From NCBI GenBank assembly GCA_903820735.1, contig CAIJIZ010000174.1, forward strand, positions 1 through 38,287: a DNA stretch of 38,287 nt, in the 5' to 3' direction. This document shows, one piece after another, positions 1 to 38,287 of the stretch; the first letter of the stretch is position 1, and every line of letters begins with the position of its first letter. The position numbers and the translations under genes are program-made. The stretch comes from an uncultured Pirellula sp. GTDB taxonomy: Bacteria > Planctomycetota > Planctomycetia > Pirellulales > Pirellulaceae. The notes beneath the pieces are model-generated. The model was given only the letters and a program-made list of their open reading frames with translations, did not search any database and had not been told where the DNA came from.

Positions 1-14
1 GCCATCGATTGCAT
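1..14 (-). CDS. 5' end of a gene leaving the left edge (first codons only)
   Basis: Reading leftward on the minus strand, an ATG at 14 is preceded by TAGGAGGGG, a near-perfect Shine-Dalgarno about 7 bases upstream. Only M-Q-S-M and part of the next codon lie inside the window, so the product cannot be named. It is on the same strand as the PafA-like gene that ends at 240, with about 225 bases between them, so it may be the next gene of that transcription unit or start its own. The call rests on the ribosome-binding site alone. Confidence 0.45.
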
Positions 15-239
15 CCCAATTCCCCTCCTAATGCTCTGACTGATTGCCACCAACCGCATCGCCATCTCCGCACGCAAGACGACCCGCTTAGCTTTGTTTA
101 CCTACCGAATACCCACGCACCAAATACTTGTGTACTAACCGATAGTGTACTAAATACACTATATGCAAGCTGCGGAATGAATCCAAGTGATAATCAACCC
201 ATCGAAACGCGGAAAACTGGAAGATTCACCAGAACAAAT
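15..239. promoter_or_regulatory. Intergenic region with an inverted repeat and repeated half-sites
   Basis: No gene is visible here; the plus-strand ORF of the track (9-371) runs into the PafA-like gene and looks like a shadow. At 142-162 lies a perfect inverted repeat, ATAGTGTA-CTAAA-TACACTAT (8-base arms, 5-base spacer). The string GTGTACTAA occurs twice, at 130-138 and 145-153, 15 bases apart. This arrangement suits an operator for the minus-strand gene starting at 14. There is no T-tract, so a terminator for the PafA-like gene is less likely. The regulator is unknown. Confidence 0.4.
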
Positions 240-2006
240 TCACCGGCGAAAGTTTACGACATACAAATCGCCGTCCAGATAATATCGCCCCCAGTCCCAC
301 TCGACCACCAAACCCAACTCTCCATCGACTCCCTGCATCTCTCGAATCAAACTTCCACGCCTCCAAGCTGATGAGCCACTCGGCGGTGACCGCTTCGCAC
401 GATCTAATTCCCGCTCTGTCACCATCGGCGCGTTTCCTAAAGTAGCTTCTAACTGCCGATGATATCCCTGCGAAGATAACTCGTGATAACGCAAATCAAT
501 CTTCTTGCGCACCGCCCTTTGCAACTGCAAATCCGCTTTACTCTCCTTGGAACTCAACTGCTGAAGCAACCACAGTTTGCTTAGCCAATCAAGCCTTCCG
601 ACAAGCATCATCGGCAACTCGCTCGACGATTCTTCGCTGCGATGACTGGGCGAGAGGACCAACTGATTCAAGGTGGTCTGCCACTGCTCGATAATCTCCC
701 AAGCCTCCCTCGGTACATCGGCTTGCTGCTCTATCCAACGCTTAACCCCTCTCAAGTAACTTCGCGATATGTCCTTGGCTTTGTATTCATTCCCCGACCG
801 ATCACAAACCGAGCGCACCAACATCCAATCCCGCGCATATTCCCGAATCGCTTCGGTAACTCGCCGAAGCTCTATCGCTTGCTTGGCTTTCGATTGCTCT
901 ACCCAATCTAGCACTAGTGCGGTCGTTCCGAATCGCAACCACTGCGACTGTTGGCACATCCCTGAATCACCGATCGCCAATTCGATCCTCTGCACCGGCC
1001 GAAACAATCTTCCATACGAGCGAAAAGTCCAATCGGAAGAATCTAACAACTCCCGCAACAACGGATCGCATCGAAACATCGGCCGATACTTGTTGTAACT
1101 CCCAAACCCTATCACCCGATCCACCACCGCAGCGCGGAGGCTAATCCAATACCGCGATTCTTCATCCAAATAACCAGCACCATCGAGAATACAGCGTGAG
1201 GCTAAAAAAGCAGACAGCTTTTGCCTGTGCGGACGCAGTGCGACGACCCAAATCAACCCAAAAAAACAGGATACCAGCGGAAGATGCAACCAGCGAACAC
1301 CCCATGCTGCGAGTTGCAACTCCCAAACGCTCAAACGCATTCCCCACAACTGATTCCAACGACCTAAATACTCATGAACACTTAACCGTTGCTCACCATC
1401 ACCAACTTGATTCTCGCTTCCTACCTCATGCCCCCCAGTAGCAAGCCTGGTAACACAACGTGCGGTCCACATCGCGACGTACTTACATCCAACAAGTATT
1501 GCAAACCACCACATCACCGCTGCGCGATAAAAAACAGCGAGTGGAAAGAGCAAAATCAACCCCACCCACCAAGCGATCAACCATCCTCCGCTGGCGATCC
1601 GCATATCATACGATTCATGTTGCCCCATCGTATTCCCAGATGCATCCGCGTTCGCTTTCATCCAAGGACCCCGCCCCCCACCCCTGCTCAATACTGACGC
1701 TTCAGTCATCAACTGCTCGTTTGCAAGCTGATAGGCGACTAACTCCTTGGGACTCGACGTCTCAGGGGTAGCCAGCTCTAAAAGAGCATCGTTCGTATTC
1801 GCTGATGCTCCAAGCTCGAGAGACAAGCTTGATCCGTTGGCTAAGAACCATCGAAGCGGATTCTCACTTCTGGCTATCGGCATCACGCGGCGCAGCGAGA
1901 GTAAGATCGACTCGAACTCTTGAAGCGAATCTCGCTCCACGGTTTCACTCGAATCAGAAGCTCTACGGTAAAATTCCGTCTCAAGACCGATATAGCGTTT
2001 AAGCAA
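240..2006 (-). CDS. PafA/Dop-family (Pup ligase-like) protein with a transmembrane insertion
   Basis: PafA and Dop are related glutamine-synthetase-like enzymes that attach or detach/deamidate the Pup tag. Motifs seen, counting from the TTG at 2006: GLETEF at 7-12 (Mg-ATP glutamates; actinobacterial PafA starts MQRRIMGIETEF with identical spacing), NGSSLSLELG near 57-66, ELATPE near 77-82, GQHESYD near 128-134, IGDSGM...LRFGTTALVLD near 345-367, RLDWLSKLWLL near 471-481, IDLRYH near 503-508 and a PP...RRG C-terminal segment. The long Dop loop is absent, favouring a ligase-type enzyme. Two oddities: Glu64 stands where PafA has its catalytic Asp64, and about 110 extra residues with hydrophobic stretches follow HESYD. 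The track start at 2084 is also TTG and overlaps the upstream gene; TTG2006 lies 7 bases past that gene's stop. Substrate and activity are unproven. Confidence 0.86.
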   Translation of the reverse strand: MLKRYIGLETEFYRRASDSSETVERDSLQEFESILLSLRRVMPIARSENPLRWFLANGSSLSLELGASANTNDALLELATPETSSPKELVAYQLANEQLMTEASVLSRGGGRGPWMKANADASGNTMGQHESYDMRIASGGWLIAWWVGLILLFPLAVFYRAAVMWWFAILVGCKYVAMWTARCVTRLATGGHEVGSENQVGDGEQRLSVHEYLGRWNQLWGMRLSVWELQLAAWGVRWLHLPLVSCFFGLIWVVALRPHRQKLSAFLASRCILDGAGYLDEESRYWISLRAAVVDRVIGFGSYNKYRPMFRCDPLLRELLDSSDWTFRSYGRLFRPVQRIELAIGDSGMCQQSQWLRFGTTALVLDWVEQSKAKQAIELRRVTEAIREYARDWMLVRSVCDRSGNEYKAKDISRSYLRGVKRWIEQQADVPREAWEIIEQWQTTLNQLVLSPSHRSEESSSELPMMLVGRLDWLSKLWLLQQLSSKESKADLQLQRAVRKKIDLRYHELSSQGYHRQLEATLGNAPMVTERELDRAKRSPPSGSSAWRRGSLIREMQGVDGELGLVVEWDWGRYYLDGDLYVVNFRR

Positions 2007-2013
2007 GCCGGGT

Positions 2014-2310
2014 CTATTCGCCGCTCTGCCGAGCGTCGACCTGCTCCAAAAACTCTTGGATTTGCGTCTGAGTATCTTCCGCAACGTACTGAACCCAAGC
2101 TTCTAAACGCCCGAGAGTACTCGATGGATTGCCACCCGTCGGTTTTACCTGATCGGCATCGGCCACAACTGTATTAGGCTTAACAGCGGCAGCCTGCACG
2201 GCCAACGACGGCGAAACATCATGCGCTTCTTCAACGCAATATTCCTCGCCATCGAGACTCATCAAGGATCCTGGTAAAACCAAGGCAATCGGAAAAGAAT
2301 CAGCACTCAT
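2014..2310 (-). CDS. 98-aa protein ending in Ser-Gly-Glu; candidate Pup-like tag
   Basis: A small acidic protein encoded between clpX and the PafA-like ligase on the same strand. It starts at ATG 2310 with GAGAG about 5 bases upstream, and its stop is 7 bases before the proposed ligase start, so the two are probably cotranslated. No family is recognised by eye. What can be seen: a moderately hydrophobic N-terminus (PIALVLPGSL), a low-complexity middle, and a predicted helix from about residue 65 (LGRLEAWVQYV...QEFLEQV) leading to the C-terminus ARQSGE. Pup is a small, partly disordered protein with a C-terminal helix and a Gly-Gly-Gln/Glu end, and its last Glu is the residue conjugated. The position, the Glu end and the single ligase-type partner make this a candidate tag. 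Alternatives are an unrelated small accessory subunit or a substrate adaptor. The gene call is firmer than the function. Confidence 0.72.
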   Translation of the reverse strand: MSADSFPIALVLPGSLMSLDGEEYCVEEAHDVSPSLAVQAAAVKPNTVVADADQVKPTGGNPSSTLGRLEAWVQYVAEDTQTQIQEFLEQVDARQSGE

Positions 2311-2389
2311 AGACTCTCAGTGTATAGAACCACGCGTTGTGATTCCACTCTCGCGGAAGATTTATGAGGAAAGTTTTCCGGGGAAACCC

Positions 2390-3676
2390 TTAGGCACTTT
2401 CTTTGCGTTGTGGCTGAGATTTCTTGGGGGCGATGCGCCCGAGTTTCTCGTCATAATCGATGGTGTACAGGGTTCCTTCTTCCTGCTCCGGCAAGTCAAA
2501 CATGATGTCCATCATGATTTCTTCGACGATTGAGCGAAGTCCCCGAGCCCCAACCTTTTTCGTGTGGGCTTTGTTGGCAATCGACCGCAACGCTTCTTCG
2601 GTAAACTGCAACTGGCAGTTCTCCATCCCAAACAACGCTTGATACTGCTTGATCAACGCATTCTTCGGCTCCGTCAAAACCTTGATCAACCCTTCGACGT
2701 CTAACGGAGTCAGAGACGTCACTACGGGCAATCTGCCGATTAACTCGGGAATCATACCGAATTCGAGAATATCATCGGAGTGAATGTGACCTAGCAGGGT
2801 CGCAACATCTTTCTCCTCTCGAACGGTTGCACCCGGACCAAACCCTAAAGACTTTTTACCAAGTCGCTTGCTGATGATCTCTTCGACACCGACAAAAGTA
2901 CCGCCGCAGATGAACAAGATATTCGTCGTATCCATCTGGATGTATTGCTGCTCAGGATGTTTGCGGCCACCTTGGGGTGGGACGTTCGCAACCGTTCCTT
3001 CAAGCATCTTTAGCAACGCTTGCTGTACACCCTCGCCAGACACGTCGCGAGTGATTGAGACGTTCTGACTCGTCTTGCCAATCTTGTCGATTTCGTCGAT
3101 GTACAAAATCCCCCGCTGGGCTGCTTCGATGTCAAAATCCGCTGCATGCAACAGCTTGAGCAACAGATTCTCTACGTCCTCACCTACATATCCGGCTTCG
3201 GTCAACGTGGTAGCATCACCGATGGCAAACGGGACGTTTAGCATTTTCGCAAGCGTCCGCGCCATGAGGGTCTTGCCGCTACCAGTCGGACCAACCAACA
3301 AGATGTTAGACTTCTCAATTTCAATATCCCCACCTTCCCAACCAGAACTCAATCGCTTGTAGTGATTGTGAACTGCGACCGCCAACGCCCGCTTGGTCTG
3401 AAGCTGTCCAATAACATATTGATCCAAGTGTTGGACGATTTCTCTCGGCGTCGGAATCTCCGAGAACAACTTCTTGCTCGGTCCGCGTCGCTTCTGCTCT
3501 TGCTCAAGAATCGATGAGCACAACTCGATGCACTCGCCGCAGATATACACATCGCCAGGTCCTTCAACCAATGGACCCACATCGCGATAGTTCTTCCTGC
3601 AAAACGAACAGTTCTTTTTCGTGTTGCCACTGCCGGTGTTGCGTCTTCCGGCTACCACGTCTTTACCTGACGACAT
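2390..3676 (-). CDS. clpX: ATP-dependent Clp protease ATP-binding subunit ClpX
   Basis: ClpX is the hexameric AAA+ unfoldase that feeds tagged proteins to ClpP. The 428-residue protein is full length. It has an N-terminal zinc domain with cysteines 23, 26, 46 and 49 (CSFC...CGEC), Walker A GPTGSGKT near 129-136, the pore loop GYVGE near 162-166, Walker B ILYIDEID near 190-197 and the sensor-2 segment [11 protein letters not shown]. The start is supported by AGGAG 9 bases upstream of ATG 3676. clpP is not adjacent; a small membrane-protein gene lies upstream, and 79 bases downstream the 98-aa gene and PafA-like gene follow on the same strand. An imperfect palindrome (GTTTTCCGGGGAAAC, 2373-2387) follows the stop codon; it could be a weak terminator or processing site, but it has no T-run. 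Confidence 0.97.
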
Positions 3677-3989
3677 TCTCGACTCCTAAGGGACCAAAAC
3701 TTGTCCTGCGTACGGTGCATTTCAAGTTATGAAGGGTTCACGGTTGTTGGCTCGACTGTTCGTAGCTCAACTGGCTTTGCTCTTCGAACAAAGACACTTC
3801 TGTTGATCTACAAACCGGGCATCCGTGACCTCGGGTTTCGAGCTTGGGTTGGTTTTAACGCCACTGGTTTGTCAACTCGCGACAATCCACCGACGCTGCT
3901 GCGGCCTCCCAGACCAAGTCTACCATATCTTTGGTAGCTGACACTTTTCTCCATCTAAGAATACGATTCTTCAATGGCTTGCCCTGGTG
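3677..3989. other. Intergenic region upstream of clpX
   Basis: About 310 bases without a convincing gene, between the SHOCT-like membrane protein and clpX (both minus strand). It holds two small hairpins: CTACCA-TATCTT-TGGTAG at 3920-3937 and AAGAAT-ACG-ATTCTT at 3957-3971. They sit just past the stop of the membrane protein gene and could end its transcript. The remainder presumably carries the clpX promoter, but no clear -35/-10 pair was found. A stretch near 3758 (GTAGCTCAACTGG) resembles a tRNA D-arm, but no tRNA can be folded. Confidence 0.5.
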
Positions 3990-4295
3990 TCAATCAGAGC
4001 GACTCGGCTTCGTCGTATCGCTTTCCGATCCGATCGATCGCTGCTTTTCTAGCAACGCCTGAATCTTTCGGAATTCCTGTTCGTCCAAGTCACCCTCGGT
4101 GCGCATTTCTTCGAAATTCTTTCGAACCATCGCGTCTATTTGCAGGTTGTGAGCATTAATCCTACGCAGTCGTAATAACACATACAACGCGAACATACTA
4201 ACAACCACCAAACCTATCGCACCCAAAGTCAACCGAACAAAACTATCCCCAAAAAATTCTTGCCATGACCCCCAAGGAAAAAACGTGTTACTCAT
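3990..4295 (-). CDS. Small membrane protein with a SHOCT-like C-terminus
   Basis: A 101-residue protein from ATG 4295; the track start at 4307 is a TTG four codons earlier with no better ribosome site. One transmembrane helix (about residues 22-43, LTLGAIGLVVVSMFALYVLL) is followed by a basic stretch (RLRR) and a cytoplasmic tail. Within the tail, EEMRTEGDLDEQEFRKIQALLEKQ resembles the SHOCT domain, a short C-terminal motif often found in small bacterial membrane proteins and thought to mediate oligomerisation. It ends with a polar SESDTTKPSRSD tail. It lies upstream of clpX on the same strand, 313 bases away. A possible 57-residue ORF ends in an ATGA overlap with its start. The function is unknown. 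Confidence 0.7.
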   Translation of the reverse strand: MSNTFFPWGSWQEFFGDSFVRLTLGAIGLVVVSMFALYVLLRLRRINAHNLQIDAMVRKNFEEMRTEGDLDEQEFRKIQALLEKQRSIGSESDTTKPSRSD

Positions 4296-4465
4296 CGATC
4301 GAAACAATGAAAAGGTGATACGGGATACGGTAAAGCAACCGGCTCATCGTACAGATTGAAATGATGCAATTCAACTGCTGGAATACCTTGGCAGCAACCT
4401 GAACCTCTGCCCGCTTCGAGCTCAACTCTACGGCGTATGACTTCGGCGGTGCATGCAACACCCAA
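4292..4465 (-). CDS. Possible 57-aa ORF coupled to the SHOCT-like gene
   Basis: This ORF is below the length cut-off of the ORF track. Reading the minus strand from TTG 4465 gives 57 sense codons, including EVIRRRVELEAGRGSGCC and HHFNLYDEPVALPYPV. Its TGA stop at 4294-4292 overlaps the ATG of the downstream gene as ATGA, the usual sign of translational coupling. Against it: the start is TTG, the strong AAGGAGGG is about 16 bases upstream (too far), and an in-frame TAG lies two codons before the TTG, just after an ATG placed close to that ribosome site. It may be a real small gene, a remnant, or chance. No homologue is recognised. Confidence 0.3.
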   Translation of the reverse strand: MGVACTAEVIRRRVELEAGRGSGCCQGIPAVELHHFNLYDEPVALPYPVSPFHCFDR

Positions 4466-4807
4466 CAGATTCTACAGCATCACCCTCCTTGGATGAAAAC
4501 CTCCTTAACTCGCTTTACCAAACTCCCTTAACCGTTCTAACCGGTTCGAACCATGCCACGCTCCTGAAGGCCCCGCAATCTCTCTCCGGAGACCCAAGCG
4601 AGCCTTGTCGGGGCAATCCTATACATGTCCACTACCGGAAGTCTACGAAAAAAGGAAAACAGCTGCGAAAAAAGGGACCAAACCGATGAAAATCGATAGA
4701 TTGGCTAAAGCTGAAAGCTTCTAAAGACAATCATCCTCGAGGGGTTCGAGCGGGAATTGGCAGGACGAGGCAAATAAGTCAAACCAACTCCAGAGTCTTC
4801 GCTATTA
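4466..4807. other. Intergenic region downstream of the sigma factor gene
   Basis: About 340 bases between the sigma factor stop and the small ORF. It contains a stem GCCCCG/CGGGGC (4570-4575 with 4609-4614) whose loop carries the palindrome TCTCCGGAGA (4583-4592). On the minus strand there are two purine-rich ribosome-binding-like sites, AAGGAGG and AAGGAGGG, close together near 4480-4510; the second precedes only ATG-CTG-TAG. The plus-strand 78-aa ORF of the track (4453-4689) has low complexity and no ribosome site, so it is not called. A leader RNA or small RNA is possible but unidentified. Confidence 0.35.
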
Positions 4808-5728
4808 CTAACTATCGAATCGCTCCCGAGGGTCTCGCAAAGCATTATGCAATCGCTGCAAAGCTTCCGTCTCAATCTGACGGACGCGCTCGCGGGTAAG
4901 CCCCAATTCCAACCCGATCTCCTTAAGCGTATGCGGAGCGTGATTCTCCAATCCAAACCGAAGTTTCAATATCGTCGCTTCGCGTGCATCAAGCGTATCG
5001 AGCAACTCCAAAGCAGTCTTCATCACGTCGTGATCGAGCAACTCCTCATCCGGGCTCTTCAATCGCTCATCCATCACCATCTCGCCAAGCGACCAGCCAG
5101 AATCACTCTGCTCGGTCTGCGGCGTAGCATTGTAAATCTGAATCGCCTTTTTGATGATCGGTAACTTCTTCTTCGGCAACCCAAGCAACCGAGCCGTCTC
5201 CTCTTGGGTCGGCACCCTCCCAAGCTCCTCCGATAGCCTCGACGTCGCCCGTCTCCACTTGCTGAGTAATTCCACCATGTAAGCCGGTATGCGAATCGTC
5301 TTCGATGAGTTGATCAAAGCCCTCTTGATCGATTGCTTGATCCAGTAACTCGCATACGTGCTAAATCGCGTCCCCATATTCGGGTCGAAACCCTCAACCG
5401 CACGCAACAACCCTAAATTACCTTCCTCAATCAAATCCTGTAATGCCAACCCCTTGCCGATATAACTCCGCGAAATGTTCACCACCAACCGAAGATTCGC
5501 TCGGACCATCCGATCCCGCGCCTCGGCATCCCCCTGCCCCACCCTTCGGGCAAGACTTTGCTCATCCTCAGCCGTGAGCAACTTGGTCTCATTGATCTCC
5601 CGCAAATAAGTCTCCAAGGGAGATTGCAACTGATCTCCCTGCGGGCGAGTGCGACGACTCGAAAGCAACTTGACTTCCTCGTCAGCCGAATCCTCTACGT
5701 TTTCAAAGAACGGTCGGGGATGAACCAT
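4808..5728 (-). CDS. RNA polymerase sigma factor, sigma-70 family (RpoD/RpoS-like)
   Basis: Sigma factors direct RNA polymerase to promoters. This 306-residue protein has region 1.2 (SPLETYLREINETKLLT, about 36-52), region 2 with the -10 recognition helix (DLIEEGNLGLLRAVEGFDPNMGTRFSTYASYWIKQSI), region 3 (ARLLGLPKKKL...) and region 4 with the -35 helix-turn-helix (LKEIGLELGLTRERVRQIETEALQRL). It lacks region 1.1 and the large non-conserved insert of many primary sigma factors, so it could be a group 2 (alternative, RpoS-like) factor or a compact primary one. The N-terminal 35 residues are polar and poorly conserved. It starts at ATG 5728 without a clear Shine-Dalgarno and is divergent from bioB. 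Confidence 0.95.
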   Translation of the reverse strand: MVHPRPFFENVEDSADEEVKLLSSRRTRPQGDQLQSPLETYLREINETKLLTAEDEQSLARRVGQGDAEARDRMVRANLRLVVNISRSYIGKGLALQDLIEEGNLGLLRAVEGFDPNMGTRFSTYASYWIKQSIKRALINSSKTIRIPAYMVELLSKWRRATSRLSEELGRVPTQEETARLLGLPKKKLPIIKKAIQIYNATPQTEQSDSGWSLGEMVMDERLKSPDEELLDHDVMKTALELLDTLDAREATILKLRFGLENHAPHTLKEIGLELGLTRERVRQIETEALQRLHNALRDPRERFDS

Positions 5729-5915
5729 CGAAAGGAGTCTTTCTCAATACGGAAAATACGGTCAGATGCGTTAAGGATCGCTAAAAACGATACGCGCAGC
5801 GAGGAACTACCCAGCTATTACGCAGATCGGCGTTGTAGTGAAATATTTCGAAGGAATTCCGACCGTAACCTACGTGTAGCGAATATGACGGGTGCGTAAA
5901 TCCTGCCCAAAATGC

Positions 5916-5921
5916 TACAAT
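5916..5921 (+). promoter_or_regulatory. Possible -10 element for bioB
   Basis: TACAAT lies 75 bases upstream of the bioB ATG, in the 268-base region between the divergent sigma factor and bioB genes. The -35 position carries only a poor match (GTGCGT), so this is a weak promoter call. No BirA-type operator was recognised. Confidence 0.25.
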
Positions 5922-5996
5922 CAACGCATGTGCGGGCTCACCCCGGAACCTCCCAAATGACTTTCAAAACTCTAAATCTCTACATCTCCAGGCACA

Positions 5997-7166
5997 ATGA
6001 ACCTGAACCACTCGATCACCTCCCCAAAAACATCCCAAGACTCCCAGTGGAAACTACTCGCCGAGCGAGTCCTCGATGGCGGATCAATCAGCCGTAGCGA
6101 AGCACTCGCCATCCTTGACTCACACGACGATGAACTCCTCGATCTCGTCGCCGCTGCCTTCAACCTAAGACACAAGTACTTCGGGAAAACCGTCCAACTC
6201 TACTTCTTGATGAACGCCAAAAGCGGCCTGTGCCCCGAAGACTGCCACTACTGCTCGCAATCGAAAATCTCCGACGCTCCCATCCCGAAGTACTCGATCC
6301 TCAATCGTGAGAAACTTCTCGACGGCGCTCGACTCGCCGCCGAACGCCAAAGCAAAACCTATTGCATCGTCATCTCCGGACGAGCCCCGAACGAACGCGA
6401 AATCAAAGCCATCGAAACGATCGTCCCAGAAATCAAACAACAGTACGGCTTGAATATCTGCGCTTGCCTCGGACTACTAACCGAATCCCAAGCCCAACGA
6501 CTTGCCGCTGCCGGGGTCGACAAAGTCAACCACAACCTCAATACGAGCCAAGACTACTACAAAGAAATCTGCACGACCCATACCTTCGAAGACCGACTCG
6601 AAACCCTCAAAAATGTTCGTAAAGCCGGATTGCAACTCTGCAGCGGTGGCATCATCGGCATGGGCGAATCCCGCAAAGATATCGTCGATATGGCTTTCTC
6701 TCTGCGTGAACTCTCCGTGGAATCAATCCCACTGAACTTCCTTCATGCTATCGACGGCACCCCGATGCAACACAAAGAGTACCTGACCCCTAGAGATTGC
6801 ATCCGCGCTCTGGCCATGGTGCGATTCGTAAACCCCTCCAGCGAACTTCGAATCGCAGGCGGTCGCGAACGACACCTTCGATCCCTGCAACCACTCGGCC
6901 TGTATATCGCCAATAGCCTCTTCGTCGGGGACTACTTGACCACCCAAGGACAAGCTCCCTCAGAAGACTACCAAATGATCCAAGATCTCGGATTCGAAAT
7001 TACCGGACAAGCCATCAGCCCAAGTCCGTCCGCCGAAAACCAACCTTGCGGCAACTCCTGCGAAAACTCATGTAACGGCTCCGCCACTTCCACAAGCAAC
7101 CCGAACGCAAACCAATCAGCCGAAAAATCAACGTGCAACTCTTCCACCCCAGGCTGCTGCGGGTAA
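5997..7166 (+). CDS. bioB: Biotin synthase BioB with a cysteine-rich C-terminal tail
   Basis: BioB is a radical-SAM enzyme that inserts sulfur into dethiobiotin to make biotin. It uses a [4Fe-4S] cluster for SAM cleavage and a [2Fe-2S] cluster as sulfur donor. The radical-SAM motif is CPEDCHYC (Cys79, 83, 86). Other family landmarks are YFLMNAKSGLCPEDC, the KVNHNLNTS segment, GGIIGMGE, and the RIAGGRE segment with the arginine typical of the [2Fe-2S] site. The enzyme core ends near residue 345. The last 40 or so residues are a low-complexity Ser/Asn-rich tail with six cysteines (CGNSCENSC...CNSSTPGCCG), which is not part of the standard enzyme. A [2Fe-2S] ferredoxin gene follows 72 bases downstream and may supply electrons or clusters. 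No other bio gene is in view. Confidence 0.96.
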   Translation: MNLNHSITSPKTSQDSQWKLLAERVLDGGSISRSEALAILDSHDDELLDLVAAAFNLRHKYFGKTVQLYFLMNAKSGLCPEDCHYCSQSKISDAPIPKYSILNREKLLDGARLAAERQSKTYCIVISGRAPNEREIKAIETIVPEIKQQYGLNICACLGLLTESQAQRLAAAGVDKVNHNLNTSQDYYKEICTTHTFEDRLETLKNVRKAGLQLCSGGIIGMGESRKDIVDMAFSLRELSVESIPLNFLHAIDGTPMQHKEYLTPRDCIRALAMVRFVNPSSELRIAGGRERHLRSLQPLGLYIANSLFVGDYLTTQGQAPSEDYQMIQDLGFEITGQAISPSPSAENQPCGNSCENSCNGSATSTSNPNANQSAEKSTCNSSTPGCCG

Positions 7167-7238
7167 CGCGTCTCTGTTGATCTCCACTGATGAATCTTAA
7201 ACCCTCTTGAAAACCAACTGCAACTCAAGGAACCTATA

Positions 7239-7595
7239 ATGCCAAAACTAACCGTCGAAGGCCTCGGCGAATTCAACGTCCCACAAGGTAAACGACTTAT
7301 CCTCGCCCTGCGCGAAGAAGCAGGATCAGACCAACTGCACGCTTGCGGCGGAAAAGCACGATGCACCACATGCCGCGTCGAATTCCTCGACGGCGAACCA
7401 ACGCAACAAACCGTGGCCGAGAAAGAAATCCTCAACGCTCGCGGCGTGCATAACGCCCGACTAAGCTGCCAAATCAACTGCGACCACGATATGTCCGTAC
7501 GCATTATCAGCCGCCTCGAAGGCAGCGGCCGAAAAGATTGCGGCTCCCCCTGCTCCACCGAAATCGAACCACAACCCGTCGAGTGGGTGAAATAA
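7239..7595 (+). CDS. [2Fe-2S] ferredoxin
   Basis: A 118-residue plant/adrenodoxin-type ferredoxin, a small soluble electron carrier. The ligand pattern is C36-x5-C42-x2-C45 (HACGGKARCTTC) and Cys77 (RLSCQ). The beta-grasp start (PKLTVEGLGEFNVPQG) is typical. The C-terminal tail carries extra cysteines (Cys81, and CGSPC at 101-105) beyond the four cluster ligands. CAAGGAACCTATA upstream of ATG 7239 gives a reasonable ribosome site. Lying directly after bioB on the same strand, it could be the reductant for BioB or take part in rebuilding its sacrificed [2Fe-2S] cluster; that link is inferred from position only. Confidence 0.92.
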   Translation: MPKLTVEGLGEFNVPQGKRLILALREEAGSDQLHACGGKARCTTCRVEFLDGEPTQQTVAEKEILNARGVHNARLSCQINCDHDMSVRIISRLEGSGRKDCGSPCSTEIEPQPVEWVK

Positions 7596-7694
7596 CTCAG
7601 CAAGGGTCAAATAATTCCGTGCGGTAAAACAACTCCGATTGAGTACGTAAACTCCTTCGGATGAACCACCCGGTGTTCCCAAGGAGCTTTCCCC

Positions 7695-9332
7695 ATGCTG
7701 TTCGTAGATAACCCCGTTCTGCAACGCGAACTGCTGACCAACCTCCGCGCACCGAGAGCCTTCGTGCTCCTGTTGGTCTATCAACTCGCGCTCGCCGCCG
7801 TCGTTATCATCGCCTACCCTCGTGATACCCGTATCGACCTCTCTCGCGAATCGGCCTCCGCTCAGCGTCTGGTCGACTTCTTCTTCATCGGTCAATTCGC
7901 GATCGCCTCGCTGATGGCCCCAAGCTTCACCGCGGGTGCAATCACGGGGGAAAAAGAACGCAAAACTTACGAGATGCTTCTCGCAAGCCCCTTGCGGCCT
8001 TGGCGTATCATCACCGGGAAATTGATCGCGGCTCTAACTCACCTAGTCGTCCTGATCATCGCCTCTCTACCGATCATCATGCTCTGCCTCCCACTCGGTG
8101 GCGTTTCCTTTTACGAACTCATCGGCGCCTACGTCGGACTCCTTTTTTCCATCCTTCTCTTTGGCTCGATCAGCATTTTTTGCTCATCTCAATTCAAACG
8201 TACCGCGTCCTCGCTAGTCGTCAGCTACGTTCTGATCCTGCCCATTCTCCTGCTTGGGGTCTTCGCCTGGCTATCCTTAAGCGATCGCGCGGACTTGAGA
8301 CTAGGGCTTTCCCTAACCATCGTTCCGATCGTTTGCTCAATCATCAGCATCGCTCTGCTCGCTATCGCCGCTCATCGTCTCCTCTACCCACCCGATGTGG
8401 GCAGCCAAGGAAACGAAGTGATCGACCTCGAACGAGAACAACGCGAAGCCGTCGGTTTGGTTATCCAAAGTGACCAGTTCCCAGACAACCTCTTCGCACC
8501 GCCGCGCCGCAAATCCCTCATGCACGACGATGCGAACCCAATCTACGACAAAGAAATGCATGCGGAGCTCTTCAGCCAAGGGACCCTCATGCTGCGACTC
8601 GTCATCCAACTTTCGATGATCCTCGCTATCCCCCTGATGACTATCCAACTCTTCTGGCGACCAAACCTAGCTTCCTACTACGTCAGCTACGTCCTGATCT
8701 TCAATATCCTCACCGCTCCCGTTTTCACCGCCGGAGCCATCACCGGCGAACGAGAACGCCAAACGCTCGACTTACTCCTTACGACAACCATCTCCTCCTG
8801 GCAGATCCTCTGGGGAAAACTTATCTCGGGATATCGCGTCTCCGCCGTCCTAACCGCATTCTTGATGTTCCCAATGCTCCTCGGATGCATCAACCCCGAA
8901 TTGGCTCGCAACTGGCCCGCCATGCTTGCCTTCTTTGCCATCTGTTTCGTAGCCTCAGTCTTTAACTCCGTTCTGTCCCTCTTCGTCTCAACCCTCGTCC
9001 GACGCACCAGCACCTCCCTGATGATCTGCTATATCACCCTACTGGTTCTCTACTGTCTACCTATTGCAATCTATTTTCTCATCTGGAGCTCGGCCCCTAT
9101 CGGAACCCGATTCAACTCACTGAAATTCATGGGGCTCACAAGCCCCTTTATGGCCGCCGACAACGTTCCGATGACCGATGTGATCTCCGGGGTCTCGGCC
9201 GCACGCGCTAAAATCGGCTCCTGGCCCCTGGTCGCTTCCTACTTCGGATTTACCATCACATCGATCTTCACTCTCTTCGGCATAACTGTCTGGCTCTTCC
9301 AAGGCCGCTGGCGGTTAACTGGGCGAGGCTAA
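7695..9332 (+). CDS. ABC-2 type permease, internally duplicated
   Basis: An integral inner-membrane protein of 545 residues made of two homologous ABC-2 halves. Each half opens with a short amphipathic segment (NPVLQRELLTNLRAPRAF; NPIYDKEMHAELFSQGTL), then a membrane helix, then the signature AITGEKERKTYEMLLASPLRPWRIITGKL or AITGERERQTLDLLLTTTISSWQILWGKL, then further helices; about twelve membrane segments in all. The duplicated form resembles gliding-motility/multicopper-type ABC-2 permeases, in which two permease copies pair with one ATPase. AAGGAG 8 bases upstream supports ATG 7695. No ATPase gene is adjacent, so it must use one encoded elsewhere. The substrate is unknown. Confidence 0.88.
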   Translation: MLFVDNPVLQRELLTNLRAPRAFVLLLVYQLALAAVVIIAYPRDTRIDLSRESASAQRLVDFFFIGQFAIASLMAPSFTAGAITGEKERKTYEMLLASPLRPWRIITGKLIAALTHLVVLIIASLPIIMLCLPLGGVSFYELIGAYVGLLFSILLFGSISIFCSSQFKRTASSLVVSYVLILPILLLGVFAWLSLSDRADLRLGLSLTIVPIVCSIISIALLAIAAHRLLYPPDVGSQGNEVIDLEREQREAVGLVIQSDQFPDNLFAPPRRKSLMHDDANPIYDKEMHAELFSQGTLMLRLVIQLSMILAIPLMTIQLFWRPNLASYYVSYVLIFNILTAPVFTAGAITGERERQTLDLLLTTTISSWQILWGKLISGYRVSAVLTAFLMFPMLLGCINPELARNWPAMLAFFAICFVASVFNSVLSLFVSTLVRRTSTSLMICYITLLVLYCLPIAIYFLIWSSAPIGTRFNSLKFMGLTSPFMAADNVPMTDVISGVSAARAKIGSWPLVASYFGFTITSIFTLFGITVWLFQGRWRLTGRG

Positions 9333-9363
9333 AACACCTCTATCCCACAGGACCCTCCACATC

Positions 9364-10728
9364 ATGCAGTTTCCACAACGCAAAGGCTTCGATCCCTCAG
9401 ACGCCATCAAACAAGTCACTCAGTGGTTTCAAAACCCAGCTTGGAACAACGTCGTTAAAGAAGCCGCACAAAAACTCGGGCTCCAAGAAGCTCCCTCGAT
9501 GTCCAAAGTCCAAGAAGCTCTACGCCAAGCCGGCCAATGGCTCGAACGTGCAGCCGAACCACTTCTGCACCCAACCGGAAACCAACAATCCTCACTTCAA
9601 CTCGGAATCAACGCCACCGGCGAACTTTTTAACGCTCGATGGGTCGCTACCCCTCTTCCAAAGCATGCGGCGCAACTCCAATCCGCACTCCACCAAGGGT
9701 TCGCTCATGATATCGGCTCCGAAGCCGAACTGCTCCGCTTGTGCATCGCTTCAAGCGGTGCTGCCGATGCACTGCTCGTCGCAAACCTGCCGATGGCAAT
9801 CCAAGCAACCGTTGTCGGATTACAACCCAACAGCATCATCCTTCCACGAGCCGCATGCATCCGCATCCCTACTCCTAACCCATCCGTCGCAACCCCAATC
9901 CACTCAATCCTCTCACCCTTTACCCATCACTCATCCCAACAAGCTCTGCATATCCACGAGATCGGTAGCAATGCGGATTGCTTGCACGATGACTACGCAA
10001 AAGCTCTCGCTTCACATCCCGGATCAATCGTGTTTCACGCCAGCCCCACACAAGGCCATCTTGATCGGTTCGCTGCCAGCGAACACGCTCACAAACACCA
10101 AGCGATCGTATGCGAAATACTTCTCGATGCCACGGTACACGATATCCAATGGTCCAACGCCCAAACCGATGCCCTATCGCGCCGCTGGCAGGATGGTACC
10201 GACCTGCTAATTGTCCCCACTCATTTTCTCATCGGTGGCCCGCCAGCTGCACTTATCCTCGGCAAAAAAAATGTGATCGATAAGATCCGGCCAATGGTCG
10301 AATCCCTTGGAGCCGCTGCCGATCGCGTTACCCAAGCCGTCTTGCTGAGCGTCCTGAGCGAGTCCCAGCAACGCGACCAGTGGGAATCCACCCCCGTCGG
10401 TGCAATCCTCTCGACCCCCATCGCAAACCTAGAGAACCGAGCACAACGACTCGCAATCCAGTTGCAAGACTCCCCGGCAATCGAAAAACTAAACATCGTC
10501 TCGCAAACACGTCGGATCGGTGCAGGCCCCTGGCAATCCCAGTCTTTACCGAGCTCCATCCTAGAGATCACCCCGCGTGGAAGATCGGTGGCCATGCTGC
10601 AAGAGACTCTCGCGCAACATCAGCCCCCTATCTGGACCAACGTTTTCTCAGATCACCTGGAAATCGTGCTCCGCACCGTCGAACCTGCCGATGATGCTCA
10701 TATCGTTAACGCTCTATCGAACTCCTAA
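9364..10728 (+). CDS. SelA-like fold-type I protein lacking the PLP lysine
   Basis: SelA uses PLP to convert Ser-tRNA(Sec) to selenocysteinyl-tRNA. This 454-residue protein has the SelA layout: an N-terminal helical region, then INATGELFNARWVATPLP (about 82-99; SelA has INATGVVLHTNLGRAPL), then TDLLIVPTHFLIGGPPAALILGKKNVIDKI (about 279-308; SelA has a [23 protein letters not shown]-type segment), and a C-terminal domain ending LEIVLRTVEPADDAHIVNAL. In the PLP loop the Lys position is Phe288 (PTHF for SGDK), so normal PLP Schiff-base chemistry is not expected. It may be a pseudoenzyme or have a repurposed function. It lies between a permease and altronate dehydratase. No selB or tRNA(Sec) is seen, so calling it selA would be wrong. 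Confidence 0.75.
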   Translation: MQFPQRKGFDPSDAIKQVTQWFQNPAWNNVVKEAAQKLGLQEAPSMSKVQEALRQAGQWLERAAEPLLHPTGNQQSSLQLGINATGELFNARWVATPLPKHAAQLQSALHQGFAHDIGSEAELLRLCIASSGAADALLVANLPMAIQATVVGLQPNSIILPRAACIRIPTPNPSVATPIHSILSPFTHHSSQQALHIHEIGSNADCLHDDYAKALASHPGSIVFHASPTQGHLDRFAASEHAHKHQAIVCEILLDATVHDIQWSNAQTDALSRRWQDGTDLLIVPTHFLIGGPPAALILGKKNVIDKIRPMVESLGAAADRVTQAVLLSVLSESQQRDQWESTPVGAILSTPIANLENRAQRLAIQLQDSPAIEKLNIVSQTRRIGAGPWQSQSLPSSILEITPRGRSVAMLQETLAQHQPPIWTNVFSDHLEIVLRTVEPADDAHIVNALSNS

Positions 10729-10767
10729 CTGAACCCTCCACCCATTTCAGGAACAATCCGCCAAATC

Positions 10768-12345
10768 ATGGCCGCTAATTCCAAACCTTGGATTCAACTC
10801 CACCCCAACGACAACTGTATCGTCGCCCTTCGCAAACTCGCGAAAAATGAGGAGATCATCCTCGGTGGAAACCAACCGAATATCGTTGCTGCTCGAGATA
10901 TCCCTGCCGGTCACAAAATCGCAACCCGTGCAATTGCAATCGGACAACCTATCCACAAATACGGCTGGCCCATCGGTGTCGCATCCGCCCCAGTAGCCCC
11001 CGGCGAACATGTTCATGACCACAATCTAAAGTGTCACCACACCCTCGACTACGAAGGTCTCGCAAGCCAAACGCCAACTCCTCCGAAACCTATCACAGGG
11101 AAAACCTTTCAAGGTTACCAACGCCCATCGGGACGAGTAGGAACTCGCAACTACATCGCTGTAATCTCCACCGTCAATTGCTCGGCTGGCGTTTCTCGCG
11201 CGGTCGCAAGACACTTCGACGAAGAATTACTGAAACGATTTCCAAACGTCGACGGCGTTGTCGCTTTCAAACACGATAGCGGTTGCGGCATGGCTCTCGA
11301 TGGAATCAAACATCGAACCCTCAGCCGCGTTCTCGGCGGGATCGCGAAACACCCAAATATCGCCGCCTACGTCTTGATCGGACTCGGATGCGAACAAAAC
11401 ACCCTTGGGCATCTTCAAAAATCCCAAAAACTAGTCTCGCTACAAGGCGTCCAATGGAAACCTCAACCCGGACAACCCACATCCACCAATGACGTACCGG
11501 TTTTGACCATCCAAGACACCGGTGGCACGCGAGCCACCATTCGACGCGCTGTCGAAATGGTCGAGGAACTCCTTCCCCAAGTCAATGCGATGCAACGCAC
11601 AACCGTTTCCGCAAGCGAAATCGTTCTGGCAACGAAATGTGGAGGCTCAGACGGCTACTCGGGAATCACCGCAAACCCTGCCCTCGGTGTCGTCTCCGAT
11701 CTGCTTGTCGCGCACGGCGGAACTTCGATCCTCTCAGAGACTACCGAACTCTACGGTGCAGAACAACTCTTCACCAAACGTGCACAAAGCGCTCAAGTCG
11801 CTAAGAAGCTTTTAGATAAACTCGCATGGTGGCGAGATTACACCGCACACTACGGCGAAGACATCGATAACAACCCGTCCCTTGGGAATAAAGCCGGCGG
11901 CTTGACGACCATCGTCGAGAAATCTCTTGGTGCCGCAAGCAAAGGTGGCCAGACTGCCCTCCAGGATGTCATCGAATACGCAGAGCAAACCTCGAAACGA
12001 GGATTGGTCATCATGGACGCACCTGGTTTCGACCCAGTGTGCGTCACCGGAATGATCTCCGGCGGCGCAAACGTCGTCGTCTTCACCACCGGTCGCGGAA
12101 GTTGCTTTGGAAGCAAACCCGTACCGAGCATCAAAGTCGCTACGAACAGCGCTTTGTTTGAACGCATGCCCGAAGACATGGATCTGAACATGGGGACAAT
12201 TCTGGAAAACGAATCCATCGAACAAGCCGGTCAGCGGATGTTCGATGAGATCCTCGAAGTCGCTAGCGGCAAAAAAACCAAAAGCGAACTGCTCGGCTAC
12301 GGTGAAGACGAGTTTACCCCATGGGCTATCGGGCCAACACTCTAA
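10768..12345 (+). CDS. uxaA: Altronate dehydratase family protein (UxaA-like)
   Basis: UxaA-family enzymes are iron-dependent lyases that dehydrate D-altronate to 2-keto-3-deoxygluconate in galacturonate catabolism; relatives act on galactarate. The 525-residue protein is the full two-domain form. It has an N-terminal SAF-like domain (about 1-95, with the RAIAIGQPIHKYGWPIG strand) and a large catalytic domain with the family segments GYQRPSGRVGTRNYI, DSGCGMALDG, LGCEQN, CGGSDGYSGITANPA and TTGRGSCFGSKPVPSIKVATN. The start is ATG 10768 with AGGAAC upstream. No uxaB, uxaC, kdgK or kdgA is nearby, so the altronate specificity is a family-level inference. The gene converges on the old-yellow-enzyme gene, and the 35-base gap between them holds no clear terminator. 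Confidence 0.9.
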   Translation: MAANSKPWIQLHPNDNCIVALRKLAKNEEIILGGNQPNIVAARDIPAGHKIATRAIAIGQPIHKYGWPIGVASAPVAPGEHVHDHNLKCHHTLDYEGLASQTPTPPKPITGKTFQGYQRPSGRVGTRNYIAVISTVNCSAGVSRAVARHFDEELLKRFPNVDGVVAFKHDSGCGMALDGIKHRTLSRVLGGIAKHPNIAAYVLIGLGCEQNTLGHLQKSQKLVSLQGVQWKPQPGQPTSTNDVPVLTIQDTGGTRATIRRAVEMVEELLPQVNAMQRTTVSASEIVLATKCGGSDGYSGITANPALGVVSDLLVAHGGTSILSETTELYGAEQLFTKRAQSAQVAKKLLDKLAWWRDYTAHYGEDIDNNPSLGNKAGGLTTIVEKSLGAASKGGQTALQDVIEYAEQTSKRGLVIMDAPGFDPVCVTGMISGGANVVVFTTGRGSCFGSKPVPSIKVATNSALFERMPEDMDLNMGTILENESIEQAGQRMFDEILEVASGKKTKSELLGYGEDEFTPWAIGPTL

Positions 12346-12380
12346 GCGTTAACCCTATCCGTACGTTGCGTTCTGCTTCC

Positions 12381-13838
12381 CTACAACTGACTCTTGATTT
12401 CCTTGACCTTTTCCGCAGTAGGTGTCCCTTTGTAGTATTCATCCAACGGATAGCAACCAGAGGGTAAGCCGTTGCGAGGTGCAGTCGTGCAATCGGAGAA
12501 CGTGCGACAAACAAGCTTTCGCTCGCTGGTCCCTTTCGCAATCGCATCCATCATCGCTCTCGGATAAGACAACACGCTTCGTCCGATCCCCATCATGTCA
12601 GTCCAACCAGCTTTGACGTTGTGCAACGCTGCGGCCGGCATGTACTCTTGCAAATAGGAATACCCGGATCCAATCACGACCATCTCCGGATGCGATTGCT
12701 TGATTCGCCGAGTAACCGCAAAATGCTTGGATACAGATACCAATGGATCTTCATGCGGCTGGTAACCATCCGACGGTGGAAACGCCGCTGGCCGCAATAA
12801 ATGTGGGGTGTAGTACGGACTCCCCGCTGTCACATTTAGCAACTTTACACCCTCAAGCTTCAACCACTGAATCAACTGCATCGGCTCGGTTAAATCCATC
12901 TGCATCGGATCGTTGGCGTTCATACCAAAACCCCATCGATACGGCAGCAAATCTCCGTACTCGCGAGGTCGACCCTGCCCAAGCTTTCCTTCCATAGCCG
13001 TCTGCGGATTCGGTTCGTGTGGAACGGTATCAAAGGCGCTCAAACGCACCCCTATCCCCAACGAAGGAACCGCTTTGCGTATCCCGCGTATAATGTCTAA
13101 CAACAACCGCGATCGATTCTCAAGGCTTCCGCCAAACGCATCGGCTCGCGTGTGCGCGGCCAGAAACTCATGAAGTAAATATCCATGACAACACTTCACA
13201 TCAACAAAATCCGCACCGATCTCATAAGCTAGCTTCGCAGCTTGAACGTAGTCCTCTGTCAACTCTCTTAATTCATCTTCCCGCCACACATTCTCATCCC
13301 CGGAAACGGAGAACTTGGCATCGAGCAAAGGGTGTCGATGCGCTATGCGAGGCTCCCACCGTGGCCCGTTAGGCCTGCAAAATCTTCCCGAATGCGTCAA
13401 CTGAAATCCGACCACCAAATCATCGGTATTACCCCAATGCTGAGCATGCGATTCTCTCAACCCACTGAGCAATTCGCGAATACCTTCTTTATTTCTCTCA
13501 ACAAGAATCAACTGATTCGGATTAGCCCTTCCATCAGGCCGCACTGCCATCGCTTCCCCACCCCAAATCAACTTGGCACCAGACTCTCCAAACCGTCGCC
13601 AACGTCGCTTCATCGGCTCCGTAACACCTCCTTCGACTGTTCCGTCCCACCCCTCCATAGGCTGCACGGCGATCCGATTCCCAATCACCCTCCCTTGCCA
13701 TGGCAGCGGCATCAACAATGGACTCTCGCTCCCTTGATTGACCATCGGTTCGATAGGCAGTTCAATCCCCAACGCTTTCACATGCGATGCAAATTGCTCA
13801 GGGGTCTTCAAAGATGCTAACTTGGTCAACACGTACAT
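12381..13838 (-). CDS. NADH:flavin oxidoreductase, old yellow enzyme family
   Basis: An FMN-dependent TIM-barrel oxidoreductase of 485 residues. Family landmarks are NRIAVQPMEGWDGT (FMN-binding start of the barrel), VVGFQLTHSGRF, DFVDVKCCHGYLLHEFLAAHTRADAFGGSLENRSRLLLDIIRGIR (the HGYLL..F and GGSxENRxR motifs) and VIGSGYSYLQEY followed by a GIGRSVLSYP phosphate-binding loop. In HGAHGYLL-type enzymes the active-site pair is usually H..H or H..N; here the segment reads CCHG. The C-terminus has spaced cysteines (CRTFSDCTTAPRNG...SGC) but not the compact Cys cluster of [4Fe-4S] dienoyl-CoA reductases. The substrate is unknown. It is the last gene of a minus-strand run and follows lgt by 91 bases. 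Confidence 0.9.
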   Translation of the reverse strand: MYVLTKLASLKTPEQFASHVKALGIELPIEPMVNQGSESPLLMPLPWQGRVIGNRIAVQPMEGWDGTVEGGVTEPMKRRWRRFGESGAKLIWGGEAMAVRPDGRANPNQLILVERNKEGIRELLSGLRESHAQHWGNTDDLVVGFQLTHSGRFCRPNGPRWEPRIAHRHPLLDAKFSVSGDENVWREDELRELTEDYVQAAKLAYEIGADFVDVKCCHGYLLHEFLAAHTRADAFGGSLENRSRLLLDIIRGIRKAVPSLGIGVRLSAFDTVPHEPNPQTAMEGKLGQGRPREYGDLLPYRWGFGMNANDPMQMDLTEPMQLIQWLKLEGVKLLNVTAGSPYYTPHLLRPAAFPPSDGYQPHEDPLVSVSKHFAVTRRIKQSHPEMVVIGSGYSYLQEYMPAAALHNVKAGWTDMMGIGRSVLSYPRAMMDAIAKGTSERKLVCRTFSDCTTAPRNGLPSGCYPLDEYYKGTPTAEKVKEIKSQL

Positions 13839-13929
13839 AGCTTTAACCTTCTATCAAAACTCTTAAGCCAATACTCGAGCAAATAAATGCCGTGTTGTGA
13901 AAAACTCTGGCTCGTGATTGAAAAACAAG

Positions 13930-15309
13930 TTACTGAACCGAGTCCAAAGCACTCGATTTCGAAATCAACGGGGGCCGTAAATACACCCAAGCTAATAAGA
14001 CAGCGCCGAACAAGATCCCTACGATACTTACCCATTGTGCAATGCTAAGACTCGTACCAAATTGCCCAGCCTCATCGACTCGAATGATCTCTTCTATAAA
14101 CCGCAACACTCCATAGACCATCCAACCCGACCCGAACACCAATCCGGGACGCGACGCCCATCCTTTGATGCTCGTACTCCAAAAACATAACAGGAAGCCT
14201 GTAATCGAAGCATAAATCTGAGATGGATGAACCGGCAAACTCTTCGTTGGCAATTCCGATACGACAAAACTTCCTCGCTCCGTTCGAACCACTCCCTCGA
14301 GCGGCGGTGCTCGGTGAGACCGTATCAGTGATGCTTGAGTCTCGACATCCACAGGCACGGCCCCGATACCAATGGCTCGCACGCGATCCCCAACTTGCAT
14401 CCCTTGCTTCTGTGCCCAACTTCCCGGATCAATCGAGGTGATTTCCAAGGTCTCTTCAGTCTCATCCCCTTCGGCTCCCTTACCGGATGACTTACCGGAT
14501 GACTTGGTATGCAATCCGAGCAATCTTCCTGTTTCAAACTGATCGATGTATGCCGGCGATCCTTTGGGAAACGCAATCGAAGGGGTCGCTGTCTCGCAAA
14601 TACCACCAAAGCAACAACCATTGAGCAAACAACCTAATCGGCCAAAAGCCAGTCCGATAAAAAATGCTGGTACGATTGCATCGAGCAGTAAGATAGGCTG
14701 TACTCGCCGCATAATCGCCCAACTGAGGATCCCGACTATCCCGCCGAGCACCGCGCCATAAACTACCAATCCACCTTCGGTGAATTGCAACGCGACCCAG
14801 AGTTTTTGCATAAGCGTCTCTCCATCGAGCTCGCTCCACTTCTGTACAACATAAAACAATCGCGCTCCGAACAACCCACCAATCACGGTGAATAACACCA
14901 AGCTAACAAACGACTCTTTCGGTACACCTAGCTGCAGAACACGACGGTAAGACAACACGGTCGCCGACAACACGCCGATCATCATCATCAATCCATAGCC
15001 GCGAACGGGTAATCCTATGACGATCTCGTCCGCAGTGCCCGCCGCTACCTTGGCTTCCACCATCGGTAAGACAACTCCCAAGATCGCGGCTCCCAACCCC
15101 CAGTTGAATACCTGATCCCACCATGGAGTGGACTCAACTGGCCTCTCGCTGCCCCCCGGGGTTCGCCCCGTCGATGCGAGCCCAAGCCGCGCATGAAGAA
15201 ACCACGTCACAGCGATGTAAACAAGAAGCCCGAGCATCCCCCAGCTTATCCAACCAAAAAGAGGTAATGGCCCAACTTGATGGGGCAGGTAGAACAATGT
15301 TTGACGCAT
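13930..15309 (-). CDS. lgt: Prolipoprotein diacylglyceryl transferase with a PDZ-like insertion
   Basis: Lgt transfers diacylglycerol to the lipobox cysteine of prolipoproteins in the inner membrane. The 459-residue protein is far longer than the usual 260-300. Lgt landmarks are present: a membrane core, ARLFYV near 149-154, GGLVVYGAVLGG (about 179-190), the signature GRLGCLLNGCCFG (223-235), HPSQIY (361-366) and GVLRFIEEIIR (400-410). Between the signature and HPSQIY lie about 120 residues instead of a short loop: a Gly/Ser/Lys linker (SSGKSSGKGAEGDETEET) and a PDZ-like stretch (LEITSIDPGSWAQKQGMQVGDRVRAIG). The linker includes a perfect 12-bp tandem duplication (14479-14502). The segment after residue 40 (STGRTPGGSERPVESTPWW) is another insertion. 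Confidence 0.93.
   Translation of the reverse strand: MRQTLFYLPHQVGPLPLFGWISWGMLGLLVYIAVTWFLHARLGLASTGRTPGGSERPVESTPWWDQVFNWGLGAAILGVVLPMVEAKVAAGTADEIVIGLPVRGYGLMMMIGVLSATVLSYRRVLQLGVPKESFVSLVLFTVIGGLFGARLFYVVQKWSELDGETLMQKLWVALQFTEGGLVVYGAVLGGIVGILSWAIMRRVQPILLLDAIVPAFFIGLAFGRLGCLLNGCCFGGICETATPSIAFPKGSPAYIDQFETGRLLGLHTKSSGKSSGKGAEGDETEETLEITSIDPGSWAQKQGMQVGDRVRAIGIGAVPVDVETQASLIRSHRAPPLEGVVRTERGSFVVSELPTKSLPVHPSQIYASITGFLLCFWSTSIKGWASRPGLVFGSGWMVYGVLRFIEEIIRVDEAGQFGTSLSIAQWVSIVGILFGAVLLAWVYLRPPLISKSSALDSVQ
14479..14502. repeat. 12-bp tandem duplication within lgt
   Basis: CTTACCGGATGA occurs twice in direct succession. On the coding (minus) strand it encodes SSGK-SSGK in the linker before the PDZ-like insertion, so it keeps the reading frame. 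Confidence 0.9.
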
Positions 15310-15388
15310 GAGGAACTACCTTGGTTGTTTCCAAAAAACGACTACCACCTAACTCGAATTCGAACCACCAGAACTCAAGAATATAGTT

Positions 15389-16240
15389 TTAGCGGCGAGC
15401 GATGATCGTCGCATTATCGATCAAGCGTGTCGAACCCAATCGCGCCGCGATAATCGCGACGACACTTGATTCAATTTCAGCGATCGGTTCAAGAGTTACA
15501 GGATCGACGATCGCGGCATAGTCAATGCTGTCAACCGGTGCGGCTAACAGTTCCTGCCGCATCGCAGACTCCACTGCTTGCACGTCTCTTTCCCCACGCT
15601 CCACCAATCGCTCGGCGATGCGCAAGGCCCGGATTAATCCCAAAGCCCTATGCCGCTGCTCGTGTGATAAATAACGGTTTCGACTGCTCATCGCTAGACC
15701 ATCGGGTTCACGTATCGTCTCGCAAGCTTCGATGCAGACAGGGATATTCAAATCGCGAACCATTGCGCGAATCACAGCCAACTGCTGGTAGTCTTTCCGG
15801 CCTAAATAAGCGATGTCGGCTGGAATCATCTGAAATAGCTTCAACACAATAGTACATACACCACGGAAATGACCGGGACGTATTTCGCCTTCCCAACGCG
15901 AAGCGACCTGCGGTGGCTCAACGTACGTCGAGTGCCCCTCGCCATACATTTGTAACTCCGCCGGTGTGAATACGTAGTCGCAACCCGCTTGATCTAACTT
16001 CTCTAAATCCTCGTTCAATGTCCGGGGATACTTGGAAAGATCTTCCTTCGGTCCAAACTGCGTAGGATTTACAAAAATAGTCGCTACCGCGCGATCGCAG
16101 ACACTTTTGGCTTGCCGCACAAGCGACACATGCCCTTCATGCAACGCACCCATGGTCGGTACTAAACCGACACGCTTTCCTTCCAAACGCTCACGCAACA
16201 CATGCGTATAAATCTCCGCCGACGTCGAAAAGACCTTCAT
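15389..16240 (-). CDS. panC: Pantothenate synthetase (pantoate-beta-alanine ligase)
   Basis: PanC joins pantoate and beta-alanine with ATP to give pantothenate, the coenzyme A precursor. The 283-residue cytosolic protein is of normal length. It shows the nucleotidyl-transferase HIGH-type motif in VPTMGALHEGHVSLV (28-42), VNPTQFGPKEDLSKYPRT, the substrate loop RPGHFRGVCTIVLKLF, YLGRKDYQQL and the ATP-binding RNRYLS. It starts 3 bases after the purQ stop, so the two are almost certainly cotranscribed. lgt follows 79 bases downstream. panB and panD are not in the window. Confidence 0.97.
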   Translation of the reverse strand: MKVFSTSAEIYTHVLRERLEGKRVGLVPTMGALHEGHVSLVRQAKSVCDRAVATIFVNPTQFGPKEDLSKYPRTLNEDLEKLDQAGCDYVFTPAELQMYGEGHSTYVEPPQVASRWEGEIRPGHFRGVCTIVLKLFQMIPADIAYLGRKDYQQLAVIRAMVRDLNIPVCIEACETIREPDGLAMSSRNRYLSHEQRHRALGLIRALRIAERLVERGERDVQAVESAMRQELLAAPVDSIDYAAIVDPVTLEPIAEIESSVVAIIAARLGSTRLIDNATIIARR

Positions 16241-16243
16241 GAT

Positions 16244-17029
16244 CTATCCAAAGTAAGCTACGGCGTTTTGAAAGATTTTCAACCCATCGCCATGCTTAGC
16301 CAAGCTCTCTTGCCGAGTCCAAGCGGGATGATTCGTCGGATCGAGAAATCGCTCTGGGTGCGGCATCAAACCGAATATACGCCCGGATGGATCGCAGATG
16401 CCGGCAATGTTTCCTTCGGCTCCGTTCGGATTGACGGGAAACGGCAGTACCGATTCTCCCGTATGACCGCCAGCATCGCAGTACCTTACAGCAATTTGCT
16501 TGTTGCGCCCCAAAGCTTCCCGTGCTGCCGCATCTCTGGTCAGCAGCCGACCTTCCGCATGCGCCATGGGTAAATAAATTTGATCGATACCACGAAGGAA
16601 AACGCAATGATCCGACTCAGGCTTGAGATGAACCCACCGAGTCTCAAATCTCGCTTGATTATTCCAAGTCAGCGTCGCTGGTGCTGACTCCTCCGATTCA
16701 TCGAAGAATATCCCCAACCGCATCATAATCTGGAAACCATTGCAGATCCCCAACACCAACCGATCCTTGGACTTGAACGATTCAAGCGTCTCAGAAAGTT
16801 TCGTCTGCCACTGAACCGCCGCAATTCGCCCTGCGGCGATGTCGTCGCCATAGCTAAACCCGCCGGGGAAACAAAGGATTTGGTAAGACTGAGCAATTGC
16901 AGGTTGCTCAATGAGCTGATTCACATGCAACCGAACCGGTTCCGCACCCGCTAATTCGAATGCATAAGCAGTCTCGACATCGCAATTGGTCCCTGGAGCT
17001 CGCACGACGAGCACGCGTGGCTTGGTCAT
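16244..17029 (-). CDS. purQ: Phosphoribosylformylglycinamidine synthase, glutaminase subunit PurQ
   Basis: PurQ is the glutaminase subunit of FGAM synthase in purine biosynthesis and passes ammonia to PurL. Landmarks are RVLVVRAPGTNCDVET at the N-terminus, GGFSYGDDIAAGRIAA (oxyanion region), the nucleophile in LVLGICNGFQIMMRLG, and the His-Glu pair in GLMPHPERFLD. ATG 17029 (MTKPRVLVV) is chosen because the track start at 17065 is a TTG that would add twelve unrelated residues, read through a tandem repeat. The protein is about 261 residues, somewhat longer than Bacillus PurQ. No purS or purL is adjacent. panC follows directly. Confidence 0.95.
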   Translation of the reverse strand: MTKPRVLVVRAPGTNCDVETAYAFELAGAEPVRLHVNQLIEQPAIAQSYQILCFPGGFSYGDDIAAGRIAAVQWQTKLSETLESFKSKDRLVLGICNGFQIMMRLGIFFDESEESAPATLTWNNQARFETRWVHLKPESDHCVFLRGIDQIYLPMAHAEGRLLTRDAAAREALGRNKQIAVRYCDAGGHTGESVLPFPVNPNGAEGNIAGICDPSGRIFGLMPHPERFLDPTNHPAWTRQESLAKHGDGLKIFQNAVAYFG

Positions 17030-17050
17030 CCTAAGCGGATCCTCTCTCCG

Positions 17051-17113
17051 TTGCCTTAGCAACAATCAGTATCGCCTGAGCAACAACCAGTATCGCCTCA
17101 GCAACAATCAGTC
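17051..17113. repeat. 21-bp tandem repeat, three copies, upstream of purQ
   Basis: Three near-identical units follow one another at 17051-17071, 17072-17092 and 17093-17113, with the core GCCTNAGCAACAAYCAGTA. They lie 22 bases before the purQ ATG, so they are in its leader. On the minus strand the units read in one frame as T-(D/G)-C-C-x-G-D, with x being stop, Ser, stop. A 20-codon ORF (ATG GAT GTG ...) ends in the first-read unit with D-C-C-stop. Confidence 0.9.
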
Positions 17114-17252
17114 GGTTTCAATTCCCAATACTGCAACGAACTCTGCATCGACACATCCATGGTAAGACCCCTTACCTGGAATCGCGAAGCAGAAACGACG
17201 CACTTATCATAACCGTGTCGGGGATTCTTGTGCAGACCGCTTAAAACGACAA

Positions 17253-17298
17253 CACCGCAAACAGTTGACCCGTTTTCCGGATCAACCTCCTTGCGGTG
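17253..17298 (-). terminator. Long two-part stem-loop between the di-haem peroxidase gene and purQ
   Basis: Nested inverted repeats: outer arms CACCGCAA (17253-17260) and TTGCGGTG (17291-17298), inner arms GTTGACCCG (17264-17272) and CGGATCAAC (17278-17286) with one mismatch, and a 5-base loop. On the minus strand the structure starts about 65 bases after the peroxidase stop codon and is followed by GTTGTCGTTTT, so a terminator or 3'-end structure for that gene is the simplest reading. It could instead be part of a purQ leader RNA; it matches no riboswitch that I recognise. It contains AAGGAGG in the second single-stranded side. Confidence 0.5.
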
Positions 17299-17363
17299 CT
17301 GAAAGTTTCCTAGGGAAGGCCATTATCCACCGAGCAAGCTCATGCATGCTCGAACCAGCAAAA

Positions 17364-18590
17364 TTACTGTGGCAAACGGCCTTCGTTAACGGCCGGCAAT
17401 GGCCCGTTCAAGGCTTTCATGAACTCAACCAAGTCCGCCTTATCTTGCGCGGTTAAATCAAGTTTTTTGATCTTGTCGCTCAAGTACGGATTCGCATGTC
17501 CACCCTTAGCATACCACTCAACCACTTCTTCCAACGTTTTTTGGCTTCCGTCGTGCATGTAAGGCCCGTTATGTTCGATATTTCGCAACGTCGGGGTCTT
17601 GAAGGCACCCTTGTCTTTTTCTTGCTTGGTCTGTTCGTAACGTCCCAAATCAGGCTTTGCTGCATCCATCCCTACGCCGAGGTTGTGGTACAACTCGTCG
17701 GTGAAGTTCGCGCCGACATGGCAAGCTGAGCAGTTGGACTTTGCACTGAAGAACAAGTCACGACCCCGTTTCGCCGACTCGCTCATCGGATTCTCATCGC
17801 TGGCTTTTTTAAGCGAGACGTATTTCTCATAATTCGCCGAATCGTCCTCTTTGAACTCTTCAAGGTCCTCTAACTGCTCTGCGAAAGCTTCCTCGAACTT
17901 CCTCAGCGGCTCATAGTGATCATATGGGCTTGAACCCGTAACAATCGTACGCTCAAAAGCCGCAATCGCTTTGCCTACATTGTCGATGTTCGGCGCCGCT
18001 CCAAAGACTTTCTCAAACTGCAATCGATACCCATCGTTTGCTGCCAAGAATTTCACGACCGCATCGTGCGTGTTTCCCATCTCTATCGGGTTCGCGATCG
18101 GCCCAACCGCCTGGGCTTCGAGACTATCTGCCCGGCCATCCCAAAACTGAGCCTTGCTCAAAATTCGGTTCATCGATGTTGGGGAGTTTCGCCCCCCAAG
18201 CTGACCCTTCACGCCCACGCCGAACTGCGTGTTCGCACCGTAACCTGCCGCAGGATGATGGCAATCCGCACAGCTAACCGTCGCATCTTTCGAAAGACGC
18301 TTGTCGAAATAAAGCTGCCGGCCCAGTTCGATCTTGGCTCGTGTGAGCGGGTTGTTCTCCGGGATGTAAATCGCCCCCTTGCCAGCAGAGAGACCTTCTG
18401 GCAACTCTACCGACAAAGTGTCGTGGTTGGCTGGATTGCTCAAATACTCCCGAATCGCGACTACATCCAGCGCACCGTTACCTGGAATTCCGGACGTCAA
18501 GCTTGCGTCTCCAAGCTTCACATTCTCGTCCGCATAAGCGACTGGGAAAGCACACAGTCCGAGTAAAACACTTCGAATCCAAAGTTTCAT
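17364..18590 (-). CDS. Di-haem cytochrome c peroxidase (CCP/MauG family)
   Basis: A periplasmic protein that would reduce peroxide or carry out MauG-type oxidations with two c-type haems. The 408-residue precursor has a signal peptide (MKLWIRSVLLGLCAFPVAYA, cleavage after AYA). Haem sites are CADCH (107-111) and CSACH (287-291). Family segments are LGRQLYFDKRLSKDATVSCADCHHP, NRILSKAQFWDGRADSLEAQAVGPIANPIEMG and TPTLRNIEHNGPYMHDGSQKTLEEVV (candidate Met ligand). About 40 charged residues at 230-270 (EEAFAEQLEDLEEFKEDD...) form an unusually acidic insertion before the second haem. AGG about 9 bases upstream supports ATG 18590. It precedes purQ by about 330 bases, so it is probably a separate unit. 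Confidence 0.94.
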   Translation of the reverse strand: MKLWIRSVLLGLCAFPVAYADENVKLGDASLTSGIPGNGALDVVAIREYLSNPANHDTLSVELPEGLSAGKGAIYIPENNPLTRAKIELGRQLYFDKRLSKDATVSCADCHHPAAGYGANTQFGVGVKGQLGGRNSPTSMNRILSKAQFWDGRADSLEAQAVGPIANPIEMGNTHDAVVKFLAANDGYRLQFEKVFGAAPNIDNVGKAIAAFERTIVTGSSPYDHYEPLRKFEEAFAEQLEDLEEFKEDDSANYEKYVSLKKASDENPMSESAKRGRDLFFSAKSNCSACHVGANFTDELYHNLGVGMDAAKPDLGRYEQTKQEKDKGAFKTPTLRNIEHNGPYMHDGSQKTLEEVVEWYAKGGHANPYLSDKIKKLDLTAQDKADLVEFMKALNGPLPAVNEGRLPQ

Positions 18591-18786
18591 CGTTACAACC
18601 TAATAATAGTGTGTGAAATCAAGGACGGACGGCACGTTCCTGCACTGGGCTATCCCCATCGTGCTCGCCTAGGCTACTCACTTTCGGAGAAATCCCGCCG
18701 ATCATCCACTGAACCAACGGAATTATAAAGCGAAGGCAATCGCTCGTGCACGAAACGGACATATTCCGAGTAAACCGCAAAGTTTT

Positions 18787-20034
18787 TCAGATTCGAACAA
18801 AAATTTTCTGCCTGTAAAGCCAATATAAAATCAACCAGAACACCGTCAAAACCAATCCGCCGTAAACCAGCGTTTCCACCGGCTGAGGAATGACTCGTTC
18901 GATCAACCAATCGAAATGTCGGCGGAAAGCGAGTTTCGTCCACTCTTCCATCGTCCAACTCATGGTGTAAGCCACAATCGAATTCGCACCGATCACACGG
19001 AAGAAGAAAGCCCAACGCGTTGCATTCCCGAAATCGCAAATCAGATACAGTAAAAACAACCAAGCGAAGCACAGCCCGCCGCTCCAAAGGGTCCACGTCG
19101 GCGTCCAGATCCGTTTGACGATAGGACACACTCCCAGAGCTTCCAAACCCCATGCAATCGACAAGCAAAAGACCGTTGCAGCGGCAAAGTAAGCGAAACG
19201 TCGCTTAAGGGTCCAATCCGCACGAAGCCACTCTCCGGCCAATAACCCCAACAGCATGGTTGCCAGAGTTGGGATAAAACTTAGGGTGCAGTAACCGCCG
19301 GATGAGTAAGCAAACGGTTCTTCACGAAAGAACAAATTCATCCACCAAACGTCAAATGCCCAAGCTGCATTGCTGTTTTTGTTCCAATGCGCCCCGAACC
19401 CTTCTTCGTGATGGGGCCAATTCGCTGGTACCCCCACCGATGCATAATCGAAGTCGGGTGAAGGGAGAGGACTCAATGCGAAAAACGCCCAATAACCCAC
19501 AAGTATCGCGCCAGCCCCTAAAGCAGACACGTACCATTTGCGACCTGCGAATAAGAACAAAAACGTGTACCCAAGCCCAATCTGGGTCAACGTGTCATCA
19601 AACGTAAAGTTTGTGTACATCTTTCCAAGACTACGCAAGAAAATCCCGAAGAAGACCAGGATTAAACTGCGGCCGATCGCGTGCATCAACATCGCACCAT
19701 ACGATTGGCCTTGCTCACTGCGTTTCGCAAACGAAAACGCTAAGGCCGCACCTACCAAGAACGAAAAGCCAGGTTGGATCAAGTCATGTAACGAGCAACC
19801 TCGCCAAGCCACATGCGATGTGTGAAAGACGATCGTATCGAGCAGGTTTTGCACGGTCGAAGACAATCGCCCGCGGTATCGCACTAAGCCGCTCCAGTGC
19901 AAGACCTCTGCAAGCATCAAAAACATCACCATGCCCCGATACACGTCGATACTCACGCAACGGCGAGAGGGTGGCTTGGTTGCTGCAAGATCGCGCAAGT
20001 CGACCGTCGAGGATTCCGCTGTGGTGCTCGTCAT
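18787..20034 (-). CDS. COG4299/DUF5009 membrane protein (HGSNAT-like acyltransferase family)
   Basis: A polytopic inner-membrane protein of about 415 residues from ATG 20034; the track start at 20118 would overlap the preceding gene. The motif SIDVYRGMVMFLMLAEVLH is the family hallmark (R-x-SIDxxRGxxxxxM), shared with heparan-alpha-glucosaminide N-acetyltransferases and NagX. About ten hydrophobic segments follow, with conserved PGFSFLVGAALAFS, DTLTQIGLGYTF and IGANSIVAYTMSW. Family members are thought to move acetyl groups across the membrane onto amino sugars, but many bacterial ones are uncharacterised, and planctomycetes carry several. It is 8 bases downstream of a small membrane-protein gene and probably in one operon with it and ogt. 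The substrate is not known. Confidence 0.85.
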   Translation of the reverse strand: MTSTTAESSTVDLRDLAATKPPSRRCVSIDVYRGMVMFLMLAEVLHWSGLVRYRGRLSSTVQNLLDTIVFHTSHVAWRGCSLHDLIQPGFSFLVGAALAFSFAKRSEQGQSYGAMLMHAIGRSLILVFFGIFLRSLGKMYTNFTFDDTLTQIGLGYTFLFLFAGRKWYVSALGAGAILVGYWAFFALSPLPSPDFDYASVGVPANWPHHEEGFGAHWNKNSNAAWAFDVWWMNLFFREEPFAYSSGGYCTLSFIPTLATMLLGLLAGEWLRADWTLKRRFAYFAAATVFCLSIAWGLEALGVCPIVKRIWTPTWTLWSGGLCFAWLFLLYLICDFGNATRWAFFFRVIGANSIVAYTMSWTMEEWTKLAFRRHFDWLIERVIPQPVETLVYGGLVLTVFWLILYWLYRQKIFVRI

Positions 20035-20042
20035 GGATAGTT

Positions 20043-20384
20043 TTATCTGTCGCGAAAGGTTGGTGAGATGAAGTCGATCAGCGGGCTGCCCGCCACCAAT
20101 AGAAACCCGAACAACCAAGGGACGTTATCCCAAAGCCCAGGAGGTAACAACAACGCAGCCGATAGTAACCCGAAAGCCGCCATCAAAAAGAATTCTGGTC
20201 GCATCGGACGCTGCCAAGCGGAAAACCAAAGCAATACCACCCAGAACGCCATCACCAAACCCACAGTTCCCATCGCCATCCATGCAAAGAGGATCAACAG
20301 GACTAAGTGGATCAGGTAATAGTACGTCAGTCGGAAGGAGAACCAACTCACGACGAGTTTAAGCAGGTTGTTTAAAGTTTTCAT
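20043..20384 (-). CDS. Small three-helix membrane protein
   Basis: A 113-residue protein starting at MKTLNNLLKL (ATG 20384); the longer track ORF start overlaps ogt and is not used. Hydrophobic segments near residues 23-40, 41-57 and 66-100 suggest three or four membrane helices, with a basic segment (WQRPMRPE) between them. It sits 13 bases after ogt and 8 bases before the COG4299 gene, so all three are likely cotranscribed. It may be a partner of the acyltransferase-like protein. No family is recognised. Confidence 0.75.
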   Translation of the reverse strand: MKTLNNLLKLVVSWFSFRLTYYYLIHLVLLILFAWMAMGTVGLVMAFWVVLLWFSAWQRPMRPEFFLMAAFGLLSAALLLPPGLWDNVPWLFGFLLVAGSPLIDFISPTFRDR

Positions 20385-20397
20385 GCTGACGAGGATT

Positions 20398-21105
20398 CTA
20401 ACCCAATTTCCCTTGGAGTTCGAGTTCCAACAACAGCTTCTTGACCTCGATACCACCGGCAAAACCGACCATGGAACCATCGCTACCGACCACTCGATGA
20501 CATGGAACAACAATTCCCAAGGGATTTCGATTCAAGGCTCCACCCACCGCCCGAGCCCCCTTCGGCATTCCAAGTCGTTTCGCGAGCCGTCCGTAAGTCG
20601 TTGTTTGGCCGTAGGGTATCTCCATCAAAGCCATCCATACCGAATTTTGAAACTCCGTACCGGTGAATTTCAGGGGCAAATCAAACTCCCGCAATCGGCC
20701 TTGTGAATAAGCCGTCAATTGATCGACTGTCTTCTCAATCAAACGCAGCAACTCGGTATCCCCGGTTGGCACCCCCAGCGTCGGAGCTTCCACACCGACA
20801 AGCGGCCTATCGACTTGAACCCACGCGTTGGAATCCCACGGATGATCCTTCCACTCACCCCGATGCCCTCTTGTTCGACTCCCCAAAACAGCCCCCTTCC
20901 ATCCTCCTACATGAGCAGCCACCTCATGCTCAAGATGGACTTCATGCTCAAGATGGACTTCGACCAAAGCCAACTCCTCTTGGCTGACGACAAACTGAAA
21001 CCGCCCCAATCTCGATCGAAAGGAAACAGCAAAAAAGAACGTATCGATTCCAGCATCGCTGTGCCACTTGCGACCTTGCATTCGTACGCTTTGCGGATCG
21101 ATCAT
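20398..21105 (-). CDS. ogt: Methylated-DNA-protein cysteine methyltransferase
   Basis: A suicide DNA-repair protein that takes the alkyl group from O6-alkylguanine onto an active-site cysteine. The active site is IVVPCHRVVG, preceded by the family segment FQNSVWMALMEIPYGQTTTYGRLAKRLG..GARAVGGALNRNPLG and followed by GFAGGIEVKK. The C-terminal DNA-binding domain is therefore complete. The N-terminal domain is less conserved and holds a perfect duplication, EVHLEH-EVHLEH, from an 18-bp tandem repeat. Total length is 235 residues, longer than the usual 160-180. It is the first gene of a likely three-gene unit with two membrane proteins. No ada or alkA is nearby. Confidence 0.95.
   Translation of the reverse strand: MIDPQSVRMQGRKWHSDAGIDTFFFAVSFRSRLGRFQFVVSQEELALVEVHLEHEVHLEHEVAAHVGGWKGAVLGSRTRGHRGEWKDHPWDSNAWVQVDRPLVGVEAPTLGVPTGDTELLRLIEKTVDQLTAYSQGRLREFDLPLKFTGTEFQNSVWMALMEIPYGQTTTYGRLAKRLGMPKGARAVGGALNRNPLGIVVPCHRVVGSDGSMVGFAGGIEVKKLLLELELQGKLG
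20925..20960. repeat. 18-bp tandem duplication within ogt
   Basis: CATGCTCAAGATGGACTT occurs twice without a mismatch (20925-20942 and 20943-20960). It adds six residues in frame to the variable N-terminal domain. Confidence 0.9.
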
Positions 21106-21182
21106 GATCTCAACCTCGCCCTATCATTTGCTTGCCTCGAAAGACACTCGTCTCACCGTAATCAACCCGCGGCTACCTCTCT

Positions 21183-21220
21183 AGTACGCTGCTACCACTG
21201 AAGTACGCTGCTACCACTGA
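21183..21220. repeat. 19-bp tandem duplication at the 3' end of the membrane-protein gene
   Basis: AGTACGCTGCTACCACTGA occurs twice in direct succession, followed by a partial third unit (GGCACGCTGTAC). The second copy spans the stop codon of the minus-strand gene ending at 21211, so the duplication lies mostly in its 3' region and leaves the protein end intact. Confidence 0.85.
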
Positions 21221-22209
21221 GGCACGCTGTACAAAACAACCCAATAAAATGCACCAATGAACGCGATAAGAGTTGCCAACCACCAAACGATTCGAAACGC
21301 GCTCCGGGGATTGGGGGAAACCATCGCAATGAGAAGATCAAGAAGCACATGAACGGTTGGCAAAAAACATAGCAACAGTAAAAACCAAATTGGTAATGGG
21401 CTCCAAGAATACACTTGAGAAACGCTCAAGAACGCTACTGAGGCGAAGCCAAGAGCATGGACGTGACTGATTAGAGGATGACCACTCCTGGAATCTTCCC
21501 GAGCACCTGTCATGGTCGCGATCAACGCTGTGACTCCACCTAAAGAAGCTAACACCAAAGCCCACTCACCCAACGATGCGTAGCCTTGCAATATGCACAC
21601 AGCGATGCAACCGAACTGAACGACAAGCGTCCAAAGAAACCTACCGCCACCGTTCTTGTGCAAGCTACAAGATACAGCAAAGCCATTGATAGACGTTGCA
21701 GCGAGAATCAACCATGGCGACCAAAAAATCATCGATGCTTTGTCTTCGTACCCAGCACCGCGGGGAAAAAGTATGTAAGCCATCGCGTACACAGCCATCG
21801 CGAACACAGCGATCGCTCCAATCGCTGCTAAAATTCCCCCCTGGCCAATTACTTTGCTACCGAGCGACTCGGGCTGTGGGCTGAGGGATTTGAATCGATT
21901 CCGCCAGATTACCCCGAAACACCAAGGGAATAAAAATCTGGACACCAAAAAAACTACTGGAAACACCCAGAGCATCCGCATCCAAGGTTCCTTCGGGGAC
22001 GAAACCAGAATTTCTCGGAGCCATCCGATAGAGCCACTTGCCGAACTGTTGGCGAATTCCGAAATCGCAAGCCCAAAAACAAACAAAGCGCCCCCGAAAA
22101 AGACTCCAACTCCTCGCGTCCTGAGTGTCAGCCATACCGCCAGGACCCCGAGCAGTACTGGTAGCAATACCCGCACGACTCCTACCTTTGCTTCGAATCC
22201 AATATCCAT
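21211..22209 (-). CDS. Polytopic membrane protein of unknown function
   Basis: A 332-residue protein from ATG 22209 (MDIGFEAKVGVV); the track start at 22248 is TTG. GGGGAAAG lies upstream. About nine or ten hydrophobic segments span the whole length (for example VLLPVLLGVLAVWL, ILAAIGAIAVFAMAVYAMAYIL, IWFLLLLCFLPTVHVLLDLLIAMV). Short charged loops separate them, and the HKNGGG and GAREDSRSGHP loops are the most polar. No transporter or enzyme signature is visible. It is divergent from the Fur-family gene across about 100-130 bases, so it may be under that regulator's control, but this is not shown. Confidence 0.75.
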   Translation of the reverse strand: MDIGFEAKVGVVRVLLPVLLGVLAVWLTLRTRGVGVFFGGALFVFGLAISEFANSSASGSIGWLREILVSSPKEPWMRMLWVFPVVFLVSRFLFPWCFGVIWRNRFKSLSPQPESLGSKVIGQGGILAAIGAIAVFAMAVYAMAYILFPRGAGYEDKASMIFWSPWLILAATSINGFAVSCSLHKNGGGRFLWTLVVQFGCIAVCILQGYASLGEWALVLASLGGVTALIATMTGAREDSRSGHPLISHVHALGFASVAFLSVSQVYSWSPLPIWFLLLLCFLPTVHVLLDLLIAMVSPNPRSAFRIVWWLATLIAFIGAFYWVVLYSVPQW

Positions 22210-22251
22210 CCTGACACTTTCCCCAGCTACAGTTCCCAAGAACCACAATTC

Positions 22252-22269
22252 ATAATCGATTTATAATCG
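22252..22269. promoter_or_regulatory. Possible operator between fur-like and membrane-protein genes
   Basis: Two ATAATCG half-sites (22252-22258 and 22263-22269) lie 11 bases apart, one helical turn, around the palindrome AATCGATT. The AT-rich sequence lies in the divergent intergenic region directly upstream of the Fur-family gene, where an autoregulatory site would be expected. The match to classical Fur or PerR boxes is only partial. Confidence 0.3.
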
Positions 22270-22337
22270 TTTCAAACTCGCACCGACTCTCGGTAGCCTT
22301 GCAAGTCATGAGCTTCCCGACTCGCAAGAAGCGAAAC

Positions 22338-22940
22338 ATGAGTTATAGTAAGCATACATCAGACGTTAGTATGCAAGGACGAAGCCTTGAAATTGCTTTG
22401 AGAATGAACGAGCCCGACCAAACCGCCGACAATCCGAAACTGGCTCAGCACGAGCCACTTGAAGCGGTTCAAGTGTCGATGACACCCTTAGCACGCTACG
22501 AGGAATTCCTGCAGTCAAAGGGACTGCGAAACACTTCCCAGAAAAAATTCCTGCTCGAACAAGTCTTCAATCGCCACGAGCATTTCGACGCAGATTTGTT
22601 GATCGACCAGCTTCCTCCCAAAGGCTCTCCGAACTACGTTTCGCGACCAACTGTCTACCGAACTCTTAAAGAATTTGTAGACGCCGGATTGCTGCACCGC
22701 TTCGAACTCGAAGGCCGCAGCATGTACGAGCTGAACTACGGTTACCCCGAGCACGATCACCTCTACTGCACGAAATGCAGGAAACTTATCGAATTTACAA
22801 GCGATGAGATCATCCGTATCCGCGACCAAGTAGCCAGGTCCCACCGATTCCGTGTGCGAGATCACAGGTTTATCATCCAAGGAACCTGCGACGAGTGCGC
22901 CAAGAAACGCACCTTCTCTCGACGCCAAGACCGCGTCTGA
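22338..22940 (+). CDS. Fur-family transcriptional regulator
   Basis: Fur-type regulators are metal-dependent dimeric repressors. The core is complete: a winged-helix domain (FLQSKGLRNTSQKKFLLEQVFNRHEHFDADLLIDQL...RPTVYRTLKEFVDAGLLHRFE), then the metal/dimer domain with HDHLYCTKCRKLIEF and a C-terminal CDEC. The two CxxC pairs indicate a structural zinc site. Which metal it senses (iron, zinc, or peroxide via iron) cannot be told. About 45 residues precede the core, so the start is uncertain: ATGs at 22308, 22338, 22404 and 22479 are all in frame; 22338 has AGAAG upstream and is used here. A G-C hairpin and C-tract follow the stop. Confidence 0.93.
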   Translation: MSYSKHTSDVSMQGRSLEIALRMNEPDQTADNPKLAQHEPLEAVQVSMTPLARYEEFLQSKGLRNTSQKKFLLEQVFNRHEHFDADLLIDQLPPKGSPNYVSRPTVYRTLKEFVDAGLLHRFELEGRSMYELNYGYPEHDHLYCTKCRKLIEFTSDEIIRIRDQVARSHRFRVRDHRFIIQGTCDECAKKRTFSRRQDRV

Positions 22941-22963
22941 AGATACCCGCTTTGTAACCAAAA

Positions 22964-22980
22964 GTGGGGCTCCCCCCCCC
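22964..22980 (+). terminator. G4/C9 hairpin after the Fur-family gene
   Basis: GTGGGGCTC followed by nine C residues can form a short G-C hairpin 24 bases after the stop codon, then TCGTTCTTCT. It resembles the GGGGCTCC...CCCC element at 24965-24988. The nine-base C tract (22972-22980) is a homopolymer that could vary in length. Confidence 0.4.
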
Positions 22981-23096
22981 TCGTTCTTCTCTACGGACGG
23001 GGTTGTATCTGTCTAACCAGCCCCCGCGTATCCAGAAAAAATTACCTTTTCCTAACGTTCCGGATGGTCGTTTTGTAATTTAAAGACCTAGTCCGG

Positions 23097-23125
23097 TTGA
23101 CGCAAAATCTTAATATTGTTATCTA
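23097..23125 (+). promoter_or_regulatory. Candidate promoter for the DUF1559 gene
   Basis: TTGACG (23097-23102) and TATCTA (23120-23125) are separated by 17 bases, giving a leader of about 40 bases before the ATG at 23171. The -35 is a strong match to sigma-70 promoters, the -10 a moderate one. GGAGC 8 bases before the ATG is the ribosome site. Confidence 0.45.
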
Positions 23126-23170
23126 AAGGCATGTTCTTTTCCCTTTTCACGCGCCCACTGGAGCAAATTC

Positions 23171-24280
23171 ATGCATAAGAAGTTATCGCGTGGTTTCACG
23201 CTTGTCGAACTATTGGTGGTCATCGCCATCATCGGAATTTTAGTTGGATTGCTTTTGCCTGCGGTTCAAGCCGCGCGCGAAGCGGCTCGCCGCATGCAAT
23301 GCGGCAACAATATGCGTCAGCAAGCCCTCGGGGTGCTGAACTACGAGTCCGCCTTCAAAAAACTCCCCTCCATGCAAGCCGGTAACGGCAACGTAGTGCA
23401 AACGCAACAACGTTTCTGCATGAGCGGTTGGTGGGCAATTCTCCCCTACGTCGAAGGCCAATCGCTATTCGACCAAATTAATAGCCTCAACGGCGGATTC
23501 GGACTTGAGCCCTGGAACGGCAATGCAGCATATCGCCGTCGCGTTGCGTGGTTGGAGTGCCCAAGCGACTCTGGCGATGCAGAACCAGTGGATGCAAACC
23601 GAAATCGCGGCCTTACCAGCTACGCATTCTGCGTTGGAGATAACCTTGCACAATCGCAACTTACTCCCCCTGGTGTAGAAGAACGAAACAACCTAGCTCT
23701 CGCCCTGCGAAAACTGCCAATCTACAACCGCGGTATGTTCGGTCGCGCTTCGTATCACCCACTTGGAACCGTACGTGACGGATTGAGCAACACCATTATG
23801 CTCGCCGAACGTCAACGCCCTCGTATCGTCAACTCGAAAGGCTCCGTTGTATTGATCGCCGCTGACCCAGCAACCTATGCTCCACTGAGCTGCAAAGCTC
23901 AATTGATTAACGGCCAATCCTACATCAATCCAGCCCTTATCTTCACCGGGGATACGCTTCCTGGCTATCGCGCTTGGGCCGGCAACGCCTACTTCAACGC
24001 TGTCTCCACCATCCTCCCACCGAACAACGCAGTGTGCATGATCGGAACCGGTTCCGTATCTCCTCACTGGTTCGCTGGAATCTGGACCCCGACAAGCGAA
24101 CACACCGGCGGTGTTCAAGTCGCTTTCGGAGACGGATCGATTCGCTTCCTCAACGACAATATCGACTCCGGAAACCTAGCTTCCGTTGCTCCTACGCTCA
24201 ACAGTAGCGGAAGCCCATACGGCGTTTGGGGTGCACTTGGCTCGAAGAACGGTGGAGAAACTCCTGTCGAATTCGAGTAA
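23171..24280 (+). CDS. DUF1559 domain protein with pseudopilin N-terminus
   Basis: Planctomycetes encode many copies of this family. The N-terminus is a type IV pilin/type II secretion leader: a short basic leader, RGFTLVELLVVIAIIGILVGLLLPAVQAAREAARRMQC, with processing expected after Gly8 and methylation of the following Phe. The DUF1559 domain follows (NNMRQQALGVLNYESAFKKLPS, SGWWAILPYVEGQSLFDQIN, GLSNTIMLAERQ) and ends with the usual GGVQVAFGDGSIRFLNDNID segment. At 369 residues it is full length. It would be exported and anchored by its N-terminal helix; the precise role of the family is not known. A strong terminator follows, and a small lipoprotein gene comes next, a pairing common in this phylum. 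Confidence 0.95.
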   Translation: MHKKLSRGFTLVELLVVIAIIGILVGLLLPAVQAAREAARRMQCGNNMRQQALGVLNYESAFKKLPSMQAGNGNVVQTQQRFCMSGWWAILPYVEGQSLFDQINSLNGGFGLEPWNGNAAYRRRVAWLECPSDSGDAEPVDANRNRGLTSYAFCVGDNLAQSQLTPPGVEERNNLALALRKLPIYNRGMFGRASYHPLGTVRDGLSNTIMLAERQRPRIVNSKGSVVLIAADPATYAPLSCKAQLINGQSYINPALIFTGDTLPGYRAWAGNAYFNAVSTILPPNNAVCMIGTGSVSPHWFAGIWTPTSEHTGGVQVAFGDGSIRFLNDNIDSGNLASVAPTLNSSGSPYGVWGALGSKNGGETPVEFE

Positions 24281-24309
24281 TTTCAGAACGCAATAGAAAT
24301 GTTCAATCC

Positions 24310-24347
24310 AACGGGGCGCATGGTCATCATGTGCCCCGTTTTCCTTC
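24310..24347 (+). terminator. Rho-independent terminator after the DUF1559 gene
   Basis: AACGGGGC-G-CATG, a 5-base loop (GTCAT), and CATG-T-GCCCCGTT form a stem of about 12 pairs around one mismatch, followed by TTCCTT. It starts 30 bases after the stop codon. Confidence 0.85.
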
Positions 24348-24421
24348 GTCGATGCTAAAAAAAATCAACGCATCGCGAAACGATAACAAACACGAAACCT
24401 AACACACCACCAACCTCATCA

Positions 24422-24877
24422 ATGCAAACCATGAAGAACCGACTCCTTTCCACACTGATCCTCTGCCTTCCACTCCTAGCCATCACAACAACCTCAGGGT
24501 GCGGTGGCAGAAGCCTTCCAAAAACCGTTCCAGCCGAAGGTGTCGTAACACTCGATGGGAATCCAGTGGCCGACGCCACCCTTACCTTCATCTCCGAGTC
24601 ACACATCTACCACTCGACTGGTAACACCAACGCGGAAGGCAAATTCGCAATGCGTGCCTTCCCAGAGAAAACCGGAGCGGTACCAGGAAGCTATAAAGTT
24701 GAGATTTCGAAATCGGTTCAAGGCACCGCATCGAGCACCAACCCAGATGAACCGGTAACTCTCAACCTTCGCAACGAACTTCCTGGCAAATACGCAAGTA
24801 TGGTCACCTCAGGACTCACCGCCAGCGTCTCGGAAGAAGGCTCCAAGGATATGAAATTCGAGCTTAGCTCGAAGTAA
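24422..24877 (+). CDS. Small secreted lipoprotein with a transthyretin-like domain
   Basis: A 151-residue exported protein. Signal peptide MKNRLLSTLILCLPLLAITTTSGC has a lipobox-like TSGC, so lipidation by Lgt at the Cys is likely. The mature part is a carboxypeptidase-regulatory/transthyretin-like beta-sandwich: AEGVVTLDGNPVADATLTFISES, TNAEGKFAMRAFPEKTGAVPGSYKVEISK, and a C-terminal strand. Such proteins commonly sit next to DUF1559 genes in planctomycetes; their function is not established. The start at ATG 24422 or 24431 is not resolved. It lies about 140 bases after the DUF1559 gene, beyond a strong terminator, so it probably has its own promoter. Confidence 0.88.
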   Translation: MQTMKNRLLSTLILCLPLLAITTTSGCGGRSLPKTVPAEGVVTLDGNPVADATLTFISESHIYHSTGNTNAEGKFAMRAFPEKTGAVPGSYKVEISKSVQGTASSTNPDEPVTLNLRNELPGKYASMVTSGLTASVSEEGSKDMKFELSSK

Positions 24878-24964
24878 ATTCGCACCGAGAACTTGCCAAC
24901 TGGTAAAGGTAAGCAAGTTGCTCAAATCGCTGCCGGTTGCACCTCCGGCATTAGGTCTCTGCGT

Positions 24965-24988
24965 AAGATGGGGCTCCGACCCCGTCTT
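24965..24988 (+). terminator. Hairpin between converging lipoprotein and methyltransferase genes
   Basis: AAGATGGGG (24965-24973) and CCCCGTCTT (24980-24988) pair over nine positions with one G-T wobble, with loop CTCCGA, followed by TGG. It lies in the gap between two converging genes, where it could end the plus-strand transcript. The T-tract is short. Confidence 0.5.
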
Positions 24989-25070
24989 TGGAAATCACCG
25001 TATCCCGCCCCCCTGACCACAGGGCTTGTTGATTTGTCTCAGGCTACCGCCCCAGAAATGCCACAACGCA

Positions 25071-25871
25071 TTAACGGACCACATTTAGGGACCGCTGTCG
25101 GTACGCTTCGTAAAGTATCAATGTACCGGCCATCGCTACATTCAATGACTCTACCCCCCGAACCATCGGAATGGAAATCGCCCTATCGGCTTTCGCAATG
25201 AACTCTCTGCGAACACCACCCCCCTCATTGCCGACCACCAGTAACGTAGGCTTGGTCAAGTCAGCCTTCCAATACGATTCACCTTCCATGCTTGCCACCA
25301 AAACTTGGACTTTTGCCCCCTTCGCCGAATCGATCATTCGCGATAAATCAACACGCCTCGGCGGCCGTCGAAACCACTGACCTGCTGTACTGCGCAGTAG
25401 TTTTGGCTGCATGGGATGAACGGAATCCCCACTCAAGAACAATCCGTCTCCCCCTACCGCCACAATCGAACGCAACAACGTCCCGACATTCCCCGGGTCT
25501 TGGACCGCGTCGGTAGCAACCCCCAAAAACGCAGCCGAATCAAAACTGAAATCCCCAATCGCCGAAGCATCCACGCCGACAATCCCCGCTACACCATCGG
25601 GATGCTCAGTCGTCACCGCCTGTGCTAACCATGACTCCGGAACCATGTAACAAGCGCCAACATTCTCCGAAAGCATTCGGTAATGCCGGCCAAACCAAGC
25701 TTCGGTGCAACAAATTGTTTCAACCGACCAACCACATGCAATCGCTTCGCTTATCGCATGCGTTCCCTCCACGAGAAAGCAATTCTGCTCCTTCGCTACG
25801 CGATGCAATCTCTTGAGTCGCTTCAGCAACGGATGGCTTAAACTATGGATTGCTTGAGGTCTCACCCTCAC
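25071..25871 (-). CDS. TrmH/SpoU-family RNA 2'-O-methyltransferase
   Basis: SPOUT methyltransferases of this type methylate ribose 2'-OH groups in tRNA or rRNA using SAM. The 266-residue protein has the N-terminal substrate-binding segment (SHPLLKRLKRLHRVAKEQNCFLVEGTHAISEAI) and the trefoil-knot motifs: 1, DAVQDPGNVGTLLRSIVAVGGDGLFLSG; 2, LVVGNEGGGVRREF; 3, ISIPMVRGVESLNVAMAGTLILYEAYRQ. The target nucleotide cannot be told from sequence. The start is GTG 25871 (or GTG 25865), overlapping the SCO1 gene by about 29 bases in a different frame, which implies coupled translation. Confidence 0.92.
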   Translation of the reverse strand: MRVRPQAIHSLSHPLLKRLKRLHRVAKEQNCFLVEGTHAISEAIACGWSVETICCTEAWFGRHYRMLSENVGACYMVPESWLAQAVTTEHPDGVAGIVGVDASAIGDFSFDSAAFLGVATDAVQDPGNVGTLLRSIVAVGGDGLFLSGDSVHPMQPKLLRSTAGQWFRRPPRRVDLSRMIDSAKGAKVQVLVASMEGESYWKADLTKPTLLVVGNEGGGVRREFIAKADRAISIPMVRGVESLNVAMAGTLILYEAYRQRSLNVVR

Positions 25872-26670
25872 CCCCGGTCTTGCGCCCCACCGCTAAAAGC
25901 TCTTCTATGTGCTTGACCAACAATTCACGCTCTTCTTCGTCTTGCCAAACATAAGACCCAACTAAATCGCCCTGCGCATCGACCAAACAAAAACGGTCTG
26001 GATGCCCCCTGCGTTCAACCCCTGGCAAGAAGAACATTTCGGTTCCAACTCGGATGATATCATCGAGCTTTCCTGTCAAAAACAACCACTGCTTGGGATC
26101 CGCATTAAAGCTATCTGCATACTTTGCTAAAACTTCCGGCGTATCCACCTCCGGATCCACCGAGATACTCACCAAACGAATCGGCTGTCCTTTGAATTTA
26201 CCTTGAAGCAACCGCATCTCACTACTCTGTCTCTTGCAAGTACCAGGACAGGTAGAGAAAAAGAAACAGACAACATACGGCTGACCCTTGAGCTCCTCGG
26301 ATCGCACCATAGCACCGCTTCGCTCCATCAATTCAAAAGCTCGCGTCCAATTCGGCTCTTGCTTTGCCGCATCTCTAAGCTGCGCTAACTGCCGACGATT
26401 ACCGGGATCTCTCTCCTGGATCACCTCGGATCCTTCCCCCTGCGCATCTTCCTCGTTTCGCGCTACAGCCCCCCCGCTTTGCTCACCTGATCCGTGCCCC
26501 CCAGGTCCGTGCAACAAAATCCCCATCGATTCCTCGGACTGATTCTCCTCGACCGGTTGCTTCCATAAAGACTTACGAATCGAATGCGTTGCCAATGCGG
26601 CAATTGTCCCAAGGACTAACCCCAAGGCGATTCCAAGAAACCGAAAGCCCCTTTGATTTACATTAAGCAT
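25843..26670 (-). CDS. SCO1/SenC family protein
   Basis: SCO proteins are thioredoxin-fold copper chaperones or thiol reductases for the CuA site of cytochrome oxidase. Starting at ATG 26670 (MLNVNQRGFRFLG), the protein has an N-terminal membrane anchor (FLGIALGLVLGTIAALATHSI), a Gly/Glu-rich linker, and the SCO domain. The copper/thiol motif is FFFSTCPGTCKRQ (CxxxC), with VSISVDPEVDTPEVLAKYA and the conserved His in GHPDRFCLVDAQG. It should face the periplasm. The start overlaps the stop of the ABC-2 permease gene by 8 bases. No oxidase subunit is in the window, but a di-haem cytochrome gene lies three genes upstream, so a respiratory role is likely. Confidence 0.93.
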   Translation of the reverse strand: MLNVNQRGFRFLGIALGLVLGTIAALATHSIRKSLWKQPVEENQSEESMGILLHGPGGHGSGEQSGGAVARNEEDAQGEGSEVIQERDPGNRRQLAQLRDAAKQEPNWTRAFELMERSGAMVRSEELKGQPYVVCFFFSTCPGTCKRQSSEMRLLQGKFKGQPIRLVSISVDPEVDTPEVLAKYADSFNADPKQWLFLTGKLDDIIRVGTEMFFLPGVERRGHPDRFCLVDAQGDLVGSYVWQDEEERELLVKHIEELLAVGRKTGGEGETSSNP

Positions 26671-27511
26671 ATTCACCCCGCTGCCTTTTATTGACCAACC
26701 AAGTCGAAACAATCAGTGTGAAGAGAGCGAATACGCATGTCCAAAACCAGCATGCTCCAACACTTGGTACCCAATGCCCAACCGCTCCAACCTGCGCTCC
26801 CCCCGATTCACTTACCGCACTCAGATGCCGAATTCCTGCAACCATATAGCTCATCGGATTCCATTGCATCAAGCCTTGTATGACCCGTTGTCCGATAGGC
26901 ATTTGAGAAGTCGAAGCCGGGATCGGAAAAAACGCGCCGCTAAGCATCCACATCGGCAGCATCACCATATTCATCGCCGCATGATAGCCTTGTGTGCTAT
27001 CCATCGGCCAAGCGAAACATACCCCCATGGCTGTGATACCTAAAGCGGCAATCGCAAGGAACCCAAGCAACCCTAACAGATGCCACCCGAAGGGTAACAT
27101 CCCTACCGCCAACGCCAAAAGCACAAATATCAACGCTTGTGCCAACGCAATCGCAGCCCCACCGATGCCCTTCCCGATCGCGATCGCCCAACGTGGAGCT
27201 GGAGCGACTAACACCCCTTGCAAGAATCCTTCACGACGATCCTCAATGATCGAAATTGTCGAAAAGATAGAAGTAAAGAGCAAGATTAGCGCAACGGTAC
27301 CCGCCACGTAATACCCCATAAAACTCTCGCCTGCCCCACCTCCCCGAAACGCTTGATGAAACCCCGTACCGAATAGCAACCAAAACAAAATTGGCTGACC
27401 AAGCGCCGCGATCACCCGAAATGGCTGCCTGAAGAAACGGATCCACTCCCGTTTAGCCAATACCCAAGCTACCCTCAAGCCATCAGCCCCGCCTTCACTA
27501 CGATCGTTCAT
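26663..27511 (-). CDS. ABC-2 type transporter permease
   Basis: A 282-residue inner-membrane permease of the NodJ/DrrB type. A short cytoplasmic N-terminus (LAKREWIRFFRQPFRVIAAL) precedes six hydrophobic segments. The family segment FSTISIIEDRREGFLQGVLVAPAPRWAIAIGKGIGGA is clear, as is the later MLPMWMLSGAFFPI...LMQWNPMSYMVAGIRH. Its partner ATPase is not adjacent. The gene overlaps the SCO1 gene by 8 bases, so it may take part in cytochrome oxidase maturation or copper handling; that is inferred from position. Confidence 0.92.
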   Translation of the reverse strand: MNDRSEGGADGLRVAWVLAKREWIRFFRQPFRVIAALGQPILFWLLFGTGFHQAFRGGGAGESFMGYYVAGTVALILLFTSIFSTISIIEDRREGFLQGVLVAPAPRWAIAIGKGIGGAAIALAQALIFVLLALAVGMLPFGWHLLGLLGFLAIAALGITAMGVCFAWPMDSTQGYHAAMNMVMLPMWMLSGAFFPIPASTSQMPIGQRVIQGLMQWNPMSYMVAGIRHLSAVSESGGAQVGAVGHWVPSVGACWFWTCVFALFTLIVSTWLVNKRQRGEYA

Positions 27512-27550
27512 GCATTTTCCCTGTTTGTGGATTCTAGATGCGGGACTGGC

Positions 27551-28183
27551 TCAAGCAAACGAACTCATTCCGGAACGGAAAGCTTGCATTTCGACTCGCA
27601 ATCCTTGAAGGCCACGTTTCAGCAATCCCGCTACCGCCATCTCAGACTTTTTCATCCGGTCAGAAATCTCTTTCAGCGACATTCCTTCCAAGTACCTCAT
27701 CCGGATCGCATCTCGCTGCGTTTCGGGTAATTGCTCGAGGCATGCCGCCAAAATAGCCGCAGCCTCACTTCTCATCAGTCGCTGGCTAGGAGTTGAAGCA
27801 TCGGATGGAACCAAATACTCCATTTCCATCGAACTCGCTCCGCTCGCCGCACCTTTACGGATATTCACCTCGCGTTTCGCAGACCTCTTTTGAGTCGCAA
27901 GATGCTCTTGGTGTGCCGTCGCGATGTTATTGCGCAGGATGTTCCGCAACCAAGCTAAAAAAGATTCGATCGACTCACCGCGAAATTGATGAAAGTCTCG
28001 CGATGCTTCTAAGTAAGTCGCTTGCACAACATCGCCAAAGTCCATCCGACCCTGCAAACGTTCGTCAAGCAATCTCTGCGCAATGACATTCAAATACGGT
28101 CGGAATCGATCAAGCAATTCTCCCTTCGATTGCAAGTCTCCCCTCTTGGCTGCATCAAGCTTTAATCGCGAGTCGAACACCAT
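27551..28183 (-). CDS. ECF-type RNA polymerase sigma factor
   Basis: A 210-residue sigma factor with regions 2 and 4 only. Region 2 is LLDRFRPYLNVIAQRLL...MDFGDVVQATYLEASRDFHQFRG..SFLAWLRNILRNNIA; region 4 is LPETQRDAIRMRYLEGMSLKEISDRMKKSEMAVAGLLKRGLQGLR. The form is typical of the expanded planctomycete ECF groups. No anti-sigma factor with a zinc motif or membrane anchor is adjacent. It lies 29 bases downstream of the di-haem lipoprotein gene and 40 bases upstream of the permease/SCO1 pair, so it may be cotranscribed with these respiratory genes. Confidence 0.94.
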   Translation of the reverse strand: MVFDSRLKLDAAKRGDLQSKGELLDRFRPYLNVIAQRLLDERLQGRMDFGDVVQATYLEASRDFHQFRGESIESFLAWLRNILRNNIATAHQEHLATQKRSAKREVNIRKGAASGASSMEMEYLVPSDASTPSQRLMRSEAAAILAACLEQLPETQRDAIRMRYLEGMSLKEISDRMKKSEMAVAGLLKRGLQGLRVEMQAFRSGMSSFA

Positions 28184-28211
28184 GTGGGAACCCTACCATC
28201 AAAGGTACTGT

Positions 28212-29522
28212 TTATAAAGAGCTCACCGTCGGTGAATCTTGGCTACTCGATACAGGTTTCGGTGGAACTTGAGCAATCGACAACACATAGTTGACCAAAT
28301 GCCATAAATCATCTTCCTGAAGCCCCGGCTCATCGCTCGATTGAGCGATCGAAGCTGCCGGCATCGGGCTACCAGCAATCCCATAACGAATCCTTCGATA
28401 GATATCGATCGGATTGCGTCCACCTCGCAAATGCCCTTCGACAATGTTTCTTGGCTTGAGCGTCTGCGGCTTCATACCACCTCGAGCCATAAGCGGAATC
28501 AACGCATCAGTATCTGTCGGCTGCAATCCAATCTTGGTTGTCCACTCCTTCGTCCAGTCATCATAGTCGGGCAACTGACCTCCCTTGCCGTCGGCTTGCA
28601 CCCCATGGCACTTCGAACAAGCTGCCGATTCTTGTGCGAAGAGCTCCTTCCCCTTGGCAATCGATGCGAGCAACTGGTCTTTGTTCTCGTCGGTCTGAGA
28701 TCCAACCAAAGGAAAATCTGGCAATGGAAAATCATCCTTGGCGTCTTCAGCACCAACCCAACGATCCGCAATTTGGGTCAACAATTCCGCTGCGGCGGAT
28801 TGCTGTTCCTCTCGAACCTTGGCGTCACCCGAAACGTCATACAAACGCTCTCCAGGTGCATCAATCGCCGCTGTTTGCAAAAGCTTCCGTTCAAATTCAC
28901 CGCGAATGCTCAAGAAGACCACGTAATCGACCAAAGCCCCGATCTCTTGATCGGAAAGCTTGTCGAAAATTGGCATCTGGCTTCCAGACAACCCCTCTCG
29001 AAGCACCCTTGCCAAATCTTCCTTCAAGGGTTTCGCACCTCTCGAAGTCGACTTGAATTTGAAAATCCCAGCGCGAAAATCACGTGGATACGGGTCCTGG
29101 CTGGCTGCCACCGGCCCGCGTCCCTGCCCACTGAGCCCGTGGCACGATGCACACTGCTGCACCACATACAACCCCGGCTTACCCGCACTCCCGGCCGCTA
29201 ATTGCAGATTCTCTTCCGAAATCAAATCGGAATAATCTCCCTCTTTAAGTGCCGCAGGAAGCATCGGGGCATCGACCGTCCCGAACCACTCAGCGAGAAG
29301 CGCTTTCGTGTCCGATAGCGGTTGAGCCATCTCGGTCTCTTGGCTGATCTCCATCGAATGAGCAAACAAATAATTCGGCTCATGCATGCTTGCAAGAGGA
29401 TTCGGTTCACGACATCCCGCCGCACAACCTATTAACCCGAGCAGGGTTAGACCGGCTGCGAAAGCTCTTCTGCTCATCGATGCAGATACTTTGTTTTCGT
29501 GATTCAATCTTGGATAGCTCAT
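28212..29522 (-). CDS. Di-haem cytochrome c lipoprotein
   Basis: A 436-residue exported protein with two class I cytochrome c domains. Haem sites are CASCHG (first domain, with later IFDKLSDQEIGALVDYVVFLS) and CSKCHG (second domain, ending DEPGLQEDDLWHLVNYVLSI). Likely axial Met residues are in GSQMPIFD and GSPMPAAS. The N-terminus has a lipobox (LTLLGLIGCAAGC), so it should be anchored in the membrane. ATG 29477 (MSRRAFAAG...) gives a more ordinary signal peptide than ATG 29522 and may be the true start. It probably carries electrons in respiration; SCO1 lies three genes downstream on the same strand. Confidence 0.92.
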   Translation of the reverse strand: MSYPRLNHENKVSASMSRRAFAAGLTLLGLIGCAAGCREPNPLASMHEPNYLFAHSMEISQETEMAQPLSDTKALLAEWFGTVDAPMLPAALKEGDYSDLISEENLQLAAGSAGKPGLYVVQQCASCHGLSGQGRGPVAASQDPYPRDFRAGIFKFKSTSRGAKPLKEDLARVLREGLSGSQMPIFDKLSDQEIGALVDYVVFLSIRGEFERKLLQTAAIDAPGERLYDVSGDAKVREEQQSAAAELLTQIADRWVGAEDAKDDFPLPDFPLVGSQTDENKDQLLASIAKGKELFAQESAACSKCHGVQADGKGGQLPDYDDWTKEWTTKIGLQPTDTDALIPLMARGGMKPQTLKPRNIVEGHLRGGRNPIDIYRRIRYGIAGSPMPAASIAQSSDEPGLQEDDLWHLVNYVLSIAQVPPKPVSSSQDSPTVSSL

Positions 29523-29628
29523 GCGACTTCAATTGGTTAGTGAGTTGGGACAGGAGAAGCAGCCTGCACTTCTCCGGTAGTCTGACAAGTAGTTTGAAAG
29601 TAGCCCAATAGGATACTAAAACGTATTC

Positions 29629-30390
29629 CTACTTCTTCAATTCGCGGATCTCGATGTTTCGCCACCGCACGTCAAAAGGACCTTGATCAGCCCCAATACC
29701 GTGTACTTGCAGTCCAATGAATCCATTCTCATGCGAAAGCTCATCGGTGATATCCTCGATCAACTTCCCATTAATCCACGTTTGTATCTGCTTGCCCTTG
29801 GCTCGAATGTGGTACTGATTCCATTCGTTGTTCTTGAAATTCGAATGCACAGGCTGAGTCGGGGAAATCCAGTTCCTGCCCGTAGCCTCTCCGTAAACAT
29901 AACCAGCCTCACCTGGACCTGCTTCAATCTCGACCTGAGGACCGTGGACACGACCATTGTCCTTCTCCGGAACACTCTTCGAGCGAATCTGAACTCCAGA
30001 GTTCAGATCATTGTGAACCTTCACTTCAAACCTCAGCTCGAAATCCGAATAGTCCTTGGTCGTACAAAGAAACGAGTTTGGACTGAACTTGGAAGTCGTA
30101 CCGTGAATGCTCTCGCCATCGATTCGGTACACTGCCCAACCATTCTTTTGCTGCCAGCCTGAAAGGTCTTTTCCATTGAACAACGACTGCCATCCATCCC
30201 CACTTGGAACAGGTAATCCATCGGGATGCTCGTGCCTTACAACCTTTGCTCCAGCATCCTTCGCATCTTGGGCTCGAAGGCTTTGGTCAATGCAAGTACC
30301 GCCACAAATACCGAACGCTAACCCAGCCGATAGAACACCGGAGAAGAACGAGCGAGTTAAGAACAGTTTAGAAAGTGCCAATCGACGCAT
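29629..30390 (-). CDS. Secreted DUF1080 (3-keto-disaccharide hydrolase) protein
   Basis: DUF1080 proteins have a concanavalin/laminin-like beta-sandwich; some act on 3-keto-glycosides. They are very numerous in planctomycetes. The 253-residue precursor has an N-terminal signal (LFLTRSFFSGVLSAGLAFGICGG), then the domain: GDGWQSLFNGKDLSGWQQKNGWAVYRIDGESIHGT, DFELRFEVKVHNDLNSGVQIRS, GPQVEIEAGPGEAGYVYGEATG, WNQYHIRAKGKQIQTWINGKLIEDITD and GFIGLQVHG...VRWRNIEIREL. It should act outside the cytoplasm. It is divergent from hemB across about 160 bases. Confidence 0.93.
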   Translation of the reverse strand: MRRLALSKLFLTRSFFSGVLSAGLAFGICGGTCIDQSLRAQDAKDAGAKVVRHEHPDGLPVPSGDGWQSLFNGKDLSGWQQKNGWAVYRIDGESIHGTTSKFSPNSFLCTTKDYSDFELRFEVKVHNDLNSGVQIRSKSVPEKDNGRVHGPQVEIEAGPGEAGYVYGEATGRNWISPTQPVHSNFKNNEWNQYHIRAKGKQIQTWINGKLIEDITDELSHENGFIGLQVHGIGADQGPFDVRWRNIEIRELKK

Positions 30391-30455
30391 GGGAAATGTC
30401 CTCGGAGAGCAAAACTTGGAAAGGATACCTCGTTGAATTTTAGCCTGATCGCTAG

Positions 30456-31562
<1,107 letters not shown>

Positions 31563-31637
31563 TCGTTACGCACAACCCAAAAACTAGCGCTACACACCGA
31601 AGCAAGAGAAACGTAAAACGAGTCGTCCGGCTTGCAA

Positions 31638-32420
31638 TTACTCTACTGAAGTTTGCAAAACTCGATCGATCAGCCTCGCAGCACCTTCAATGGACTCGTA
31701 GGAAATTGTGTGTGGTCCGTTGAATTCGATGTAATCGACACTCATCGACTCGGATTCGAGAAACCCTCTGAGCGCTCGCCCTGTGGATATCGGCAAGATC
31801 ATGTCTTGCGTTCCGTGACTTTGAAACACATCTAAACCGCCATGACGTCCGGCCAAGGCCGCATGCCAATCCGATTCGCAAATCAAAGCACCAGACCAAA
31901 GGATTAACCCTCGAAGCTTGCTTGAATCGAAAGCGCCCGCAGCCTGCACGGCCAACATCGCCCCTTGAGAAAATCCACCTAGCACCACCGTCGCGCTCTC
32001 CCACTGCTTCTCACTCAAACAATGCGCTATGCAGCTTTGCAACGCAACCGAAGCTTCTGCAATCCCCTCGGGAACCTCATCGCGCATCTCGTCGAAACTC
32101 GCCGCCGCAGTCAGCTCGGCCAGCCGCGCCATGTTGATACGCCACCAAGCCCTCGGCCCCTCGACCCCAAAGTCCTCGGACATATCCAAAAGGCCTTCCG
32201 GAAACAAAAACGCCGGCGCAGAAGCTTCCGCAGGGGACTCGCCCGCAAGAATTGGAACCAATTCTTCAGCAAGATTCACTAAGTCGCTACCAGGTGCTCC
32301 AAACCCATGACAAAGCACTACCAGCGACTTTGGGCTCCCCGCTCGAGGCGAAATCACGATGCAATCAAGCCCGCCGAGCCGGCCCCTCTCGAGCATCCAA
32401 CTCTCCGCATCAAACTTCAT
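31638..32420 (-). CDS. Carboxylesterase/phospholipase-type alpha/beta hydrolase
   Basis: A serine hydrolase of the acyl-protein thioesterase/carboxylesterase 2 type, 260 residues from ATG 32420 (MKFDAESWMLERG), with GGATGGA upstream; the track start at 32435 is TTG. The fold begins LVVLCHGFGAPGSDLVNLAEELVP (oxyanion loop). The nucleophile elbow is GGFSQGAM; the Asp is in SHGTQDMILPIS and the His in GPHTIS. No signal peptide is seen, so it is probably cytosolic. The substrate is unknown. It converges on hemB and lies about 90 bases after a small membrane-protein gene. Confidence 0.9.
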   Translation of the reverse strand: MKFDAESWMLERGRLGGLDCIVISPRAGSPKSLVVLCHGFGAPGSDLVNLAEELVPILAGESPAEASAPAFLFPEGLLDMSEDFGVEGPRAWWRINMARLAELTAAASFDEMRDEVPEGIAEASVALQSCIAHCLSEKQWESATVVLGGFSQGAMLAVQAAGAFDSSKLRGLILWSGALICESDWHAALAGRHGGLDVFQSHGTQDMILPISTGRALRGFLESESMSVDYIEFNGPHTISYESIEGAARLIDRVLQTSVE

Positions 32421-32507
32421 CGCGATTCCATCCAAAAGAATACAAAAGGACTCGGAACTCTCTTAATCAGACATCAGTCCAACTGGGACAATGTTCCGAC
32501 TGAAGCA

Positions 32508-32705
32508 TTACTTGAGATCTTTCAGGGAGACCCAAGCTAAATAGCCCAACAACCCTGCACAAATGATGAACACAATGTCCATCAAAAGACTTGGGTACGA
32601 AAAGATTCCGCCCCCTCCGGTAAAGGACATGATCAAGTCCGCAAGGAACAGCAAAAGTACCAGTCCAGCGACGACGAGTCCAGATAAACACAACAGTCTG
32701 GGCAT
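32508..32705 (-). CDS. Small two-helix membrane protein
   Basis: A 65-residue protein from ATG 32705; the track adds one TTG codon. The first hydrophobic segment (LLCLSGLVVAGLVLLLFLADLIM) and the second (LLMDIVFIICAGLLGYLAWVSL) flank a Gly-rich loop (SFTGGGGIFSYPS) that may lie outside. It ends in LKDLK. Nothing identifies its function. Its 5' leader holds a 17-bp tandem duplication. Confidence 0.6.
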   Translation of the reverse strand: MPRLLCLSGLVVAGLVLLLFLADLIMSFTGGGGIFSYPSLLMDIVFIICAGLLGYLAWVSLKDLK

Positions 32706-32712
32706 CAAATAC

Positions 32713-32746
32713 CTCGTTGCTCTACGGGGCTCGTTGCTCTACGAGG
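32713..32746. repeat. 17-bp tandem duplication in a 5' leader
   Basis: CTCGTTGCTCTACGGGG (32713-32729) is followed directly by CTCGTTGCTCTACGAGG (one mismatch), just upstream of the ATG at 32705 on the minus strand. Confidence 0.85.
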
Positions 32747-32951
32747 CCACCATCAAACTCCTAACAATGAAAAACATTCCTTCCATTGAGACCGGCTAGT
32801 ATAGTTGAAGTTTTCCGACTGTCATCTATCCCTTACAACTACAGGGGGTTTTCCCCGAAAACTCTCCGATAAAACAAAGCATCCACACGAAACTTTGTCA
32901 TAACCGGAACCTCTGCACCATCACAATCCACAGCGAACAACCGGAAATTGG

Positions 32952-34256
32952 TTGGCTTTGGCAGCGAACGGACCCCCAAACGTGAACCGAATCCCAGCCA
33001 TCCCACCGACACCCGCTCCTCCCACCTGGCCAACGCAAACCACTAAGCCAACCCAAACTTGGGATTCGTTTCGACAGCAGATGCCCATCTGCCAACGCTG
33101 GGCCTACTTCGATCACGCCGCCGTCGGCCCAATTCCTCAAAAGGCCGCCAACGCCTTAAGCCTCTTCGCACAACAAGCGTCCCTCGAAGGGGACTTCCAC
33201 TGGCCCTCCTGGTCAGCCTCCGCAAATGAAACGCGAAAGTTTGCGGCAGAACTCCTTCACGCTTCCAAAGAAGAAATCGCCCTGGTTTCGAACACAACCC
33301 TCGGAATCCACACCATCGCATTGGCTTATCCGTTCAAACCATCCGATAGCGTCGTCATTTTAAAGAACGAGTTTCCCAGCAACCAAATTCCATGGCTCAA
33401 CCTGCGAACTGCCGGAGTTGACGTTCGCATCGTCGAACCAAATCCCGATGGCTCGATTTGCATCGACCGAGTACTCGATGCCATCGACTCAACAACCCGA
33501 CTCGTTGCTATCAGCTGGGTCGGGTACGCCACCGGCTTTCGAATCGACCTAGCTTCGCTCGTCGAGCAAATCCACCTCCGAGGTGCCGAAGTCTTCCTCG
33601 ACGCGATTCAAGGTCTTGGTGTCTTTCCCCTAAACGTCTCCGATATTCCTGTCGATTATCTTGCTGCCGATGGCCATAAATGGCTGCTCGGCCCCGAAGG
33701 TGCCGGCATCCTCTTCATCCAAAAAAACCACTTGAACAAACTCGGACCTGCTCTCTGCGGGTGGAACTCCTTGCAAGCAAGTCATGAATTTCGAATGGAA
33801 GGAAAAGGTCTCAAAGATTCCGCAGCGCGATACGAAGGTGGCTCACTAAACCACGTCGGTTTCGCCGCCCTCAAGGAAAGCCTGTCCTTGCTCCTAGAAC
33901 ACGGATGCCACGATCCCGCTAGCGGCTTTGCCGAACGCATCCTGCACCTGACGAACTACGCCCGCGAACGCCTGAGGACTGCCGGAGCCTCGTTTCCTTG
34001 GTTTACCCCCCAAGCTCCTGAAAAACTAACAAGCAACGCTAGCGGAATTCTTTCATTCGATTTCCCAGATCAAAATCCTCAACTACTTCGCAAAGCCCTC
34101 ATCGACGCGGGCATCATCCTAAGCGTCCGACATGGAAGCCTACGTATTGCCATCCATGCTTACAATATCGAGCAAGAAATCGACCACTTGGTCGACTCGA
34201 TCGCTTCCATCATCAGGCCAACGAGTATCCACTTCTCACCAAATCCACAACCATGA
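32952..34256 (+). CDS. Class V aminotransferase (cysteine desulfurase-like fold)
   Basis: A PLP enzyme of the NifS/CsdA/isopenicillin N epimerase superfamily. Landmarks are WAYFDHAAVGPIP, EEIALVSNTTLGIHTIA, the PLP-binding Asp in VFLDAIQGLGVFPL (usually DGAQ/DAIQ), the Schiff-base Lys in LAADGHKWLLGPEGAG, and RYEGGSLNHVGFAALKESL. A C-terminal domain follows with GIILSVRHGSLRIAIHAYN. The usual active-site Cys loop of group II desulfurases is not obvious, so the reaction is unassigned. Start: TTG 32952 (GGAAATTGG before it) or GTG 32982; the first 40 residues are Pro/Thr-rich and uncertain. Its stop overlaps the kinase start (ATGA). Confidence 0.9.
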   Translation: MALAANGPPNVNRIPAIPPTPAPPTWPTQTTKPTQTWDSFRQQMPICQRWAYFDHAAVGPIPQKAANALSLFAQQASLEGDFHWPSWSASANETRKFAAELLHASKEEIALVSNTTLGIHTIALAYPFKPSDSVVILKNEFPSNQIPWLNLRTAGVDVRIVEPNPDGSICIDRVLDAIDSTTRLVAISWVGYATGFRIDLASLVEQIHLRGAEVFLDAIQGLGVFPLNVSDIPVDYLAADGHKWLLGPEGAGILFIQKNHLNKLGPALCGWNSLQASHEFRMEGKGLKDSAARYEGGSLNHVGFAALKESLSLLLEHGCHDPASGFAERILHLTNYARERLRTAGASFPWFTPQAPEKLTSNASGILSFDFPDQNPQLLRKALIDAGIILSVRHGSLRIAIHAYNIEQEIDHLVDSIASIIRPTSIHFSPNPQP

Positions 34257-35179
34257 TTAACAAACTCGTGATCGGTCTAGGTGAAGTGCTCTGGGATGTT
34301 TACCCCGATGTCGCTTTGTTCGGTGGAGCACCCGCGAATTTTGCCCTCCACGCTTCTTACCTCGGTGCCCATGCTCACATCATTAGCGCCGTCGGCAAGG
34401 ACCCATTGGGAACACAAGCCCTCGAATGGCTTGTGTCAAAGAATCAACCCGCAAATCACATCTTCGTAGACCCAAAACACCCCACCGGGAATGTCCAAGT
34501 AACCTTGGATCGATCCGGAACTGCTTCCTATCACTTCGCTACCGATGTCGCTTGGGATTATCTAACTTTCCCCGACAAATCCTTCGACCTCGCGTCAAAG
34601 TCCGACGCGATCTGTTTTGGTACCCTTGCTCAGAGATCAAAGATCAGCGCACAATCCATTGCGAATCTTCTAGACTCCACCCCAAAACAGTGCTTACGCG
34701 TTTTCGACGTGAATCTACGCCAAGACTTCTATTCCGCCGAAGTCCTCAATGCCGGGTTACTACGCGCGAACGTCTTGAAACTCAACCGCGAAGAACTGCC
34801 AATCGTACTGCAATCGTTAAACATACCCCCCGAAGAATCCCCCTCAAACGACCTTCAAGATCAAGTCCAACTCCATCAAAGCAATTGCCAATCTCTAATC
34901 GATCGCTACAACCTCCATACCGTAGCACTTACACTCGGATCCGACGGCTCAATGATTTATCATGATGGCCGATGGGACGTGAAACCCGGATCACCCATCG
35001 ATGCCGCCGAAGTCATCGATACCGTCGGAGCGGGGGACTCATTTTCAGCCGCGCTGATCATGGGCCTACTCCACGGTGAAGACTTACCCAAAATCCATCA
35101 ACGCGCCGCACGAATCGCTGCTTACGTCTGCACTCAACGCGGCGCAGTACCACTTCCACCTGAGGATCTACTCAGATGA
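34253..35179 (+). CDS. PfkB-family carbohydrate kinase (fructokinase-like)
   Basis: A ribokinase-fold sugar kinase of 308 residues. Landmarks are LVIGLGEVLWDVYPDVALFGGAPANFALHASYLGAHAHIISAVGKDPLG (substrate site with the GG hinge), VFDVNLRQDFYS, LKLNREELPIV, and the anion-hole/catalytic motif DTVGAGDSFSAALIMG near the C-terminus, which holds the catalytic Asp. The GEVLWD start and the FGGAPANFA pattern are like bacterial fructokinases, but the substrate cannot be fixed. It overlaps the aminotransferase by 4 bases (ATGA) and mnmG by 4 bases, so the three are translationally coupled. Confidence 0.93.
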   Translation: MINKLVIGLGEVLWDVYPDVALFGGAPANFALHASYLGAHAHIISAVGKDPLGTQALEWLVSKNQPANHIFVDPKHPTGNVQVTLDRSGTASYHFATDVAWDYLTFPDKSFDLASKSDAICFGTLAQRSKISAQSIANLLDSTPKQCLRVFDVNLRQDFYSAEVLNAGLLRANVLKLNREELPIVLQSLNIPPEESPSNDLQDQVQLHQSNCQSLIDRYNLHTVALTLGSDGSMIYHDGRWDVKPGSPIDAAEVIDTVGAGDSFSAALIMGLLHGEDLPKIHQRAARIAAYVCTQRGAVPLPPEDLLR

Positions 35180-37023
35180 TTTCAAACACTTACTCGTATG
35201 ATGTTCTCGTCGTCGGAGCCGGACATGCCGGCACCGAAGCCGCTGCGGCTGCCGCACGCCTGGGCGCCAAAGTCGCCCTTCTTACCGGAAACCTCGACAC
35301 CGTCGGGCAAATGAGCTGCAACCCCGCGATCGGGGGAGTCGCCAAAGGCCAAATCGTTCGCGAAATCGATGCCTTAGGGGGCCTGATGGGACAAACCATC
35401 GACCGAACCGGTATCCAGTTCCGTCTGCTCAATAGCCGCAAAGGGGCGGCCATGCACTCCCCACGCGCTCAAGCAGACAAGAAAGCCTACCAATTCGACA
35501 TCAAACGCCAAATCGAAGAAAACCCCAACATCGACCTTCGACAAGAACTAGTCGAAGATCTCATCGTCGAGACGATCAACGGAAACTCACGCATCCAAGG
35601 TGTCCTCGTCCGGGGAAACGCCCGATACGAAGCACCAGCAGTCGTCTTGACCACCGGCACGTTTCTTCAAGCAATCATGCACACCGGAGAAGCCAAAACG
35701 GCAGGGGGGCGAGCAGGCGAAGGAACAACCTCAGGGATCTCCCAAGCCTTCGAACGACTCGGATTCCGAGTCGAACGCTTCAAAACCGGAACACCAGCTC
35801 GCATCAGTAGCCGTACCATCGACTACTCCAAAACCGAAATCCAACCCGGTGACTCCAACCCTCAACCCTTCTCCTTCCTAACCGACTCCCTCCCCGAACC
35901 GCAACTCCCCTGCTGGATCACCTACACGAACGAACAAGTCCACCAACTCATTCGCTCGAACCTTCACCGCGCTCCGATGTACACCGGACAAATCCAATCC
36001 TCAGGACCTCGATACTGCCCGTCGATCGAAGACAAAGTCGTTCGCTTCGCCGATAAAGATAGACACCAGCTGTTCCTCGAACCCGAAGGTAGACACACTC
36101 AAGAAATCTACGTCAACGGAATATCCACCTCCCTGCCTCGCGATGTCCAAGATCAAATGTTTCGCCTTATCCCAGGCTTGGAAAACGCTCGAATCATGCG
36201 GTATGGTTACGCCGTGGAATACGATTTCTGCCCCCCAGATCAACTCACTCCTTGGCTTGAAACCAAACAAATCGCCGGTCTGTATTTTGCCGGACAACTC
36301 AACGGCACCACTGGGTACGAAGAAGCAGGAGCTCAAGGCTTGGTCGCAGGCGCCAACGCAGCACTGCGCCAAAAAGGAAAAACCGAATGGGTCCTCCAAC
36401 GCGACGATGCCTATATCGGTGTCCTCGTCGATGACCTTGTTACATGCGGCGTCGACGAACCCTACCGAATGTTCACCAGCCGCGCTGAATACCGAATGAT
36501 GCTGCGCCAAGACAACGCAGACCGCCGCCTGACCCCCATCGGCTATCAATTGGGATTGGTTGACCAAACACGATACGACCGATTCTGCGAAAAACTTGAA
36601 CGCATCGACCAAGCAAAACGTGCAGTAGCAAGCCTTCGTATCGGCGACGTCACCGGTGATAAATACCTCAAACGCAACGAGGTGACTTGGGAGTCCCTCC
36701 TCGAAATGTTCCCCGAATCTCTAGCCGCATTTCCAACCGAAATCGGTCTACAAGTCGAATACGATACGAAATACGCCGGGTACGTCGCTCGCCAGCACGT
36801 TCAAGTCGAACGGCAAATGAAAATGATGGACAAAAAAATTCCTCTAGACTTCGACTACACCACCATCATCAGCTTGCGCAACGAAGCGAAACAAAAATTC
36901 TCTCGCATCCGCCCACTAAACCTCGATCAAGCTTCGAGAATCTCAGGCATCACTCCCGCCGATATATCCCTTCTACTCGCCTATCTAGAAAACCCTAGCC
37001 TGCGTGCTCGAAGCACCCACTAA
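35176..37023 (+). CDS. mnmG: tRNA uridine-5-carboxymethylaminomethyl(34) synthesis enzyme MnmG
   Basis: MnmG (GidA) is an FAD-dependent protein that, with MnmE, modifies the wobble U34 of several tRNAs. The 615-residue protein is complete. Landmarks are the dinucleotide site VVGAGHAGTEAAAAAARLGAKVALLT, the MSCNPAIGGVAKGQIVREIDALGG signature (holding the conserved Cys), AGGRAGEGTTSGISQAFERLG, RYCPSIEDKVVRF, and GQLNGTTGYEEAGAQGLVAGANAA. The C-terminal domain ends with RISGITPADISLLLAYLE. The start ATG overlaps the kinase stop. mnmE is not in the window. Downstream lies a tandem repeat and then an oxidoreductase gene. Confidence 0.98.
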   Translation: MISNTYSYDVLVVGAGHAGTEAAAAAARLGAKVALLTGNLDTVGQMSCNPAIGGVAKGQIVREIDALGGLMGQTIDRTGIQFRLLNSRKGAAMHSPRAQADKKAYQFDIKRQIEENPNIDLRQELVEDLIVETINGNSRIQGVLVRGNARYEAPAVVLTTGTFLQAIMHTGEAKTAGGRAGEGTTSGISQAFERLGFRVERFKTGTPARISSRTIDYSKTEIQPGDSNPQPFSFLTDSLPEPQLPCWITYTNEQVHQLIRSNLHRAPMYTGQIQSSGPRYCPSIEDKVVRFADKDRHQLFLEPEGRHTQEIYVNGISTSLPRDVQDQMFRLIPGLENARIMRYGYAVEYDFCPPDQLTPWLETKQIAGLYFAGQLNGTTGYEEAGAQGLVAGANAALRQKGKTEWVLQRDDAYIGVLVDDLVTCGVDEPYRMFTSRAEYRMMLRQDNADRRLTPIGYQLGLVDQTRYDRFCEKLERIDQAKRAVASLRIGDVTGDKYLKRNEVTWESLLEMFPESLAAFPTEIGLQVEYDTKYAGYVARQHVQVERQMKMMDKKIPLDFDYTTIISLRNEAKQKFSRIRPLNLDQASRISGITPADISLLLAYLENPSLRARSTH

Positions 37024-37070
37024 CCTCGGCGGTGATCAACCACATCGATCTCCGCTCCAATAGCCCCCGC

Positions 37071-37145
37071 TCCAATACACCGTCCTCCAATACACCGTCC
37101 TCCAATACACCGTCCTCCAATACACCGTCCTCCAATACACCGTCC
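37071..37145. repeat. 15-bp tandem repeat, five perfect copies
   Basis: TCCAATACACCGTCC is repeated five times without a mismatch, preceded by a degenerate unit (TCCAATAGCCCCCGC, 37056-37070). It fills most of the gap between mnmG and the FAD oxidoreductase. On the minus strand it would read VLEDG repeats, but that ORF is an antisense artefact. Confidence 0.97.
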
Positions 37146-37189
37146 TGAAGTATCCGCGCAAGTCCAAACTCAGAGAGTATCCGAACGCG

Positions 37190-38287
37190 ATGAGTAATGC
37201 CGACTCGACACCGAATAACCTTTCCGCCGATGTCTTGATCGTCGGCGGCGGACTCGCCGGACTTACCGCCGCACGTACGTTGCATCGCGCCGGCCGATCG
37301 GTGTTGGTCCTCGAAGCCGATGAGGTTCCTGGAGGTAAACTGAAAACCGATCAACTCAACGGGTTTCTACTCGATCACGGCTTTCAAGTCTACTTGACGG
37401 GTTACGAAATCGCCGGCGAAGAACTCAAGGATGCAAAGCTCTCGTTGCGATCCTTCGACCCAGGAGCCAAGGTTCGCGTTGGCAATCAATGGTACTGCGT
37501 CCAAGATCCCCTGCGATTGGCTTTCAGCCGACGGTTGCAAGCTGCTTGGCAAACCCTCATCGCACCTATCGCGACATGGCAAGACCTCCTTACCCTTTGG
37601 ACATACCGTGAAAAGGTCTTAGCCACTCCCTTGCAAGAAATCTTCAAGCAGACTGGTGTCCCAACCATCGATCACCTCCGTTCTGTTGGTTTCTCAGAAC
37701 GCATCATCGAACGATTCTTTCGCCCATTTCTCGGTGGCATTTTCCTTGCAACATCCCTCGATATGGACTCAGCTCGAATGCAGTTCGTCTTCCGAGAGAT
37801 GTCGCGCGGATTCGCAGCCTTACCCGCAGACGGCATGGCTGCCATTCCAAAAGCACTCTGCGCTGACTTGCCCAAAAACACGATTCGTTGCAACGCGACC
37901 GTCTCCCAAATCAGCCGCGACGAAATTGTACTCTCGGACGGAACTCGCCTTCATGCAAAGCAAACGCTCATCGCCACCGAAATCGGCGCTGCAATGCGCC
38001 TGCTCGGTGAACGATGGCCTATCGAAAACATTCCATCAACTATTCAGACCTCTATTCAAACCTCTACTCAGACTTCGAAGTCAAAGAAGCCGACCGCGCA
38101 AGTACTACCCGAACAATCCACCCACTGCGTGTACTTTAGCCTAGATGCCACAACAGCCCCGACACGAACTCCTATCTTATTCCTCGATGGAAATCCACCC
38201 AGCCGGGATTGGTTCATCAATCACGTGGCTTTCCCAAGCCTGGTACAAAGTAGCTACGCACCGAAGGATAAGGTTCTCGCTAGCGTA
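37190..38287 (+). CDS. FAD-dependent amine oxidase/desaturase-like oxidoreductase (3' end outside the window)
   Basis: The ORF track omits this gene because it has no stop before the right edge. From ATG 37190 the frame stays open for 366 codons. The N-terminus reads LSADVLIVGGGLAGLTAARTLHRAGRSVLVLEADEVPGGKLKT, the Rossmann FAD site (GGGLAG) plus the glutamate that binds the ribose and the PGGK/R loop of phytoene-desaturase and protoporphyrinogen-oxidase relatives. Later segments (GFAALPADGMAAIPKAL and a TLIATEIGAAMRLL strand) fit the same superfamily. Near residue 285-296 there is an in-frame 12-bp repeat (IQTS-IQTS-TQTS) and then SKSKKPTAQ, a low-complexity insertion. The substrate is not known; it follows mnmG by 166 bases. 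Confidence 0.9.
   Translation, partial: MSNADSTPNNLSADVLIVGGGLAGLTAARTLHRAGRSVLVLEADEVPGGKLKTDQLNGFLLDHGFQVYLTGYEIAGEELKDAKLSLRSFDPGAKVRVGNQWYCVQDPLRLAFSRRLQAAWQTLIAPIATWQDLLTLWTYREKVLATPLQEIFKQTGVPTIDHLRSVGFSERIIERFFRPFLGGIFLATSLDMDSARMQFVFREMSRGFAALPADGMAAIPKALCADLPKNTIRCNATVSQISRDEIVLSDGTRLHAKQTLIATEIGAAMRLLGERWPIENIPSTIQTSIQTSTQTSKSKKPTAQVLPEQSTHCVYFSLDATTAPTRTPILFLDGNPPSRDWFINHVAFPSLVQSSYAPKDKVLASV
38042..38077. repeat. 12-bp tandem repeat, three copies, inside the FAD oxidoreductase gene
   Basis: ATTCAGACCTCT, ATTCAAACCTCT and ACTCAGACTTCG follow one another in frame and encode IQTS, IQTS and TQTS. The units differ by one to four bases, so this array is older than the perfect repeats elsewhere in the window. 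Confidence 0.85.

Follow-up and report, generated by a model that had tools for sequence, protein, structure and literature searches.

A PDZ domain in the periplasmic head of a planctomycete prolipoprotein diacylglyceryl transferase

Introduction

Prolipoprotein diacylglyceryl transferase (Lgt) attaches the first lipid to lipoproteins by transferring diacylglycerol to the Cys of the lipobox. Nearly all bacteria have this enzyme, and for most Gram-negative species it is essential. The way in which the head recognizes the protein substrate is a long-standing question, and the head is also the most variable part of the enzyme (PMC13251419). In E. coli Lgt, arm-1 precedes TM1, arm-2 lies between TM2 and TM3, and the stretch that follows GRLGN forms the periplasmic head domain (PMC4728403). 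The Lgt signature and the essential residues have been described for the same enzyme (PMC4728403; the residues also in PMC13251419). Moreover, head swaps between species alter the function of Lgt in E. coli, and a contact between the head and the preprolipoprotein linker that follows the lipobox has been proposed (PMC13251419).

RseP and those site-2 proteases that have periplasmic PDZ domains are multi-pass membrane proteins with these domains in a periplasmic loop close to the membrane-embedded active site, and in RseP the PDZ tandem acts as a substrate filter, by size, with one of the grooves capped by a helix (PMC7728848). In the HtrA family (HtrA, DegP, DegQ and DegS), the PDZ domains are C-terminal to a soluble protease domain, outside any membrane enzyme.

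Here we describe an Lgt with a PDZ domain in its head, encoded in a stretch of 38,287 nucleotides from an uncultured Pirellula sp. (hereafter the window, meaning the whole stretch of DNA that was analysed). A PDZ domain in Lgt is not described in the open-access literature that we searched. The window protein resembles E. coli Lgt (PF01790; 5azb, 5azc) in its membrane body, its signature, its essential residues and the site of its head between TM4 and TM5. In contrast, the E. coli enzyme has only about 25 residues at this site and no PDZ domain, retains H103 and N146, and lacks the N-terminal hairpin of two TM helices seen here. The likeness to RseP lies in the architecture, a PDZ domain in a periplasmic loop of a multi-pass membrane enzyme near its active site. 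However, RseP is a metalloprotease unrelated to this lipid transferase, and it has two PDZ domains, placed between TM2 and TM3. With the HtrA family, the insert shares the fold and sequence similarity in the PDZ core. M. tuberculosis Lgt also has an extra segment, but that segment is long, C-terminal, of no known homology and outside the head, whereas the one in the window is in the head (PMC13251419).

Results

The Lgt of the window and its genome

The protein and the parts of it that belong to the enzyme body and its N-terminal extension are as follows.

13930..15309, minus strand: lgt, prolipoprotein diacylglyceryl transferase with a PDZ insert, 459 aa (open reading frame; Pfam LGT; Foldseek match to 5azb)
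15025..15282, minus strand: extra N-terminal hairpin with two TM helices (23-41 and 63-83), residues 10-95 (AF2 helices)
14602..14643, minus strand: Lgt signature GRLGCLLNGCCFGG, residues 223-236 (R224 is E. coli R143; C227 is at the N146 position)
13933..14232, minus strand: C-terminal Lgt body, residues 360-459 (Y399, R403, E407 and R410 are E. coli Y235, R239, E243 and R246)

The 459-residue open reading frame matches the Pfam LGT family (PF01790) with an E-value of 4.8e-45 and 154.2 bits against a cut-off of 24.9, over residues 98-441 (profile positions 6-240). E. coli Lgt (5azb) is the top Foldseek match of the full model (E=2.2e-9) and is also matched by sequence alignment. Conservation was read from an alignment of 47 Lgt proteins (A1), which is the basis of our column statistics and of the AF2 model. 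R224, G226 and G231 of the signature are invariant (47/47), as are the equivalents of R143, G145, R239, E243 and R246 (R224, G226, R403, E407 and R410), and the equivalents of Y235 (Y399, in at least 90% of the 47) and Y26 are nearly so. Two E. coli residues are replaced in the window protein, H103 by Tyr (Y184) and N146 by Cys (C227); yet membership in the Lgt family stands, because substitutions of both occur in other natural Lgt proteins and neither residue is universal in the family (PMC13251419). The same genome encodes LspA and an Lnt homologue, so the lipoprotein pathway looks complete. Judged by the conserved essential residues, the best explanation is that the window protein is the working Lgt of the organism.

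The genome encodes two more LGT-family proteins (G000:C723:13438-14088, L002, 254 aa; G000:C32:11808-12542, L003, 294 aa), both short and with no insert in the head. Short paralogues of this kind are widespread in the class (L142-L147, L208-L211) and keep a Cys-rich signature. The N-terminal hairpin sits between the first strand (MRQTLFxIP) and the arm-1/TM1 region (GLPIRGYG), giving nine predicted TM helices in total; it is present in the order of the window (Pirellulales) and in family f4, and is missing from f5, from f119-f121 and from most of f118. In one group of Pirellulaceae Lgt proteins, the HPxQ motif at the start of TM5, common in the others, is altered to LPAQ, YPTQ, RAAQ, QPAQ or WATQ (L070, L080, L084, L086, L088). 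Elsewhere in the window, two open reading frames are without a Pfam match at 1e-4 (18787-20118, minus strand, 443 aa; 21211-22248, minus strand, 345 aa).

The insert replaces a small helical part of the head

Two features delimit the insert.

14251..14529, minus strand: PDZ domain in the periplasmic head, residues 261-353, about 90 residues (Pfam, profile against PDB, AF2, Foldseek)
14212..14253, minus strand: LPTKSLPVHPSQIY, residues 353-366, point of return to the conserved Lgt body at TM5 (alignment A1)

The earlier note on this DNA had put about 120 residues between GRLGCLLNGCCFG and HPSQIY, and the gap is indeed about 125 residues long. It had also taken the region for a periplasmic arm, which has to be corrected, as the E. 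coli structure assigns this stretch to the periplasmic head (PMC4728403). In the alignment with 5azb, residue 248 of the window protein corresponds to E. coli residue 168 and residue 358 to residue 194, with about 109 residues between these anchors in the window protein versus about 25 in E. coli. The insert takes the place of E. coli residues about 169-193, a small helical part of the head, and members of the family that have no PDZ domain share the junction at LPTKSLPVHPSQIY. The location of the insert in the periplasmic head is well supported.

The insert has a PDZ fold

The segment SIDPGSWAQKQGMQVGDRVRAIG, residues 292-314, is a PDZ signature. In the window protein, Pfam PDZ_6 matches residues 289-314 with an E-value of 1.2e-4 when the whole protein is scanned. 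The insert by itself gives 7.3e-6, at 26.1 bits against a gathering cut-off of 27, a score that is borderline when taken alone. Although the insert of the window is borderline by itself, matches across the family make the PDZ assignment firm. At E<=0.01, PDZ_6 is found in 21 of the 47 proteins of A1 (best 1.6e-8), PDZ in 13 (best 1e-9) and PDZ_2 in 11 (best 1e-6), and among more distant relatives (f118-f121) PDZ_6 is found in all 16 (best 1.8e-12). None of the ten insert-less relatives used as controls has a PDZ_6 match. Moreover, a profile built from 28 inserts gives 430 matches to PDB sequences at E<=1, all of the listed ones being proteins with PDZ domains. The best are the PDZ tandem of the A. 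aeolicus RseP homologue (3wkl, 5.5e-13) and DegP (6.6e-13), both whole-sequence values that sum two PDZ repeats, the single-domain values being near 1e-5. The NHERF2 PDZ domain (2ocs) is matched over a single stretch with an E-value of 7.8e-9.

The structural models agree with the profiles. AF2, run on the 47 homologues of A1, gives a mean pLDDT of 88.7 and a pTM of 0.84, with the insert mostly above 87 outside a loop at about residues 271-290. Taking a PDZ domain as about six strands and two helices in order, the strands of the insert (266-270, 288-293, 309-317, 337-343 and 346-350) and its helices (298-301 and 322-330) come in PDZ order, which we infer to be the bacterial, circularly permuted form. 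Modelled in isolation, the insert adopts the same fold (pLDDT 86.7), and all 50 of the Foldseek matches listed for it are PDZ structures, with probabilities up to 0.99. Their E-values are modest (at least 0.015) and their TM-scores low (about 0.3-0.4); the long loop and the permutation are the probable reasons. Thus, family profiles, AF2 and Foldseek together bear out the PDZ-like domain that the earlier note had recognized within Lgt, structure prediction being the check it had named in advance, and the PDZ fold of the insert is well supported.

A conserved loop and a variable groove helix

Within the domain we distinguish four elements.

14515..14529, minus strand: GRLLG, residues 261-265, putative carboxylate-binding loop, possibly of the GLGF type (A1 columns)
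14449..14499, minus strand: Ser/Gly/Lys/Glu-rich loop inside the PDZ domain, residues 271-287 (A1 gaps; lowest pLDDT of the insert)
14380..14436, minus strand: SIDPGSWAQKQGMQVGDRV, residues 292-310, PDZ core motif (PDZ_6; S297, A299, G303 and G307 conserved)
14320..14346, minus strand: helix aB, residues 322-330 (AF2 helix; column entropy and alignment)

The most conserved part of the domain is G261-x-L-L-G265, at the position of the carboxylate-binding loop in PDZ domains, followed by the fold-defining PGSxAxxxGxxxG; the putative loop reads GxLLGI, and within the PDZ part no residue other than G265 is invariant in A1. The Ser/Gly/Lys run had been read as a linker. It turns out to be a loop within the domain, whose columns 274-285 are gaps in at least 40, and up to 46, of the 47 sequences: an enlarged loop between two PDZ strands, specific to the species of the window. 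Helix aB, which lines one side of the canonical PDZ groove, is highly variable in A1, and several lineages have a Pro-rich stretch instead. The peptide groove of the HtrA family is conserved, whereas that of the Lgt insert is variable. The PDZ part evolves faster than the rest of the enzyme, with 43% identity to a near relative (L035) versus 76% for the body. This fast divergence, together with a helix aB that is variable or missing in many lineages, makes a single conserved peptide motif or partner unlikely.

The insert is widespread and has been lost repeatedly

Our survey covered Planctomycetota. The insert is found throughout the family of the window, and 19 of the 20 families sampled in its order have at least one PDZ-bearing member. 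Outside the order it is present in at least four families (f118, f119, f120 and f121). This spread rules out both an insert unique to one strain, the result that the earlier note had set against its own proposal, and a trait strictly confined to one order. In every carrier the flanks are alike (FPxxSPP...G before, P.SL...P.Q after), pointing to a single insertion site.

Lgt proteins without the domain occur both outside and inside the order. Families f4 and f5, of the same class and outside the order, have no PDZ domain and a head stretch of about 37-70 residues, and no PDZ match was obtained beyond the class, where about 20 Lgt proteins of other Planctomycetota, picked mostly for long frames, were scanned. 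Within the order, the domain is absent from f107 (3/3 members examined) and from single members of f106 (L161) and f115 (L160). In such PDZ-less members the junction is closed cleanly, for example as SRGLLGEPPILAQRSLPVHPTQ, with GxLLG running into LPxxSLPV, and about 30-50 residues separate GCCYG from HPxQ.

On a tree of the Lgt body only, six changes of state are needed, three of which are losses nested in the order of the window (support for the order, 99). Holding all the PDZ lineages and the nested losses together is not rejected (AU p=0.49), and the PDZ-less f4 groups weakly with the order (support 79). The tree cannot separate one old gain with losses from two gains. At least three losses took place inside the order, with the Lgt body intact each time. 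A wide and old distribution of the insert is well supported.

Discussion

Our work indicates that a whole lineage has swapped part of the Lgt head for a kind of domain that usually serves to bind peptides. It is tempting to speculate, with not quite even confidence, that in this working Lgt the PDZ-bearing head takes hold of preprolipoproteins by their periplasmic part, or filters them there. The domain would stand above the catalytic cavity, at its periplasmic mouth, and would engage either the stretch behind the lipobox or the mature part of the incoming preprolipoprotein. Such engagement could position or filter substrates, as the periplasmic PDZ domains of RseP gate a buried active site, although the filter role documented for RseP (PMC7728848) extends to Lgt by analogy only. 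Catalysis would be left to the conserved Lgt body, with the PDZ domain as an accessory module; several lineages dropped the domain and kept the body, which shows that lipoprotein modification can go on without it. The effect of head swaps and the proposed contact between head and linker (PMC13251419) make it plausible that the PDZ domain recruits partners or substrates, as the earlier note had suggested. In a stronger form, possible if doubtful, the domain would be a grafted substrate reader. By binding the region that follows the lipobox, or by gauging its size, it would select the exported proteins that are turned into lipoproteins, or set the point of their export at which this happens. If so, it would be a selectivity module of Lgt without known precedent.

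A docking role is a rather unlikely alternative. Here the PDZ domain would bind some other protein of the envelope by a tail or loop in the periplasm, such as the Sec translocon, a loop of LspA or Lnt, or an outer-membrane sorting factor, and would couple Lgt to the next step while leaving the substrate untouched. C-termini and internal peptides are common ligands of PDZ domains, the glycine of the putative carboxylate-binding loop is invariant, and LspA and an Lnt homologue are encoded in the genome, all of which agrees with docking. However, LspA and Lnt probably have their C-termini in the cytoplasm, which makes C-terminal PDZ ligands on these enzymes, proposed as candidates to search for, a weak proposal. 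Nor is a partner found among the neighbouring genes (panC and purQ on one side of lgt, an FMN oxidoreductase on the other), and a single conserved partner peptide is hard to square with the fast divergence and the variability of helix aB.

It is also unlikely that the PDZ fold is a structural filler, namely a stable, ligand-free cap that stands in for the E. coli-type head and keeps the signature and the TM4-TM5 loop in order. Such a role would suit a head that varies more in size and sequence than any other part of Lgt (PMC13251419), a groove helix that is degenerate in many lineages, and a domain lost several times. In contrast, the PDZ-less members, with their far shorter heads, indicate that a cap this large is not needed, and the one residue that never varies in the PDZ part, G265, lies in the putative carboxylate-binding loop.

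We consider it very improbable that the domain senses folding or stress in the manner of DegS, by binding the C-termini of misfolded or mis-sorted proteins, and tunes Lgt activity up or down. The PDZ domains of DegP and DegQ are among the profile matches, and those of DegS and HtrA among the Foldseek matches, but this likeness is expected of any bacterial PDZ domain, and neither a protease nor a signalling partner is encoded nearby. Finally, a disordered or unrelated insert that resembles a PDZ core by chance is effectively ruled out, since against the sub-threshold Pfam score of the window and its weak Foldseek values stand the strong scores of many relatives, the silence of all ten insert-less controls, the high AF2 confidence and the Foldseek matches, every one listed being a PDZ structure.

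Returning to substrate engagement by the PDZ-bearing head, a PDZ domain in the presumed substrate-reading head makes the substrate choice of Lgt a testable question in one large planctomycete group. The natural losses, each with an intact enzyme body, are ready-made pairs with and without the domain for probing the role of the head. Moreover, the insert, being a soluble domain, can be produced by itself for a ligand search. In other planctomycete Lgt proteins we also observed long heads of 56-139 residues without a PDZ match (L041, 3001-4119; L013; L032), which suggests that the Lgt head has been elaborated in more than one way.
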